A DNA stretch of 64,000 nt. Source: Candidatus Poribacteria bacterium (lineage in GTDB: Bacteria; Poribacteria; WGA-4E; WGA-3G). The first letter of the stretch is position 1; each line of letters starts with the position of its first letter. The notes beneath the pieces are model-generated. The model was given only the letters and a program-made list of their open reading frames with translations, made no database searches and had not been told where the DNA came from. This document shows positions 1-64,000 of this stretch, piece after piece. The position numbers were made by a program, and so were the translations under genes. Location of the stretch: contig JAJECK010000028.1 in the NCBI GenBank assembly GCA_022822085.1, forward strand, positions 1 through 64,000, given 5' to 3'.

Positions 1-141
1 CTCTAAAATGGTAAAGGATTAAATGTTTCTATTATAACCTTTTTAGAGGTTCAATGGACAGTTATTACTACTTTCAGATGTCCTAAAGCAAATAATGAAA
101 ATATGCCTTCATTGGACAAAAACAAGGAAACTATAGTAAAA

Positions 142-774
142 TTACACCAATCTTCTAAAACTAAGCGACACTCGCCACTGACGTTCATACTTACGTCCAT
201 CCCACATATCCGTTTTTCGGGAAGGGATTCCGTGCATCCATTTAGATTTCGCTTCATCACGTAATACTGTCAGACTTCGTGGGGCAAGCCAGATCGGAAC
301 CTTTTTCGTCTTATCCTTGACACTTGTCAAATCCATAACACAAGCAGAACCAAGACTCAATATAACAATCGTATCCATAAAACATGCTTCTTTATCAGTA
401 TGATCTCCAATCCCCTGTCCAGGTTCATATTCACTGACAAGCACCTGATTAGCAATCTTCGGCATGTGCCCATCACTCTGCAATTTTAGACAAAGTCTTC
501 TCACCCACTCAGGGAACTCCGAAATTTCCCTCTCTTGTTTTTCCTGCTGACCATTGAAGTTATAACTTTGCCCGTAATGTTGAACACGACGCTGATAAAG
601 TGTGTCCCACTCCTGCTTACCAATGTGATCCAATAACCACTCATGTTGATGTTCAGTTAGATAGTCAGGGATATACCGAAAACCGTGGACGGTATCCGCA
701 GCGTGTTGATTACTCGGAATAGGTTGCGGTTGCAGAAATCGTTTGTCTATGGTAAATAAGGATATTTGTTCCAT
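142..774 (-). CDS. AlkB-type Fe(II)/2-oxoglutarate dioxygenase
   Basis: A 210-residue protein of the AlkB family, which oxidatively removes alkyl groups from nucleic-acid bases using Fe(II), O2 and 2-oxoglutarate. Visible residues fit the fold: a His125-x-Asp127 pair in an 'IGDHTD' segment, a distal His181 in 'KWMHGI', and a C-terminal R-V-S-L-S-F-R (Arg201 to Arg207), close to the family's RxNxTxR 2-oxoglutarate and substrate signature but with Ser in place of Asn. The length is normal for a single-domain AlkB. It is the last gene of a minus-strand run lipoprotein-MFS-AlkB, 26 bp after the MFS stop. Whether it acts on DNA, RNA or tRNA cannot be told. Family assignment is strong; substrate is unknown. 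Confidence 0.88.
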   Translation of the reverse strand: MEQISLFTIDKRFLQPQPIPSNQHAADTVHGFRYIPDYLTEHQHEWLLDHIGKQEWDTLYQRRVQHYGQSYNFNGQQEKQEREISEFPEWVRRLCLKLQSDGHMPKIANQVLVSEYEPGQGIGDHTDKEACFMDTIVILSLGSACVMDLTSVKDKTKKVPIWLAPRSLTVLRDEAKSKWMHGIPSRKTDMWDGRKYERQWRVSLSFRRLV

Positions 775-800
775 GCTTCAATTCACTTTGCAACTATTTC

Positions 801-2030
801 TTAATTCGTTTCCAATTCACTATGATAAACGACCAAAATTGCTATAGCAATAGTCGTCCCGATAATACCTATAGGTGAAAAATTACCAACAGTGTCTACT
901 AACCATCCAAGCAGTGGTGCAAGGATAATTGTGGCTAATGATTTAGATTGTGCTTCAACGGATAAGATCGTAGCACTCATTTCTGGCGTGGACTGTGCGT
1001 TGAAACGACTAATTAAACCGGGTCTCCAAAAGTTCTGCAGAATCGCTAACGCAATGAAAAGAGCAATTATTGCAGGATACCAACTAAACCAAAGTGCCGG
1101 AATCAACAATGCAAAAAGCACCAAATCAAACCACCACATAACCTGTGCTGCACCTTCATCACCGCCTCGCCAATCTGATATCCTATGCGAATTACGAGAG
1201 GCAAATGAAGAAATAAAATATAGCACAAAATACACTCCTCCTACCAGTAGTGCTGTGCGTTTTGATTCATCCATTAATACAAAAACAGGTAAAACAATAG
1301 CAGTCCTTTCAAGTATCGGTTGGAGATAATCCTTACTCGCTTTATACATCCCTTCAAAACCCATTCCCTCAAACACGAGTCTGCGTAGTGGCGGAAATTG
1401 CACAGATTGCTTCAATGTACTTCCGAGCATATCCGCAACTGATCTAAGAGAAAACTTATTCTGTCTACCACCATCCAATTCCTTCGGATAACCGAGAAAA
1501 TTGATGATGTTTAACAAATACGGAATAATTGAGTACCAGAATATAACTGTGTAACTGCCGAGGTAAAATACCAAAACACCCGCAATAAGAACAGAAACCG
1601 CTGACCCCATCTGTGACCATGAACGTGTATAACCGTATATTTTTGTTTTCTCGTCCGATCTACCCTGCATATTAAGCCAGTCAAAGATCATCGCCTTATG
1701 TGTGCCTGTTCGAAACGCATCACCTAATCCGAAGAAGAACATAGCCATGAATAGGACTGCAAACGATTCACTGAGTGCAAATGTTGCAAAAGAAGCGATA
1801 TAAGCACAAAACGAAAAGATCATGGCACGTCGTCTACCATATAGGTCAGCAAGCGCGCCAGATGGAATTTCAAAAAGATTGGTACATATTTCCCGAAACC
1901 CAATCAGAATACCAATTTGAAAGAAAGATAATCCTTTCTCAAGAAACACCAATATCAGAAATGGATCATAATACCGTTGATTTTTTAAGAATCCGTAGAG
2001 CGAAAAACGGAAGAGCATCGGTATACGCAT
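801..2030 (-). CDS. MFS transporter
   Basis: A 409-residue integral membrane protein with about 10 to 12 hydrophobic segments. It has the loop typical of the major facilitator superfamily after the second helix ('GALADLYGRRRAM', around residues 57-70), matching the G-x-L-a-D-r-x-G-r-r motif. It probably moves a small solute across the inner membrane by secondary transport. The substrate is not apparent; the sequence resembles the drug- and sugar-exporter type with an N-terminal 'LEKGLSFFQIG' segment. The gene starts 11 bp after the upstream lipoprotein stop and is followed by the AlkB gene, so the three are likely co-transcribed. Confidence 0.85.
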   Translation of the reverse strand: MRIPMLFRFSLYGFLKNQRYYDPFLILVFLEKGLSFFQIGILIGFREICTNLFEIPSGALADLYGRRRAMIFSFCAYIASFATFALSESFAVLFMAMFFFGLGDAFRTGTHKAMIFDWLNMQGRSDEKTKIYGYTRSWSQMGSAVSVLIAGVLVFYLGSYTVIFWYSIIPYLLNIINFLGYPKELDGGRQNKFSLRSVADMLGSTLKQSVQFPPLRRLVFEGMGFEGMYKASKDYLQPILERTAIVLPVFVLMDESKRTALLVGGVYFVLYFISSFASRNSHRISDWRGGDEGAAQVMWWFDLVLFALLIPALWFSWYPAIIALFIALAILQNFWRPGLISRFNAQSTPEMSATILSVEAQSKSLATIILAPLLGWLVDTVGNFSPIGIIGTTIAIAILVVYHSELETN

Positions 2031-2041
2031 ATAATATCACT

Positions 2042-2539
2042 TCACTGTTTTTCCCATATCTGCACGTTATACTTCGGCAAATCAAACGGATATTCACCAT
2101 ATTCAAGGATTGGAATCCCATTTTCATCAACGGTAACAACAACGTGGAGTTGATGTGGCGTAACACTTGTGTCCACACGTTCAAGGAATTGCCATCTATC
2201 CTCTCCAGCAGTAATAAGTCTTATTTTCGTCCAGAGGATACCTTCACCATCTGTATATGTTCCATCAGATGTTTGCAAAATTGGTTGCGGGTCTGCAGGT
2301 AAAGTGAAACTTTCACCGATTGTTGAGGTAGAATTCAGGTGTGTATGTGACACTAACACCCACGTCCCAGGAATTGGCACCTCAACACCATTCTGATCAA
2401 TAGGCCAAATATGGTCGCGTTTCTCCATTGGAGTTTCCATCTGAGAATCTAATACTTGCGTGATGTGTTCACAGCCGGAAAACCCGATAACTAAAACAGC
2501 AATAGCCAATATAAAAGCGAGTTTTGTGATTGTTTTCAT
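2042..2539 (-). CDS. Small predicted lipoprotein
   Basis: A 165-residue protein of unknown function. The N-terminus is a lipoprotein signal: a basic start, a hydrophobic stretch, then a lipobox ending in Gly-Phe-Ser-Gly-Cys near residue 23. The ATG at 2539 is preferred over an in-frame TTG at 2566 because an AAAGGA lies about 12 bases before it and because it gives a compact signal peptide. The mature part is rich in beta-type sequence and reads as a short extracytoplasmic domain ('GTWVLVSHTHLNSTSTIGES'), loosely like lipocalin-type 'TWQLVS' domains, but I do not recognise a family with confidence. It leads the operon with MFS and AlkB. Confidence 0.72.
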   Translation of the reverse strand: MKTITKLAFILAIAVLVIGFSGCEHITQVLDSQMETPMEKRDHIWPIDQNGVEVPIPGTWVLVSHTHLNSTSTIGESFTLPADPQPILQTSDGTYTDGEGILWTKIRLITAGEDRWQFLERVDTSVTPHQLHVVVTVDENGIPILEYGEYPFDLPKYNVQIWEKQ

Positions 2540-2605
2540 AAGCGCGTTGAATTCCTTTGTTTTCAAATAATCGTAGCAGTTGGTAGGATATGTCTGTTTG
2601 AGAAT

Positions 2606-2854
2606 TTATAAACTTACTGTAGATGTTCCATTCGTGGGAACTATCATTTGGGTTTTTTCTCTATCAGCAGCGTACGCAAGACATGCTCTGATATCTGTCC
2701 CGGTTAAATAAGGAAAATCATCAAGTATTTCCCTGATTGTCATTCCCGATGCAAGATATTCTAAAACATCATAGACGGTGATTCGCATCCCACGAATGCA
2801 CGGTTTTCCTCCCCTTTTATCGGGTTCAATGGTAATAATGTCTCGGTAATTCAT
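2606..2854 (-). CDS. DUF433 antitoxin-like protein
   Basis: An 82-residue DUF433 protein. It has the characteristic 'GGKPCIRGMRITVYDVLEYLASGMT' region followed by 'EILDDFPYLTGTDIRACLAYAADRE', a winged-helix-like fold used by VapB45-type antitoxins. Such proteins normally sit beside a DUF5615 PIN-like nuclease toxin. No such toxin is visible on either side here: upstream is a repeat-bearing gap and downstream is the lipoprotein gene. It may be an orphan antitoxin, a relic, or a DNA-binding regulator. Confidence 0.85.
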   Translation of the reverse strand: MNYRDIITIEPDKRGGKPCIRGMRITVYDVLEYLASGMTIREILDDFPYLTGTDIRACLAYAADREKTQMIVPTNGTSTVSL

Positions 2855-2971
2855 CTACACAACCTCCCAAGTAGTTTTACAATTCCAGATTTTCAAGTCT
2901 TACATCAAATACCGTTTCTAAAGTCTATAGTAAAACCCACAATTACCTGGACATTGACGAGATCAGGAAGA

Positions 2972-3020
2972 AATCAACGGGACCAATGCCATTTAGGCAT
3001 TCCCCGGGAATGAATGTGCG
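2972..3020. repeat. Dispersed hairpin repeat (copy 1)
   Basis: A short segment beginning 'aatcaacgg' with the hairpin 'aatgcc-attta-ggcatt' followed by 'ccccg'. A clearly related segment occurs at 50227-50274, where the hairpin reads 'aatgcc-ttt-tggcatt' followed by the same 'ccccg'. The two are about 47 kb apart in unrelated gene contexts, so this is a dispersed palindromic repeat rather than a gene-specific regulatory site. Confidence 0.6.
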
Positions 3021-3086
3021 TATGGCATTCACCGCCTACCGAGGTGTGAAAATGTCTGTTTATTTTTAGAATTTACCATAATTGGA

Positions 3087-4541
3087 TCAAATGTGTCCAA
3101 AATGTTTCGGTAGGTTTCGTACTTGAATCAAAACTGCCCAATGTGCTTCGCTTGGAGCAGATAATGTTATACTGCCAATGAAGCTAATTTTCTTTTCTTT
3201 TTTCCATTCGCTTTTGTTGACATTCAACCATCTGATTTTTACCGCTTTGGCATCTGTGTTTTTAAAATTTAAATCAACCGAGCCACCTTTTGGAAAATAG
3301 ACAACATATTCCGTTCCGGGATTTGCAAAGGCGTAAGCTTCGTTATCTTCTCGATTAAAGAGCAGTTCATTGTGCGGTTCACATGTGAACACATCAATTT
3401 CGTCTGTAATCATGCGCATGCTTTTGAGATGTGCTTGTGCTATTTTGCTCAGACCAACACCGCTATCCGGACGATGGAACCGTGCGGATGCAAATCCGCC
3501 GAAGATGTTTCGCCAAAACCTTTCCAATCCATCTCGCGTACTGCCAAAACGTCCACCATCAGCACCGTAAATCTTGATATTATTGATAGGACGAATTGGC
3601 GTTAGTTTTGCACGTATTTTCTGTGCATTATCCCAATGCCGTTGCCGTTTTTGATGGTTGTTCTGTGATATGTCGCAAAATGAGTAGGTTTCTGGGTGGT
3701 CAAATGTTGCCTTGTGCTTCTCGTCAGATAAGTCCCACGGGTCCCACATCTCAGTCGTTTCAACGGAACGCCCCGCCTCGGTTGCCTTTTTCTTGATATA
3801 AGTTGACCAATATTCACCCCATGAAGCAGTCACAGCAGTCTCGTTATCCATGCAGTAGAGTATATGTCCATAAGGTAGCGTCTCCTCAAGAAGTTTATCC
3901 ACAAACTTTTCCTGATATTTTAAGACGTTTTCCTGATTACGTTCTTTCGGTACAGACCGGAAAAAGTTGTTCTTCGCTGCAACGGGGTGGTCTTTGACAA
4001 CAGTGGGTAATCCCGTCTCTTCTGCGGTATAATTGCTGTTATTTTTTGGATTGAAAGGATTAGCAGCCCAAGGATCACGGTAGTAGGTGAAGGTCGCCCA
4101 CACCTCTATTTGGACAATAATATCCATCTCGTGGGTCCATTTGATGAAGTTGCGAAAACGCGTCCAAAATTCTTCGTTCCACTGATTTAAGTCATATTTT
4201 TCACCGACTTTTTTATGGGGAGGCAGGTCGCCTTCATCATTCCACCCCATCGTAGAGCGCACATAGTTACCACCGACAGATTTCAAAAGTTCAAGATGTT
4301 CTTTGAGGTTCGGTATCTGAAATAGATTGTCTTCAACTGAGCCACCGATGAGCAGAATCGGTTCACCTTTGAACTGCCAGTAACGCGGGTTGTCTTTATA
4401 AATCTGTATCCTGTCTTTTTCCATTTCTACATCCTTTTTAGCACTGTTATCCCCTGCCACTACTGAACCAACAGGGACAACTATGAGCAGCGTCAACACA
4501 AACCAGCCAACACCGAAGTATGATCTCCACAGACCGTCCAT
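3087..4541 (-). CDS. Secreted glycoside-hydrolase-like TIM-barrel protein
   Basis: A 484-residue exported protein. An AGGAG about 9 bases before the ATG at 4541 decides the start over the earlier in-frame ATG at 4562. Residues 1-30 form a signal peptide or membrane anchor. The body reads like a cellulase-superfamily TIM barrel of the DUF4038 or related type: 'KGEPILLIGGS', 'GGNYVRSTMGWN', 'IIVQIEVWATFTYY', then 'ILYCMDNETAV', where the Glu in 'NET' is a candidate catalytic acid. The C-terminal 80 residues ('NEAYAFANPGTEYVVYFPKG') match the beta-sandwich that follows such barrels ('putative collagen-binding' domain). It probably acts on polysaccharide outside the inner membrane; the substrate is unknown. 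It stands alone between repeat-bearing gaps. Confidence 0.75.
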   Translation of the reverse strand: MDGLWRSYFGVGWFVLTLLIVVPVGSVVAGDNSAKKDVEMEKDRIQIYKDNPRYWQFKGEPILLIGGSVEDNLFQIPNLKEHLELLKSVGGNYVRSTMGWNDEGDLPPHKKVGEKYDLNQWNEEFWTRFRNFIKWTHEMDIIVQIEVWATFTYYRDPWAANPFNPKNNSNYTAEETGLPTVVKDHPVAAKNNFFRSVPKERNQENVLKYQEKFVDKLLEETLPYGHILYCMDNETAVTASWGEYWSTYIKKKATEAGRSVETTEMWDPWDLSDEKHKATFDHPETYSFCDISQNNHQKRQRHWDNAQKIRAKLTPIRPINNIKIYGADGGRFGSTRDGLERFWRNIFGGFASARFHRPDSGVGLSKIAQAHLKSMRMITDEIDVFTCEPHNELLFNREDNEAYAFANPGTEYVVYFPKGGSVDLNFKNTDAKAVKIRWLNVNKSEWKKEKKISFIGSITLSAPSEAHWAVLIQVRNLPKHFGHI

Positions 4542-4806
4542 AAATATTACTCCTGAACACAAAGGTTATAATTCAAGAAGGACATTCAGCAGTATATATT
4601 ATAACATGTGATTCGGAGCGAATTACGACCCTTTAATCACGACACACGGATATCCGTGAAGATGGTGAAATGTCCTATCGTGAAATCCATAATTATTTGC
4701 CCACTTTTGCCTCGTTCTATCCCTCGCTTGCGGGATAGGTGTGTGTAAAGTTTTTGGCATGTGTTGTCAGAATCGCGGAGGACATCAAACTCGCAAGCGT
4801 TATGTA

Positions 4807-4946
4807 ACATAAACTTCCAGTTTGTGCTATCCCCTAATGCGCAATCTGTGAGTGGACGGCACAAAGACGCAATCTGGAAGCGGACGGCACAAAGACGCAA
4901 TCTGGAAGTGGACGGCACAAGGACGCAATCTGGAAGATTATGCTAC
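4807..4946. repeat. 28-bp tandem repeat with inverted ends
   Basis: The 626-base gap 4542-5167 holds this array and a promoter, but no gene I can support. Four copies (the last partial) of a 28-bp unit, 'cgcaatctggaagnggacgg' plus 'cacaaaga', start at 4840, 4868, 4896 and 4924, with exact 28-bp spacing. The left flank 'acataaacttccagtttgtg' (4808-4827) is an inverted relative of the right end 'aatctggaagattatgctac' (4927-4946). The same ends and a 31-bp version of the unit occur at 8562-8665. There are no unique spacers, so it is not CRISPR. Confidence 0.85.
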
Positions 4947-5045
4947 AAAGCAGCCTGCGCCATGATGCGGACCGTTGATTTGGCAATAATCCGTGTTCAG
5001 ACAGATAAGGGACAAAAACTGGACACACCCTCAGTTGCAATGTTC

Positions 5046-5074
5046 TTGATTTTTGCCTGATAACGTGATATACT
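5046..5074 (+). promoter_or_regulatory. Predicted sigma70-type promoter for DUF4926-hicBA
   Basis: TTGATT at 5046-5051, a 17-base spacer, and TATACT at 5069-5074. Transcription would begin near 5081 and give an 87-base leader to the ATG at 5168. It is the only good promoter-like match seen before the DUF4926 gene and could serve the hicB-hicA genes as well. Confidence 0.55.
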
Positions 5075-5167
5075 TTGAGTTATCATTGTGTTATGTAAAC
5101 TTAGTGAAGGATATCTACCTATTCACTATTTGTCCACAACTTAAATTCTTGTGGGAGGTATCCTATA

Positions 5168-5602
5168 ATGCCGAAAGACTCAATAAACACCGATTTGAAC
5201 ATAGAAAACGAACTTGAACGTGAACATGCAGAAAAGAGCAAAATCAAACTTCTGGATGTCGTTGCGCTCACAGAGGATATTCCCGAGCATAATCTCAAAC
5301 GTGGAGAGGTCGGTACAGTCGTTGAAATCCTTTCAAACGGTGAAGTGTTTGAGGTAGAATTCAGTGATGAGAATGGACAGATGTACAAGTGTACGAGTTT
5401 TCTTGAATCTCAACTCACTGTGCTTCAAGAGAAACCGATAAAAAAGAACGCCGCTGCACAACGTCTCATCAAAGCGATGGAAAAACCACCGCATCTCACC
5501 GATGAAGATATTGAAGTCCTGAATCAGTCAATAAAAGAAGGGGAAATACCTATAAGCTTTGATTCACCCTTTGATCTTGATGAAGATGAGGAAAATGAAT
5601 AA
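5168..5602 (+). CDS. DUF4926 protein with antitoxin-like C-terminal tail
   Basis: A 144-residue acidic protein. Residues about 25-90 form a DUF4926 domain ('LLDVVALTEDIPEHNLKRGE', 'GTVVEI', 'FEVEFSDENG'), a small beta-barrel of unknown role. Residues about 95-144 ('LTDEDIEVLNQSIKEGEIP' then 'SFDSPFD') resemble the C-terminal toxin-binding tails of VapB/AbrB-type antitoxins, which often end in a short Phe-Asp-Ser-Pro stretch. The start is supported by GGGAGG about 9 bases upstream. The gene precedes hicB by 54 bases and probably shares its transcript. The tail may bind a toxin encoded elsewhere or interact with the HicBA system; this is inference. Confidence 0.78.
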   Translation: MPKDSINTDLNIENELEREHAEKSKIKLLDVVALTEDIPEHNLKRGEVGTVVEILSNGEVFEVEFSDENGQMYKCTSFLESQLTVLQEKPIKKNAAAQRLIKAMEKPPHLTDEDIEVLNQSIKEGEIPISFDSPFDLDEDEENE

Positions 5603-5656
5603 TATTTACCAAAAAACTCAATAACACTTAGTCAATTTAAACAACAGGAGATTGTT

Positions 5657-5869
5657 ATGCCAGCACACTATACTGCCCAGATCCAACGCCGCGGTGAGTG
5701 GTGGATCGGTTGGATACAAGAAGTATCCGGAGTCACTTGTCAAGAGAGGACACGGGAAGAATTGCTTGAAACACTGAAGATCACACTACTCGAAGTCTTA
5801 GAATATGACTCGCAGGAAGCAGTTCGCCGAGCCGAAAGCGAGTATGAGGAAGTAAAAATTGCTGTATGA
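5657..5869 (+). CDS. hicB: HicB-family antitoxin
   Basis: A 70-residue protein with the HicB partial RNase-H-like fold: 'YTAQIQRRGEWWIGWIQEVSG', then a Cys/Gln-rich turn and 'TREELLETLKITLLEVLEY'. It normally binds and silences the HicA mRNA endonuclease and may autoregulate the operon. No C-terminal DNA-binding domain (HTH or RHH) is present; it ends at residue 70, so it is a short HicB. A CAGGAG lies 7 bases before the ATG. The stop overlaps the hicA start by 4 bases (ATGA), a classic translational coupling. The order antitoxin-then-toxin is the reverse of the E. coli hicAB order but common elsewhere. Confidence 0.9.
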   Translation: MPAHYTAQIQRRGEWWIGWIQEVSGVTCQERTREELLETLKITLLEVLEYDSQEAVRRAESEYEEVKIAV

Positions 5870-6051
5870 AACGTGGACAGTTGATCAAGCATCTCAAAAA
5901 GCATCGATGCAGTTTGATTCGAGAAGACAAGAGGCATGCATTGTGGGGTAATCCGGAAATAGGCACTCGTACTGCGGTGCCAAGGCACACTGAGATTGAC
6001 AATGTACTTGCCAGGGAAATCTGTAAACAGTTAGAAATTCCACGTCCATAA
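5866..6051 (+). CDS. hicA: HicA mRNA interferase toxin
   Basis: A 61-residue HicA-type toxin, a double-stranded-RNA-binding-like fold that cleaves mRNA and tmRNA. The N-terminal 'KRGQLIKHLKKHRCSLIRE' matches the usual 'SGKELIKLLEKNGF' helix. The His in 'KRHALW' sits where the catalytic His of the G-S-H-H/R-H motif lies, and 'AVPRHTEIDNVLAREICKQL' matches the conserved PxHxExxxGTLxxIxKQ region with an Asn-Val variant. Length is typical. It is coupled to hicB by a 4-base overlap and followed by a terminator at 6057. Confidence 0.9.
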   Translation: MKRGQLIKHLKKHRCSLIREDKRHALWGNPEIGTRTAVPRHTEIDNVLAREICKQLEIPRP

Positions 6052-6056
6052 TTTAC

Positions 6057-6087
6057 TGACCTCACCGATTGTATAACGGTGAGGTCA
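6057..6087 (+). terminator. Rho-independent terminator after hicBA
   Basis: An 11-base perfect stem, 'tgacctcaccg' with 'cggtgaggtca', around a 9-base loop, followed by 'atatttt'. It starts 5 bases after the hicA stop. The weak T-tract lowers certainty, but the position fits the end of the DUF4926-hicB-hicA transcript. Confidence 0.7.
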
Positions 6088-6235
6088 ATATTTTATCAAT
6101 GTTTATTTAGTGTGAAAAGATCTATTAACAAAACATTCTCGTCCCACTGCGAAGGATCCCCATGCCCATACAGGAATTCAACGGCAAACACCATATCCAT
6201 TTCAACCAAATTATTCCACTAAACATCCGTTTATA

Positions 6236-6244
6236 TGCTATAAT
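6236..6244 (+). promoter_or_regulatory. Predicted extended -10 promoter for the phosphohexomutase
   Basis: TGC followed directly by a consensus TATAAT (6239-6244). The extended -10 makes up for a poor -35 region. The predicted start of transcription near 6251 leaves a short leader carrying the GGAG at 6266-6269 that serves the ATG at 6277. Confidence 0.55.
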
Positions 6245-6276
6245 ATCCCAAACCCTATCTATATTGGAGCGTGCAG

Positions 6277-8463
6277 ATGGTCATCGCTGTAGACGCAGCC
6301 GCACTTGAAAAACGAAACAAAACCGAACAACAACTCTTCACAGTCGTTGAACAGAACACCCCCGACTCAATCAAATCACCTCTTTTTCCACAAGACAACC
6401 CCGAAGCATTCACATTCATGCTCAACAAAGAATTGATTGAACGTCTGAACCTGTGGGAATGGTTCCGCAACTACGCAAAAGAAGCACAAGTATCCACCGC
6501 AGGAATACGCGGCCCCCAAAACATCCTATATCCTTGGGACACTCGATTTCCAATAAATCAAGTCGGCATCATTTTAGCCACACTCGGAAAAAGCATCGTC
6601 GCAAATGAAATAACCTATAAGCTGCCAGTTGAGAAACTTGCAGGATGTGAAGTGCGCTACAACTCGCAAAAATACGTCGAATTCATCGCACGGATTCAGG
6701 CAGCACAAGGCATACGAACATACGTACCAAAAGACTTCGGGACACTCCCTATCTGGATGGCATCGTTCCTTATCTTCACGCTTGACTTAGATGGTGGAGA
6801 GCACGTCACATCAAGCCACTCTGTCAGCACAAAAAACGCAACAAAGGATCTCAACAATCAAGGCAGTCAATATCTCCCCGAAGAATCCATGCGGTTCGTT
6901 AGAAAGATAGAGGAGATTCTCAAAACTGCGGAAACGGATGGCTATCCAATTCAGTTCAGTGCAGCCGCAGACGAACTCATTGATTTTGAAAGATTAGACG
7001 AACTCCACGATGGCGTGCAGCTATATGTCGGTTATCTCAAAAGTGGTGTCGCCACAAATGCGAATCTACAACTGATCCGCCAAACAAAACCACCCATCGT
7101 TGTTGACTGTGTCGGTGGATGCATGTATCGTCCCATGCGTGCAATCTTTGAGCGATTAGGTATTGCCGACTCTATCCGTTGGCTACACGTTGAACCAGAT
7201 CCACTCTATCACAACATCGGCAAACTGGACAGAAACCCGAAAACAGGTGAAGCGGAATTTTATGACCTCGGATGTGATTTTAGTATACTGGATGTAGTCA
7301 AATCTGCGGACTATACGACAAAACTCAAGAATCAACCTACTGGAACAATCGTTGAAGTGACCGATCCCGATGGCGACCGCCTCATCGTTTGTCAAATAGA
7401 GGAAGCATCCCGTGCTGAAACACTACAACACCTCGGCATAGATTATCTAATGCTTGGTGAAGACCGTCTACTGACAATTTACACACCTAATCAAGCATTT
7501 CTCATGCTGATGGATTTCCACACGAAACAACTAAAAACAGCAGGATTATGGGAAGATCATCCACGGTTCATGATAAAAACGACCCCCTCTGCACTCGCTT
7601 GGGACCAATGGACGGCAGCAAACGGCGTGCAGGTCCTTAATGTTCCAGTCGGTTTCAAAGAGATTGCTGCAATTATGAAGAAGATTGAGAAGCAAATTAC
7701 CGACACTCCGAACAGTCCTGTTGCTGTCCAAGATGTCTACGGTGAAACGATTACACTCGGTGTGCAACCGAGACTCATCTTTGCGGGAGAGGAGAGTGGT
7801 GGGATGATTACCGGTCCCGAAGAACTCATTCAGAGCCACGGAGGCAGAACTGCCATTGCAATGCGGGAAAAATCGGCAGGTGAATCTATGGTCCTGGTCA
7901 CCGCACTCGCAGCACATTGCAAACGGGAGAATGGACCGCTATCTGACTATCTCTCGTCTATTTTTTCGGATAGCGACATCACTGCTACATGTGATGTTAG
8001 AGAGGACATTACCTACTACAACGAGTCTGAACCGAACCCAGAAAAACTACGCGATGCGAAACGGGAAGGCGAGGAAAAACGCGATAAAAATGACCTGTTT
8101 TTTCTTGGGATCGCTATCGCACTCCGTGATGAAAAAATAGATATTAAACAAGCACGTGCTATCCTTTCAGATGCCCTTCCGGGACTTGAATTTACGACAC
8201 TTGAGAGCATCAAATTTGTGGGAGATGGAACATACCTTAAGTTTGCGGACATGTTCGTTGAGGTGAGAAAGTCCGGCACAGACGCAAAGACAAAGGCTTA
8301 TGCCTCTGGTCCCGACAAAGACGAGTGCCGAAAATATGCAAAAGCCTTCGGTGAAATAAGTGGTGCCCTTACCGAACTTTACCGCAAACATATCGGAGAG
8401 GAGTACCTAAAAGACGTTGAAAACAGAGCACGCGAAATTTACAACGCATTTCAATCTGCTTAA
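6277..8463 (+). CDS. Phosphoglucomutase/phosphomannomutase-family protein
   Basis: A 728-residue alpha-D-phosphohexomutase, which moves phosphate between C6 and C1 of a hexose through a phosphoserine enzyme. ATG 6277 is preferred over GTG 6271 because GGAG at 6266-6269 has correct spacing only to the ATG. The metal loop is canonical: D363-P-D365-G-D367-R. The sugar-binding loop is G504-E-E-S-G-G. The phosphoserine loop reads T-S-S-H-S-V with Ser180 as the likely active serine, a clear departure from the usual T-A-S-H-N-P. The protein is much longer than the usual 450-580 residues, with long N-terminal and inter-domain insertions. Substrate cannot be predicted; the changed active-site loop makes even simple mutase activity uncertain. 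Confidence 0.82.
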   Translation: MVIAVDAAALEKRNKTEQQLFTVVEQNTPDSIKSPLFPQDNPEAFTFMLNKELIERLNLWEWFRNYAKEAQVSTAGIRGPQNILYPWDTRFPINQVGIILATLGKSIVANEITYKLPVEKLAGCEVRYNSQKYVEFIARIQAAQGIRTYVPKDFGTLPIWMASFLIFTLDLDGGEHVTSSHSVSTKNATKDLNNQGSQYLPEESMRFVRKIEEILKTAETDGYPIQFSAAADELIDFERLDELHDGVQLYVGYLKSGVATNANLQLIRQTKPPIVVDCVGGCMYRPMRAIFERLGIADSIRWLHVEPDPLYHNIGKLDRNPKTGEAEFYDLGCDFSILDVVKSADYTTKLKNQPTGTIVEVTDPDGDRLIVCQIEEASRAETLQHLGIDYLMLGEDRLLTIYTPNQAFLMLMDFHTKQLKTAGLWEDHPRFMIKTTPSALAWDQWTAANGVQVLNVPVGFKEIAAIMKKIEKQITDTPNSPVAVQDVYGETITLGVQPRLIFAGEESGGMITGPEELIQSHGGRTAIAMREKSAGESMVLVTALAAHCKRENGPLSDYLSSIFSDSDITATCDVREDITYYNESEPNPEKLRDAKREGEEKRDKNDLFFLGIAIALRDEKIDIKQARAILSDALPGLEFTTLESIKFVGDGTYLKFADMFVEVRKSGTDAKTKAYASGPDKDECRKYAKAFGEISGALTELYRKHIGEEYLKDVENRAREIYNAFQSA

Positions 8464-8468
8464 TAGTA

Positions 8469-8790
8469 GTAGGCACGCTCATGAAGATTAATAATTTAAT
8501 TCGGGCAATGTGGCGAGGTTAGGAAACCTCGCCAGCAGGAGGAGGGAACCTTGTGTGTCTGTAGCATAAACTTCCAGTTTGTGCGTCAAACACCGCAATC
8601 TGGAAAATTACGGTACAATAAGACCACAATCTGGAAAATTACGGTACAAAAGAGCGCAAACTGGATGAAGATTAACTTATTAATTGAGTCCTTTTTCTTT
8701 TGCACGAGGACAGTTGTACTCCTGCTGGCGAGGTTTCCTAACCTCGCCAAATTACCTAAATTATTTTTTAATCTTCATCCGCGTGCCGTA
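8469..8790. repeat. Composite nested inverted-repeat element (copy E1)
   Basis: Fills the 388-base gap 8464-8851, which has no supported gene. Outer arms of about 60-70 bases are inverted copies: 8469-8540 against 8721-8790. Both arms carry 'atgaagattaa' near the tip ('ggcacgctcatgaag' left, 'cttcatccgcgtgcc' right) and a short hairpin 'ggcgaggttaggaaacctcg'. Inside lies a second element: 'tagcataaacttccag' at 8562 and two to three 31-bp units starting 8593, 8624 and about 8654, related to the 28-bp array at 4840. So one palindromic element sits inside another. A further hairpin (gcggcaaatgt/acattcgccgc) lies at 8803-8831. Confidence 0.85.
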
Positions 8791-8851
8791 AAATCTTAGG
8801 GAAGCGGCAAATGTAGTCCCCACATTCGCCGCCTATCAAAGACAATATCTA

Positions 8852-10225
8852 CTAAAACGTACTATCCCGGTTAGTAATCGGACACCATCGGGTTGAATGG
8901 AGATACCGCACCAACACTTCTTTTGCCTCAGGCGTGCCAATTCGGTACAGTGCATGCACTGCATTACCACGAATATAACGGTTGTCATCAAATAGCAGCT
9001 TTTCTAAACCTTCAACGGCATCCGTAGCATGCTCACCGATTCGACAAAGCGCAAACACAGAATTACGTCTTATACCGTCATTTGAGGATTCTAATGTCTT
9101 TATCAGTTCCGGTACCGCTAACGAACCAGATTGACTCGTTGTGCCTAACGCTTCAATTGCACGTGCCCGGACATTAGCAGATTCATCTTCTAAAGTTTCA
9201 ACCAAGTCAGGCACAGCGGGTTCCGCTTTTGTGCCAAGGTCTCCGAGTGCTTCCGCAGCATTTGCACGAACACCTTCAGGTGCATCTTTCAACGCATTAC
9301 GTAGGGCATCAACTGCAAGTGAACCCATTGCATTGAGTGCATAACACGCATTTCGGCGAGACATATCTGATTCTTCATACAGACACCTCACCAATGGTCG
9401 AATCGCCTCCTCTCCAAACTTCGGCACTTGATAGGCAGCCTGTAATCCAACGGATTCAACCTCACCATTCATCGCATTGATTAGATCTGATAACGATTCA
9501 CCATTAGTAGAAGGAGAGGGCTCAATACCTTTTGACCCAAGGTGCCAGTTCCAAAGATGTTCAAACATGTCCTGATGTTCCCTCGGCCCAGGTGCTGTGT
9601 CGTTCCCCCAATCTGTTACCTTATTATCCCACGTAGGTTCTTGTGGTTCAACCATTCGTGCATAGAGAAACTTCATCATGTAACGTCTTTCTTCAGTCTG
9701 ATTCGGCATGGCGCGATGCCATAAGTCATAATTCGCGAATGCAACAGTCCCTGCTTTTCCAGTTATCGGTTGTTCTGGCGATATTTGGGATCCTTCATTC
9801 GTACTGAAATAATGACTTGTCGGAACAACGCCAGTCGGTCCACGCTCAACAGGCGTATCTTGTGGATAATAGAAAACAAGCAGCCGCCGTGTCCGATGCG
9901 ACCAACGCTTACCCCCATCCTGATGCATTCCTTGTCCCTTGCTACCGGGTGGATTGTAATGCGGATGCCGATGCGGTTGCATATAATAGTCCGGTCCCAA
10001 CAGACTTGTCAATGCTCCTTTCACATTGGTGTCGTCAAACACTCTCTGAATTTCCGGTATTCTTGGCAATAGATTGTTGCCCGGATTGCCCTCTTTATCA
10101 AACACTGCTGCTGTTCTTTGAAAAACGTCTTCGTGAAACGTCGCGGGTAAGTCTGTTTTCACAGTAACAAACCCGTTCACGATAAATTCTTGCATCTGTG
10201 CGTCTGTTAAAAGGTTTTCTGCCAT
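8852..10225 (-). CDS. PhyH-family dioxygenase fused to HEAT repeats
   Basis: A 457-residue two-part protein. A GGAGGAG directly before the ATG at 10225 decides that start; an in-frame TTG at 10240 overlaps that ribosome site. Residues about 1-240 are a phytanoyl-CoA dioxygenase-type Fe(II)/2-oxoglutarate oxygenase with the standard ligand pair His101-Gln-Asp103 ('GMHQDGG') and a distal His in 'DLWHRAMPNQT'; the region between reads 'GPTGVVPTSHYFS'. Residues about 270-455 are five or six HEAT/PBS-lyase-type repeats ('VRANAAEALGDLG', 'VRARAIEALG', 'IRRNSVFALCRIG', 'IRGNAVHALYRIG'). The HEAT part probably binds a partner protein. The substrate is unknown; it is not expected to be phytanoyl-CoA. 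No signal peptide, so cytoplasmic. Confidence 0.85.
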   Translation of the reverse strand: MAENLLTDAQMQEFIVNGFVTVKTDLPATFHEDVFQRTAAVFDKEGNPGNNLLPRIPEIQRVFDDTNVKGALTSLLGPDYYMQPHRHPHYNPPGSKGQGMHQDGGKRWSHRTRRLLVFYYPQDTPVERGPTGVVPTSHYFSTNEGSQISPEQPITGKAGTVAFANYDLWHRAMPNQTEERRYMMKFLYARMVEPQEPTWDNKVTDWGNDTAPGPREHQDMFEHLWNWHLGSKGIEPSPSTNGESLSDLINAMNGEVESVGLQAAYQVPKFGEEAIRPLVRCLYEESDMSRRNACYALNAMGSLAVDALRNALKDAPEGVRANAAEALGDLGTKAEPAVPDLVETLEDESANVRARAIEALGTTSQSGSLAVPELIKTLESSNDGIRRNSVFALCRIGEHATDAVEGLEKLLFDDNRYIRGNAVHALYRIGTPEAKEVLVRYLHSTRWCPITNRDSTF

Positions 10226-10353
10226 TTTTATCTCCTCCAATGGTTTCAGTGTCTAAAACCTGAAATTAGTATGGTAACGCCAGTTATACAATCGTTGAAA
10301 AAAGCTTTTATAAAATCAGTATACCTTGAAAATTTCCATTTCTGAAGCAAAGA

Positions 10354-13300
10354 TCATTTCCGTATCAACATCTTCCGAGTTGTCGTGAAATCGTCTGCGG
10401 TGAGTGTATAGAAATAGACACCACTTGACACAGACTCACCCACTCTATTTCTACCATCCCAATACGCGGCACGGCTGCGGCTCTGATAGGTGCCCGTAGG
10501 CAGATGTCCTAAGGTAAGTGTTCGAATCAATTTTCCGTCTACAGCATAGATAGAGATGCTAACATCAGCAGACTTTGCCAATTGATACGGTATCCACGTC
10601 TCCGGATTAAACGGGTTCGGGTAGTTTGCAAGCAGTGTTGTTCGTTTTGGCACCGCCTGCGCCTCGTGCCACGTTGCCAGCAGCTGCTCAAGCACAGCTA
10701 TTCCTTTTTGAAAATTTGTATCTCTCCGATTGAGTTGCTTGGCAGCGTCAATCCATCGCTGTAGACTTTGTGTCGTAGAGACAGCTGCAGCCGCAGCTGT
10801 AACCCCCGTTTCTTGTGCTTCTAACACATCTAAAACTGCAAGGATGTCTTCACGATTGACTTCACCATCACCATTGACATCCGCACTGATTTTCCCTGTT
10901 TTTCCGAAGTCAGATGCAACTAATACAAGATCTGTAATATTGACGATACCGTCAGCATTAACATCTTCGGGCTGGAAGGTGTTTCTAACAACAGGGGTGA
11001 TTTCCCACAGCAACACCCCCGGTCCCCCCAGACTGGCAAGAATGTTGCCATCCGGACTAAACGACACGCTTTCGACTCTGCCCGTATGTCCTCTGAGAGA
11101 GTGTGTGTTTTCCCCGGTGTCTACGTTCCATAGGCGAACCATAGACGACTGATCCGCAGTTACGAGCGTGTTACCATCTGGACTGAACGACACACGCAGT
11201 CCCCCATGCCTGAGGGTCTTTATGTGTTCGCCTGTGTGTACGTTCCATAGGTCGATGTTGCCATTCCCACTTGCGAGGGTGTTGCCATCCGGACTGAACG
11301 ACACGCTATAGACATACCACAGGTCTGTGAGGGTGTTGATGAGTTCGCCTGTGTGTGCGTTCCATAGGCGGATAGTTCCATCACTACCCCCACTTGCGAG
11401 GGTGTTGTTGCCATCCGGACTGAATGTCACGCTATAGACCCTCTCCGTATGTTCTGTGAGGGTGTTGATGAGTTCGCCTGTGTGTGCGTTCCATAGGCGG
11501 ATAGTCCCATCATCACTCCCACTTGCGAGGGTGTTCCCATCCGGACTGAATGTCACGCTATAGACCTCCCCCGTATGTTCTATGAGAGTGTGGATGAGTT
11601 CCCCAGTGTGTGCGTTCCATAGGCGAATAGTATTGTCCCACGCTCCACTTGCGAGGGTGTTGCCATCCGGACTGAACAACACACTAAGGACAGAGCTCGT
11701 ATGTCCTGTAAAAGTTCGGATGAGTTCCCCGCTGTGCACGTTCCATAGGCGGATAGTCCTATCAGCCCCACTTGCGAGCGTATTACCATCCGGACTGAAC
11801 GACACGTTACCCCGTCCGTAAGTGTTTATGATTGTGCGTATGTATTCCCAGGTGTTTGCGTTCACATCTTCGGGTAGGGAGGAGTTTGTAGGATCAGGGG
11901 AAACTTCCCACAGCAGCACCTTTCCATCCGAACTCCCACTTGCGAGGGTGTTGCCATCCGGACTGAACGACACCCGACGACCACCCTCCGTATGCTCTGT
12001 GAGAGTCTGTATGAGTTCGCCTGTGTGTGCGTTCCATAGGCGGATAGTGTCGTCCCAAGCACCACTTGCGAGGACATTACCATCCGGACTGAACGATACG
12101 CTATACACGAGACCGTTTGGGAAAGTGTGGATCAGTTCGCCTGTGTGTGCATTCCATAAATAAATGTCGTGCCCACTTCCACTTGCGAGTATGTTCCCGT
12201 TCGGACTGAACAACACGCTATAGACTCTATCACCACGCTCTCCGAGAGTACGGAGGTGTCCCCATGTGTTTGTGTTCCATAGGCGGATAGTGCCATCATC
12301 ACTTCCACTTGTTAAGACATTCCCATCCGGACTGAACGCCACGCTATAGACCTCCTTCTTATGCCCTGTGAGGGTGCGGAAGTGTTCCCCGGTGCTAATA
12401 TCCCATAGACGGATGGTGCTGTCCGTACCCCCACTTGCAAGTGTATTCCCATCTGGACTGAACGCCACGTTCAGGACCCTGTTTGTATGCCCTATGAGGG
12501 TGCGGATGAGTTCCCCGGTGTGGACGTTCCATAGACGAATAGTATTGTCCCATCCCCCACTACTCGCGAGTGTGTTACCATCCGGACTGAACGACACACT
12601 ATGGAGCTCGCGCGTATGTCCTGTAATAGTTCGGATGTGCTCTCCCGTTTTTGGTGCCGATAGGCGGATAGTGCCGTCCTGCCCACCACTTGCAAGGATA
12701 TTCCCATCCGGACTGAATGACACGCTATCAACATACCCAGTATGCCCTGTGAGGGTGCGAATGAGTTCGCCTGTGTGTGCGTTCACATCTTCATGCAGGG
12801 AGGTGTTCGTAAGAGCAGTGGTAATTTCCCACAGCAACACCGTACCATCCGAACTCCCACTTACGAGGGTATTACCATCTGGCTTGAACAACACGCTACG
12901 GACACTCTTCTTATGTCCTCTGAGGGTGTGTATGTGTTCGCCCGTGTGTGCGTTCCACAGGCGGATAGTGCCGTCCCCTCCCCCACTTGCAAGGATATTC
13001 CCATCCAGACTGAACGATACGCTACCTACACCCCTTCTATGATCTGTAAGCTCATCTACACCACTTGTACGCCCTCTGAGGTCGCGAAGGTGTTTCCCTG
13101 TGTGCGCGTCCCATAGACGAATAGGACCACTACTATTTGTACTTACGAGGATATTCCCATCCGGACTGAACAACACGCTATACACATAATTCGCATGCCC
13201 TGGAGGGATAATAGTACGGATGCGTACGCCCGTGTCTACGTTCCAGAAGTCAATAGCGTTTTCAGTAGTACCACTCGCGAGGATATTCCCATCCGGACTG

Positions 13301-14783
13301 AACGACAGACTACGGATACTCCCCCTAGTCACTCTGAGGGTGCGTATGAGTTGACCTGTGTCTACGTTCCATAGACCGATAGTCGAGTGCCCAATTCTAC
13401 CTGCAAGGGTGTTGCTATCCGGACTAAACGCCACGCTAAAGATTGTCCCCGAATCGTGTATTTCGAGGGTGTGTATGCGTTTGCCTGTGTGTGTGTTCCA
13501 TAAACCAATGTTGTTCCAATCCGCAAGTGCAAGGATGTTACCATCCGGACTCAGCGACATGCTATGGACCCAATAATCCGGATGTTCTCTGAAGGCGCGT
13601 ATGTATTCCCCTGTGTGTGCATTCCAAAGGTGGACAGTGTTGCCACCACCCGCAATTGCGAGGAGATTCCCATCCGAACTGAGCGACATGATACTTACTA
13701 CCCCCGTATATCCTCTGATAGTGCGTATGTTTTCCCCTGTATGGGCATTCCATTGGCGGATCGTGTAGGTGCCGCCACTGGCAAGGGTGTTGCCATCTGG
13801 ACTGAACACCACGCTACGAACATCCTCGGCATGTCCTGTGAGGGTACGGAGGTGTTCTCCGGTGTGGGATTCCATAGGCGAATAGTACCATCCGCACTCC
13901 CACTTGCGAGGGTGTTGCCATCCGGCCTGAACGACACGTTCCACACCTCCTCGGTATGTCCTGTGAGGGCGCGTATATATTCCCCTGTACGAGCGTCCCA
14001 TAGGTGGATAGTTTTGTCTGCCTGCGTACAACCGCAGACGATCCTCCCATACGGACTGAACAACAGGCTATTAACCTCCCCCGTAGGTCCTGTGAGGGTG
14101 CGTATGCTTTGCCCAGTGCGAAAATCCCATAGGAAGATAGATCCCCCAGCACCACTACTGGCAAGAGTGTTGCCATCCGGACTGAATGACAAACCCCTCA
14201 CGCTGTCATACGTTTTGAGGGTGCGGAGGTGTTCGCCTGTGTGTGCGTTCCATAGGTGGACAGTCCCATCCCCCCGCTGACCACCACCACTTGCGAGGGT
14301 GTTGCCATCCGTGCTGAACGCTACGCTAGCGACACCCCAGTACCCATGATCCCCGGTGAGGGACCCTGTGAGGGTGCGGAGGTGTTCCCCTGTGTGTGTG
14401 TCCCATAGGTGAGTAGTCCCATCCCTATTCCCACTTGCGAGTGTTTTTCCATCTGGACTAAATGACACACTACTGACATCCCCGGCATTCCCTGTGTATA
14501 GGTCGAGCTCTTCACCTGTGTGTGCATCATATATCCAGATACCGATGCTACTTCCGACCGCAAGTTTCGTGCCATCGGGTGAATACTCTATTGCACTTTT
14601 GAATAAAACCAGCGAGCGTGAATGCGGCCTTACATTGAGGCTGCCCTTCACGAGTCGTCCTTTCGCGCCTTCAGGTAATTCCAATTGCGATAGGTTTTGG
14701 GCATCGCTGCTGTTCGTCAAGACGAGTGCTATACCGATTGTTATCAAAATAGAATACGTTATTTTTTTTATCATTAATCTCAT
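10354..14783 (-). CDS. Giant secreted WD40 protein with dockerin and sorting tail, one frameshift
   Basis: One gene of about 1,476 codons split by a one-base deletion near 13862-13875. The 5' part (14783 to there) has a signal peptide (residues about 1-28) and six WD40 blades; the rest, in another frame, holds 22 more, giving 28, equal to four seven-bladed propellers. After the last blade come a two-part calcium-binding dockerin-like domain ('DVNADGIVNITDLVLVASDF', 'DVNGDGEVNREDILAVLD'), a spacer, and a C-terminal beta-domain starting 'YPNPFNPETWIPYQL' that resembles type-IX-secretion sorting or FlgD-like tails. At the shift the expected 'tggaacgcacacaccgg' reads 'tggaatcccacaccgg'. The product would be exported, probably for surface binding. 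The shift may be a real mutation, a phase-variable site or an assembly error. AGGAG precedes the start region; ATG 14774 is an alternative. Confidence 0.8.
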
Positions 14784-14985
14784 TTGCTCCTATAAATAGT
14801 GAATACAAATAGAGAGTTTTACTTACACGGTTATTGACTTCATTAAAAAACCGCACACACTTTTTACATGAACAATCTCCTTCTGTTCAGTCATGTGGAT
14901 TTGAATGCTTATACCGAGCTTACGTTAACTTGAATTCGGTATAAGTCTACTACCTTGTCATCTTTAAGTTTTGAGTCAGTTCTTC

Positions 14986-15347
14986 GTAGGGGTGAGGTCA
15001 CCTCACGCCATAGCCATCAATTTAGCAAAACATGTTCTCGTAGGTTGGGTAGAGCGAAGCGAAACCCATAGGTGTCAATTTAAGAATATGTCCGCAAGGT
15101 AGTCCGCACACTCTGTGTGCCGTTTACGATAATAGTTTTCAGAAAGTAGCCCGCGGATGCCGTGTTCAGTGATCTTTTCGCTTGTGGACGGCACACGGCG
15201 TGTGCCTGCTACCTTTAAATCTCCGCTAAATTGATGCTTATGGGGTTTCGCTACGCTCTACCCAACCTACAAGAGGGATAGAACCCTCCCAACATGTTTG
15301 AAAATCCTTAAATTGACGTTTATAGGTTGAGGTGACCTCACCCTTAC
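14986..15347. repeat. Nested triple inverted-repeat element
   Basis: Lies in the 814-base gene-free gap 14784-15597. Three pairs of arms nest: 'gtaggggtgaggtcacct' (14986) against its inverse ending 15347; 'ctcgtaggttgggtagagcg' with 'aagcgaaaccca' (15037-15070) against 15239-15273; and 'aggtagtccgcacactctgt' (15097-15126) against 15184-15213. A further pair, 'catcaatttagc' plus 'aacatgtt' (15015-15036), matches 15291-15318. The arms differ in sequence and loop size, as if separate palindromes were inserted one within another. It lies between the divergent WD40 gene and the aminotransferase gene. Outside the repeat and the promoter at 15499 I see nothing else in the gap. Confidence 0.85.
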
Positions 15348-15498
15348 AGGTATCCATCTGGCAAAAAGTGCGATTAGGAAACCACCAATCAACTGGTACG
15401 TACTTCATTTTTCTTATACCAAACTCATTTTATGCTAAAGTATGTCATTAATTAGCACGTTTTACAACAAAAAATGTTCATACTTAAATAAATTGTGG

Positions 15499-15504
15499 TA
15501 TACT
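15499..15504 (+). promoter_or_regulatory. Predicted -10 element before the aminotransferase
   Basis: TGG then TATACT at 15499-15504, an extended -10, with a weak TTCATA 16 bases upstream. Transcription near 15511 would give a leader of about 87 bases to the ATG at 15598. It would drive the aminotransferase and the PhyH gene that follows. Confidence 0.45.
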
Positions 15505-15597
15505 ATGCACTGATTAACCAATTTGTAGGGCCAGGTCTCTGTGCCTTGCATTGATCACTGCATCATAAAACTTAAAATCATAATAATTTGGTGTAAT

Positions 15598-16797
15598 ATG
15601 GGAAGAACTTTTGATAAATCGTTAGCATGGCAGGAACGGGCAAAAGCTGCGTTAGTCGGCGGTGGACAACCACACAAACAAAGCAACCCACCGGAACCTG
15701 TTATGGTCGCAGGTGGAAAAGGAGCACATTTTTGGGATGCTGATGGAAACGACTATATAGACTATCTGATGGGATACGGTCCGATGATACTCGGACATGC
15801 ATATCCTGCAGTGATAGAAGCAGTAGCAAAGGCATTGGAACGTGGCAACGTCTATAACTTCGGACACACATTAGAAATTGAACTTGCAGAAAAACTTATT
15901 GAGATTATACCATCGGCTGATAGGGTGGCATACTTTGTGGGTGGTTCCGATGCAACTACTGGTGCGCTTAAGTTCGCCCGCGCTTATACAGAAAAGGAAA
16001 AGGTGGTACGTTGTGGGTACCACGGTTGGCACGATTGGTGTCATAATACGCGTGGGCACTTGCCGGGTAGTGCTGCAGCAACGCTTAGTGTTGGTTTCAA
16101 CGACATTGACGCGCTTGAAGACCTATTTAAAGAACATCCTGATGAAATTGCTTGTTTAATTATGGAACCGTCAGGACATGACCTACCAGCCGATGGGTAT
16201 TTGGAAAACGTCAAATCCGTTGTGAATGCTAACGATGCCCTATTAATTTTTGATGAAGTTAAAACCGGATTCCGATACGCATTAGGCGGCGCGCAAGAGT
16301 ATTTCGGTGTGACACCAGATATGTCGGTTTTTGGAAAGGCATTGGCGAACGGATTTGCTACCGCTGTCGTGGTCGGCAGACAGGAAATTATGGATGAAGT
16401 TGCTGGTGTATGGGTTGCTGCTACCTTCCACGGAGAAGTATCACTCGTTGCCGCCGCTATTGCGACAATTGCGGAATTGGAAGCGAAAGACGGTGTCGCT
16501 TTTATGTGGAAACAGGGACAAAAATTGTTAGATGGCTATAAAGAGATGACAGATCGCTTAGGTATTGACCAGGCACGGACCGGTGGTATTGGTCCCATGC
16601 CTTTTTTCGGTTTGAATGCTGAAGGTGAAAAGCAGAGTCAGTTTCGTAAAGCATTCTATGAAGCAACATTAGACGGTGGATTATATCTACCGGCAGGACA
16701 TATCTGGTTTATGTCTATTTCGCACACAGACGAAGACATTGCTAAGACGTTGAGTGTTTCGGAAGATGCACTGAAACAGGCAAAAGCAAAAACATAA
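15598..16797 (+). CDS. Class III aminotransferase (glutamate-1-semialdehyde-aminomutase-like)
   Basis: A 399-residue PLP enzyme of the class III group, close to glutamate-1-semialdehyde 2,1-aminomutases but not necessarily that enzyme. Landmarks: 'DYIDYLMGYGPMILGHAYP' near the N-terminus, 'FVGGSDATTGALKFARAYT', the 'GYHGWHDW' loop, 'IFDEVKTGFR' with the PLP-ring Asp, and Lys247 in 'FGKALANGF' as the Schiff-base lysine. ATG 15598 is chosen over GTG 15541 because the protein then begins like its family ('GRTFDKSLAWQERA'). It is followed 22 bases later by a PhyH gene, so the two probably form an operon acting on an amino-group-bearing small molecule. Substrate unknown. Confidence 0.85.
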   Translation: MGRTFDKSLAWQERAKAALVGGGQPHKQSNPPEPVMVAGGKGAHFWDADGNDYIDYLMGYGPMILGHAYPAVIEAVAKALERGNVYNFGHTLEIELAEKLIEIIPSADRVAYFVGGSDATTGALKFARAYTEKEKVVRCGYHGWHDWCHNTRGHLPGSAAATLSVGFNDIDALEDLFKEHPDEIACLIMEPSGHDLPADGYLENVKSVVNANDALLIFDEVKTGFRYALGGAQEYFGVTPDMSVFGKALANGFATAVVVGRQEIMDEVAGVWVAATFHGEVSLVAAAIATIAELEAKDGVAFMWKQGQKLLDGYKEMTDRLGIDQARTGGIGPMPFFGLNAEGEKQSQFRKAFYEATLDGGLYLPAGHIWFMSISHTDEDIAKTLSVSEDALKQAKAKT

Positions 16798-16819
16798 TTT
16801 ATTAGAATGGGAAACAATT

Positions 16820-17692
16820 ATGGAACAAGCAACAGATTACACAAAACCTTTCATTGTTGATAAGAACTTAGGGGCAGCACTTGACATAGACAATGCCGAA
16901 CTACCACAAACTACTTCCGATGGTTCACCTGTCGTCCCACCGACACAAGAACAGAAATATCTGTTTGACATGCGCGGGTGGCTATTAGTACCGGGTGTAT
17001 TAGCAGGAGATGAATTGGAAGAGATGCAGGATTTCTGTCACCGACTACGCCATGATCCAGAGTCTATTCCAGATTATGAACGATCAGCTCTCGGTGGACC
17101 GATGGAGAAATTAGCCGATCATCCAAATGTGGTTGGATTTCTAAACGAATTCCTTGCACATCCAGCGTTGTCAAGTTCAGAATGTTACGGCTTCCGAATG
17201 GAATCATGCAACCTGTTCTATCGTACGGTAGGAGATGGTAACTTTGGTCCACACAACGGCAACGGTATGCTCCGTTTTCCCGGCGATTCACACCTCTATC
17301 GATGTATCCCGGGCAGGGGGTATAGCGGGTTGACACGCATAGTGTGGGAACTCAATCCTGTCAAATATAGACAAGGCGGTACACTGTTCATTACGGGAAG
17401 CCATAAGGCAGTCTACACTGCGCCTGACAGTATCCGAACTCCAGATTCTCCGATTTGGGATACCTACGAATGTCCAGCAGGTTCGTTGATCTTTTTCACA
17501 GAGGCGTTGACACATAGCACACACCGCTGGACAAATGAAGAAAATAATCGCCTGGCTATTTTCAGTTGCTATAACACTGTGAATAGCAAATGGCACGATT
17601 GGAACCCACATCCGAAACTGTTGGAACAGATGCCACCGAAACGGCAAACACTTTTTAGACCTGTCCGCGCAGCAAATAACTTAATTCAGTAA
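16820..17692 (+). CDS. PhyH-family protein with H-x-G in place of H-x-D
   Basis: A 290-residue member of the phytanoyl-CoA dioxygenase family. The overall order fits: proximal His145 ('GPHNGNG'), 'GGTLFITGSHKAVYT', and distal His232 in 'TEALTHSTHRW'. The carboxylate ligand expected two residues after the proximal His is Gly147. In the three standard PhyH proteins of this window that position is Asp. Loss of this carboxylate for Ala or Gly is the mark of the known Fe(II)/2-oxoglutarate halogenases (SyrB2, WelO5, BesD), where halide takes the free site; it could also mean an inactive or altered enzyme. It follows the aminotransferase by 22 bases and shares its fold variant with the protein at 52405-53151. 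The function stated is inference. Confidence 0.83.
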   Translation: MEQATDYTKPFIVDKNLGAALDIDNAELPQTTSDGSPVVPPTQEQKYLFDMRGWLLVPGVLAGDELEEMQDFCHRLRHDPESIPDYERSALGGPMEKLADHPNVVGFLNEFLAHPALSSSECYGFRMESCNLFYRTVGDGNFGPHNGNGMLRFPGDSHLYRCIPGRGYSGLTRIVWELNPVKYRQGGTLFITGSHKAVYTAPDSIRTPDSPIWDTYECPAGSLIFFTEALTHSTHRWTNEENNRLAIFSCYNTVNSKWHDWNPHPKLLEQMPPKRQTLFRPVRAANNLIQ

Positions 17693-17812
17693 CGAGACAA
17701 TGCGTACCTATACGGTAGGTGCAGTTTCCGTACCGGACCGAATCTGCACTATAGATCTTTACATATTAGGTTTCCTTTTAGATGATGGTGTGGTTCGGTA
17801 TTATATTTTCTC

Positions 17813-17841
17813 TTGACGGTGTATATGAAATATGTTAAATT
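17813..17841 (+). promoter_or_regulatory. Predicted sigma70-type promoter
   Basis: TTGACG at 17813-17818, a 17-base spacer, and TAAATT at 17836-17841. Transcription near 17848 would give a very short leader for the small membrane-protein gene that starts at 17854 (ATG) or 17866 (TTG). Confidence 0.5.
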
Positions 17842-17853
17842 GTATGGAATAAA

Positions 17854-18075
17854 ATGGAGGGCATTTTGAACAAGTTCGGGCACTTCTGGTTATCTGTTAG
17901 AGAATTCTGGAGAACAGGGAAAACAGGTTTTGCCTTATTTCTTGTTTCCTTGTTCGCTCTCATATATGGGGATATCGCGCTGGAATATGAAATAGCCCAA
18001 AACTGGAAGGGGCACGTATCCGTTCAAAATGTAATGAAAGACATTTCGGCATTTATTCCCGTAGGTGGGCATTAG
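17854..18075 (+). CDS. Small single-pass membrane protein
   Basis: A 73-residue protein not assigned to a family. It has an aromatic, basic N-terminus, one hydrophobic helix ('FALFLVSLFALIYGDIALEY', about residues 26-45) and a short tail ending 'IPVGGH'. An alternative start is TTG 17866, which has GGAGGG 4-5 bases upstream and better fits the predicted promoter at 17813; the ATG would be nearly leaderless. The gene ends 5 bases before the next small gene and both are likely co-expressed. Role unknown. Confidence 0.55.
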   Translation: MEGILNKFGHFWLSVREFWRTGKTGFALFLVSLFALIYGDIALEYEIAQNWKGHVSVQNVMKDISAFIPVGGH

Positions 18076-18080
18076 TCGCA

Positions 18081-18329
18081 ATGATTATAGGAGGCATTGA
18101 TTTCATCATGTTATTATCGGACTTTATTTATGACAGACGTATGAAGCGTTTAGAAGCTGCCAAACAAGAAGCTAAACAAGAGGGTAGAGAAGAGGGTAGA
18201 GAAGAGGGAAAACAAGAGGGGAAGGCGGAAGTTTACCAAGAAGTCCAAGAATGGGATCGTCGTCGAAAAGAAGCTGAAGAACGGGGTGAAAAGTTCACAG
18301 AACCTCCGCCGACGCAACCGCCAGAATAA
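18081..18329 (+). CDS. Small charged coiled-coil protein with hydrophobic N-terminus
   Basis: An 82-residue protein of unknown family. Residues 1-17 are hydrophobic ('MIIGGIDFIMLLSDFIYD') and may insert in the membrane. Residues about 20-70 are highly charged with a tandem 'REEGREEGKQEGK' stretch likely to be a long helix or coiled coil, then a Pro-rich tail. An in-frame ATG at 18108 has an AGGAGG 13 bases upstream and may be the true start, which would remove the hydrophobic part. It follows the preceding small membrane protein by 5 bases. Confidence 0.55.
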   Translation: MIIGGIDFIMLLSDFIYDRRMKRLEAAKQEAKQEGREEGREEGKQEGKAEVYQEVQEWDRRRKEAEERGEKFTEPPPTQPPE

Positions 18330-18393
18330 TCACAAGCGATATAAAAGAAAAACGTTATAACTAAGGACATCGTACTGGTGTCCATCATCTTCA

Positions 18394-19593
18394 ATGTTTA
18401 CAGATAAAAGATATCGCATATTCATCTCATTGCTTGTTTCCATTTATATATTAGGTGTTTTTCTCGGTTGCGAATGGATACCAACAGAGGTGGTTACTAC
18501 AACACCTGTTGAAAAAGTCGCAGTTGCAACCATCTCCGCAATAGACGGAAGTGATTTGACAGGCACAGCCACATTAGCAGAAGTAGACGGCGGTGTTCAC
18601 ATCAGGATAGAGATTCAGAATGCATCTCCTGGTTTACACGCCACACATCTCCATCTCGGCAGCTGCGATGACATAGGGCCGCATTGGCATCCTATAGGTA
18701 TACCAGCAGGTACAGTCGGTGTCCCTGTCGCTGAGTCGACACCTGATTCACCTCCTATCGGTATAGGTGAAATCGGCAATATTCCGGTAGATGAAAACGG
18801 TACGGGTATATTAGAATTTACGACCCAATTTTGGTCAGTTGGCGGCGACCCAAATACCGATATCCTCGGTAAACTGATACTTATCCACGAAACAGGCGAC
18901 ACATTCCGAACAAACCCGCACGGACACAATATTGCGATGCCCACTACCGGAATGCATACTCATAATTTCGCACAAATGCAAACTGGCATGGAAACGACAC
19001 AGGCAACCCACGCCTGCACACTTGCAGTGCTTGGACATCAGATTGATTTGAATGCAGATCACCACCTCCCCGGTCAAGATGTGGGTCCACATACCCATGA
19101 CTTGCTGGAACTCTTGTTAAAATGCTTCCTGGAACCTGAACAATTAACTAATCCTGCGATTTTGGTTACGATCCCATTCAAAGGTTCATCTGAACATCAA
19201 GCATTTTTGAATATTGCCCCAAAAACTTTAGCTGCCTACCACGATTTTTTTATCTCTTTAGGTATACCCGTAGCCTCAGATTTTTTCACAAACCAATTCC
19301 AACAAACATTTTCCATCGGAACTCCTGAAGAATATAAGCAGGAGATGCAACAGCGGTTAACGCATCTCTATATCGCATCAGGTTATGATTTTCATAATCC
19401 TACTGATATAATTGGTTATAACTTACTGATAACCAGTTTTTTAGATGATCGTACGATTGCGTGGGTGTTAGGCTATTTCCAAGGGGATGACGCAGCGTTT
19501 AGTGAGTGGATTGTTGAAATGCTAAGTGCTGTGCATGTGAGACCGGGTGGTGGTGCACGCATCGCTTGCGGTGTGATTGAGTTGAAGGGGTAA
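18394..19593 (+). CDS. Cu/Zn superoxide-dismutase-like lipoprotein with long insertion
   Basis: A 399-residue exported lipoprotein (signal ends 'VFLGC' near residue 27). Residues about 45-170 read as a Cu/Zn SOD barrel: 'GLHATHLHLGSCDD' with His85-x-His87 and Cys91, 'GPHWHP' with His97 and His99, and 'LILIHETGD' with His165 matching the fourth copper ligand. The end of the protein, 'GGGARIACGVIELKG' with Cys392, is the SOD C-terminus 'GARLACGVI'. Normal SODs have about 26 residues between the last His and this Cys; here there are about 226, including a His-rich stretch ('HGHNIAMPTTGMHTHNF') and a helical domain. So a domain appears inserted in the SOD active-site loop. Activity is uncertain; metal binding is plausible. 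It lies downstream of the two small genes by 64 bases. Confidence 0.75.
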   Translation: MFTDKRYRIFISLLVSIYILGVFLGCEWIPTEVVTTTPVEKVAVATISAIDGSDLTGTATLAEVDGGVHIRIEIQNASPGLHATHLHLGSCDDIGPHWHPIGIPAGTVGVPVAESTPDSPPIGIGEIGNIPVDENGTGILEFTTQFWSVGGDPNTDILGKLILIHETGDTFRTNPHGHNIAMPTTGMHTHNFAQMQTGMETTQATHACTLAVLGHQIDLNADHHLPGQDVGPHTHDLLELLLKCFLEPEQLTNPAILVTIPFKGSSEHQAFLNIAPKTLAAYHDFFISLGIPVASDFFTNQFQQTFSIGTPEEYKQEMQQRLTHLYIASGYDFHNPTDIIGYNLLITSFLDDRTIAWVLGYFQGDDAAFSEWIVEMLSAVHVRPGGGARIACGVIELKG

Positions 19594-19632
19594 AATTTAA
19601 TTTTGCTATAGGAGCGACCTTCTAACTACATC

Positions 19633-20121
19633 TTATTTTTCTCCTGCCTCACGTAATGCATCAACAATGACAGAATTACTAAGATACAAACCGTTCTCAC
19701 GCAATGCCAATAAGAGAGGTTTAATCGTATTGATCAACCCTTTTTCCTTTGCCTCAAGCAAAACGCCAACGGTGCCTGTTACTGGTAACCCAATATTCTC
19801 GGCTTCACGCCGTGCCTTCTGATCATCAAGAATAACGAGTTGAACATCGTGCTCAGTTACCAGAGCAAAAACTCCTGCTTCACCAGGATCTAAGTCAGTA
19901 TAAATAGGTGCATTATCAGGCTTTGTTAAATCAACAGTTTTGATCCATGGGGAATTGTTGAGCATTTCTCGGTGAATAGTTTCATCTATCGCCAAAAACT
20001 CGCTTTCAACTTCTCGTGGAATCCACACTTCTGTGTAGAGATCTTGGAGTAGGGAAAGCAGGTTTATACGTGAGAGTGCAATGAGCGGCGTAGTGTTCCT
20101 GATAACCGGATTTCCTGCCAT
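19633..20121 (-). CDS. DUF3368 PIN-like toxin
   Basis: A 162-residue PIN-fold protein of the DUF3368 family, the usual toxin partner of UPF0175 antitoxins. It begins 'NPVIRNTTPLIALSRINLLS', has 'VWIPREVESEFL', the acidic 'LDPGEAGVFALV' and 'LVILDDQKARREAENIGLP', then 'GTVGVLLEAKEKG', all in family order. The Asp/Glu cluster (Glu of 'DPGEAG', Asp-Asp of 'LDDQKA') is intact. I choose Met20121 because the upstream extension to 20181 does not resemble the family. The gene overlaps the end of the antitoxin-like gene by about 116 bases in another frame. Confidence 0.82.
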   Translation of the reverse strand: MAGNPVIRNTTPLIALSRINLLSLLQDLYTEVWIPREVESEFLAIDETIHREMLNNSPWIKTVDLTKPDNAPIYTDLDPGEAGVFALVTEHDVQLVILDDQKARREAENIGLPVTGTVGVLLEAKEKGLINTIKPLLLALRENGLYLSNSVIVDALREAGEK

Positions 20122-20740
20122 TCTCAAATCCGCTCTCTCTGAGTTCTTCAGCTGTACCAAATGGAGATAATCCGTAATCACCCATCAAAAAAATAAACTT
20201 ACCGCGTGGCACGTTGGCAAGGCGTGAGGCAAGTCCACTACTGAGTTCTCTTTTTTCATAATACTTCATTGCCAACGCTATACGCGCATCTTTATCGATC
20301 TCAAAAGTATCTGGGGTGGAAGTCAGGATATCGACAATATCTTCCGGCAATTGGACACCAAATTTCTCTTCAAAATCAGTAATACTTTCGTGTGTGCTTT
20401 GAAATAGAGCTCCGATATCAATGCTTTGGAGTAAGGCTGCGGTTAGGTCTCTTTTGGCTTCTTCCCATTTCTTTGCCCGCAAGTATGCCTCACCGCGTAT
20501 GTAGTAGGATTCAGGAATCTTCGGTTTTGATACTAACATTTGTGTATAGTCTGCAATTGCTCTATCCAGCTCGCCTTTTACGCTATATGCATTACCACGA
20601 TAGTGATATACCTCAGCATAATCGGGGGCGAGTTCTATGGCTTTGGTAAAGTCAGCAATAGCCAGTTTTATCTTGTTTCTTTTAAGAAAATGTATACCTC
20701 GATTGAAATGCAAATCTGCACGTTTCTGTTTGTTATACAT
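20006..20740 (-). CDS. TPR protein fused to a UPF0175-type antitoxin domain
   Basis: A 244-residue protein. AGGAG seven bases before ATG 20740 sets the start (a GTG lies one codon earlier). Residues about 1-110 are three TPR units ('YHYRGNAYSVKGELDRAIAD', 'YYIRGEAYLRAKKWEEAKRD'). Residues about 130-205 match UPF0175: 'IALAMKYYEKRELSSGLASR' and 'RGKFIFLMGDYGLSPFGTAE', the short helix-turn-helix antitoxin found beside DUF3368 toxins. The last 40 residues come from reading into the toxin gene in another frame and look random, so a frameshift near 20130 may have removed the normal antitoxin end. TPR-fused UPF0175 is unusual. Likely the antitoxin for the downstream toxin. Confidence 0.75.
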   Translation of the reverse strand: MYNKQKRADLHFNRGIHFLKRNKIKLAIADFTKAIELAPDYAEVYHYRGNAYSVKGELDRAIADYTQMLVSKPKIPESYYIRGEAYLRAKKWEEAKRDLTAALLQSIDIGALFQSTHESITDFEEKFGVQLPEDIVDILTSTPDTFEIDKDARIALAMKYYEKRELSSGLASRLANVPRGKFIFLMGDYGLSPFGTAEELRESGFENGRKSGYQEHYAAHCTLTYKPAFPTPRSLHRSVDSTRS

Positions 20741-20878
20741 CACTTATCTCCTGCAAATGTAAATTCCTTGATGCTAATGATAACACATCCACCAAACAAA
20801 TATCAACTGGACTTCAAACCCACACCCATCAAAACCCCTTGCCTTAAACCTACTAACTACGTTATCATATCAACAATC

Positions 20879-21874
20879 ATGAACATACCAAAACACCTTT
20901 TATACATCATTCTCTTGTCTCTTTTGCTTATTGGGAATGCCCATGCGCAAGTCCTAATAGACTCCATCATTGCAGTTGTGAATAAACATGCGATCACCCA
21001 AAGTGAACTCGTTGATGAATTTCGCATTGAGGAGATCATAAATAACCCGTTAAAGAGAAAACCTTCTGAGACAGATAAAAGGATATATTTAGACCGCCTT
21101 ATCATCCGTAGATTTGTTTTACAAGGGGCTGAAAAGATAGGGATTACGACCGCAGATTACAAGAAACAGGTGGCAGCACGTATTGCTGAGATACGCACCA
21201 AATTCCCTTCCGATAAGGTATTCCAAGACCTTTTGCAGAAACAGAAATTAGAAATCGCAACATTAGAAAAATGGGTATATGAACAGATCATTTACGATAC
21301 CTATTATAATCGTCAGTTTGTCAATAGGGTAGATAGCAGAGAGATCGATGAGTTAGCACCGCAATACTTTGAAGCGAATAAAGCGATGTTTGTTGTTCCA
21401 GCAACGGTTACGTTTCGTTCTATGTTGGTAGTTTTTCCATCAGAAGGTTCAGAAGAGCAGAAACAAGTTACCAAACGGATTGTCGAACAGATCAATTCAC
21501 GTTTGCAGCGCGGCGAAACTTATGAAAGGATTGAGCAAAGCAACAAAACGAATCCTTCTATCAGTTTTGATACTCTAACCCTAACAACAGACACACCGTT
21601 AGGAGAAATTGTTGCACAATTAGAACCCACTGAACGTAAGGGTCCTATTTCTGTCTCAGAAGGATATAGGATTGTTGAACTTATCAAGAAAACGGATGCC
21701 CGTCAAAAACAGTATTCTGAAGTTAAAGACGAGATTGCCACAATGCTTCGACAGAATAAAGCAGAAACTGAATTTAATCAATGGTTAGCGAAACAAAAAG
21801 CAGGTGTGCCTTGGTATATCATCAATGATTCACTCAAGCGAGTCCCCCAAATACAGATTCAACCGACAAAATAA
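20879..21874 (+). CDS. SurA-like periplasmic peptidyl-prolyl isomerase
   Basis: A 331-residue exported folding factor. A signal peptide covers about residues 1-20 ('LLYIILLSLLLIGNAHAQ' with an AHA-Q cleavage). A SurA N-terminal domain follows ('DSIIAVVNKHAITQSELVDE'), then helices, and a parvulin-type PpiC region around residues 180-300 ('FRSMLVVFPSEGSEEQKQVT', 'GPISVSEGYRIVELIKK'). It probably helps outer-membrane proteins fold. ATG 20879 is chosen over the more upstream ATG at 20540 because the upstream extension overlaps the opposite-strand TPR gene and lacks family similarity, and because it places the signal peptide at the N-terminus. The TPR gene begins 5 bases after the stop. Confidence 0.85.
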   Translation: MNIPKHLLYIILLSLLLIGNAHAQVLIDSIIAVVNKHAITQSELVDEFRIEEIINNPLKRKPSETDKRIYLDRLIIRRFVLQGAEKIGITTADYKKQVAARIAEIRTKFPSDKVFQDLLQKQKLEIATLEKWVYEQIIYDTYYNRQFVNRVDSREIDELAPQYFEANKAMFVVPATVTFRSMLVVFPSEGSEEQKQVTKRIVEQINSRLQRGETYERIEQSNKTNPSISFDTLTLTTDTPLGEIVAQLEPTERKGPISVSEGYRIVELIKKTDARQKQYSEVKDEIATMLRQNKAETEFNQWLAKQKAGVPWYIINDSLKRVPQIQIQPTK

Positions 21875-21878
21875 TCCT

Positions 21879-23486
21879 ATGAAATATCCTCTGTTTCAAA
21901 CACTCTTCTTTTCACTTTTTCTGATATGTGCTGGATCAATTTATGGTGATGTCCCACCGTGGGATATATCTACCTATCCTAAAGAGGTTCGGGAGCAATT
22001 TGATAAAGCACAGCAAGCATTCAAGAATGAGAAGTTTTCGGAAGCACTACGGCTATATCAAGCAATTACTAAAGGTACACCGACGTTCCCGACCGCACAT
22101 ATCGGTGAAGGTGATGCAGCCGCGAAGTTAGGACACTATGAGGTGGCAATTGCTGCTTTTCACCGTGCTTTACAACTAATTTCAAAGTTTCCGCAGATTG
22201 AACGGACTGCCTTTGAACCGACTGTGCAAGCTAAGCTTGCTACTGCATATCATCGCAATAAGCAACTGAATGAAGCAGGAACACTGTTTCAGGTAGCTCT
22301 CAAAGGGGCGGGGAAAAATGCTCCTGTCACATGGTATATTGCTTTGGGACAGATTGAAACCGAACGTGGCAATTTTGAGAAGGCACGGCGTTACTATATT
22401 GTAGCCGTACAACTTTATCCAGGGACAACTGCTGCCTATAATAACCTTGGACATGTTTTACTAAAGTTGAATCGTCTTGATGAAGCAGATGCGGTATTTC
22501 GTGAAACATTGACGTTAGATAGGACATTGGCAAGTGCTGCTTATGGGAGAGGTGAAGTTGCGGCAAAACGCAGACAATTCCTTGTAGCAAAGCGTTTTTA
22601 TGAACAGGCTATCCAACAAACACCACATGAACCGCTTTTTCATAAATCACTTGCGAATGCACTTGATCACCTTAAGGATACTCAAGGCGCAAAACGTGCC
22701 CGTGCACGCTACAGACAAACGTTAGCAGAAGTTTATCGCCGTCAGGCACATCGGTATATTGAAAAACAGCAAGGGGACCCCGCGCTGAAACTGCTAACAA
22801 AGGCACTTGAATCCGATGCGTCATATATCCCCGCGCTGCAAGACTACGCTTATGTTAAGATGCAGATGAACGACTTGGTGTCAGCAAAACAGACATATCT
22901 GCGGGTGCTTGAATTAGAACCGATTTCGCGGCAAGCATTGCTACATCTTGGCAGGATAGCAGCGCAACTTGGGAACAAAGGTGAAGCAGAATCATATTAC
23001 CTCACACTCATTCAACACGAACCGGATTTTATGGATACATATTCGCAGCTTGCCAATCTGCGTGAAGCATCTAACAATCTCAATGGTGCAGAAAGGGCAC
23101 TCACAATGGGACTTCAGCATCAACCTGCATGGGCACCAGGATATTGGTGGCGTGGGAAGATTTACCAAAAGCTCGGTGTCTCATCCAAGGCGGAGACAGA
23201 TTTTCGTCGTGCAATCCAACTTGCACCAGCAATCCCATATCCCAAAGATGCATTAGCTTCACTCCTCGCTCTGGAAAATAGGTCGCTTGATGAAGCGAGA
23301 ACACTTGCAGAATCTGTTGTCGGAACTGATAAACGACCAACACACCTTGCAACACTTGCACTTGTCTATTATCGACTCAAACGGATAACTGACGCGCAAC
23401 GCGAAATAAATAGGGCTTATTCACAAGATCCGAATCATCCTTATGTACTTCAAATTCGTTCAGAAATTCTACAAAATGACAAATAG
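21879..23486 (+). CDS. Exported TPR-repeat protein
   Basis: A 535-residue protein with a signal peptide ('LFFSLFLICAGSIYG') and about a dozen TPR repeats through residues 40-520 ('TAAYNNLGHVLLKLNRLDEA', 'PGYWWRGKIYQKLGVSSKAE'). TPR arrays bind partner proteins; this one is probably periplasmic. It starts 5 bases after the SurA-like stop, so the two are very likely one operon, and it may act with the chaperone in outer-membrane protein or secretion assembly (inference). No other domain is seen. Confidence 0.87.
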   Translation: MKYPLFQTLFFSLFLICAGSIYGDVPPWDISTYPKEVREQFDKAQQAFKNEKFSEALRLYQAITKGTPTFPTAHIGEGDAAAKLGHYEVAIAAFHRALQLISKFPQIERTAFEPTVQAKLATAYHRNKQLNEAGTLFQVALKGAGKNAPVTWYIALGQIETERGNFEKARRYYIVAVQLYPGTTAAYNNLGHVLLKLNRLDEADAVFRETLTLDRTLASAAYGRGEVAAKRRQFLVAKRFYEQAIQQTPHEPLFHKSLANALDHLKDTQGAKRARARYRQTLAEVYRRQAHRYIEKQQGDPALKLLTKALESDASYIPALQDYAYVKMQMNDLVSAKQTYLRVLELEPISRQALLHLGRIAAQLGNKGEAESYYLTLIQHEPDFMDTYSQLANLREASNNLNGAERALTMGLQHQPAWAPGYWWRGKIYQKLGVSSKAETDFRRAIQLAPAIPYPKDALASLLALENRSLDEARTLAESVVGTDKRPTHLATLALVYYRLKRITDAQREINRAYSQDPNHPYVLQIRSEILQNDK

Positions 23487-23725
23487 AACAGATAAAGTAA
23501 CACCGTAATCCTTCAGTTTCTTGAATCTTTTGAAAATTGTCAAATTAAATACTTGTAAAATAATAGAAATTATGTTAACATTATAATAGGTTGTGTAGTA
23601 CAAAAACCTGAAGAGGGACTAACATAAATGGCTTTTTCTTTTTAAAGTCTCAATAATAGATACGTAACTCTTCTTTTAAATCTTTAAACAATACTTTAGA
23701 ATTCTATAGATAAGGAGCATTAATA

Positions 23726-24367
23726 ATGCTAAAATTTCAGATAACCCTTATTGCCATCTTAATCTGTTGTATGGCATTCATATCTTGTAGCCGGACACAG
23801 GATACCTTAGAGAAGGTCATGATAGACCCACCATCAGAAATGGCGGATGATTACAAGTCATGGGAACATACTATGCTTGATGGAGCGATAATGGACTTTG
23901 GAGGCGAAGCTCACGATCTGGGAGCACGTGTCATCTACTTCAACGAAGCCGCTGCTATGGCGAACAAGGGAGGGACAGATTACCCTGTCGGTTCTATGAT
24001 TGTCAAAGAATCTATGGATACTGCAAACACATTTGTATCCCAGATTTCAACGATGACGAAAATCGATTCCGAAGATAATGACGGTTGGGAATATGGTGTA
24101 ACCGGCCCTCCTGCAGCATCAGAGGAAGCGTTGATGATGACTACCCAACTTCCAGCGGATGCGGGCGCACAAAACTGTCATTTTTGCCATGTAAAAGCCC
24201 CTGATGGTAAGTCCGTTTTCGTGTCACTTATTATGAAAGATGATGGCACTGAAGGCATGGAAGGTGAAGGCACTGAAGGCATGAATGGCAACGGTAATGG
24301 TGCTAACGGTAACGGTGACAACGGTAACGGTGACAACGGCAACGGTGGCAACGGTAACGGTGCCTAA
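23726..24367 (+). CDS. Cytochrome P460-like heme lipoprotein
   Basis: A 213-residue lipoprotein (lipobox 'AFISC', Cys21). The middle matches cytochrome P460-like proteins: 'GARVIYFNEAA', 'YPVGSMIVKE', 'ISTMTKIDSEDNDGWEYGV', then Cys151-His-Phe-Cys154-His155, a c-type heme attachment site. P460 proteins bind an unusually cross-linked heme and oxidise hydroxylamine in some bacteria; many relatives are of unknown role, and the cross-linking Lys cannot be pointed to here. The C-terminus is a low-complexity tail of Asn-Gly and Asp-Asn-Gly repeats (about residues 180-213), encoded by a tandem 'aacggtaacggtgac'-type repeat that could vary in length. Followed by a strong terminator. Confidence 0.82.
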   Translation: MLKFQITLIAILICCMAFISCSRTQDTLEKVMIDPPSEMADDYKSWEHTMLDGAIMDFGGEAHDLGARVIYFNEAAAMANKGGTDYPVGSMIVKESMDTANTFVSQISTMTKIDSEDNDGWEYGVTGPPAASEEALMMTTQLPADAGAQNCHFCHVKAPDGKSVFVSLIMKDDGTEGMEGEGTEGMNGNGNGANGNGDNGNGDNGNGGNGNGA

Positions 24368-24389
24368 GACATTTCACTTGACATACAGT

Positions 24390-24439
24390 AAAATCGGATT
24401 GGAGAACATTTAGTTGTTCCCAATCCGATTTTCTTTTTT
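24390..24439 (+). terminator. Strong rho-independent terminator
   Basis: Stem of about 18 bp, 'aaaatcggattgg' plus 'gaaca' against its inverse, with one bulged A and a short loop, then 'cttttttc'. It starts 22 bases after the P460-like stop and is the best terminator in the window. Confidence 0.9.
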
Positions 24440-24517
24440 CAAATCTCGGTATGTCCGGTTTCCTAATCAATGCAGAATATCTAATGAATGTAGAATACCA
24501 AATGAATTTTGACGTTC

Positions 24518-24606
24518 AAGTTGGGTATTCGTCCGGACGTGGTTTCCACGCCCGATGGACGGAAACTCACAAACCAAGCGGGTTGGGAAACCCAACCCCT
24601 ACGTAT
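24518..24606. repeat. Palindromic 'ggttgggaaacccaacc' repeat region
   Basis: The 492-base gap 24368-24859 holds two terminators and this. The core 'gggttgggaaacccaaccc' at 24580-24598 is a perfect palindrome, preceded by 'cgtggtttccacg' at 24538-24550. Similar gggttg...aaaccc hairpins occur at 15045-15068 and 52285-52312. An open frame of 79 codons spans it (24451-24690) but has no ribosome site and no family likeness, so I do not call a gene. Confidence 0.6.
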
Positions 24607-24800
24607 TCAACTACCGATTTTGATTGTCAAAGTTCATTAGGTGTCAACTTAAGAAGATCCCTCTTGTTGAAGGGTTTCCAACCCCGATGAATACCAAATA
24701 CACATTCTGCCTAACCGTCAATTAGGAACAAATTCCCCACACATTGTAGGGCGGGCTCTCTGTGTCCACCATTGTCTGAACCAGACAAATGAGGAAAACA

Positions 24801-24830
24801 AAAAAGCCGTGTTTCAGTACACGGCTTTTC
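24801..24830. terminator. Bidirectional hairpin terminator
   Basis: A hairpin 'aaaaaagccgtgt' with 'tacacggctttt', loop 'ttcag', with A- and T-rich flanks on both sides. It lies 29 bases beyond the stop of the minus-strand lipoprotein gene and would end its transcript. Confidence 0.8.
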
Positions 24831-24859
24831 ATTCTTATTTACGATATAGAGATATATTG

Positions 24860-25786
24860 CTATTTATCGCCCCATGCGGGTCCACGTTTAACCCACAACC
24901 GTTGTCCAACGCTTAATTTATTCCGATTAAATATATAATCGTCCTGATTTCCAGCGACTAACCGTGTCCACTTCTCGGCATCGTCATAAATCTCAGGGCG
25001 TGCAGCGATATGTTTAAGTGCAGCTTCACCATTGGCTTCCTCAATATCCTCTTCCTTCACGACATACCTGTCAACCGGTTCAGGACTTGTCACACTAAAA
25101 CTGAAACTGTACGGGTTTTCAAGGGCATTCCCTGCCAGGTCTGTGGCACCAGAAACAGTGGCAGTATACATGCGTCCTGCGCGCATCGGCATATCTGATG
25201 TAAATGTCACAGAATTACCTTCACCACTGACCGTGCCAGAAAGCGTAGGTTCTGAAGGTTCGCTCATAGAGTCTTCTGTTTTAGCAACAGCAACATCAAT
25301 CGTAACACTATTGGCATCGATCGGTTCACTAAAGGTAACCGACAGATTATCCCGGACATTCAAAGAATTTTCGTACTCAGAGAAAACTGTAGCATCTGCC
25401 GGATCAGTACTGCTTACTGTCGGTGGGGTCGCATCGGTATACGTAAACTTTTGCGTGAGTGGAACAGGAACATCTGGCTTTCCATTATTGGTAATAACAA
25501 CATCTACTGTTTGTCCTGCTTCGCCAGGCGGTGTCATCACAGTTACTTCTGTCTTACTCGGAACTGAAACATCAGTCCCTGTCTTCCCACCGAAAGTCAC
25601 TGTAACACCGTTTTTCATGTCGAATTTTTCGCCGGTAATACGGACAGCTGTGCCACCGGTTTCTTTTCCCATAAGCGGTTCCATATCTAATGGTACCGGT
25701 TCAGGATTACAGCCTCCGCATCCTACCATCCAGACACAGACAAATGCAAAGATAGCATGAATGACTATATTTCTGTGTGCGTTCAT
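24860..25786 (-). CDS. Lipoprotein with IPT/TIG, Ig-like and LysM-like domains
   Basis: A 308-residue lipoprotein (lipobox 'MVGCGGC', near residue 23). Domains in order: an IPT/TIG domain, about residues 33-108 ('GTAVRITGEKF', 'VTVTFGG', 'VTVMTPP'); a bacterial Ig-like domain of the SbsA/Big_5 type, about 110-220 ('DNLSVTFSEPIDANSVT', 'SGATDLAGNALENPYSFSF'); and a C-terminal LysM-like segment, about 265-305 ('NRNKLSVGQRLWVKR'). Likely a surface or periplasmic anchor that binds peptidoglycan. AGGAG 9 bases before ATG 25786 decides the start. Confidence 0.8.
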   Translation of the reverse strand: MNAHRNIVIHAIFAFVCVWMVGCGGCNPEPVPLDMEPLMGKETGGTAVRITGEKFDMKNGVTVTFGGKTGTDVSVPSKTEVTVMTPPGEAGQTVDVVITNNGKPDVPVPLTQKFTYTDATPPTVSSTDPADATVFSEYENSLNVRDNLSVTFSEPIDANSVTIDVAVAKTEDSMSEPSEPTLSGTVSGEGNSVTFTSDMPMRAGRMYTATVSGATDLAGNALENPYSFSFSVTSPEPVDRYVVKEEDIEEANGEAALKHIAARPEIYDDAEKWTRLVAGNQDDYIFNRNKLSVGQRLWVKRGPAWGDK

Positions 25787-25955
25787 CAATCGCTTCTCCT
25801 TATCATCAAGAACGAGTATGTTCTATTTTACGAGATATAATTTCTTGCAGCTTGGGCAATCGCATTCCAAGTTGTAATATCGGCTTGAACTACATCCTAA
25901 ATCACGATTTTTTAAAATTATACATGCAAACCTGTGTAGTTGTCAACCTTTTTTA

Positions 25956-26804
25956 TTACCCTCGCCAAGTGGTACGTTTTAACGGATCGTGTGCGTTAAC
26001 GACAAGATCAGGACCGAAACCTTCAATTGCCAATCGCACAGTATCACCGTCTCCAACAGCGGTAAGTGCCTCATGGTGAGTGCCAGTAGAGACAACGTCT
26101 CCCGGTTCCAATGTTAGCACATTCGTCACCTCTGCAAGCAGTTCTGGAACGAAACGCGCCATTGAGTTTGTGGAAAAATCATGTTGCAAACCGTCATTAA
26201 TCCAGAGTTGGACACCGAGTGCATTCGGGTCGGGAACTTCATCAGCGGTGATAAGCACAGGTCCCATCGGTGCAAAGGTGTGCCAACTTTTTCCTAAAAA
26301 GAACCCGCCAGGCAACCCCCGTGCAGATACATCAATAAATTGTGTGTACCCGAACACATGGTCAAGTGCGTTTTCTTCGGTGAGGTGTTTTGCCGTTTTC
26401 CCGATGACAATCGCCAATTCAGGTTCAAAATGGAACACTGTCACATCCGCTTCTGGGAGTTCAACAGTCTCTTTCGTAGGAATAATGCCTGTTGGCGATT
26501 TAAGGAAGGCGTTAAAGTCGCCACGAGATGGGCTGTCCGGCTCAATGTAATTCCCAGCCATGCAAACAAGTTGTCCGGGACGAGGTAGTGGGGCTTTAAG
26601 ATTGACATTTTCTACGGCAATGGGATCGCCATTGTCTGCTATTTCCACAATTGATGACTGTAGATTATCATAATCCTCAATCACCATCTGTATCAATTCT
26701 TGTGGAGTATGGTATCTCAGATGCTTGAGCGCATCAGTGATATCAACGATTTCGTCTTCTGTTATCACACCGAGTCGGTAATCATCAAAGAATGCAAGTT
26801 TCAT
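25956..26804 (-). CDS. Fumarylacetoacetate hydrolase family protein
   Basis: A 282-residue member of the FAH family, which hydrolyses or decarboxylates beta-keto-type acids. A catalytic domain with metal ligands is visible in 'VTVFHFEPELAIVIGK' (Glu-x-Glu) and 'GYTQFIDVSARG' (Asp), and 'GDVVSTGTHHEALTAVGDGD' matches the conserved C-terminal 'GDVisTGTp' motif. AGGAG precedes the ATG by about 11 bases. It is the downstream partner of a Gfo/Idh/MocA gene, 24 bases away, and the two probably serve the catabolism of a sugar acid or related compound. The exact substrate is not evident. Confidence 0.9.
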   Translation of the reverse strand: MKLAFFDDYRLGVITEDEIVDITDALKHLRYHTPQELIQMVIEDYDNLQSSIVEIADNGDPIAVENVNLKAPLPRPGQLVCMAGNYIEPDSPSRGDFNAFLKSPTGIIPTKETVELPEADVTVFHFEPELAIVIGKTAKHLTEENALDHVFGYTQFIDVSARGLPGGFFLGKSWHTFAPMGPVLITADEVPDPNALGVQLWINDGLQHDFSTNSMARFVPELLAEVTNVLTLEPGDVVSTGTHHEALTAVGDGDTVRLAIEGFGPDLVVNAHDPLKRTTWRG

Positions 26805-26828
26805 TCAGTATTTTGCTCCTATGTTAAG

Positions 26829-27929
26829 TTATTTGGTAAGTGGGTGCCTCCGTTTTTCCAAAGGCAAGCGGACCTTCGTGCCGGAGAAATGTGACGCATA
26901 AGTTGCGCTTACACACTCAAGTGATGTCAATGCGTTGCGTCCACCGAGTTCTGGTTGATTTCCATTAAGTATTGCGTCTCTCATATTTTGTGCACTCCAG
27001 ATCGTGTGGCGAGACTTCCACGCTTTTCCAGAGATTAGAAACGCTGATGTGTCAAGTTCTATCTGTTCCCATACTGGCGTATGTGCTGCAAATGATACAT
27101 CAAAAGGACAATACCACATCTCGTCTATACCTGTCTGTGGGTTAGGTTTGATCATTAGTTGTCCTTCTGAACCGAGCAGATGTGGTCCCATCATCCATCC
27201 ATGTCTGGGTTCACGTTGGTAAAGTTCCATGATGCCGTAAGTGCTGTTTGCACCGCCGATATGTACAAGCATTGTATCACCTGCGACGATGCCGTTGTCC
27301 CGCCTATCAGTTTTGCACAATTCGCTGCTGTGCATAATGTCTGCGTCAGTTACATCGTGTCCTTGATAGGTAATATGTGCTTGAATCCATGATATGCCAT
27401 CGAGGAAGAAATCCATTTCATCGAAGTAGTGGACACCCATTTCCATCAGTTCAAATCCTGCTTCGCGCCCTTTGCCTACTTCACGGATGGATCGTAGTTC
27501 GCCTATTTTCCCACTATCAACTAACGATTTCGCTTCCCGGAACAGCGGTGTGAAACGGAATTGATGACTAACTGCTAAATGGACACCCGCATCATGACAA
27601 GCAGCAACCATTTGGTCTGCGGTCTCTAAATCGATCGAGAGCGGCTTTTCACATAAAACATGGATTCCAACTTTTGCCGCCGCGATTGCAATCGGAGCGT
27701 GTAGAGGGGCATGTGTACATACGCTTACAATATCAAGTGTTTCATTCGCAAACATCTCAGGATAGTCAGTGTATCGGTTTGAAACACCGTATTCATCGGC
27801 GCGGTTGTTGAGTGCATCACGATTGATATCGCACATCGCGACAAGATCAACGTCTTCTAATCCATCATAAGCTGCTGCGTGCCTGCGGCTTATCCCACCA
27901 CAACCGACAATCCCTGCGCGTAAGATCAT
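26829..27929 (-). CDS. Gfo/Idh/MocA-family oxidoreductase
   Basis: A 366-residue NAD(P)-dependent dehydrogenase. The Rossmann N-terminus begins 'GIVGCGGISRRHAAAYDGL' and the family's Lys is in 'LCEKPLSIDLE' (EKP motif, about residue 95). The C-terminal half follows the alpha/beta domain of glucose-fructose oxidoreductase-type enzymes ('GKGREAGFELMEMGVHYFDE'). Oxidises a sugar, inositol or similar polyol; the substrate is unknown. It heads a two-gene operon with the FAH gene. Confidence 0.92.
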   Translation of the reverse strand: MILRAGIVGCGGISRRHAAAYDGLEDVDLVAMCDINRDALNNRADEYGVSNRYTDYPEMFANETLDIVSVCTHAPLHAPIAIAAAKVGIHVLCEKPLSIDLETADQMVAACHDAGVHLAVSHQFRFTPLFREAKSLVDSGKIGELRSIREVGKGREAGFELMEMGVHYFDEMDFFLDGISWIQAHITYQGHDVTDADIMHSSELCKTDRRDNGIVAGDTMLVHIGGANSTYGIMELYQREPRHGWMMGPHLLGSEGQLMIKPNPQTGIDEMWYCPFDVSFAAHTPVWEQIELDTSAFLISGKAWKSRHTIWSAQNMRDAILNGNQPELGGRNALTSLECVSATYASHFSGTKVRLPLEKRRHPLTK

Positions 27930-28017
27930 GAGTTTATACGTTTATACTGTGTCCAATTGAAATAGTTTAGTGGATATTATACCATTTCTAATAATAATGT
28001 CTCATCACTAATTGGAA

Positions 28018-28058
28018 GCCCCCTAAATCCCCTTATCAGTGGGACTTTAAGGAGGTTT
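28018..28058. repeat. Imperfect inverted repeat
   Basis: 'gccccctaaatcccc' and 'gggactttaaggaggttt' are imperfect inverted copies with a short AT loop, between two minus-strand genes. This may be a terminator for the dehydrogenase gene or a palindromic repeat; no T-tract is clear. Confidence 0.45.
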
Positions 28059-28074
28059 CCTTTATGACAGTTTC

Positions 28075-29100
28075 TTAAATAGAAATGGTATTACTTCTAT
28101 TCATTTGCAACAATGCCTGCCATTGTGTTTTGTCAACAAGCACACCCTTTTCAAGACTCTCCTGACGTGTGCGTAACATTCCTTCTCCCGGATACCGGAC
28201 CTTTTCGTTTTCATCTAACGGAGCAGCAGTGTGAAAATCGTCAATTATCGCTTCCACGGTTTCGTTCAATACTGTCTGTCCCATCATTCCAGCAGCACTT
28301 ATAGCAATATAAACCTGAGAGACAGCATATTCCGATTTCTGTTTCCCAATCTGATGCGTCGCTTGTCCGCCTGAAATAACAGCAGCCATTGTATCAAGCA
28401 CCAATGCCAATCCAGAACCTTTCCAGTAGCCGATGGGAAGTGCTCTTTGCGAATCGAGAATCTCGGCAGGTTCAATCGTGAGTTCCCCCATAGTATCATA
28501 CCCACCCGGTAAAGGCAGCTGCTTACCTTGTCGTTTGAGTACTTCTAATTTCCCATTAGAATATTGACTCATTGCCATATCAAGTAGAATATGTTCACCA
28601 TCACGAGGAATAGCAATCGCTAATGGGTTATTCCCAATCTTTTTCTCAGCAGAACCCCACGGTGGCATGAGTTTAGTTGTATTTGTCCAACAGATACCGA
28701 TATATCCTGCTTCTGCTGCCTGTAGTGCATAAGCTCCACCACGCATCCAATGGTTTGTATTAGATAGGCCGATACAACCGATACTATGGACTTCGGCAAG
28801 TTCCATTGTGCGTTGCATACATAAGTGTGCATTCACAAGACCTACCCCCATCTTACCATCCCAACGTTCTAACGCACCGAAACTCTCTATCTTTTCTGGG
28901 TTTGCTCGGAAATCAATCTGTTTGCTCGTTAGTCCTGCCACAAATCCCGGAAACCGATTGAGCCCGTGTGAGTAGACACCGTCGCGTTGGTTTTCTGCAA
29001 ACAACCGCGCACATAATTTCGCACGTTCATCTGCAAAGCCAACTGCCGATAGTACACGATAAAATTCATCATATAAAGTCTGGAAAGGTACACGGACCAT
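28075..29100 (-). CDS. Malate/L-lactate dehydrogenase-family (Ldh) oxidoreductase
   Basis: A 341-residue NAD(P)-dependent enzyme of the malate/ureidoglycolate/lactate dehydrogenase 2 family. Landmarks include 'DGVYSHGLNRFPGFV' near residue 47, 'GLSNTNHWMRGGAYALQAAE' with the conserved His, 'SAEKKIGNNPLAIAIP' and 'LPIGYWKGSGLALVLD'. ATG 29100 is chosen over the upstream ATG at 29226: AAGGA lies just before it and the upstream 42 codons bear no family resemblance. It probably oxidises a hydroxy acid. It lies between the PhyH gene and the Gfo/FAH operon, on the same strand. Confidence 0.9.
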   Translation of the reverse strand: MVRVPFQTLYDEFYRVLSAVGFADERAKLCARLFAENQRDGVYSHGLNRFPGFVAGLTSKQIDFRANPEKIESFGALERWDGKMGVGLVNAHLCMQRTMELAEVHSIGCIGLSNTNHWMRGGAYALQAAEAGYIGICWTNTTKLMPPWGSAEKKIGNNPLAIAIPRDGEHILLDMAMSQYSNGKLEVLKRQGKQLPLPGGYDTMGELTIEPAEILDSQRALPIGYWKGSGLALVLDTMAAVISGGQATHQIGKQKSEYAVSQVYIAISAAGMMGQTVLNETVEAIIDDFHTAAPLDENEKVRYPGEGMLRTRQESLEKGVLVDKTQWQALLQMNRSNTISI

Positions 29101-29286
29101 GCAATTCTTCCTTACCGGAGTATTCAATACTATTATGCCTAATGTCTGAGAAGATTGCAAGATATTTCGTGTTTGCAGATATAATTGGGGTGGGTGAAAT
29201 AAGTATAAGGAAACGCTGAAGCACAAGAATTGGTTGCTACGATATAGCAGTGTGCATCCTTTCCATTACAACTCAGATTCACAACA

Positions 29287-30144
29287 CTACCACATTTCAA
29301 GCCATTCCATAAGGGTTGTCACAGGCTGTTTTTGACTTCGGATAACCCATTTGAAATTGGGGTCTTTCCAATAGATCGTACCCGGATTGTCCCCATCACG
29401 GAGGTAGCGAATGTCAATTGCCCAACGAATAATCTGGCTTGTAGTATGCGGTATGGAGCGATGGAGCGTAAGGTTATGGAACACCAATGCATCTCCCATT
29501 TCCATCGGACAGGTCACAATGCGAGAATCATCCACAAGTTCGTCCATAACTTCAAGGAATCTGCCTTCTCGGTCTTCAGTGTGATGATTAACAACGCCTA
29601 ACCGATGTGAACCTGCGACCACCTGCAAACAACCGTTAGATTCATCCACTGGCACAAGTGGGATCCATGCTGTTGGAATCAGCGAATCTTCACTGACTTT
29701 ACCAAAATAACCGCTGTCTTGGTGCCACGGAACAACAGTCAATTGCTGTCCGGGCAGTTTCGGACGCGCATTGAAGACAGGGTGTCCGATCACGTCTGTT
29801 CCTGTGAGTTGCCCGATTGCATCTACAAGAGGACCGGCGTAATGCAGATCAAATATCTCAGATGTTGCGATTTGTCCACGCCAAGAACGACCAAAGCGAT
29901 TGGCATGTTTGCTAGCGACTTTCAATAAACGGGTTTCAAATGGAAGTTCTGCTCCTTCATCTTCAACGATGTCTTCTTCCTTCAGCTGCCGAATTATGTC
30001 TTCTACAACACAAGCGAACCTATTGCGGACTCCCTTGAGAGTAGGTTCGGGAATGACGTTTTTCAGTAATAAATATCCATCGTTTTCCCATTGATGCATC
30101 TGTTCTGAAGTAAGCGGATGTATTTGTATTTGATCGTTTTGCAT
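29287..30144 (-). CDS. PhyH-family dioxygenase (standard H-x-D type)
   Basis: A 285-residue Fe(II)/2-oxoglutarate dioxygenase. Its proximal ligands are intact, His141-Gln-Asp143 ('VPWHQDSGY'), followed by 'NGCLQVVAGSHRLG' and a distal His in 'NLTLHRSIPHTTSQ', with the Arg 2-oxoglutarate anchor in 'IIRWAIDIRYL'. The substrate cannot be inferred; Ldh-family and Gfo-type genes downstream suggest small-molecule catabolism. A ribosome-like GGAAGTGAG lies just upstream of the ATG. It is a useful in-window standard against the H-x-G forms. Confidence 0.9.
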   Translation of the reverse strand: MQNDQIQIHPLTSEQMHQWENDGYLLLKNVIPEPTLKGVRNRFACVVEDIIRQLKEEDIVEDEGAELPFETRLLKVASKHANRFGRSWRGQIATSEIFDLHYAGPLVDAIGQLTGTDVIGHPVFNARPKLPGQQLTVVPWHQDSGYFGKVSEDSLIPTAWIPLVPVDESNGCLQVVAGSHRLGVVNHHTEDREGRFLEVMDELVDDSRIVTCPMEMGDALVFHNLTLHRSIPHTTSQIIRWAIDIRYLRDGDNPGTIYWKDPNFKWVIRSQKQPVTTLMEWLEMW

Positions 30145-30184
30145 ATTTTTCTCACTTCCGTATCAACATTTCAATTCTGGTGAT

Positions 30185-30418
30185 TTACCTATGTGTTTCC
30201 ATATACGCTCGGAGCACCGTATTTATCTGTGTGTGGTAATCTTTTCCTTGTTTTTTGAACCATTCAAAGATTTCATGTTCAATTTGAAGATAATTCTCAG
30301 GGACAATACGATTGGCATTTTCCCAGAAGTCATCATCAAGTTCGGGGATCTCTGATGTGTCAATCGCGTCCTCTGTGAGACTTTCAATTTCAGATAACCG
30401 TGTCTTTGAAAGAGACAT
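30185..30418 (-). CDS. BrnA-family antitoxin, no BrnT visible
   Basis: A 77-residue protein with the BrnA signature: 'LDDDFWENANRIVPENYLQI', then 'IFEWFKKQGKDYHTQINTVL', 'RAYMETH'. The second part is a ribbon-helix-helix-like DNA-binding end. BrnA proteins normally follow a BrnT RNase toxin gene. Upstream (30419-30625) is intergenic and no BrnT is found; downstream is a PhyH gene. Likely an orphan antitoxin or a regulator. Confidence 0.82.
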   Translation of the reverse strand: MSLSKTRLSEIESLTEDAIDTSEIPELDDDFWENANRIVPENYLQIEHEIFEWFKKQGKDYHTQINTVLRAYMETHR

Positions 30419-30575
30419 AATACTTTCTACTTTTCCATAATACCACTTCGGTTCATTTCAATAATGAAATACATTGTTGAAAGACACTATCTATAATAGT
30501 ATATCACTTTTCCATAAAATTGACGAATCTTTTCAATTCAAAGTTCTGATGTTCTGATAAATTGTCTTTATATCT

Positions 30576-30604
30576 TTGACATTTCATCAAAGAAATGCTA
30601 TTCT
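30576..30604 (+). promoter_or_regulatory. Strong predicted sigma70 promoter
   Basis: TTGACA at 30576-30581, a 17-base spacer, TATTCT at 30599-30604. The start of transcription is expected near 30611, just before the AAGGAGG at 30612 that serves the ATG at 30626. It fits the dimethylformamidase-like and sulfatase genes as one transcript. Confidence 0.65.
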
Positions 30605-30625
30605 GCATCACAAGGAGGAAACATT

Positions 30626-31999
30626 ATGGCAACTTTGACACAAACAGAAAACCGTATCAGACCTCTCTATATTGATGGATACACTCATCAACTGAGTTAC
30701 GCCCCCGGTGAAGAAATTGCATTTCATGTCTCAACCAGCGCAGGTAACCACTCCCTTGAGATTGCGCGCATTGGTGTTGAGCGTGAAGTAGTATTCAACG
30801 AATCCGGACTTCCGGGGAAGGCACAACCGGTACCCGTAAATGCTTCATCACACGGATGTGGTTGGGAAGCTACCTACACATTTGAAGTGCCAGAGACGTG
30901 GCAGAGCGGATACTATGAAGGGACTCTCCGCGCTTCTGATGGTGGTGGCGACCCTATCTATAGAAATCATCGCACAGCAGAAAGTTCCTTACACTTTATC
31001 GTTCGTCCGGCACAACCAGGATCTAACACGCCTATTCTACTGCAGCTCTCTACAAACACATATAACGCCTATACCAATTGGGGTGGTTTTAGTCTTTACG
31101 GGTATCACGGACAGAATGGAATGCAAGGACGTCGTGTCTCATTTGACCGACCTATTGGTAGTCAATATAGGACTTGGGAGTTGCCATTCGTTGTGTGGGC
31201 AGAACAGAATGGATATAAACTTGATTATGCAGCGAATAGTGACCTTGAGTTCCGTCCTGAAATGTTGGAACGTTACAAACTTGTCCTGAGCCTTGGGCAC
31301 GACGAATACTGGTCTGCTCCGATGCGCGATAATCTTGAAGCATTCATTGCGAAGGGTGGAAACGTAGCATTTTTCAGTGGAAATGCTGTGTGTTGGCAAG
31401 TACGTTCCGAAGACGATGGACGCGCGCTCGTATGCTGGAAGCAGAGCTACAACCAAGACCCTATTTACAAAACCGATGATCATAGCACGTTGAGTACCTT
31501 GTGGAGCCACTATTTAGTAGAACGTCCTGAAAACCATTTGACAGGTGTCGGCTTCCTTCAAGGTGGCTATCACTTGAGTCACGGTCAATTTATGGATGGA
31601 GATGGTGCATACACTGGACACCGTCCAGAACATTGGGTGTTTGAAGGGACAGACTTAGCAAGAGATGAGAAGTTTGGTGGACAAAATACCGTTGTCGGCT
31701 ATGAGTGTGATGGCTGTGAATTCACACTTGAAGACGGTTTTCCTGTGCCGACCTATCAAGATGGTACGCCAGAAGGATTTACAATCCTTGCCACTGCCCC
31801 TGTCCGCTGGCATCCAGATGATTGCGAATGGTATGAACGTTGGGAACAAGGTCATACTGGTGCTGCTACCATGGGCATCTATACAAAAGGCGGTACTGTC
31901 TTTACCGCTGCTACTACGGATTGGTCGCACGGATTGGCAGGTGGGGATGCTGTTGTGGAACGGATTACGCATAATGTTTTGCAGCGGCTTTCAAAATAA
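30626..31999 (+). CDS. N,N-dimethylformamidase large-subunit-like protein
   Basis: A 457-residue protein that resembles the large subunit of N,N-dimethylformamidase, an iron-dependent amidohydrolase with an unusual Tyr/Tyr/Glu iron site. The central block 'LSLGHDEYWSAPMRDNLEAF' with 'GGNVAFFSGNAVCWQ' is a family hallmark, as is 'SSLHFIVRP'. The start is set by AAGGAGG eight bases upstream. Many relatives in environmental bacteria are uncharacterised, so amide hydrolysis is likely but the substrate is open. No small subunit gene was recognised. The sulfatase gene begins 31 bases downstream. Confidence 0.85.
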   Translation: MATLTQTENRIRPLYIDGYTHQLSYAPGEEIAFHVSTSAGNHSLEIARIGVEREVVFNESGLPGKAQPVPVNASSHGCGWEATYTFEVPETWQSGYYEGTLRASDGGGDPIYRNHRTAESSLHFIVRPAQPGSNTPILLQLSTNTYNAYTNWGGFSLYGYHGQNGMQGRRVSFDRPIGSQYRTWELPFVVWAEQNGYKLDYAANSDLEFRPEMLERYKLVLSLGHDEYWSAPMRDNLEAFIAKGGNVAFFSGNAVCWQVRSEDDGRALVCWKQSYNQDPIYKTDDHSTLSTLWSHYLVERPENHLTGVGFLQGGYHLSHGQFMDGDGAYTGHRPEHWVFEGTDLARDEKFGGQNTVVGYECDGCEFTLEDGFPVPTYQDGTPEGFTILATAPVRWHPDDCEWYERWEQGHTGAATMGIYTKGGTVFTAATTDWSHGLAGGDAVVERITHNVLQRLSK

Positions 32000-32030
32000 T
32001 GAGATTAGGTCAGAAGAAATGGAGTTACAA

Positions 32031-33479
32031 ATGTCTAACGACCGTCCTAATATACTCTTAATCACCACCGATCAACAACGCGGCGACTGTTTAGGTATTG
32101 ATCCTGACGGTCCCGACTGCCTACAAACACCCAACTTAGACTGGATTGGTCACAGTGGCACACACTTCCGCCGTGGGTATGCTGAATGTCCGAGTTGTAT
32201 CCCTGCCCGACGTGGTATAATGACAGGCACAGCACCAGCAGCTAACGGAATGGTTGGGTATACAGGAGCACAATGGAACCCACCTCATACCCTGGCTGGT
32301 GAATTGTCCGCTGCCGGTTATCAAACCGAGATGATTGGCAAACTACATCTCAGTCCACCACGTAAGCGATACGGTTTTGATCATATCCAGTTGTCCGATG
32401 CTACGCATGGAACCGCTAACAACGACTATGTCGAATGGTTGCAGCAGTCCCATCGCCGCAACGATTATGATCCGGGTATGGCACACGGCGTTTCTGCAAA
32501 CGGATGGGTGGGTCGTCCGCATCACCTCCCCGAAGAGCAGATGCACACCTTCTGGTGTGTAGATCGCGCCCTCAAATTTCTGCGAAAACGCGATCCATCA
32601 GCACCCTTTTTCCTCAACATCTCCTTTATAGACCCGCACCCACCGTTGACACCGCCAGCACACTATTACCAACGATACATACAGCGGGCTCTTCCATCTC
32701 CCGCTATCGGCAAGTGGTCCTTAAATCTTGATCTTCCTCAGAAAGGATTAAATCCAAATGCTTGGGAAATTAACCTTGACAGATACGATATGCAATGTGC
32801 ACGTGCTGCCTATTACGGAATGATCAATTTCATTGACGATCAGATCGGACGGCTGCTTCAAAACGCGGGTAACCTGAATGACTGTCTCGTTATTTTTACT
32901 TCCGACCACGGTGAGATGCTGGGTGATCACAATATGTTCCGCAAAACCTTTCCTTATGAAGCAAGCGCAAGGGTGCCTTTCCTAATGCGAGCACCAGCAA
33001 AATGGCGTTATCCGAAAGAAACTGTTTGCAATAGTCCAGTCGGACTGCAGGACATCATGCCAACCATTCTTGACGCTGCAAACATTGAAATTCCAAACAC
33101 CTGTACCGGTAAGAGTCTGCTGCCAATTATGCGAGGAGATACTGATAGAGTGCGAGACTGTCTGCACGGGGAGCATTCCGGTTGCTACAATTACAAGCAC
33201 GGCAACCACTATATAACTGATGGACACTACAAGTACATCTGGTATTCCCAAACAGGACGCGAACATCTCTTTAATCTGCGAGAAGACCCGCACGAAACAA
33301 CAGATTTAGCACTGGAGGACGGTGCAGAAACGCGCCTAACCCCTTGGCGAAATCGTCTGATTGAGTTCCTCCACGACCGTCCTGAAGGCTTTACTGATGG
33401 CACAGACCTTATAGCAGGACAACGTCATGATGCCTTGCTACCGGACTATAATCCTGATGCTACCTATCCTTATTTGTAA
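32031..33479 (+). CDS. Sulfatase (formylglycine-dependent, Cys type)
   Basis: A 482-residue sulfatase of the alkaline-phosphatase superfamily. The activation site is Cys56-Ile-Pro-Ala-Arg60 (C-x-P-x-R), with Cys to be converted to formylglycine. Metal-site motifs are visible: 'ILLITTDQQRGD' near the N-terminus, and 'FTSDHGEMLGDHNMF' (Asp-His pair). 'NISFIDPHPPLTPP' is also typical. Met32031 is chosen because GGAG at 32021-32024 is well spaced; ATG 32019 is a near alternative. No signal peptide is obvious. It follows the dimethylformamidase-like gene in the same direction. Confidence 0.92.
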   Translation: MSNDRPNILLITTDQQRGDCLGIDPDGPDCLQTPNLDWIGHSGTHFRRGYAECPSCIPARRGIMTGTAPAANGMVGYTGAQWNPPHTLAGELSAAGYQTEMIGKLHLSPPRKRYGFDHIQLSDATHGTANNDYVEWLQQSHRRNDYDPGMAHGVSANGWVGRPHHLPEEQMHTFWCVDRALKFLRKRDPSAPFFLNISFIDPHPPLTPPAHYYQRYIQRALPSPAIGKWSLNLDLPQKGLNPNAWEINLDRYDMQCARAAYYGMINFIDDQIGRLLQNAGNLNDCLVIFTSDHGEMLGDHNMFRKTFPYEASARVPFLMRAPAKWRYPKETVCNSPVGLQDIMPTILDAANIEIPNTCTGKSLLPIMRGDTDRVRDCLHGEHSGCYNYKHGNHYITDGHYKYIWYSQTGREHLFNLREDPHETTDLALEDGAETRLTPWRNRLIEFLHDRPEGFTDGTDLIAGQRHDALLPDYNPDATYPYL

Positions 33480-33510
33480 TGTTTCTGTTTAGGGAAAACC
33501 TTAAATACTG

Positions 33511-33539
33511 TTGCGTACACGGTGATGGTGTGTTATCCT
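33511..33539 (+). promoter_or_regulatory. Predicted promoter for the radical SAM selenoprotein
   Basis: TTGCGT at 33511-33516, a 17-base spacer, and TATCCT at 33534-33539. The start of transcription would fall at or next to the ATG at 33547. No ribosome-binding site precedes that ATG, so a leaderless message is predicted. Confidence 0.45.
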
Positions 33540-33546
33540 GTTCAGT

Positions 33547-34950
33547 ATGGACAAGGAAACACAAACCCTCTCAGTTATGCACGGACCCGGCGCAATCCTC
33601 TTAATCTCCTGCTACGAACTCGGACACCGACCAATAGGACTCACGCGTCCACTCGCGGCACTTGAAGCTGCCGGATTTTCCCCCGATACCATTGACATTG
33701 CAGTGGAAACCTTAGATGCAGAAAAGGTCAAACGCGCCCAATTCATCGGCATCTCAGTCCCCATGCATACTGCACTACGCCTCGGTGTTCATCTCCTCCA
33801 ACGAATTCGAGAACTCAACCCAGATGTCACAATATGCATGTATGGACTTTACGCAGAACTCAATGCCGCCTATCTGCTCTCACATGGAGTTGATTTCTGC
33901 ATCAGTGGTGATGTGCCTACTCAACTCTTAGCGTTAGTAGAGTCCCTTACTCAGGAAAAACGTATTCATCAGGTTACAAACAATAATGGAAGCCTCCCAG
34001 CTTTAGACAAATACGCGTGTTTTGAGGATAACGGTGAGATGCGAACCGTTGGGTATACAGAGACAACACACGGATGCAAACATCTCTGCACACATTGCCC
34101 CATTCCACCCGTATATAACGGCAAGTTCTTTCCTGTGCAGCGAGAAACGGTATTAGACGAAATTCAGAAACAGGTCGCAGAAGGAGCAACACACATCACA
34201 TTTGGTGACCCTGATTTCCTCAATGGACCGATGCATGGCCTCCGCATTCTTCGCGCAATGCATGCAACGTTCCCCCAGCTTACCTTTGACTTTACAACCA
34301 AGATTGAACATATCCTCAAACACAGCAAACACTTTCCAGAATTCGCTGAACTCGGATGTCGGTTTATCATCTCTGCTGTGGAATCGTTGAGCGGGACAGT
34401 GTTAACTATTTTGGAAAAACACCACACCCGAGCTGATGTTGAAACTGCGATTGACACCGTTCACCAGGCAGGCATAGCATTGCGTCCAACATGGGTGCCG
34501 TTCACCCCGTGGACAACATTAGAAGACTACCTTGAAATCCTTGAATTCGTTGACACACATCGTCTGGTCTATCATGTGGATCCTGTGCAGTATGCTGTGC
34601 GTTTGCTCATTCCTCCCAGTTCATACCTGTTAAACCGACCTGAAACCAAAGCACTCAATCTCACACTTGACCAATCCGCCTTTAGTTATATCTGGGAACA
34701 TCCCGATCCTATCATGGATAAACTACAGAAAACAGTCAACACGCTTGTGGAAAATGACGCGCGTACCGATGTGGATGCTTTGGATACCTTTTATCGGATA
34801 TGGGAACTTGCTGTCGACATGCATGGTAGTAGGCACACGCCGTTGGACCGTAACCGAAAACAGACGCACCTACCCGCGCCACGAATTACAGAGGCATGGT
34901 TCTGCTGAGCGGAGCCAACTGAGGGGCAGTTTGCTCCGATGCACGTATAA
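33547..34950 (+). CDS. Radical SAM selenoprotein with CUAEP tail
   Basis: A 467-residue protein if the UGA at 34906-34908 is read as selenocysteine (residue 454). The N-terminal 150 residues look like a B12-binding-type domain ('GPGAILLISCYELGHRP', 'AQFIGISVPMHTALRLG'). The radical SAM core has Cys177-x3-Cys181-x2-Cys184 for the 4Fe-4S cluster ('HGCKHLCTHCP'). The end reads Thr-Glu-Ala-Trp-Phe-Cys453-Sec454-Ala-Glu-Pro, then 11 more residues to TAA at 34948-34950. This matches the 'CUAEP/CCAEP-tail' radical SAM family, in which the first tail position may be Sec or Cys. A SECIS-like hairpin follows the UGA immediately. A plain gene call would stop at 34908 and miss the tail. The reaction is unknown; the Cys-Sec pair suggests redox or metal chemistry. 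Confidence 0.9.
34909..34938 (+). promoter_or_regulatory. Bacterial SECIS-like hairpin
   Basis: Starts one base after the UGA. The outer stem 'cggagc' (34910-34915) pairs with 'gctccg' (34933-34938), there is a C/U mismatch (34916/34932), and the inner stem 'aactg' (34917-34921) pairs with 'cagtt' (34927-34931). The apical loop is 'agggg' (34922-34926). Bacterial SECIS elements carry conserved G residues at the start of the apical loop about 15-20 bases after the UGA, to bind SelB; that holds here. The same bases also encode the tail Ala-Glu-Pro. Confidence 0.85.
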
Positions 34951-34987
34951 CCTGTTTGGTAGAATGTTTCATTAGGAGACTGAAACA

Positions 34988-37270
34988 GTGAGAAAGTTTT
35001 TTCCAATGCTAACACTCTATATCGTTGCAGTATTGTATGCATCATCAATTTTTGCACAATACGAACCCTCCATGCAAATGGGTTTACCTGATGGGGCAAT
35101 AGCGCGTTTCGGAAAAGGTACTATCAGAGATATAATGTATTCACCTGATGGTACACAGTTCGCTGTTACCGCAAACATCGGTGTTTGGATTTACGATGCA
35201 AGGACTGGTAAAGAACTTGACCTGATAGCAGAAGAACATCCGGACAGAATCTATTCTGCTGCCTATTCACCTGATAGTAAAACAATTGCGACTGTGGGAC
35301 AGGACAAAACAGTCCGACTATGGAATGCACACACAGGAAAACACGTAAAAACGCTTACTGGACATAAGGACGAGATTAATTCTGTTGCATTTTCACCTGA
35401 TGGTCAGATATTGGCAACTGGTAGTTCAGACAATACCATACGACTCTGGAATGCAAATTCAGGGAAATATATAAAAACACTCAAGGGACATACACAACCC
35501 GTCTCCTCAGTTCAATTTTCTTCAGATGGTGATATGCTTGCAAGCTCCACCCTCAGCGGTACAATCCGATTTTGGAGTTTGTCAAAAGGACAATTGATAA
35601 GGACACTTCAGGGATATCGGGAGCTAATTTCATATTCCCCAGTTGGCAAAACACTTCTTCTAATTCCGAATCCAGATGGCAGCAATACGGTCTTTAGAAC
35701 AAAAGATTCAGATGGCTATATCACAGAAGAAGTCACACTGGCAAATCCTGATACTATCTACACTATGCACATATTAGATGTAGTCACAGGACAACAGATA
35801 AAAACAATACCATCACTGAATTATGTTAATTGCTTTGCGTCCTCTCCCGATGGGAAAACAATCGCTATCAGTGATGGAGAAAGGTTTGGACTTTGGGATG
35901 CTACCACTGGAAAACACCTAAAGACCTTGAGCGAGGGGACGCCTGAAGTCCAATCTATTGCGTATTCCCCAGATGGAAATACTATCGCTACCGTCAGATG
36001 GGATAGAGTGCAATGGTGGAATGCTCAAACAGGAGAAAACATAAAAACATTTCCAAGTTCCATTGATAACTTTGGTGCAATCAGATTCTCACCCGACGGC
36101 AAAACAATCGCGATTTCAGAAGGCAGAGAAATTAGTCTGCTACATGCAGAATCTGGAAAGTATCTAACCACACTTGAAGGACATAAGGCTTATATTTCTG
36201 GTTTCGCGTTATCTCCTGATAGCAAGACTATCGCAACTGGTAGTTCAGACGGGACAGCGCGGCTGTGGGATGTTGATACAGGTGAAAATTTGGAAATATT
36301 CAATATGGAGCATACAAAACATCGCAATGAATTCGTTAGAATCTATCCTCCGAAGTTTTCGCCTGACGGTAAAACACTCGCATTTCGCAGTGAACACAAT
36401 ACATTGTGGTTATGGGATACACAACAGCAATACATAGTTAGAACTATTCCAGGGGAGCATTACCACATAAAAGATTTTGTTTTTTCTAATGATGGGAAAA
36501 TACTTGCAACAAGGTCTAAAACTGAGGCAGTTCATTTATGGAATACAAAAACAGGACGGCACATAAATACACTCACAGGACTTACTCATTTCATTACTTT
36601 TTCACCAGATGGGAATATACTTGCAACCTCTTTGGATAATTGGGTGGAATTATGGAGTACGAACACAGGAGAAAAATTAAATGAACTTTTCATACCTAAT
36701 GCGTGTAACACAAAAATTATGTGGACAGAAGACGGTAATCCATTCACAATTACTATTCATCAAAATGAATCGGTATCACTTTGGGATCTAACAACAGGAC
36801 AGCACATTCAGGCATTTGAGGGAGTCATGGATGAGACACTTGCTGCTTTAGGTCGATCATTTTTTAGGATGACAAATAAGGTGATGATAGGAAGTTGGAA
36901 CACTGAGTTAGTCGTTTCACCTACCCAGGATACATTCGTGACTGTTGTAGAGCAGAACCCTGTTAGACTTTGGGATATTACCACAAGGAAACAGATAGGA
37001 AAGTCAATAAAATCCCTGAAAGGTGAGGGGAATTATACATTAGTTCAATATTTCCCGGATGGTAAAACAATTGCCACCATTCCGATTGGTCCTGATCGAC
37101 AAGGTGGCACTGTGCGGTTATGGGATGTTGCAACAGGTGAACATCTAAAAACACTCAAGGGATACTCTAACTGTGATTTTAAATCAGTTGCGTTTTCCCC
37201 TGATAGTAAAACAATCGCAACAGGTCATGATGATGGCACAGTGTTATTGTGGGATATTCCTACACGGTAG
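34988..37270 (+). CDS. Secreted WD40 protein, first of tandem trio
   Basis: A 760-residue exported protein, GTG start with AGGAGA 9 bases upstream. A signal peptide ends near 'SSIFAQYEP'. About sixteen WD40-type blades follow (for example 'INSVAFSPDGQILATGSSDN', 'TVRLWNAHTGKHVKTL'), probably two propellers. It lacks the dockerin and sorting tail of the 10354-14783 protein. The first blade ('YSPDGTQFAVTANIGVWIYD') belongs to an entry module shared by all five WD40 proteins of the window. Likely a periplasmic or secreted binding protein. Starts 37 bases after the selenoprotein stop, so could be co-transcribed, but the functions are unrelated as far as can be seen. Confidence 0.88.
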   Translation: MRKFFPMLTLYIVAVLYASSIFAQYEPSMQMGLPDGAIARFGKGTIRDIMYSPDGTQFAVTANIGVWIYDARTGKELDLIAEEHPDRIYSAAYSPDSKTIATVGQDKTVRLWNAHTGKHVKTLTGHKDEINSVAFSPDGQILATGSSDNTIRLWNANSGKYIKTLKGHTQPVSSVQFSSDGDMLASSTLSGTIRFWSLSKGQLIRTLQGYRELISYSPVGKTLLLIPNPDGSNTVFRTKDSDGYITEEVTLANPDTIYTMHILDVVTGQQIKTIPSLNYVNCFASSPDGKTIAISDGERFGLWDATTGKHLKTLSEGTPEVQSIAYSPDGNTIATVRWDRVQWWNAQTGENIKTFPSSIDNFGAIRFSPDGKTIAISEGREISLLHAESGKYLTTLEGHKAYISGFALSPDSKTIATGSSDGTARLWDVDTGENLEIFNMEHTKHRNEFVRIYPPKFSPDGKTLAFRSEHNTLWLWDTQQQYIVRTIPGEHYHIKDFVFSNDGKILATRSKTEAVHLWNTKTGRHINTLTGLTHFITFSPDGNILATSLDNWVELWSTNTGEKLNELFIPNACNTKIMWTEDGNPFTITIHQNESVSLWDLTTGQHIQAFEGVMDETLAALGRSFFRMTNKVMIGSWNTELVVSPTQDTFVTVVEQNPVRLWDITTRKQIGKSIKSLKGEGNYTLVQYFPDGKTIATIPIGPDRQGGTVRLWDVATGEHLKTLKGYSNCDFKSVAFSPDSKTIATGHDDGTVLLWDIPTR

Positions 37271-37410
37271 GGATAGTCGCAAACAACATACCGAAATCTA
37301 TAAAAGGAGACTGAAACAATGAAAAGGTTATTTCTAATGTTTACCCTATTTTTCTTTGTAACAATGTGTTTATCCCCTACCTTCGCGCAATACGAACCCT
37401 CTACGCAAAT
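37265..37410 (+). repeat. Duplicated gene junction (copy 1 of 2)
   Basis: About 145 bases containing the stop of one WD40 gene, the intergenic 'gggatagtcgcaaacaa', the ribosome site and the first 25-30 codons of the next gene. It is nearly identical to 39497-39642; only scattered changes are seen. The signal-peptide coding parts are the same except for one Lys/Arg codon. This marks a recent tandem duplication or ongoing gene conversion. Confidence 0.85.
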
Positions 37411-39502
37411 CAGTTTACCTGAAGGTGCAATAGCACGATTAGGCAGAGGACATATAAAGGAGATAATGTATTCACCAGATGGCACGCGGCTTGCTGTTAC
37501 CACATCAAGCGGGGTTTGGATTTATGATGGAAAAACAGGAGAAGAACTTGGTTTGATAACAAGAAGACACAAACATCTTGTTATGTCAGCGGCTTATTCC
37601 CCGGATGGAAAAACAATCGCTACTGGTTATTGGAATGGCACTTTGCGGTTATGTGATGCAGACACAGGAAAAAACAAAAATACTCTTATTGGACATTCCT
37701 ATGTAATTGATTCCATAGCGTATTCCCCAAATGGAAGCATGATCGCTACTGGAGGCACAGACAAAACTGTCCGGTTATGGGATGTATCTACAGGAAAGAA
37801 TATAAATACACTCACTGAACATATAGGTCCTGTCTATTCAGTTAAGTTTTCCCCCGATGGAAAAACTATTGCTACTGGGAGTGAAGACAATACAATTCGA
37901 TTGTGGGATACGCATACTGGAAAACTAAGAAATACATTTGATGGATATCGGAAACCAATTGTATTTTCAATGGATGGAAATATGTTTTTCGCAGTTAGCA
38001 ATAGCACCTATGAAGTACAGATATGGGATACAGCTACAGGACAACCTATAAAAACAATACCTAAAAAGAACACTGTTTATCCTATTGTATATTTATTAAA
38101 GAACAACACGTTCACCCTTGATGATAAAGGTGAATTGATCCTGCAAAATGTCCATACAGAAAAACCGCTAAAATCCTTCATAGATGATACACAATTGATC
38201 GTATCTATTATTTATTCTCCAGATGGAAAAACAATCGCTACTGCTGATCTAAATGGCACAATGCAGTGGTGGGATGCACACACAGGAGAAAATATAAAGA
38301 CATTTACAAGATATATAGGTAGAGGACACCCTTCTATTCAATATTCACCCAACGGGAAGTTAATTGCAACTGGCGGAGCAATAATGCCAAATTTATGGGA
38401 TGCAGCCACTGGGAAGTTTCTGAGAACTATTTACGGGCACGAAAGTTATGGTATTTTTACGTTTTCACCAGACGGTGATATACTTGCGACTGCCAGTGCA
38501 GACAGCACAGCGCGGCTATGGAATGTATACACAGGTGAAAATATAAAAACTCTCACAGGACATAATGGTCGCGTCTATCCTCTCATATATTCGCCAGATG
38601 GGAATACGTTCGTAACTGCTGATGATGGTGGAACATTGCGGATATGGGATGCGGATACGGGTAATCAACTGAAAACACTTACTGGAGACACGTACAAAGC
38701 TATATGGTTTTTGTATTCTCCAGATGGAAAAAAACTCGCAACTCGTTTTAATGATACGGTGCGATTGTTGAACGCATACACAGGGGAAACCGAAAAATCA
38801 CTCCTTGGACATACTGGACGTGTTCATGCTGCTGCGTATTCACCAGATGGAAAAACAATTACTACTTATAGCACCGACAATACAGTACGTTTGTGGGATA
38901 CTAACACAGAGAAAAATATAAAAACTCTTAATATCTTAGGCAAAATCATGGCAGTTGTATATTCACCTGAGGGTGAACCACTCGCAATTACAACTCATGA
39001 GGAAACGGTGACGCTTTGGAATGTAGCAACAGAACAACTATTAAAAAGATATGAAGGACAAAAAAATGGAATTTTAGGATCTTTGACACGCTCCAAAAAA
39101 AGACAAAATGAAAGAACACGTTGGGGGCCTCCAAACCATATCCATACTGTTAAGTATTCACCGAATGGTAGTACACTTGCAACTGTCAGGAATAATGGTA
39201 TAGTCCAACTATGGGATGTAGATAAAGAAAGACGTATAGGAAAACTGATAAAGCCCTTTAAAGATGAACCGTTGAACGTTTGGATTGAATACTCTCCGGA
39301 CGGTAGAATACTCGTAACAGCGCAATTTGGTAATATGACAGGCACGCCACGGTTGTGGGATACTGCAACAGGGAAACTCCTAAAAACACTCAAAGGATAT
39401 ACCTATTGTGGCAATTCGTTGAAATTTTCTCCCGACAGCAAGACAATCGCAACAGGACATCGGGATGGCACAGTGTTACTGTGGGATATTCCCACACGGT
39501 AG
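37319..39502 (+). CDS. Secreted WD40 protein, second of tandem trio
   Basis: A 727-residue paralogue of its neighbours. Signal peptide ('MFTLFFFVTMCLSPTFAQ'), then about fifteen WD40 blades ('VYSVKFSPDGKTIATGSEDN', 'TIRLWDTHTGKLRNTF') and the end 'TVLLWDIPTR', which is identical to the first copy. The ribosome site AAAGGAG is well placed. Same family and probable role as the neighbouring copies; the blades diverge in the middle but the two ends are strongly conserved, as expected from exchange between copies. Confidence 0.88.
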   Translation: MKRLFLMFTLFFFVTMCLSPTFAQYEPSTQISLPEGAIARLGRGHIKEIMYSPDGTRLAVTTSSGVWIYDGKTGEELGLITRRHKHLVMSAAYSPDGKTIATGYWNGTLRLCDADTGKNKNTLIGHSYVIDSIAYSPNGSMIATGGTDKTVRLWDVSTGKNINTLTEHIGPVYSVKFSPDGKTIATGSEDNTIRLWDTHTGKLRNTFDGYRKPIVFSMDGNMFFAVSNSTYEVQIWDTATGQPIKTIPKKNTVYPIVYLLKNNTFTLDDKGELILQNVHTEKPLKSFIDDTQLIVSIIYSPDGKTIATADLNGTMQWWDAHTGENIKTFTRYIGRGHPSIQYSPNGKLIATGGAIMPNLWDAATGKFLRTIYGHESYGIFTFSPDGDILATASADSTARLWNVYTGENIKTLTGHNGRVYPLIYSPDGNTFVTADDGGTLRIWDADTGNQLKTLTGDTYKAIWFLYSPDGKKLATRFNDTVRLLNAYTGETEKSLLGHTGRVHAAAYSPDGKTITTYSTDNTVRLWDTNTEKNIKTLNILGKIMAVVYSPEGEPLAITTHEETVTLWNVATEQLLKRYEGQKNGILGSLTRSKKRQNERTRWGPPNHIHTVKYSPNGSTLATVRNNGIVQLWDVDKERRIGKLIKPFKDEPLNVWIEYSPDGRILVTAQFGNMTGTPRLWDTATGKLLKTLKGYTYCGNSLKFSPDSKTIATGHRDGTVLLWDIPTR

Positions 39503-39642
39503 GGATAGTCGCAAACAATATACCGAAATCTATAAAAGGAGTCCGAAACAATGAAAAAGTTATTTCTAATGTTTACCCTATTTTTCTTTGTAACAATGTG
39601 TTTATCCCCTACCTTCGCGCAATACGAACCCTACACACAAAT
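39497..39642 (+). repeat. Duplicated gene junction (copy 2 of 2)
   Basis: The second copy of the junction described at 37265-37410, between the second and third WD40 genes. The match starts in the last codons of the upstream gene and runs through the signal-peptide region of the downstream gene. Confidence 0.85.
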
Positions 39643-41989
39643 CGGTTTACCCGAAGGTGCAATTACCCGTTTGGGAAAAGGGTACATACGAGGAATGACA
39701 TATTCTCCTGATGGCACTCAGATGGCTGTCAGCACATTCATCGGTGTTTGGATTTACGATGCCCGCACCGGAGAAGAACTAAATTTGTTGACAGGACAGC
39801 ATGGGGAACCTTATGTTTCCGCAGCATATTCCTCGGATGGCAAAACAATCGCAACTGGAGGCACAGATGGGACAGTGCAACTATGGAACACACGCACTGG
39901 AAAAATTATAAAAAAGTTCAAATATAATGAGGAATATATAAGTTATATAAAATATTCACCTGACGGTCAGACAATCGCAATAAAGGGGCCAAAAAATACG
40001 ATTGAACTGTGGAATGCACGCACTGGAAAACACTTTAAATCACTCGCTGGTCATGAAAAGCCTACAACTTTTTATGAAGGACATCCTGACGTGACTATTT
40101 CCTCCTTTGCATTTTCTCCTGATAGCAAAACAATCGTGAGTGGTGGCGGGGACAAAACAGTACGGTTATGGAATGCGCGCACCGGAGGAAACATACGAAC
40201 ACTAACAGGACATACAGAAACGGTCGTCGCAGTAGCATTTTCACCAGATGGTGGGACTATCGTAAGTGCGAGCAGGGACAAGACGGTCCGAATGTGGGAC
40301 GCACACACAGGGGAAATCATAAATACTCTCACAAGACATAAAGATATTATTGTTTCAGCCGCTTATTCGCCTGATGGCAACACCATCATTTCTGCTGGTT
40401 GGGATGGTATGTTACATCTATGGAACGCACAAACTGGACAACCTTTAAAGACCTTTGAATTATTTACAGGTGTCCTTCATTTCTCACGTGGACACGCGGG
40501 GGCAATCACACACACTGCATATTCTTCTGACGGTAATACAATCGCAACTGCTGGTGGAGATGGAACAATGCAGTGGTGGGATGCACATACTGGTGAAAAA
40601 CAGAAAACATTTAAAGGGCATAGTTCTCATTCCGTTAAGTATTCACCAGATGGTAAGACACTCCTAATTGAGATAGGGAACGAGGCGCAGTTACGGGATG
40701 CAGCTACTGGAAAATATATTAATACACTCAAAGGACATAGATATAATATTGAACACATCGTTTTTTCACCAAAGGGTGATATTATTGCAATTTCAAATGT
40801 TGTTGGCACATTAGGATTGTGGGATGCTTCCACTGGAAAAACTATAAAAATATTGGGACAAAATGTTGATATTGAAGACTTTGATCCACGCGCCGGTTAT
40901 TTCCCCGTGTTTTCACCAGATGGAAAGATGATCGCAATTGAACAGGGCAAACAGACGGTGGGGATTTGGAACACAAGCACAGGAGAACACGTAAATACAC
41001 TCACAGGGCATGAAGGTCCTCTCAGTCTTCCAGTTTTTTCGCCGAATGGCAAAACGATAGTAACAGAAACATTCGTAAGATTTGGTAAGGGCGGTACTGT
41101 CCGCCTATGGGATGTTAAAACTGGAGAAATGATTATGAAATATGAAAATCCAGAGGATTATCTTGTGTTTAGGTACTCACCAGATAGCAAAACGCTTGCA
41201 ACAGATTACACTGATAATTCTGTACGACTATGGGATACGACCACTGGGGAAAACATAATAACACTTAAAGGACATACAGATAAGATTTATCCTCTGATGT
41301 ATGAACAGGATGGCAAAACCCTCATAACGCGTAGCAGAAATATGCCGTTCCGATTCTGGGACACGACCACTGGAAAAAACGTAAAAACACTCAAAATGCC
41401 GAGTGGATCAAGCACTGAATTGAAGCATTTCCCTAATGGAGATATACATGCAATTGCTATCAATAAATGGGATAAAACCGGATCGCTTTGGAATCTCACC
41501 ACGGGACAACGCCTTAAGACCTTACCTAAACATAATGAAGGTATTATTAAGTCTATAAGAGAGAAGTTCTTTGAGTGGTTCCCATCTAAAAAACACAAGA
41601 CTCAGTGGGATACCATCAGTTGGAAGATTTTTTCTCCGACCCGTGATACACTTATGGTTGTGATAGAGCACGATAAGATAAGGCTATGGAATCTCCACAC
41701 AGGCAAGCCAATAGGAAAACCAATTCATCTCAAAGATCAGCATGTGGATAGGTCAAGTCAAATAGGAAATGCTTTCTATTCACCAGATGGTAAAATGTTG
41801 GCAACATATCCACTTTCTTATAAGGGACATTTGCGTTTATGGAAGGTATCTACAGGTAAACTCATGAAGACATTCCCATGGCTTACGAACCTGAACTCCT
41901 ATGGAATTAAGTTTTCTCCAGACAGTCGTAAAATTTTAACAGAACATACCGATGGCACAGTACTCATCTGGGACATCCCACAACGATAG
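39551..41989 (+). CDS. Secreted WD40 protein, third of tandem trio
   Basis: An 812-residue paralogue with a signal peptide that is almost the same as the second copy and about sixteen WD40 blades ('VVAVAFSPDGGTIVSASRDK', 'TVRMWDAHTGEIINTL'), ending 'GTVLIWDIPQR'. It is longer than the other two by one or two blades. No anchor or other domain is visible. It is followed by 30 bases and then the DUF169 gene with its own AAAGGAG ribosome site. Confidence 0.88.
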   Translation: MKKLFLMFTLFFFVTMCLSPTFAQYEPYTQIGLPEGAITRLGKGYIRGMTYSPDGTQMAVSTFIGVWIYDARTGEELNLLTGQHGEPYVSAAYSSDGKTIATGGTDGTVQLWNTRTGKIIKKFKYNEEYISYIKYSPDGQTIAIKGPKNTIELWNARTGKHFKSLAGHEKPTTFYEGHPDVTISSFAFSPDSKTIVSGGGDKTVRLWNARTGGNIRTLTGHTETVVAVAFSPDGGTIVSASRDKTVRMWDAHTGEIINTLTRHKDIIVSAAYSPDGNTIISAGWDGMLHLWNAQTGQPLKTFELFTGVLHFSRGHAGAITHTAYSSDGNTIATAGGDGTMQWWDAHTGEKQKTFKGHSSHSVKYSPDGKTLLIEIGNEAQLRDAATGKYINTLKGHRYNIEHIVFSPKGDIIAISNVVGTLGLWDASTGKTIKILGQNVDIEDFDPRAGYFPVFSPDGKMIAIEQGKQTVGIWNTSTGEHVNTLTGHEGPLSLPVFSPNGKTIVTETFVRFGKGGTVRLWDVKTGEMIMKYENPEDYLVFRYSPDSKTLATDYTDNSVRLWDTTTGENIITLKGHTDKIYPLMYEQDGKTLITRSRNMPFRFWDTTTGKNVKTLKMPSGSSTELKHFPNGDIHAIAINKWDKTGSLWNLTTGQRLKTLPKHNEGIIKSIREKFFEWFPSKKHKTQWDTISWKIFSPTRDTLMVVIEHDKIRLWNLHTGKPIGKPIHLKDQHVDRSSQIGNAFYSPDGKMLATYPLSYKGHLRLWKVSTGKLMKTFPWLTNLNSYGIKFSPDSRKILTEHTDGTVLIWDIPQR

Positions 41990-42019
41990 TTTCACACATC
42001 TAACAACAAAGGAGAAATT

Positions 42020-42706
42020 ATGGCACAACAATTACAACAGCTACTCGGTTTAGACACAACCCCCATTGCGGTAACGTTTCACGACACTCCACCAGAGGAC
42101 ATATCCCGCGTGGAAAACGTTGAGGCATCCGGTTGTACCTATTGGAAACGCGCATCGGAAGGTAAGACCTTCTATACCGAGGCATCCGACCACTACAACT
42201 GCCCCATCGGGTGTTACACCCATAACGTTGAACTACCGGACGCACAAATGGAGGAATTGGAAAATACACTCGGTCTGATGGGTGAACTCGGTTATATTTC
42301 TATGGATGAAGTTCCCGGTATCCCACGTAGAGAAATTTCGTTCAAAAATGCAGTCTACGCGCCTTTAGCAGATATGCAAGGGACACCAGATATAGTTATT
42401 GTCTCTGGCACACCGAAGCAGATGATGTTATTAACAGAAGCGGCAACTGCCGCAGGAATCAACACCGAAAACGGTGTGATGGGTAGACCGACCTGTGCTG
42501 TGGTCCCTGCTGTTATCCAGTCTGATGGAGCCGCGAGCAGTCTGGGATGCATCGGCAACCGTGTCTATACTGCACTCTCTGATGATGACTTCTACTTCGC
42601 CTTTCCGGGCAAACATGTTGATGCCATCGTTGAAAAGTTAGAGACAATTGTGAATGCCAACCGTGCGTTAGAGGAATATCATCAGCAGCGTCAAGCGGAG
42701 ATTTGA
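42020..42706 (+). CDS. DUF169 domain protein
   Basis: A 228-residue DUF169-family protein of unknown biochemical role. Recognisable parts are 'TPIAVTFHDTPPEDI' at the N-terminus, 'SGCTYWKRASEGKTFYTEAS' with 'DHYNCPIGCYTH' in the middle, and 'DDDFYFAFPGKHVDAIVEKL' near the end. Conserved Cys residues in 'NCPIGC' could bind a metal or cofactor. It is translationally coupled to the following SDR gene: its TGA stop is directly followed by the next ATG. Confidence 0.88.
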   Translation: MAQQLQQLLGLDTTPIAVTFHDTPPEDISRVENVEASGCTYWKRASEGKTFYTEASDHYNCPIGCYTHNVELPDAQMEELENTLGLMGELGYISMDEVPGIPRREISFKNAVYAPLADMQGTPDIVIVSGTPKQMMLLTEAATAAGINTENGVMGRPTCAVVPAVIQSDGAASSLGCIGNRVYTALSDDDFYFAFPGKHVDAIVEKLETIVNANRALEEYHQQRQAEI

Positions 42707-43498
42707 ATGGAAACCGTCGCAGTTATAACTGGTGCAGCGAGCGGTATCGGACGCGGTATGGCGGAAAGGTTCACTGCAGAAGGGATGGCGGTTGTCCTTG
42801 CAGATATTGAAGAAAAGCCGTTAGCAAAACTTGAAGCAGATTTGCGTGCTAAAGGTGCAACCGTCATCGCTGTCCGAACTGATGTGTCAAATGTTGACGA
42901 TGTTGAAAACCTTGCAGTGCAAACATACAACACCTTTGGCGCGGTGCATATCCTCTGCAACAATGCTGGTGTTGTCTGTAGTCGTCCTATCTGGGAACAT
43001 ACCATCACCGATTGGGAGTGGGTATTAGGTGTAAACCTATGGGGTGTCATCCACGGAGTCCGCACGTTTGTTCCCCGCATGCTTTCACAAGATACCGAAT
43101 GTCATATCGTCAATACTGCTTCTATCCTCGGTTTGGTCCGTGCGCCAGGTGAAGGTATCTATAAGGTGAGCAAGCACGGAGTTGTTGCACTTTCAGAAAC
43201 CCTCGCCGATGAGTTAGCACTAAAAAGTTCAAAAATTCAGGTGCATGTACTGTGTCCCGGATGGGTGCGGACAGGTATTTTAGACTCTGCCAGAAACCGT
43301 CCAGATGATGAATCTCACCACCATAATCGCGACATTACAGATAACCGAAATGTCCGGACTGAGATGGAAGCAGGCATGTCGCCTGCGGAGGTAGCAGATC
43401 ATGTCTACAATGCTATCCAGAACGGCACATTTTATATTCACACACATCCAGAACACAAAGCATGGGTGCAGAAGCGTATGGAGGGCATCCTCAAATAA
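42707..43498 (+). CDS. SDR-family oxidoreductase
   Basis: A 263-residue short-chain dehydrogenase/reductase. The NAD(P) motif T-G-A-A-S-G-I-G is at residues 8-15, 'NNAG' at about 85-88, and the catalytic Ser139, Tyr152 and Lys156 are present ('NTAS', 'YKVSK'). It probably reduces or oxidises a small alcohol or ketone. It follows DUF169 with no gap. Confidence 0.92.
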   Translation: METVAVITGAASGIGRGMAERFTAEGMAVVLADIEEKPLAKLEADLRAKGATVIAVRTDVSNVDDVENLAVQTYNTFGAVHILCNNAGVVCSRPIWEHTITDWEWVLGVNLWGVIHGVRTFVPRMLSQDTECHIVNTASILGLVRAPGEGIYKVSKHGVVALSETLADELALKSSKIQVHVLCPGWVRTGILDSARNRPDDESHHHNRDITDNRNVRTEMEAGMSPAEVADHVYNAIQNGTFYIHTHPEHKAWVQKRMEGILK

Positions 43499-43796
43499 GC
43501 CTGTAAGCAGATATTTTGATTAGAAGGGTTCTACCCCCAATATTAAGATTCTTGGAAACACGGAGAACACTGAAGAAAACGGAAAATTTCATCCCATTCA
43601 GAATGATATTCAAATAAATTCCATTCTGAGAAAACGCCTCTTATCCGTGATTCAGAAAGAACAGAATCTCAACAATTGAATCCCACTGTTCGTAAGTAGA
43701 TTCAAATTGACATTCACCCCCAAAAAGATTATAATGATTATAAAACAAATAAGAAATGTCTGCATCTGTTACATAGAAGGCAAAGGAAAGATCAGC

Positions 43797-44297
43797 GTGT
43801 TCCGCTTACAATCGCAAATTCGAGTAGCCATAATTACCTGCATTTGCACACTCATGCTACTTTCATGCGGAACAGGTGAAATCCAAAACTTTGAAGGTAT
43901 CAGCATCTTAACCGAACCACGTGTGAATCGGATAAACGTCACAATCTATCTGACTGATAAACACGGGATTCCACTGATATGGAATCAAAGCATTCTTAGT
44001 CCAAGTGTCGGTGTAAGTACTATTTCTGATGCAGATTTTACCACTAACGCGAAAGTCTACTCTATGCGAAACGGGCAAAAACATCGGAAGGTTTATGACG
44101 GGAGACTTGTTGATGTGCGATGGGCACAGGAAGCGAATAGTATTGACAGACTTCTAAAGGCACAAATCCCACTCAGGCTGATTGAAGAAGACCCCGAACG
44201 TGATACATACAAAGGTGTTATCACTGTTGAAATAAAGACTGATAAACAAGGACCTTTTTCAGATACCGATGAAGAGGCAATTATTTATTCGAGGTAA
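43797..44297 (+). CDS. Predicted lipoprotein upstream of an ABC permease
   Basis: A 166-residue lipoprotein. GTG 43797 with AAAGGAAAG about 7 bases upstream gives a compact lipoprotein signal ('AIITCICTLMLLSC', lipobox LLSC). The upstream ATG 43707 in the same frame would add an unlikely 30 residues. The mature region is unassigned ('RVNRINVTIYLTDKHG', 'PLRLIEEDPERDTYKG') and beta-rich. It ends 2 bases before the permease gene. Upstream, 43499-43796 shows only short inverted pieces and nothing I can name. Confidence 0.6.
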   Translation: MFRLQSQIRVAIITCICTLMLLSCGTGEIQNFEGISILTEPRVNRINVTIYLTDKHGIPLIWNQSILSPSVGVSTISDADFTTNAKVYSMRNGQKHRKVYDGRLVDVRWAQEANSIDRLLKAQIPLRLIEEDPERDTYKGVITVEIKTDKQGPFSDTDEEAIIYSR

Positions 44298-44299
44298 CG

Positions 44300-45157
44300 A
44301 TGCCTATTCACACACAAGACTATAGACATTGGGAAGGCACATTAATACCCCGAAACCACACGCGGTGGTGGGTCATTGCAAAGGCAGAACTAAAACTTCT
44401 CGCAAAACGCAAAATCGTACGATTGATTGTCGCGATCCCCCCAGTAATCTACTTCTTAGCACACGCAATCCTTATCTACATTGTGAATTTATTTGAAAAT
44501 GTAGATTTACCGTTCGAAATTGATATGGGTTTCTTTCAAAATTTTCTCTTTAGAATGGATACTCTCTCCGGGTTTCTCGTTGCCCTTATATCCATTTTTG
44601 GCGGTGCCGGACTAATTGCAAATGATCTAAAAAGCAATGCACTTTCACTTTACCTGTCCAAACCCATTTCGTGGTATGATTATCTGGTCGGTAAATTCAT
44701 TGTAGTCGGGACATTACTTATCTGCATGACATTGGTCCCTGGGTTAATGTTATTCTTGGAACAAGCCCTATTGTCCGACTTCACGTTTTTTAAAGAACAT
44801 TATTGGGCAATCTTCTCTATTATTGCCTATTCACTGGTAATCACTGGCATCACGAGTCTATTAATATTATTCTTCTCTTCACTGACTACCAACTCGCGCT
44901 ATGCGACAATTGGATTTTGTGCTATTTGGTTTGGATTGCCTGTGATTGCCATTATCCTTAAAGAGGTGTTTTCGATAAGTACAGTCTCTATTGTTTCAAT
45001 TTGGGCAAACTATGATATACTTGGAAGTGTTCTCTTTGGCGAGCCTGCCGATTTTGATATACATTGGGGCTGGACGATTCTCGCCCTATCCGCGTTGACT
45101 GCCGCCTGTGTCTATGTGCTGCGTCTACGGATACGTGCAGTGCAAATCGTCAAATAA
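44300..45157 (+). CDS. ABC-2-type transporter permease
   Basis: A 285-residue integral membrane protein with six hydrophobic helices and the ABC-2 permease pattern: an amphipathic N-terminus ('WWVIAKAELKLLAKRKIVRL'), 'SNALSLYLSKPISWYDYLVG' between helices 2 and 3, and a terminal helix. ABC-2 permeases need an ATPase, which is not found beside it here. It may work with an ATPase encoded elsewhere. Partners with the preceding lipoprotein by a 2-base gap. Confidence 0.85.
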   Translation: MPIHTQDYRHWEGTLIPRNHTRWWVIAKAELKLLAKRKIVRLIVAIPPVIYFLAHAILIYIVNLFENVDLPFEIDMGFFQNFLFRMDTLSGFLVALISIFGGAGLIANDLKSNALSLYLSKPISWYDYLVGKFIVVGTLLICMTLVPGLMLFLEQALLSDFTFFKEHYWAIFSIIAYSLVITGITSLLILFFSSLTTNSRYATIGFCAIWFGLPVIAIILKEVFSISTVSIVSIWANYDILGSVLFGEPADFDIHWGWTILALSALTAACVYVLRLRIRAVQIVK

Positions 45158-45160
45158 ACA

Positions 45161-46018
45161 CTACTTTAAGCGTGCACCGTTTGCATCCCACATTTCATGT
45201 TCAGAATATATCTGCGGCGGGGTTATCGGTGTAAGAGTCGGCATCCAGTCTGGCCGGAACTGCTGAACCAACCGAACCGCATTCTGATACGCAATCCGTT
45301 CTTTCGTCTCGTCGTCAAGTTGTGCCTCCTCTATCTGGGATTGAACCAAACGAAAATCGTAATACGGGAGATCACTGCCGAACATAATTTGATCATTGCC
45401 GAGGTTATTCACGAGATGCTCTAAGTTCCAACTTTCATCACCCACAGGTTTTTGGGCAATATCGTACCAGATATTTTCTTGCTTTGCACAATGTGCAATC
45501 GCATCGAGTTGACCTGCTTTGTTCATTGAGACGTGTCCGATGATGAAAGTTATTGATGGAAATCTGGCTGCATACGCGGCGATATTTTGCGTGGAACCTG
45601 CTTGATGCAGTAGACATAACCCGTTGTGCATTGCTACGACTTCAAGGAACGCGTACAATTCACCACCGAGTGAATGTCCCGATAAGGCGGGGTGACATAC
45701 AAATCCGACTAAACCATCCTCCTGCATTGCTCTATCAAGTTCGTCTACACCTGCTTGTTCCTGTCGCACCTCTGCTATCCCAAGTCCGATGGGGAATCGT
45801 TCTGGATACTTCCGGCATGCATTTGCAATTACTTCGTTCTGAGCCCGGGAGTCCAATACACCGCGTGCCTGTGGACCGCCTGCTGTCGGACACGGGATCG
45901 CACCGATAACATCTGCAGAAGCCATCCGTGCTAAACATTTGCCAACACTCTGACCAATAACCGGTGCACGCGATACCGTCATACCGATATGACAATGGAC
46001 ATCAATATAGGGACGCAT
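45161..46018 (-). CDS. Amidohydrolase-family metal-dependent hydrolase
   Basis: A 285-residue amidohydrolase 2-type TIM barrel. Metal ligands begin with His8-x-His10 ('IDVHCHIG'), then 'FIIGHVSMN' (His) and the terminal 'MFGSDLPYYD' (Asp). It hydrolyses or decarboxylates an aromatic or cyclic compound in relatives; substrate unknown here. The start is set by AGGAG upstream. It lies 17 bases after the PhyH gene and shares its operon. Confidence 0.88.
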   Translation of the reverse strand: MRPYIDVHCHIGMTVSRAPVIGQSVGKCLARMASADVIGAIPCPTAGGPQARGVLDSRAQNEVIANACRKYPERFPIGLGIAEVRQEQAGVDELDRAMQEDGLVGFVCHPALSGHSLGGELYAFLEVVAMHNGLCLLHQAGSTQNIAAYAARFPSITFIIGHVSMNKAGQLDAIAHCAKQENIWYDIAQKPVGDESWNLEHLVNNLGNDQIMFGSDLPYYDFRLVQSQIEEAQLDDETKERIAYQNAVRLVQQFRPDWMPTLTPITPPQIYSEHEMWDANGARLK

Positions 46019-46035
46019 AAGTTATCCTCTCCTGA

Positions 46036-46803
46036 TTAAAAGTTTGGAACTTGTTCATAAGAATTAAAGCCGTCTGTCCTGTCTTCACCTTGCAACAGAT
46101 AAATCTTGTGAGTCGAACGCCATTCAGCTCCCGGATAACGAACATGTGCTGGCATATAACGCATTGTGTAACCACACCGTCGTTTTTGAGATACATTCGG
46201 ACTGGAATTATGGATTGTCCACGCATCATGAAAATGACACTCACCGACTTCTAATTCCAAATTCACTGCCTTTGATTCGTCTAAGTCTGCCTCCACAACT
46301 TCACTACCAAAGAGGTTATTCTCACGATTCACCGCCTCATAGCGACGGTCACGATAGTTATGGCTACCGGGAATAACCCGCATGCAACCGTTTTCAACTT
46401 TGGACTCATCCACTGCAAGCCACATGGTTATAACGTGCATCGGATCAAGAGATTCACCCCAGTAAACACCGTCCTGATGCCACGGTACCGCCATGCCATC
46501 GTTTTCACGTTTGCTAATAAAGTGACTTGACCAAAGCAAGATATCCGGTCCAATTAATTGTTCAATCACCTTCAACACATTTGGATGTGTGAGATACTTG
46601 AAAAGATATGGATGCTCAAAATGCGGCACATCCATCTGTTCGGGACGTTTGCCTTCTGGCAGATTCTCAATCATATCATCAACATAATCGCGTAACTCAT
46701 CTAATTCTGTTTCGGTGAAAATACGACCAAAAGTGAGATATCCATTTTCCTTGTAAAATCTAATCTGTTTGTCTGAAACCGTTGTTTCAACTTGCCAATT
46801 CAT
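46036..46803 (-). CDS. PhyH-family dioxygenase (standard H-x-D type)
   Basis: A 255-residue Fe(II)/2-oxoglutarate dioxygenase. The ligands are intact: His109-Gln-Asp111 ('VPWHQDGVYWG') and a distal His in 'DAWTIHNSSPNVSQ', with 'NGCMRVIPGSHNYRD' between. The 2-oxoglutarate Arg is in 'QKRRCGYTMRYM'. It is first in an operon with the amidohydrolase, so a hydroxylation before ring or amide cleavage is possible but unproven. Confidence 0.9.
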   Translation of the reverse strand: MNWQVETTVSDKQIRFYKENGYLTFGRIFTETELDELRDYVDDMIENLPEGKRPEQMDVPHFEHPYLFKYLTHPNVLKVIEQLIGPDILLWSSHFISKRENDGMAVPWHQDGVYWGESLDPMHVITMWLAVDESKVENGCMRVIPGSHNYRDRRYEAVNRENNLFGSEVVEADLDESKAVNLELEVGECHFHDAWTIHNSSPNVSQKRRCGYTMRYMPAHVRYPGAEWRSTHKIYLLQGEDRTDGFNSYEQVPNF

Positions 46804-46930
46804 ATATCACCTATTTTCAATAATGAAATCAAAATTCAGTTCAACAAAGTATAGCACATCACTGTTTTATTGACTACATTCAATTGATACTGCCAGGGTT
46901 ATTCTAATTCTAATGATTCTAATCCTCTGC

Positions 46931-46960
46931 TTGACAAGAGGACACTGCACATGATAAACT
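46931..46960 (+). promoter_or_regulatory. Predicted sigma70 promoter, likely leaderless transcript
   Basis: TTGACA at 46931-46936, an 18-base spacer, and TAAACT at 46955-46960. The start of transcription is expected at 46967-46968, which is the A of the ATG. No ribosome-binding site lies between. This would be a leaderless glycerate kinase message. Confidence 0.55.
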
Positions 46961-46967
46961 TTCAACT

Positions 46968-48155
46968 ATGAAAATAGTAGTAGCCCCAGATTCATTCAAG
47001 GGAAGCGTCACTGCCTTGCAAGCCGCGAATGCTATTGAGAAAGGGATTCGCCGCGTGTTTCCAGATGCGGTTATAGAAAAAATTCCGATGGCAGATGGTG
47101 GAGAAGGCACTGTACAATCCCTTGTTGATGCAGTTGGCGGACATATTCGTACGCAGTGCGTGCTTGCGCCTCTTGGAAACGAAGTTGACGCAGAATTCGG
47201 TATTCTTTCGGAAGGTGAAACAGCGGTCATTGAGATGGCATCCGCTTCTGGTCTGCCGCTTGTTCCACCTGATAAGCGGAATCCGTTGCGAACTACTACT
47301 TATGGCACAGGACAACTTATACACGCTGCTTTGGAAGCGGGATGTAGACGTTTAATCATCGGTATCGGTGGCAGTGCGACCAATGATGGCGGCACTGGCA
47401 TGGCTGAGGCACTCGGTGCAAAATTTCTGAATGTGAATGGAGAACCGATTCCACACGGCGGCGGTGGACTGAATAAATTAGCATCAATAGATATAACGGG
47501 TTTGCATCCCGCTATTTCGGAAACAGAAACGGTTGTCGCTTGTGATGTCAACAATCCGTTGACTGGTCCAGAGGGAGCATCACATATCTATGGACCGCAG
47601 AAGGGTGGGACGCCTGAGATGGTGGAAACGCTTGATGCACATCTGGGACACTATGACAAGGTGTTGACGCGGACATTTGGACAATCCTTTGACAACATTC
47701 CAGGTGCTGGTGCTGCGGGAGGATTAGGGGCAGGACTCATGGCATTTCTCAACGCCGAATTGAGACTCGGTGTTGACATTATGATAGACACTGTTAAACT
47801 CAAAGAACGGATGAAGGGTGCATCTTTGGTTTTCACAGGTGAAGGACAATTGGATTTTCAGACTGCGTTTGGGAAGACGCCTGTTGGCGTTGCGAAGGTC
47901 GCGAAAGCGGGCAAAATTCCTGTTATAGCAATTGCAGGGGGGATTGGCGAAGGTGCTGATGCCGTGTATGATGCTGGGATTGATGGGATGTTAGGCATTG
48001 TGCAGGCACCGATGTCGCTTGAGGATGCTGTTGCAGATGCACCGCAACTGATAGCGGATACTGCTGAACAGGTTGCAAGATTAATCGCTATTGGCAACAC
48101 CTTTAATATCGGGCAACAAAGGAATGAAATTCAACCGCTTATTAACGTTTATTAG
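46968..48155 (+). CDS. glxK: Glycerate kinase
   Basis: A 395-residue type-I glycerate kinase, which phosphorylates D-glycerate (to 2- or 3-phosphoglycerate). Hallmarks: 'VVAPDSFKGSVTALQAANAI' at the N-terminus, 'MADGGEGTVQSLVDAVGG', 'GIGGSATNDGGTGMAEALGA', 'CDVNNPLTGPEGAS', 'FGQSFDNIPGAGAAGGLGAG', 'FTGEGQLDFQTAFGKTP'. It feeds glycerate from glycolate, glyoxylate or sugar-acid breakdown into central metabolism. The last codons fall in a tandem hairpin repeat. Confidence 0.95.
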   Translation: MKIVVAPDSFKGSVTALQAANAIEKGIRRVFPDAVIEKIPMADGGEGTVQSLVDAVGGHIRTQCVLAPLGNEVDAEFGILSEGETAVIEMASASGLPLVPPDKRNPLRTTTYGTGQLIHAALEAGCRRLIIGIGGSATNDGGTGMAEALGAKFLNVNGEPIPHGGGGLNKLASIDITGLHPAISETETVVACDVNNPLTGPEGASHIYGPQKGGTPEMVETLDAHLGHYDKVLTRTFGQSFDNIPGAGAAGGLGAGLMAFLNAELRLGVDIMIDTVKLKERMKGASLVFTGEGQLDFQTAFGKTPVGVAKVAKAGKIPVIAIAGGIGEGADAVYDAGIDGMLGIVQAPMSLEDAVADAPQLIADTAEQVARLIAIGNTFNIGQQRNEIQPLINVY

Positions 48156-48211
48156 GGTAAACGTTAATAAGGAGATTGCTTATTAACGTTTAATGGTGCA
48201 AACGTTAATAA
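48138..48211. repeat. Two tandem hairpins at the glycerate kinase stop
   Basis: Two copies, 41 bases apart, of a hairpin whose arms are 'ttattaacgttta' and 'taaacgttaataa' (48138-48171 and 48179-48211, loops 'ttaggg' and 'atggtg'; one arm base differs in the second). The stop codon at 48153-48155 is in the first loop. No run of T follows, so a simple terminator is unlikely; it may be a transcript-stabilising structure or an operator. The rest of the gap 48156-48494 holds only the inverted repeat listed next. Confidence 0.75.
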
Positions 48212-48407
48212 CAGTCTTGCCTAATAGCATAAGAGAATGTAAAATTATTAGCACAATTCCTTGAAATCAAAGTGAGATGATCTAAAATGAATCCAGAAAA
48301 CTTCAAAGTTTTAAGTGCAGGTAAATGTATCCGGAGTATAGGCAATCATCACTGAAAGAACAGAATCACTCAGTAAAAAACAAAAATAGCGTGATTCTGA
48401 CTAAGGT

Positions 48408-48458
48408 GTAGTGAATCAACGTCAACTGCGTTATCGGCAGGAGGTATTGATTCACTAC
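48408..48458. repeat. 12-bp perfect inverted repeat
   Basis: 'gtagtgaatcaa' (48408-48419) and 'ttgattcactac' (48447-48458) are perfect inverse copies separated by 27 bases, 37 bases beyond the stop of the minus-strand sulfatase. It could be a terminator stem without T-tract or an insertion scar. Confidence 0.55.
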
Positions 48459-48494
48459 AATATTAAACCTATATTGCATTTGACGAAGTATCTA

Positions 48495-49832
48495 CTATCC
48501 TAACAATACAGGAGTATCTTTCATAAAATCGTCGGTTTCGTTTTGCCATCTTTTCAGTTCAGTAGCCAATGAATTGATACGTTCTGCATGTTCGGGAACA
48601 TCGGCAAGATTATTTGTTTCCCATGGATCGTTTTCAAGGTCAAAGAGTTGGAGAAAATCCGTACCTTTTCCAGTTTCTTTAGAGACATAGTAACGGATGA
48701 GTTTCCAACGTCCATCACTGACAGTACGGTGAATGTCTTTATACGCAGCGAAAACGGTATCGCGAACCTTATCAACACAGCCTTCCATCAACGGGACTAA
48801 GCTGCTACCTTCTACTGTATCCGGGCAGTCAACGTCGGTAAGGTCACACACAGTGGGAAATACATCGTAGAGATAGGTCAAAGCATCCACTGTTACGCCT
48901 TCAGGGACTCCTGGTCCTGCGAATATAGATGGGACACGGATACTATGGCTATAGAGATTCTGTTTACCGAACAACCCGTGTTGTCCCACGCCAAGTCCGT
49001 GATCGGCAGTATAGATAACAATAGTGTTATCCAACTGACCTTTTGCTTCTAACGTCTGCAGCAGCCGTCCCATTTCGGCATCTTGGCTGGTAATCATACC
49101 GTAGTAATCTGCGATGTGTTGTTGGACGATTTCTGGAGTGCGCGGGAACGGTGCTAACACTTCATCCCGAATCCGCATTTCCCCATTGTCAAATGGGTGT
49201 TCCGGAAGGAAGTTCTCTGGAACTGGGACCTCTTCAGGTTTATACATCGTCGCGTATTCACCTGGCGGTGTCCGAGGATCGTGTGGTGACGTAAAGGAGA
49301 GATAGAGGAAAAATGGATCCGTTAGGTCATAGTTTTCTATAAATTGCACGGCAGAATCTGTAAACAAAGTGGAGGAAAACTTATCACCGATATACCTAGC
49401 ATCTTTCGGATATGCACCTGTTGGGTCAAAATCGAAAATTGGGACTTTGTATTGATTGCCCATGCCACCGAAGAAAATTGTCCCACCGTCATCAAAACTA
49501 TCCGCAAACGTTTGTCTATCATTGTGCCACTTACCACTAAAAAATGTGTGATAACCAGCCTCGCGCATGACTTGTGGCCAGACAGCGTAATCTCGGTTAA
49601 TTTGGTTTGCACCGCTTCGGAATAGACTCGCACTCGTGAGAACAGCGGCGCGACTCGGAACACAAACTGCTCCCGAAAGCGAACCCATGATGTGGGTTTG
49701 GTGGAACGTTGTGCCACGTGCCATAAGTGAGTCCATCGTTGGTGTTTTGACTGTCGGATCCCCCATACCTGCGATGGCATCCCATCGATGGTCATCGGCA
49801 ATCATAAATAATATATTGGGCTGTGAAGACAT
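48495..49832 (-). CDS. Sulfatase (formylglycine-dependent, Cys type)
   Basis: A 445-residue sulfatase of the alkaline-phosphatase superfamily. Cys57-Val-Pro-Ser-Arg61 is the canonical C-x-P-S-R activation site. The metal-site start 'ILFMIADDHRWDAIAG' and 'IVIYTADHGLGVGQHG' are present, and the C-terminus 'QLFDLENDPWETNNLAD' is typical. There is no clear signal peptide. Probable role: removal of sulfate from polysaccharide-derived sugars. It needs a formylglycine-generating enzyme, not found in the window. Confidence 0.93.
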   Translation of the reverse strand: MSSQPNILFMIADDHRWDAIAGMGDPTVKTPTMDSLMARGTTFHQTHIMGSLSGAVCVPSRAAVLTSASLFRSGANQINRDYAVWPQVMREAGYHTFFSGKWHNDRQTFADSFDDGGTIFFGGMGNQYKVPIFDFDPTGAYPKDARYIGDKFSSTLFTDSAVQFIENYDLTDPFFLYLSFTSPHDPRTPPGEYATMYKPEEVPVPENFLPEHPFDNGEMRIRDEVLAPFPRTPEIVQQHIADYYGMITSQDAEMGRLLQTLEAKGQLDNTIVIYTADHGLGVGQHGLFGKQNLYSHSIRVPSIFAGPGVPEGVTVDALTYLYDVFPTVCDLTDVDCPDTVEGSSLVPLMEGCVDKVRDTVFAAYKDIHRTVSDGRWKLIRYYVSKETGKGTDFLQLFDLENDPWETNNLADVPEHAERINSLATELKRWQNETDDFMKDTPVLLG

Positions 49833-50057
49833 AATTTCTCCTATTTTTAGTTGTCAGTTATCAGTTGTTGGTTAGAAGAAGTTTACTCTGGATTGAATAC
49901 CATTATATCACATTAAGCTTGTTTCATAGTGTTTTTTCTGTTTCTACAGGATTATTTAGTTTTATAAATTGCCAGTTGATGTGTTTTACTATGAGTTAGG
50001 TATTAGGTCGTAGCGATCATAGTAGTTGGCACACTCCGTGTGCCGTAACCCACTCCA

Positions 50058-50205
50058 TAGTAGTGGGCATACTCATGAAGATAAAAAAATAAATTAGGTA
50101 ATTCCATAACTATGCTCGGTGCGGTTAGGAAACCGCACCTACCAGGCTTGCGAAAACTAATATTACCCGTTTAATAACTTAATCTTCATCCGTGTGCCGT
50201 AACCC
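50058..50205. repeat. MITE-like inverted element (copy E2)
   Basis: In the gene-free 581-base gap 49833-50413. 'gtgggcatactcatgaagat' (50063-50082) at the left and 'aatcttcatccgtgtgcc' (about 50181-50198) at the right are inverted ends like those of E1 at 8469-8790. In the middle is the hairpin 'ggtgcggttaggaaaccgca' (50119-50140). A similar end, 'ttggcacactccgtgtgcc', lies just outside at 50026-50044, and a copy of the 2972 hairpin repeat follows at 50227-50274. No coding capacity; looks like a small non-autonomous mobile element. Confidence 0.75.
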
Positions 50206-50413
50206 ACTCCTATGTGGACGGCACCAAATCAACGGTATGAATGCCTTTTGGCATTCCCCGCAGAGCGTGCCTACTACCATGACATATTCAACTTTATTAA
50301 CGAAATTTAACAGAAAATCTTAAAACTAAATAACCCTGATGTTTCTAAGCACAGGGCGTGTAGAACCGCTCTTATGATTTAAAATTATTCTGTATTACCA
50401 AGGAGGAGTTTTG

Positions 50414-51559
50414 ATGAAAATTGCAACGATTGAACAATTTTACCCGCGTCGAAGAACGCGGCTCGTAAAGATTACAACGAACACCGGTATCGTTGGATGG
50501 GGTGAAACAACACTTGAAGGAAAACCAAAAAGCACATGGGCAGCAGTGGAAGAACTTACTGATTACTTTATTGGTAAAGACCCGTTACGTATTGAACACC
50601 ATTGGCAGCATGTTTATCGCTCTGCTTTCTTCCGTGGTGGTAACATCCTGATGTCTGCCTTGTCCGGAATTGATCAAGCGTTATGGGATATTGCTGGCAA
50701 ATTTTACAGTGTGCCAACGTATCAACTCTTAGGTGGTGCTGTGCGTGATCGTATTCGCGTTTATGCACATTGGGGCATCGGCAGTCTAACTGACGAAGGG
50801 AAAGCATCTGCCAAGGAACGGCTGGCTTTTTTACAGAAAAAAGGTGGATATACTGCGTTTAAAAGCGGCCCCGGTGGCAAATGGCGTGGTCATGAACCGC
50901 CTGCGGTGATTGATGCGTTTGTTGAACGCGCCTATCTCATGCGCGAGTGGGTCGGTCCCGATGTTGAACTTGCCTTTGATTTCCACGGCAAAATGACACC
51001 CGCACTCGCTATTGAAATCTGTCATGAACTCAAAGGTATGCGTCCGATGTTCGTTGAGGAACCTGTACCACAAGAAAATGTAGATGCTCTCAAATTAGTG
51101 TCCGACCATGTGCCGTTCCCAATTGCTACCGGTGAACGTCTACTGACCCGCTGGGGTTTTCGCGAAGTTTTTGAGAAACAGGCAGTGGCTTACCTACAAC
51201 CCGATACCTCCCACGCTGGTGGCATAACCGAACTGAAAAAGATTGCTAATATGGCGGAAGTTTATTACATGCATATCGCGCCGCACTGTGCGATTGGGCC
51301 GGTTGCTTTTTCTGCATCCCTTCACGTTGATGCTGTTGTGCCAAATTTCCTGATACAAGAGCAGATAGATGCCGGTTTAGGTGATGGGTTGTTCACTGAA
51401 GATTGGCAGGTCAAAGATGGACACATTGAACTACCGACAAAGCCGGGACTCGGGTTTGAAATTGATGAGAAAGAGGCAGAACAGATACTTGGGACCTATC
51501 CTGAAGAACTCGGCGGTGAGTATTATTATGAGACCGACGGTAGTGTTGCGGATTGGTAG
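50414..51559 (+). CDS. Enolase-superfamily dehydratase, galactonate-dehydratase-like
   Basis: A 381-residue mandelate-racemase-group protein. ATG 50414 follows AGGAGG by 7 bases. The metal ligands fit D-galactonate dehydratase (DgoD): Asp189, Glu215 and Glu241 ('AFDFHG', 'FVEEP', 'TGER'), with His191 and His291 ('HIAPHC') in the acid/base positions, all at a constant offset of about six residues from DgoD. The N-terminal capping domain is present. Likely dehydrates a sugar acid to a 2-keto-3-deoxy acid. Substrate not certain. Confidence 0.88.
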   Translation: MKIATIEQFYPRRRTRLVKITTNTGIVGWGETTLEGKPKSTWAAVEELTDYFIGKDPLRIEHHWQHVYRSAFFRGGNILMSALSGIDQALWDIAGKFYSVPTYQLLGGAVRDRIRVYAHWGIGSLTDEGKASAKERLAFLQKKGGYTAFKSGPGGKWRGHEPPAVIDAFVERAYLMREWVGPDVELAFDFHGKMTPALAIEICHELKGMRPMFVEEPVPQENVDALKLVSDHVPFPIATGERLLTRWGFREVFEKQAVAYLQPDTSHAGGITELKKIANMAEVYYMHIAPHCAIGPVAFSASLHVDAVVPNFLIQEQIDAGLGDGLFTEDWQVKDGHIELPTKPGLGFEIDEKEAEQILGTYPEELGGEYYYETDGSVADW

Positions 51560-51603
51560 AACAACAGCCAGTTTTTGCGTCCGATGTTCACCCTAACTGC
51601 TTG

Positions 51604-52203
51604 CTACGGTTCTTGTAAACGTTGGGCTAAACCAAAGAAAATCTTCTGGTAATAGGTGAGTCCTGCATAGAGACGTTCCTTCTCTTGATTATCCTTTATT
51701 TGTTCGTAGAATGTCCTGTCAATATATCCCGTAATCAATTGCCATTTTTGTGTATCTGATCCATTACCGTCAGGATAAGCATTTGTATAGACAACCGATT
51801 CTTCACCAAGCCAAACCATGCCACCGTCTGCAACGGTTTTTGTAGGTTCACCGAGTGTTTTGAGCAATTCTTGACGAAACACGTTATTAGGCTCGTTTAT
51901 CGCTTGCGGTTCGAGTGTCATATATCCTGCTGCCCTGAGTCGAAAAGTTCCCAGTTCTTTACTGAAGCAATAAACGAGTAGAAGCGGAACACCTTTGTAT
52001 TGAATTTCGTAGACTAACGATCCACTTGCGCTTGTATGGATGGTTTTATCTCTTTCTTTAAACTTGATCACATCTTTTGTGTTTCCCCACCATGCTTGTC
52101 TGAAATGCGGTTTTGCTGTGAGTGAGTTTTCTAAAGCAGGTATACAACTTGAGATTAAGCTACATAAAACAAAAATGATAATGATTTGAGTCGTTTTTCT
52201 CAT
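51604..52203 (-). CDS. Predicted lipoprotein
   Basis: A 199-residue lipoprotein. ATG 52203 gives the signal 'TTQIIIIFVLCSLISSC' with lipobox LISSC; a longer in-frame start at 52323 would place a repeat-derived peptide in front. The mature part ('QAWWGNTKDVIKFKER', 'TASGSLVYEIQYKGVP', 'KTLGEPTKTVADGGMVWLGE') looks like a small globular domain related to uncharacterised 'SmpA/OmlA'-type folds only loosely. Function unknown. Confidence 0.68.
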   Translation of the reverse strand: MRKTTQIIIIFVLCSLISSCIPALENSLTAKPHFRQAWWGNTKDVIKFKERDKTIHTSASGSLVYEIQYKGVPLLLVYCFSKELGTFRLRAAGYMTLEPQAINEPNNVFRQELLKTLGEPTKTVADGGMVWLGEESVVYTNAYPDGNGSDTQKWQLITGYIDRTFYEQIKDNQEKERLYAGLTYYQKIFFGLAQRLQEP

Positions 52204-52248
52204 AAAACAAAGCACTGTTATTAAACTCCATAGTATAAAAACTATATT

Positions 52249-52350
52249 AACGCGAGTTTGATAATTTAATGCAAGAACCGTTGTCCGTTGGGTTGAGGGG
52301 CGAAACCCAACGAACGGAGACATCTATGTCGAATTATCAAACTCACGTTT
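52249..52350. repeat. Palindromic element with internal hairpin
   Basis: Arms 'aacgcgagtttgataatt' (52249-52266) and 'aattatcaaactcacgttt' (52332-52350) are near-perfect inverse copies. Within is a second hairpin, 'ccgttgggttgaggggcgaa' with 'acccaacgaacgg' (52285-52317). The gggttg...aaaccc core resembles those at 15045 and 24580. It lies just upstream of the lipoprotein gene at 51604-52203 and downstream of the PhyH gene. Confidence 0.65.
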
Positions 52351-52404
52351 TATTATATAGATTCTGATAGACACAGTTGTAGAGTGTTTCCACCTGAACG
52401 GTTT

Positions 52405-53151
52405 CTAAACAACAGATTTGCGATGTGCCACATAAGGCGGTTCAAGCATCAATTTCTGATCTTCTTCCGTCATCAATTCGCGGAGTGCATCGTCATACCT
52501 ACCCTGTCCCCATGAAGCGTGTCCTGGGGAATACTTGAACAGAATTGAGCGGCGTTCATGTGTAGCAGTCCAAGGCAATGTGCCGTGTGTCAACGCTTCT
52601 GTGAAGATGACAGCATCACCCGCCTTCTGATGCACCGGTGCCATACATGTTTTGTTTTCCACTACCGGTCGGAACTGCGGTGGACACGGATAGTTGCTTT
52701 TATGACTACCAGGGATACAGCAGAATCCACCGTGTCCTGGTAACATATCGGTTAATGCCCACGAGACGACGGTCAAACCGTTATACATCCGATCATTTCT
52801 AAAGACATAATACTGTGATGGGTCATAAGGCGTACCACCACCGTGAAGTGTTCCACCCGGATTACCATCAATCATCAAGATACCGTAGACATGATCAAGC
52901 CGAAATTTTGGTCCGACGATTTCTGCTAAACACGGCATGATACGTGGATGATTGAGAAGATTCCGAAATGCATCGTCTTCCCAACTCAAAAAGCCACCGA
53001 ATCGTTGTGAATGGATGTTATCATCTGCAGGATCAGGGTAGTCTTGCGCGTCAATCAGTGTGTTAAGTTGTGCAAGTTCATCTTCTTCTAAAACACCTTC
53101 TATATTGACATATCCCCATAGGTCGAACAGATATTTTTCTTCAGCGTTCAT
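52405..53151 (-). CDS. PhyH-family protein with H-x-G in place of H-x-D
   Basis: A 248-residue PhyH relative. GGAGA about 8 bases before ATG 53151 supports that start over the longer in-frame start at 53232. The order is His103-Gly104-Gly105 ('TLHGGG'), 'CCIPGSHKSNY' and distal His189 ('TEALTHGTLPW'). As in the protein at 16820-17692, the second ligand position is Gly, not the Asp seen in the three standard members. The two H-x-G proteins also share 'TEALTHxT' and 'GSHK', so they form one subgroup. Likely alternative iron chemistry or an altered site. It is downstream of a NIPSNAP gene by 19 bases. Confidence 0.83.
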   Translation of the reverse strand: MNAEEKYLFDLWGYVNIEGVLEEDELAQLNTLIDAQDYPDPADDNIHSQRFGGFLSWEDDAFRNLLNHPRIMPCLAEIVGPKFRLDHVYGILMIDGNPGGTLHGGGTPYDPSQYYVFRNDRMYNGLTVVSWALTDMLPGHGGFCCIPGSHKSNYPCPPQFRPVVENKTCMAPVHQKAGDAVIFTEALTHGTLPWTATHERRSILFKYSPGHASWGQGRYDDALRELMTEEDQKLMLEPPYVAHRKSVV

Positions 53152-53170
53152 ACAGACATCTCCGTTGCTG

Positions 53171-53494
53171 TTATTGATGTGGTGAGCGTGAGGTGGGTTC
53201 AAGTCGCGTAACAACGATTTTTGATCTGTCAATTAGTTCACCGACGCGTGCTGAGATTTCGTTCACCCATCGGTCATCTTCATAAACAGCAGCATAAAGT
53301 TGTTCCCGTTGTTCTTCGCTTTCAAACCTTCGTATCCAGACATAGAGGTCATCCTCTTCTTCACCGATGAAACTCCCGATGACGACCATCCCTTTGGAAA
53401 TCTGGAATGGAATGACCGTTTCTTCCATGTATTTGACCCAGTTTTCATGTTGTCCGGGTTGCGTTCGATATTGACGTAATTCGAAAAATGCCAT
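53171..53494 (-). CDS. NIPSNAP-family protein
   Basis: A 107-residue ferredoxin-like-fold protein of the NIPSNAP group ('MAFFELRQYRTQPGQHENWV', 'VVIGSFIGEEEDDLYVWIRR'). ATG 53494 follows AAGGAG by about 6 bases, so the upstream in-frame ATG at 53530 is not used. These small proteins often sit beside oxygenases and may bind a small molecule or dimerise; the precise role is unknown. First gene of a pair with the H-x-G PhyH gene. Confidence 0.85.
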   Translation of the reverse strand: MAFFELRQYRTQPGQHENWVKYMEETVIPFQISKGMVVIGSFIGEEEDDLYVWIRRFESEEQREQLYAAVYEDDRWVNEISARVGELIDRSKIVVTRLEPTSRSPHQ

Positions 53495-53507
53495 ATAAAT
53501 CTCCTTG

Positions 53508-53792
53508 TTAATATTCTTGAATTCTACCATTTTTATGGAAGATCACAAATTCAGTCTTTTGGTTTTGACTGACTTCTCGTCCGTACTTCACGGCTTCCCC
53601 TTTAGTAGAAAAATGCCTTAATGATTTTGTAGCTCCACCCCGTTTCACATCCCACCCACCTTTATCGCTTTGAATAATATAATGGGTATCTTTGTTCAGA
53701 CCGTAGACAACAGCCTCAACTGCATGCTGAATTTCGCTTTTTGTAAGATTTCCTCGTTTGGGAGGATTTTTTATAATTCTTCTCCTTGCCAC
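53508..53792 (-). CDS. DUF2188 protein
   Basis: A 94-residue protein ending in a DUF2188 domain ('HYIIQSDKGGWDVKRGGATK', 'GEAVKYGREVSQNQKTEFVI', 'FHKNGRIQEY'). GTG 53792 is preferred: GGGGG lies 8 bases upstream and it follows the TIR-like stop by one base, whereas ATG 53813 would overlap it. The N-terminal part is basic ('ARRRIIKNPPKRG'). DUF2188 proteins are small, widespread and uncharacterised. Coupled to the TIR-like gene. Confidence 0.75.
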   Translation of the reverse strand: MARRRIIKNPPKRGNLTKSEIQHAVEAVVYGLNKDTHYIIQSDKGGWDVKRGGATKSLRHFSTKGEAVKYGREVSQNQKTEFVIFHKNGRIQEY

Positions 53793-53793
53793 T

Positions 53794-54444
53794 TTAATCA
53801 CCCCCTTGAACATGTTTGGATAGACGATTCTCTTTTGTCTGCAACCACTCTACAACCATCCAGGTATAATCATTGAAAATCAGGTTTTTAGCATCTAACT
53901 GCCGTATTTGAGTCATTTGAGGTAGATCTACCATAAAATCTTGATAGCGTTGCCAGATGATGCCTCCATCCGGAATCATCTTACGATTTGATGCTGTGCG
54001 GAGCCAATTCCGAACGACTTTTACAATTTGTTCGGATGCCTTGTTATGTGCCTGAATATCTTGCCCAGCGATATCTGAGATAAACTGTTGATATCGATAC
54101 GGTTTGTTATCTAATATAAGACACTTTTTCCGTTTTTGTTTTTCTGAACCAAATTTCTTTGCTCCGAGGAAAACACCTAATTCAAATGGCATATTAAATC
54201 TTGGAAGCCCTGAATCTTTGTCTAATTCTGTCCTGGATATGTCGTGTATTCCATATCTGCAGTCTGAAATAATGTTGTATATTTTGTCTATCCGAACTTG
54301 ACTTGCATCATCTTCTTCAAGTGCACATCGCACAATGAAACCACAATCATATACTGTGAAAACCATAGCATCTAATAACGGCTTATAGTCTTTATCAAAT
54401 GGACAATTAATAAAAACATTATCATTATAATCAGATGTTCTCAT
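53794..54444 (-). CDS. TIR/nucleoside-deoxyribosyltransferase-like fold protein
   Basis: A 216-residue protein of a family I recognise by its 'NVFINCPFDKDYKPLLDAM' start and 'YGIHDISRTELDKDSGLPRF', 'NMPFELGVFLGAKKFG' core, but whose function is unclear. The fold order (strand, 'CPFDxxY' loop, 'DCRYGIHDISR', then a Glu in 'FELGVFLGA', Glu88) resembles TIR and nucleoside 2-deoxyribosyltransferase domains, in which a similarly placed Glu cleaves an N-glycosidic bond such as that of NAD. The 'KPYRYQQFISDIAGQDIQAH' region is a strong family marker. Co-transcribed with the small DUF2188 gene. A defence or stress role is possible; this is inference. Confidence 0.75.
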   Translation of the reverse strand: MRTSDYNDNVFINCPFDKDYKPLLDAMVFTVYDCGFIVRCALEEDDASQVRIDKIYNIISDCRYGIHDISRTELDKDSGLPRFNMPFELGVFLGAKKFGSEKQKRKKCLILDNKPYRYQQFISDIAGQDIQAHNKASEQIVKVVRNWLRTASNRKMIPDGGIIWQRYQDFMVDLPQMTQIRQLDAKNLIFNDYTWMVVEWLQTKENRLSKHVQGGD

Positions 54445-54580
54445 GAATATCTAAATTACCCTATTTTCCGTGCCCGCACTTACAAACTACTATACTTCAT
54501 TTAGTTTACCACTTCTACGGGCATTTAAGCAATGAAATCAAACTTCTATCATAGACTATACCCTTTAAACTAATACTACA

Positions 54581-54950
54581 TTATAACCGATCATAGCCGT
54601 AACCGTTGCCAGTTATCTCATAAAGAGCGGATGCTGCAAGGAAATGGATATCCGCATCTGAGTCTTCCAAAAGAGTCTCAAGTAACTTGATCGGACTATC
54701 ACTTTTTGCGTCTCCTAACGCTTGTATAATATTGATACGGAATGCGCGTTCTGTTTGGTCAGCATGCAACGCTGTGAGTTTAGCAACAAGTGCGGTTATA
54801 ACTTTTTCAGTGCCGATTTTTCCGAGTGAACGGGATGCATCTCTGCGAATTTCAATGTGATTCTTCTCGTTGTTCATTATTTCAATTCAGCGAGTTCACC
54901 CAGATCTTGTGTTGCTAATCTCCTAACGTCTTTATTATTCTCATTTTCTC
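54581..54950 (-). pseudogene. Degenerate C-terminal fragment of the HEAT lipoprotein gene
   Basis: An open frame of 98 codons from 54877 reads as a close copy of the last 98 residues of the HEAT lipoprotein at 58531-62385, with the same end 'ITGNGYGYDRL'. Resemblance continues upstream to about 54950 ('ctcattttctcc', 'gcgagttcacc') with a short deletion that breaks the frame. No ribosome site or signal peptide is present. It is a truncated duplicate and should not be taken as a working gene, though a small peptide could still be made. Confidence 0.8.
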
Positions 54951-55138
54951 CATTACAATTATCTTATTGTAGATATTGAGTGTGACCTATCAATAATCAA
55001 GATTGTAATGAGATAAAAAAGTGTACCACCCGTTTGTCTATGTGTCAAGCGGATTCTAAAGTGAAACAAGGTTATCTATAGTTGATTTTGAAGACAAATA
55101 TACTTAGTACAAATATGAAAAACGCATAAAGTTTGTTA

Positions 55139-58100
55139 TCAATCGCCCTGCTGTCTGTTGGTTAGGCGGATATCGTTTAGGATGTCATCCCAATCCCACA
55201 GAAGCACAGTGCCATCTTCAGACCCGCTTGCAAGTGTTTTCCCATCAGGTGAAAAGGTTAGCGAATTTATCGATTCTGTATGACCGTAGAGTGTTAGCAG
55301 CATATTTCCACTATTGATATCCCATAACTGAATCTGTGCTTCACAGAACCAATCATGCAAGAGATGCTCTGATTCGAGATAAATGGTGTTATCAGGAGAT
55401 ATTGTATTGGAAGTATTGTACGGAGTTGAGTAAAATGCTCCTGTCTCTCCAATAAAGAGAGGTTCTTCTGGCACACTCAAGTCCCATAATATAACATCAT
55501 TGCTTTGATTACAGGCGAGTATATTGCCATCTGCTGAAAATACAATCGGTTCATTACCGGTGCCAAGTGTTGCGAGCAACTTTTGTTCTTGGATATCCCA
55601 TATCTCTGTTGGAGCACTGAACATACCGCCTGTGACAAGTAACTTGCTGTCAGGTGAGAATAGTATTGCGTTATTTTCAACCACAATCTGAAAAAAATCC
55701 TTCCCACTTCTCACATCAGATACGTTGATCTGATTCCATTTGCGTCTTGCAATATATTTATTATTGGGTGATATGATGATTTCTCTTGCAGAACGCTGTG
55801 TAGGGAGTTCTTCACCTGTCATCACATCCCATACCCTAAATTCGCCCGGAATGCGGTGAGATGAAGCGTATGCATCAAACTCTGTTCCCTTTATATTGAA
55901 AACTATAGAATTCTCTATGGGTTTACATGCTAACAGCGATGCGTCAGGTGTAAGCACGACCTGTTCAGCGGCGATTTGCGTGTCGGCAGTGAAAGTTGAG
56001 AGTTGTTGCTGTGTGGTTACGTCATATTTTTGGACGGTGCCGTTGAACGTTGCACATGAAAGCGTAGAACCATCTGAGGAGAACGCTATTGCTTTCACCG
56101 ATTCTGTGTGTCCAGTTGCAAAGACCTTTATTTCTTCACCACTATATGCATCCCAGAATCGTATTGTGCCATCAGCACTGGCACTTGCAAGCGTTTTCCC
56201 ATCCGGTGTGAATGTCAAAGCGACAATCGAATTTTTATGACCTTTGCATGTTGCTAACTCATTACCATCCCCCGTTTTCCATAATCGGAGAATGCCATCA
56301 GTATCCCCGCTTGCAACTGTATTGCCATCTTTTGAAAATGCGACAGTGGTAACCCATCCTTTATGTCCTTTCAAGGTATGGCGTTTTTTGCGGCGTTCCG
56401 TATCCCACAGGCGTACCGTCATATCTTTACTGCCACTCGCGACATATTTCCCATCATAAGAGAAGTCTAATGCAAGAACATCAGCCTGTTGTGGGCTTTT
56501 GTTCTTATTTCTGAAGGGTTGCCATCCATCAAGGAAACGGGAGTGCCCCTTTAGTGTTGCAATCGCTTTGTCTTTAGACGTATCCCATATCTTAAGTTTA
56601 CCCTTATATGTGTGTGTTACAAATTTACTTCCATCAGAAGAGATTGAAAACACATTATTACTAAATCCGTAGACATTTATATCTAATATAGGCGTATTAC
56701 TACCAGTAGTAATATCCCAATGTTCTGGATCTCCATCGTCACTCAGACTAATCAACGTATTGTTATCTTTGGAAAATGCTAATGCAGTAACTGCATATAT
56801 CGGTCTGTCGTTTATCCTACCTCTACTGGGGACTGGAATGGCAGGCAATTTATTTCGATTTTGTAGATTCCATATCTGTATCACGGGGTTTGAGGCACCA
56901 CCACACGCAAGCAATCTTCCGTCGTGTGAAAAGGCAATAGCATGTATTTCGGCAGTTATTTTGCTTCCTATAGCTTTTTCATTTCCAGTGGTGACATCGT
57001 ATATTGTCAAACCGACATCGGTACCGACTGCCAGTTGAGATCCATCAGGGGAAAACCGCATAATATTGATTCCACCTTTGCCGAGTCGTGCCTTTACACC
57101 AGTGGGTAGCCCCGATGGTGTTTCGTGTCTTCCAAATACAGTCCCGATTTCTGGCGTTTCTCTGTAATGCCTATCTCTTGTTGGCTGATGTAACTCTGGA
57201 TTATGACTACGAATTGTATCAAGCGGTGTAAAATCTTGGACAGGATTCTGTTTGACACTGAGATGCTCTAAAGACTTAAAATTTTCAACAACACTTAGGT
57301 CTTTGATACCGTTATATGCAAGTCCTAAATGGGTCAGTTCTGTTAATCCAGCAAGAGGTGAAATATCAGTAATGTCGTTACCGCCAAGGAATAATCCCTT
57401 AAGATTTGTCATGTCCGCCAGTGGAGCAACATCTTGGATTTTATTTCTATGAAGTTCTAATACAAGAAGTTTAGTCATATCACGAAGGGGTGTAATGTCC
57501 GATATTTGATTGTTATGCAGGCGTAATGTCGTCAGATTGGTTAGGTCAGCAAGCGGTGTGATGTCTGAAATTTGATTGTCTTCAAGTCTCAACTCAGTCA
57601 GATTGGTTAAACCAGCAAGGGGTGTAATGTCTGTTATATAATTCGCATAAAGCATCAGTTTGTCAAGTTTTGTCATACCTGCAAGTGCCGAAATATCAGT
57701 GATTGAACTGTGAAGTAATAAGTATGTCAAGTTCGTCAACCCCTCAAGATGTGAGATATCTTTCACAAGATTGTGGTATAGCCTCAACGCTGTAAGGTTT
57801 GTCAATCCAGATAGTGCGGATATATCGGTGATGTAATTGTCGTTTAGGTTCAGTTCAGTCAGATTTTTCAGTTCAGCGAGCGGTGCAAGATCGTCTATAT
57901 GTATATTAGCCAAGGTTAACTCTGTGAGTTGGGTTAGACCTGCGATTGGAGTTATGTCCCTTATCTCTTCAATTTCCACAAGCCGCAGAGATTTGAGATT
58001 CTTCAATTTTTTGAGAGGAGTGAGATCAGATATTGGATTATGACCAATAGATAATTTCTTAAGTTTCGTCAACTTTGCAAGTGGTTTGATGTTACTTATT

Positions 58101-58504
58101 CTATTCCTAAAGATATTTAACTCAGTGAGTTGTGTTAACTTTTCCAGCGGTTTAATGTTGCTGACACCGTTACCAGAAATATATAGGACCTCTAACTTCG
58201 TTAATTTTGAAAATGGAGATATATCTTTTATTTTATAATTGCTAGATATGTTTAAGATTTTAAGTCCAGTTGCATACTCTAACCCTTTTAGGCTTTTTAT
58301 TCCTCGTTGCCCTGGTAATCGATATTCAGTTAATTCTGATAGTTCTTTTTTGGGGATCGGGTCAACTGGATTTAGATTTAATTTATGTCTTAGAACTTCT
58401 GCCAGTTTTTCATCAGGTATATTTACGTGTTCTGAAGAGTGTTCAGCGTGTGAACAGCTCATCAGAAGACAGAAAAACAAAAATAATAGTATTCGTGGTA
58501 CCAT
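55139..58504 (-). CDS. LRR-WD40 fusion lipoprotein
   Basis: A 1,121-residue lipoprotein (lipobox 'LLMSC', Cys17). Residues about 25-440 hold roughly sixteen leucine-rich repeats of the internalin type, 22 residues each ('LTNLTELRLEDNQISDITPL'). A linker follows, then about 14 WD40 blades (two seven-bladed propellers) from about residue 470 to the end ('FRTLKGHK'-like joints, ending 'GSEDGTVLLWDW'). The first WD40 part 'GLPTGVKARLGKGGINIMRF' with 'SPDGSQLAVGTDVG' matches the entry module of the other WD40 proteins. Probably an outer-surface binding protein. It starts 26 bases after the HEAT lipoprotein stop and is co-oriented, so likely in one operon. Confidence 0.88.
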   Translation of the reverse strand: MVPRILLFLFFCLLMSCSHAEHSSEHVNIPDEKLAEVLRHKLNLNPVDPIPKKELSELTEYRLPGQRGIKSLKGLEYATGLKILNISSNYKIKDISPFSKLTKLEVLYISGNGVSNIKPLEKLTQLTELNIFRNRISNIKPLAKLTKLKKLSIGHNPISDLTPLKKLKNLKSLRLVEIEEIRDITPIAGLTQLTELTLANIHIDDLAPLAELKNLTELNLNDNYITDISALSGLTNLTALRLYHNLVKDISHLEGLTNLTYLLLHSSITDISALAGMTKLDKLMLYANYITDITPLAGLTNLTELRLEDNQISDITPLADLTNLTTLRLHNNQISDITPLRDMTKLLVLELHRNKIQDVAPLADMTNLKGLFLGGNDITDISPLAGLTELTHLGLAYNGIKDLSVVENFKSLEHLSVKQNPVQDFTPLDTIRSHNPELHQPTRDRHYRETPEIGTVFGRHETPSGLPTGVKARLGKGGINIMRFSPDGSQLAVGTDVGLTIYDVTTGNEKAIGSKITAEIHAIAFSHDGRLLACGGASNPVIQIWNLQNRNKLPAIPVPSRGRINDRPIYAVTALAFSKDNNTLISLSDDGDPEHWDITTGSNTPILDINVYGFSNNVFSISSDGSKFVTHTYKGKLKIWDTSKDKAIATLKGHSRFLDGWQPFRNKNKSPQQADVLALDFSYDGKYVASGSKDMTVRLWDTERRKKRHTLKGHKGWVTTVAFSKDGNTVASGDTDGILRLWKTGDGNELATCKGHKNSIVALTFTPDGKTLASASADGTIRFWDAYSGEEIKVFATGHTESVKAIAFSSDGSTLSCATFNGTVQKYDVTTQQQLSTFTADTQIAAEQVVLTPDASLLACKPIENSIVFNIKGTEFDAYASSHRIPGEFRVWDVMTGEELPTQRSAREIIISPNNKYIARRKWNQINVSDVRSGKDFFQIVVENNAILFSPDSKLLVTGGMFSAPTEIWDIQEQKLLATLGTGNEPIVFSADGNILACNQSNDVILWDLSVPEEPLFIGETGAFYSTPYNTSNTISPDNTIYLESEHLLHDWFCEAQIQLWDINSGNMLLTLYGHTESINSLTFSPDGKTLASGSEDGTVLLWDWDDILNDIRLTNRQQGD

Positions 58505-58530
58505 GAAATTGCCACCTTCATTACCTTACA

Positions 58531-61500
58531 TTATAACCTATCATAACCATAACCATTACCAGTAATTTCAAAGAGGGCGGATGCTGCAAGGAAATGGATA
58601 TCCGCATCGGTGTCTTCTAAAACTGTCTCCAGAATCTGTGTTGAGCTTCCGTTCTTGGCATCACCGAGTGCTCTGATAATATCAATACGGAATGCACGTT
58701 CTGTTTGTTCAGTATGCAATTCGGTGAGTTTTGCGACAAGTGCTGCAACCGCTTCGTCAGTAGCGATTTTCCCGAGTGCGCGTGCAGCATCTCTGCGGAT
58801 TTCAATATGATTATCCTCGTTATTCATAACTTCAATGAGGGGATCAGTTGTTGAAACATCGACAAGTTCACCTAATGCTTGCGTTGCCAAACGTCGCACA
58901 TCTTTGTTGTCCTCATTTTCTCCGTTTGCGACAAGAACAAGGTCTGGCAACAAAGCAACCGTCCCGGTTTCCCCGATTTTCCGCGCCGTATCTTTTCGCG
59001 TATCAACATCTGTATCGGCCAGTGCTTCTTTAAGCTCCGAAACATCAAGAGAACGTGTACGTCCCAAAACTACGGATGCCGCGTTTCTGATGGGAGTCCC
59101 TTCCCATGCGTCATCTGCGCGTGCCTGCATTTTTTCTCCGATGAACTCAGGGAGGTTAAGTTTTTTCGCAGCACCGACAATAACTTCCCAACTCCAGTTC
59201 CTTTTCCTATCGTTAAGTGCCAAATTGCGTCTGTTTCCCGCATCTTCAAGTGCGACAATATATTCCGTGTCGTCTATAACGAGATTAGCAAGTGCGTTTG
59301 CTGCCGCTGTTCCCTCAATTGAGCCAAGTGCTACAGCGGTTTTCATGCGGGGTGATGTATTTGCTAAGGCAAGCGTGCTGGCATCTAAAGGAATCCGTTT
59401 GTCCTCCAAGATTGCAATTAGTTTCGGAATGGCTTTTGTGCTTTTTAATTTTCCGAGTGCTGTGATTGCATTATTAGAAATATTGCCAATTCGGACATCA
59501 AGGGCACGGATAAAGAGGTCTTCCGAAGCTGTCCCACCGATGTTGCCGAGAGCGGTAACAGCTGCAGCGCGGATCACATCCGTTTCCAACTGATTTTCGA
59601 CCATTTCGCTCAGTTTCGGAACTGCCTTTGCATCTTTTATACCTCCTAAAGCAGCGACTGCTTGTAACCGAACAGCACTGTTTTCATCATTCAAAGCATC
59701 TCGTAGGGCAGGAGCTGAACGTTCATCCCGAAGCGCATTCAACGATGCAGCTGCAGCAGCACGAATAGAGACTGCTTCCTCATGATTTTCAAGGATTTCA
59801 ATCAAAGGTTCCACTGTTTTTCGGTCTTTAAAACCGCCAATCCGAGTAACTACCTCTTTTCTTATCACATAACTCGGATTTTTCAACTCGGCAAGCATTG
59901 TGTCTAACGCTGAAGCATGATGAATTACACCGAGCATATACACGATTGCCCAATGTGTCCATTCGTCATCAACGGATTTAAGAGCATCAAGCAGGAGGTT
60001 AGTCGTTGTTTCATTTCCATTTTTAATAAGTGCTCCGATGATATGGTTTTGGACAGATTGAACTTCATGGCCATCTTCAAAGCTACCGCGTCCCTTTTTA
60101 ACGATGTCAACGAGCCCTTTATCAACAAGATCAGGACTTATTTCGTATAATGCTTTCGTTGCTTCAAGGCGGGCAGTTTCATACTTATCTGTTCTGATAA
60201 TATCGAGTAGTGGAGCAGCACTTTTTGTTGATTTGATTGTGCCTAATGCGATTGCTGCTTCTTGGCGCACGACTCCCTGTTTGTCCTTTTTTAGCGCGGT
60301 AATCAGTGTATCAACAGCACGATCCCCACCGACCCTACCGAGTGCCCAGGCGGCACTCCGACGAACAGTTGCGCGTTGATCATTTGCTAATGCATTCACA
60401 AGCGGTTCAATGACGGTGTCACCTTTGAAAATACCGAGTGCGCGTGCCACTTCACTCCGCACAAGACTCGGAATCGGCTTGAGTTCACCCCAAATTCGAT
60501 AGTAGGGGCGCGGATAATCAGCTGTCCATTCAATATTCAGGGAATCAAGATGTGTTCTAAGGGCATCGAGTGTTTTATACTTCCGTTTCATGTGCCGTTG
60601 AAAATCAGATATGTCATCATATTGCATAGACAGGACCCAAAAAAGAATTGGAAGCGTGTTTGCGTCTTGTATGCGACTGAGTACCTTTACAGCGTCTGCC
60701 CGGATAACAGCACTTGATTCATCGCTCAACATCAGTAACAACATCGGTTGGGTGGCATCTGAAGGTTTCAACTGCCACAAAGCATTGAGGGCTGCAGAAC
60801 GGACTGTTTCACGACGCAGTTTATCCATTGAAATGGAAATCAATTTACGTGTCGTTTCTTCAGAGGAGACATTGATTTTTCCAAGTGCCTCCGCTGCTTG
60901 GGTGACTGTAGTGTCGTCCAGTTGAAGTGCAGCGGTAAGTGAGGTTACAGCGGTGTTATTTGGACCCCGCGCGTACATATTACCAAGACCTTTTGCAGCA
61001 ATAGCTTTAATCTCTTTGTGTGTATCACTCGTTAAGATGTCAATAAACATTGGTATTGCCCGACGATCATCTATCGTACTCAGTGCGTTAGCAGACTCCA
61101 GCTGCACACGGTGTTCAGCGGTTTGTAGTGCATTTATAAGTGCTGGCACTGCTAATCCTCGCATAGATGTTAGTGCAGCAAGGGCAGCACCTTTCAGGTC
61201 TTCGTCTGCCAGAAGTTGGATGATAGGTAGAACTGCTGTTTCTGCTTTAAGTCTTCCTAAAGTCCCTATTGCAGCGGATTGTGCCCGTAAGCGATATTTT
61301 TTCATCCAAGAATCATCAATATATGCACTGGCGATGTATCGGTATTGTTCGGAAAAACCGTCGTCTACATCTGGAATGATATTACCAGCGCGAGTTTCAA
61401 GCACTGCTAAAAGCGGTACGACAGCCGGTTCACCAATTCTGTCAAGGGCATCTATTGCTGTGCTTTGGACATAACTATTGGAATCGGCTAATAGTTTTAT

Positions 61501-62385
61501 AAGATCGTCAACTGCTGCTTCCGCTTGAAGTTTGCCGAGAAGTTTTGCCGCGTGCATCCGCACCTGGGCATTGTTGTTCCTTGTTGCCAACTGAAGAATA
61601 GGTACTATTTCAGTATTCGGTTGGAATTTGGGTTTGCAGAGTTCACTAACAGCAATGATAGCACTATAAGAAACTTCTGGGACTTCATCTGTTTTGGTGA
61701 GTATTGATTTGTATGTCGGAAGTAGTTCACTGTTTTGTAGCGTGCCTAATTCGCGAATCGCTGCATTTCTTATCTGTGGATCTTTGTGTTGGGTGGCATT
61801 CTTTAGCAACATGACAAAGTCAGAACTTGTGTCTGTTTGACTTCGTAGTTGCCCCAAAAGTTGTTCGACCGATTGGAGAACAGCGGGTTGATAGCATTTC
61901 TGTGCATCTAATAGTCCTATAACTACTACGGCATCGGATTGATTTGCTAAATCTGAGAGTAGGTCAGGTCGTTTTTCAACTGCCATTGCGAGTGCTGTTG
62001 CGAGTAATCCAGATATAGAATTACGTGATCGTATCAGTCGTTCCTGCTGATCAAGTTCATCTGAGTCGGGGTCTTCCAAAATTGATATTGCTGCAATACC
62101 GGAATTCAATGTTTCAAGATGTGTCAATGCCTGTGAGATGGCTTGATGCCAACTATTTGTATCTGTGTTGTCCCGTAACTGAAGTAAGCGGTCAAGATGG
62201 ACTGCTTCCTGAATTTTAGCATCGTTGGCACGCGATTTTTGAACTGCCGATTCTGCTGCAGCATAATCGCCTTGGACGATTGCTTTGCGTGCGGAGAGAA
62301 TTGATTTATCTTCTTTTTCACCGCATCCGACGAGAAATGCGATACAAAGAATGAGATGAATACAGATAATAGAATATTGTTTCAT
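58531..62385 (-). CDS. Very long HEAT-repeat lipoprotein
   Basis: A 1,284-residue lipoprotein (lipobox 'AFLVGC'). ATG 62385 is chosen over 62409 because GAGG is about 10 bases before it and the signal peptide is then standard. After a short helical N-terminal region ('SARKAIVQGDYAAAESAVQK') come some 25 or more HEAT or PBS-lyase-type repeats ('VRRSAAWALGRVGGDRAVDT', 'IRAAAVTALGNIGGTASEDL'). HEAT arrays bind protein partners; this one is probably in the periplasm or on the outer membrane. The last 98 residues are duplicated at 54581-54877. A protease gene lies upstream, 76 bases away. Confidence 0.88.
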   Translation of the reverse strand: MKQYSIICIHLILCIAFLVGCGEKEDKSILSARKAIVQGDYAAAESAVQKSRANDAKIQEAVHLDRLLQLRDNTDTNSWHQAISQALTHLETLNSGIAAISILEDPDSDELDQQERLIRSRNSISGLLATALAMAVEKRPDLLSDLANQSDAVVVIGLLDAQKCYQPAVLQSVEQLLGQLRSQTDTSSDFVMLLKNATQHKDPQIRNAAIRELGTLQNSELLPTYKSILTKTDEVPEVSYSAIIAVSELCKPKFQPNTEIVPILQLATRNNNAQVRMHAAKLLGKLQAEAAVDDLIKLLADSNSYVQSTAIDALDRIGEPAVVPLLAVLETRAGNIIPDVDDGFSEQYRYIASAYIDDSWMKKYRLRAQSAAIGTLGRLKAETAVLPIIQLLADEDLKGAALAALTSMRGLAVPALINALQTAEHRVQLESANALSTIDDRRAIPMFIDILTSDTHKEIKAIAAKGLGNMYARGPNNTAVTSLTAALQLDDTTVTQAAEALGKINVSSEETTRKLISISMDKLRRETVRSAALNALWQLKPSDATQPMLLLMLSDESSAVIRADAVKVLSRIQDANTLPILFWVLSMQYDDISDFQRHMKRKYKTLDALRTHLDSLNIEWTADYPRPYYRIWGELKPIPSLVRSEVARALGIFKGDTVIEPLVNALANDQRATVRRSAAWALGRVGGDRAVDTLITALKKDKQGVVRQEAAIALGTIKSTKSAAPLLDIIRTDKYETARLEATKALYEISPDLVDKGLVDIVKKGRGSFEDGHEVQSVQNHIIGALIKNGNETTTNLLLDALKSVDDEWTHWAIVYMLGVIHHASALDTMLAELKNPSYVIRKEVVTRIGGFKDRKTVEPLIEILENHEEAVSIRAAAAASLNALRDERSAPALRDALNDENSAVRLQAVAALGGIKDAKAVPKLSEMVENQLETDVIRAAAVTALGNIGGTASEDLFIRALDVRIGNISNNAITALGKLKSTKAIPKLIAILEDKRIPLDASTLALANTSPRMKTAVALGSIEGTAAANALANLVIDDTEYIVALEDAGNRRNLALNDRKRNWSWEVIVGAAKKLNLPEFIGEKMQARADDAWEGTPIRNAASVVLGRTRSLDVSELKEALADTDVDTRKDTARKIGETGTVALLPDLVLVANGENEDNKDVRRLATQALGELVDVSTTDPLIEVMNNEDNHIEIRRDAARALGKIATDEAVAALVAKLTELHTEQTERAFRIDIIRALGDAKNGSSTQILETVLEDTDADIHFLAASALFEITGNGYGYDRL

Positions 62386-62461
62386 AGAATATTGCCTCAA
62401 CAATCTCAAGTAGGATTGAGGATGTCAGATGAACGAGAGTTTTACTGACATGCGTTATAAG

Positions 62462-63721
62462 CTAATTATTACTTAACGCTACCGTTACCTTTTCTATGCC
62501 CCGGATACTTTTAATATCAAGCGTCACATTTGGTATGTCTTGTTTATCTTGAAGAAATGTTTCAAGCGTTTGAACATCAACAATTTCTTGTCCATTAATA
62601 GCAATGAGGAGGGCGTTACGTGGAATATTCGCATTGGATCCGGGAGAACCTTTCTTAACTTTTTCAATGATTATACCGCGATCTTCCTCACTTAGGTAGG
62701 TATATCTTTGAAAAGTTCCATTTTCTAATTTTCGCACGGCTAAGCCAAGTGTTTTCCAAGAAACAGACTCAGTTTTCACAGAGCGTCCCACTAATTCAGG
62801 CGGCATCTCATCAATAGCTACATTGAGTGTGATTTCCTGTTCTTGTCGTAGGACCTTAATGGGGTATTGTTTACCGATCTGACACTCTGCAACCATCAAT
62901 CTGAAGCCATAACATTTTGGCACCTTCTCCTCATCGAATTCAACAATGATGTCGTCAGGTTTTAAACCGCATTGGAATGCGGGCGTGTCAGGTTGGACAT
63001 TTGTAATTTTGATACCTTGTGGGACATTTTGCATATCCGCATCAATGTAGCCACGGATCACTCTCCCATGCGCAATCAACTGATGTCCAATTGTTTTCGC
63101 GAGATCACTATTAATCGCTAAGGTTGATCCTTCTCCAGGATTTAAGGAGGTGATACCAATAACTTCACCTTGAATATTCAGTAAGGGGCCACCGCTACTA
63201 CCTGGGTTAATCCAAGCATCTGTTCGGATATAATTATTATGATATTGAAAGAGTTCTGTTTTTTTCGGGTGATAACAGCGATCTTTACCGCCGACGATAC
63301 CAGCAGTCACGGTATGCCTATACCCTATCGGATCACCGATAGTAATAGCAAATTGTCCAACCCGAACCCTTTTGGATTCCGCAATAGAGAGAAACGGAAA
63401 CTTTTTGTCTCGTTGAATTTTTATAACCGCTATGTCAGTGTTCGGATCGCTTCCAACCACTTTTGCATCAAACGTGCTACTATCAAACAATCTCACGCTG
63501 ATGCTTTTTGCCCCATTCACTACGTGTGCATTTGTTAAGATATGACCATCTTTTTGAAAAATAAAACCGGACCCTGTAGTATTCTTTTTTTGTTGATCTT
63601 TTTTTATGGTAAGACTAACAACAGCAGGTCTACTCCGATCTACGATCTTAGTAATAGCGTTTTCAAAAGAGCTTAATATTCCAAAATCCGTGAAATAACG
63701 GAGGAACCTTTTGATGTTCAT
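62462..63721 (-). CDS. HtrA/DegP-like serine protease with PDZ domains
   Basis: A 419-residue trypsin-fold protease with the triad His66, Asp96, Ser176 ('LTNAHVV', 'DPNTDIAVIKI', 'NPGSSGGPL'; the usual G-N-S-G-G is G-S-S-G-G). PDZ domains follow at about 225-310 ('AFQCGLKPDDIIVEFD') and 330-418 ('GSPGSNANIPRNALLIAING'). No signal peptide or membrane helix is seen at either possible start (ATG 63721 or TTG 63748), unlike most HtrA proteins, so it may act in the cytoplasm or use another export route. ATG 63721 lies just beyond the glyS stop and is preferred; the ribosome site (GGGGGA) is distant. Confidence 0.85.
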   Translation of the reverse strand: MNIKRFLRYFTDFGILSSFENAITKIVDRSRPAVVSLTIKKDQQKKNTTGSGFIFQKDGHILTNAHVVNGAKSISVRLFDSSTFDAKVVGSDPNTDIAVIKIQRDKKFPFLSIAESKRVRVGQFAITIGDPIGYRHTVTAGIVGGKDRCYHPKKTELFQYHNNYIRTDAWINPGSSGGPLLNIQGEVIGITSLNPGEGSTLAINSDLAKTIGHQLIAHGRVIRGYIDADMQNVPQGIKITNVQPDTPAFQCGLKPDDIIVEFDEEKVPKCYGFRLMVAECQIGKQYPIKVLRQEQEITLNVAIDEMPPELVGRSVKTESVSWKTLGLAVRKLENGTFQRYTYLSEEDRGIIIEKVKKGSPGSNANIPRNALLIAINGQEIVDVQTLETFLQDKQDIPNVTLDIKSIRGIEKVTVALSNN

Positions 63722-63734
63722 AATAAAATTGCGA

Positions 63735-64000
63735 CTATTCCCCCGCAATTACCAATTTCGTAAGGTCGGCTACAGCATAGACCGGTGTTGCAATACGATT
63801 TAGCAATGCTAATCTATTTCTACGAAGGTCAGCATCTTCAGCCATAACAAGCACATCGTCAAAGAACGTGTCTATTACAGGTTGCAGTTCCGCTAACTGT
63901 TTTAAAAGTTCTGAATACGCGCGTGCCTGAATGCTTTTCTCAAAATCAGGTTCTGCCTTGGTGATGCAAGCGTTTAGTTCCTTTTCAGCATTATCTGTTA
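63735..64000 (-). CDS. glyS: Glycyl-tRNA synthetase beta subunit, C-terminal part
   Basis: The C-terminal 87 residues of GlyS run in from beyond the window end and stop at 63735-63737. The 'VIDTFFDDVLVMAEDADLRR' and 'NRLALLNRIA' sequence with 'VADLTKLVI' is the anticodon-binding (DALR) end of bacterial GlyS, which with GlyQ charges tRNA-Gly. The gene is incomplete here because its 5' part is outside. A housekeeping gene upstream of the protease may set its transcription. Confidence 0.93.
   Translation of the reverse strand, partial: TDNAEKELNACITKAEPDFEKSIQARAYSELLKQLAELQPVIDTFFDDVLVMAEDADLRRNRLALLNRIATPVYAVADLTKLVIAGE

Follow-up and report, generated by a model that had tools for sequence, protein, structure and literature searches.

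Plain open reading frame calling closes a radical SAM protein at an in-frame UGA in the window analysed here, a 64,000-nt stretch of contig JAJECK010000028.1 from a Candidatus Poribacteria bacterium. The locus therefore raises the question of whether this UGA is a stop codon or is read as selenocysteine (Sec), and what an enzyme with such a C-terminus might do.

Reading frame and family of the radical SAM gene

The gene opens with ATG at 33547, its in-frame TGA (34906-34908) is codon 454, and the frame runs on through 13 sense codons to a TAA at 34948-34950 (Table 1). With the UGA taken as Sec, the C-terminus reads AWFC-U-AEPTEGQFAPMHV. An initial annotation made from the DNA letters had described this continuation to the TAA at 34948, with a Phe-Cys-UGA-Ala-Glu-Pro tail, and had predicted that gene callers would truncate the protein at the UGA; both points were correct. 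Its assignment to the CUAEP/CCAEP-tail family was likewise borne out, as NF040546, the whole-protein NCBIfam HMM named "CUAEP/CCAEP-tail radical SAM (seleno)protein", matched with 620.1 bits against a curated cut-off of 500 bits. The CxxxCxxC motif that it had pointed out was confirmed in the sequence, and the Pfam model for radical SAM proteins (Radical_SAM, PF04055) scored above its cut-off. In an alignment of 59 proteins, C453, residue 454 (Sec or Cys), A455, E456 and P457 were all invariant.

Table 1 Features of the radical SAM locus and its surroundings in window coordinates
Feature	Coordinates	Strand	Evidence
Predicted CUAEP-tail radical SAM selenoprotein gene, 467 residues with Sec454	33547..34950	+	NF040546 match, residues 17-463
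Radical SAM CxxxCxxC motif, Cys177/Cys181/Cys184	34075..34098	+	PF04055, 44.9 bits; invariant in the 59-protein alignment
Cys453 codon TGC and predicted Sec454 codon TGA	34903..34908	+	Codon comparison across homologues
Putative bacterial SECIS core: stem 34923-34927 with 34933-34937, loop AGUUU 34928-34932	34923..34937	+	Covariation
DUF169 (COG2043) protein, conserved partner	42020..42706	+	Neighbourhood comparison
Short-chain dehydrogenase; follows DUF169 in most poribacterial relatives	42707..43498	+	Neighbourhood comparison

Codon 454 across the phylum and beyond

The radical SAM gene was found in 49 of the 85 genomes of the phylum, and UGA stood at the tail in all 49 carriers, in every copy that reaches the tail. 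In a mixed set of loci, TGA occupied this position in 38 poribacterial entries (30 distinct sequences), and 61 non-poribacterial homologues had TGC or TGT in the same column, followed in every case by AEP. These Cys-codon homologues, for which the initial annotation had recommended a search, came from Actinomycetota, Chloroflexota, Acidobacteriota, Nitrospirota, Pseudomonadota and other groups, one of them being that of Aciditerrimonas ferrireducens (L086). Codons 455-458 differed at third positions only among the 30 distinct poribacterial sequences, which argues that the tail is translated.

The machinery for Sec insertion was present in the same genome, with tRNA-Sec (78 bits), SelA (611 bits), SelB (354 bits) and SelD (367 bits) all over their cut-offs and the tRNA-Sec gene adjoining selB on one contig. 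SelB was found in 47 of the 49 carriers, the two exceptions being genomes that are 73% and 81% complete. The SelD gene (L044, G000:C140:29818-30744) has an in-frame UGA of its own (VKCAG-U-ASKL) and is itself a selenoprotein gene.

A conserved hairpin downstream of the UGA

A hairpin just after the UGA had been noticed at the outset. Such a hairpin is real, but the fold of lowest energy is not the conserved one. With columns counted from the U of UGA, RNAfold on the sequence of this genome alone favoured a long hairpin at columns 5-33 (-16.6 kcal/mol, z -2.3), which was rejected as the SECIS element as it is not kept in relatives. Paired changes instead supported a smaller hairpin, mutually exclusive with the lowest-energy fold, in which a 5-bp stem pairs columns 18-22 with 28-32, at 15-29 bases past the UGA.

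The covariation set comprised 30 poribacterial sequences and that of Thermomicrobium roseum. Across it 87% of the stem cells were paired and 11 cells had changed on both sides, and none of 500 shuffles reached the covariation score, figures which come from related sequences and are not independent probabilities. No slid version of the stem was its equal in cells paired or in score. The outermost pair, 18-32, was weak and unpaired in 17 of 30, which leaves a firm core of 4 bp. The model for bacterial SECIS elements describes a stem of at least 4 bp, an apical loop of 3-9 nt lying 16-37 nt past the UGA, and a G within the first two places of the loop; here the loop begins 19 nt after the UGA, reads G then U after its initial A, tops a 5-bp stem and is accompanied by compensatory changes. 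G24 and U25 of the loop were invariant. This G occupies the third place of the Gln461 codon, which was CAG in 30 of 30 sequences; Gln codons elsewhere in the same genes were split between 175 CAG and 178 CAA, a contrast that would follow from a need for G in the loop. Folding energy separated Sec from Cys forms unclearly (mean z -1.1 vs 0.1), and the case for the SECIS element therefore rests on covariation. An Rfam search of the hairpin matched no family, which says little, given that bacterial SECIS elements vary.

The distant T. roseum homologue WP_012643191.1, encoded on a megaplasmid (L116:7944-9422), is annotated as ending in WFC, and the DNA goes on with TGA GCG GAG CCG, followed by a hairpin in the same register made of other base pairs. 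Judged from the DNA, its annotation has probably been cut at a Sec codon. A search of the megaplasmid found no tRNA-Sec over the cut-off. In the family tree, the Sec forms lay in one part beside a few Cys forms, where the branching was without resolution, and few changes between Cys and Sec were needed.

These observations bear directly on the alternative in which translation truly stops at the UGA, or a sequencing error has turned TGC or TGT into TGA, and the tail behind it stays untranslated. Plain ORF calling does end the protein there, and the T. roseum homologue is annotated with the same end point. Against this, no poribacterial copy lacked the tail UGA, a recurrence in 49 of 49 carriers that speaks against the two worries voiced by the initial annotation, namely relatives that all end here and a miscalled Cys codon; the third-position changes, the Sec machinery, the covarying stem and the 61 homologues with Cys before the same AEP all point the same way. 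The alternative retains only a minute probability, and both true stop and sequencing error are excluded for practical purposes. The earlier proposal of Sec at residue 454 thus gained support from the family score, the machinery, the phylum-wide UGA, the Cys homologues and the SECIS covariation. On this comparative evidence, the gene almost certainly encodes a full-length 467-residue CUAEP/CCAEP selenoprotein, in which UGA 454 would be decoded as Sec by SelB at the SECIS hairpin.

Genes that accompany the radical SAM gene

Outside Poribacteria, an ATP-grasp with an L-amino-acid-ligase C-terminal domain (LAL_C2) lay close to the radical SAM gene in 44 loci, an Nfu/IscA-type Fe-S carrier in about 42 and a DUF169 gene in about 11. 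Many of these loci were from Acidimicrobiia with a common gene order, and the recurrence of the partners in Chloroflexota, Nitrospirota and Pseudomonadota is for this reason the stronger support. In a nitrospirotal locus (L111) the radical SAM, DUF169 and ATP-grasp genes stood in a row, as did the Nfu, radical SAM and ATP-grasp genes in a pseudomonadotal one (L109). The ATP-grasp, the DUF169 protein and the Fe-S carrier thus recur beside the radical SAM gene and form a module with it.

In Poribacteria the ATP-grasp gene was unlinked to the radical SAM gene and had a gene neighbourhood of its own; that of the present genome lies on contig C54, and its product is 53% identical to the L111 protein. 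Across the 85 genomes, 48 had both genes, one the radical SAM gene only, six the ATP-grasp only and 30 neither, so that the ATP-grasp was present in 48/49 genomes with the radical SAM gene versus 6/36 without it. The corresponding counts within the genome's own family were 37, 1, 6 and 15, or 37/38 versus 6/21 (Fisher p 2e-8, in a test that ignores shared ancestry). Several of the genomes with the ATP-grasp only are incomplete. Within the own family, every one of the 38 carriers had a close DUF169 gene, as did two further genomes (G026 and G069); in other poribacterial families the gene was distant or absent, and DUF169 is therefore not a universal partner. Two genomes had only short radical SAM fragments (G010:C1:1459779-1459883 and G018:C15:58402-58557) and were without the ATP-grasp and DUF169 partners; the fragments are probably remnants decaying after gene loss.

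In the window, three tandem WD40-repeat genes (760, 727 and 812 aa; 34988-41989) separate the radical SAM gene from DUF169, and the N-terminal signal regions of their products are near-identical. The radical SAM and DUF169 genes are normally neighbours and adjoin in many relatives, so that the WD40 genes were apparently inserted, and multiplied, at a later stage. Upstream, at 26829-33479, lie genes judged by eye to be sulfatase, phytanoyl-CoA dioxygenase-like, malate/lactate dehydrogenase-like and Gfo/Idh-type genes.

Kinship to ArsL and the question of arsenic

By sequence comparison, the nearest relative of the CUAEP family is the arsinothricin enzyme ArsL, whose model NF040542 scored 315.7 bits for the radical SAM protein, next after NF040546. 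ArsL takes the 3-amino-3-carboxypropyl group from SAM and attaches it to As(III) (PMC8552651). CUAEP proteins aligned with ArsL along their length at 33-37% identity and carried the same motifs around the cluster and active site. Both C-termini present adjacent soft ligands, Cys-Cys in RCCLKC of ArsL and Cys-Sec or Cys-Cys in FC[U/C]AEP, although the CUAEP tail comes after about 50 extra residues and does not have the third tail cysteine.

This kinship invites the reading that the protein works as an ArsL and produces the arsenic compound hydroxyarsinothricin, since ArsL is the closest other family. The score nevertheless stayed under the NF040542 cut-off (316 against 450 bits), the tail differs, with no RCCLKC in the aligned protein, and ArsL formed a separate group in the tree with 100/100 support. 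Unlike ArsL clusters, moreover, CUAEP loci had no ars genes around them: ArsM, ArsN1, ArsQ, ArsH, ArsC, ArsB, ArsR and ArsI gave no convincing match nearby, the sole ars-type matches being two weak ArsM-like methyltransferases (L087 and L092), so that arsenic is not indicated. A functional ArsL is accordingly improbable.

Like CUAEP loci, ArsL clusters sometimes hold an ATP-grasp, as seen near ArsL in plasmid-borne arsinothricin-type clusters of Priestia and Alicyclobacillus (L117:2477-3700 and L119:2430-3662). Their LAL_C2 domain scored just under the cut-off, and they were only 21-26% identical to the ATP-grasps of CUAEP loci, for which reason the association may have arisen independently. 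The presence of an ATP-grasp near ArsL hints at a peptide form of arsinothricin.

Proposed chemistry of the Cys-Sec tail

For a relative of ArsL, the [4Fe-4S] cluster would most likely cleave SAM, and the two soft atoms of Cys453 and Sec454 could together clamp a thiophilic atom (a metalloid, a chalcogen or a metal) and present it in the active site. By analogy with ArsL, the 3-amino-3-carboxypropyl group of SAM would be moved to this soft atom, and the product would be an unusual 2-amino-4-substituted butanoate. The co-occurring L-amino-acid-ligase-type ATP-grasp might then couple this product to a second amino acid; the Fe-S clusters would come from Nfu, and the DUF169 protein would have an accessory role. 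We favour this scheme because of the alignment with ArsL, the adjacent soft ligands in the tail and the ATP-grasp in ArsL clusters, and we put forward only tentatively that the tail holds a soft atom during SAM cleavage and that the amino acid formed is then ligated. Broader and somewhat more speculative is the picture of a Sec-dependent sister of ArsL whose Cys-Sec clamp joins a non-arsenic soft atom, or arsenic as well, to a SAM-derived radical, the resulting new amino acid being ligated into a small molecule in many uncultured bacteria of sponges, soils and sediments.

The main rival takes the Cys-Sec pair as a redox dyad, which through a selenenylsulfide would deliver electrons or regenerate the enzyme and would bind no substrate. 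Adjacent Cys/Sec pairs are common redox centres, and the family keeps Sec or Cys at the second position. However, the nearest characterised relative, which has a Cys-Cys tail, is an enzyme of C-As bond formation, and the conserved neighbourhood held no prominent gene for a dedicated thioredoxin or reductase, although a flavin-reductase-like gene recurs in Acidimicrobiia. We consider the redox dyad possible but doubtful. The initial annotation had spoken of a redox or radical enzyme with a Cys-Sec pair, a description that is compatible with our results but unspecific; the relationship to ArsL and the accompanying genes tip the balance towards a substrate-holding role and away from a plain redox one.

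A second rival sees in the protein a radical SAM methylase, or an enzyme related to one, that depends on cobalamin and binds B12 through its N-terminal Rossmann domain. The AlphaFold model, which was confident (mean pLDDT 92, tail blocks about 80-89), had OxsB, AprD4 and TsrM among its best matches in structure comparison, and a sequence search against solved structures returned no match. The B12-binding domain PF02310 gave a weak match, but its 31.2 bits lay under the cut-off of 32.1. The most evenly matched structure was AprD4 (TM 0.66/0.67), which belongs to the family but is not known to use B12. In the text available, the ArsL paper describes no B12 dependence (PMC8552651). A B12 enzyme thus appears rather unlikely.

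Taken as a whole, Sec recoding combined with ArsL-like clamp chemistry is the best explanation of the locus, and we hold it with moderate confidence, a judgement that blends the near-certain recoding with the much more tentative chemistry. In the poribacterial members and the one from T. roseum, ordinary gene calling makes its cut exactly at a residue that is probably catalytic. With an amino acid ligase, an Fe-S carrier and DUF169 linked to it, a radical SAM family that had no known function becomes a pathway open to testing, the kinship to ArsL provides a first substrate hypothesis for the CUAEP family, and the set of partners suggests that its enzyme makes an unusual amino acid.

Comparison with known families

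None of the papers searched mentioned CUAEP, CCAEP, NF040546 or RCCLKC, and a 2026 review of the prokaryotic selenoproteome had no entry named CCAEP or NF040546. TIGR04167 (rSAM_SeCys or ArsS), which has been linked with arsenosugars, resembles the present family in being a radical SAM family with Sec forms, and it gave no match to the radical SAM protein at E 0.001. Reviews of the prokaryotic selenoproteome include TIGR04167 (PMC13188914, PMC9312934).

The CUAEP/CCAEP family and its alternation of Sec and Cys are already in NCBIfam; what is new here is the SECIS element, a probable second Sec lineage, the gene module and the recognition of ArsL as nearest relative. The poribacterial protein is like NF040546 (rSAM_CUAEP) in its full-length match, its CxxxCxxC motif, its FC[U/C]AEP tail and the predicted Sec at the position described for the family. 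Nothing excludes it from membership; it represents the Sec form in Poribacteria, to which a mapped SECIS is added here, along with partner genes on which the name of the model is silent.
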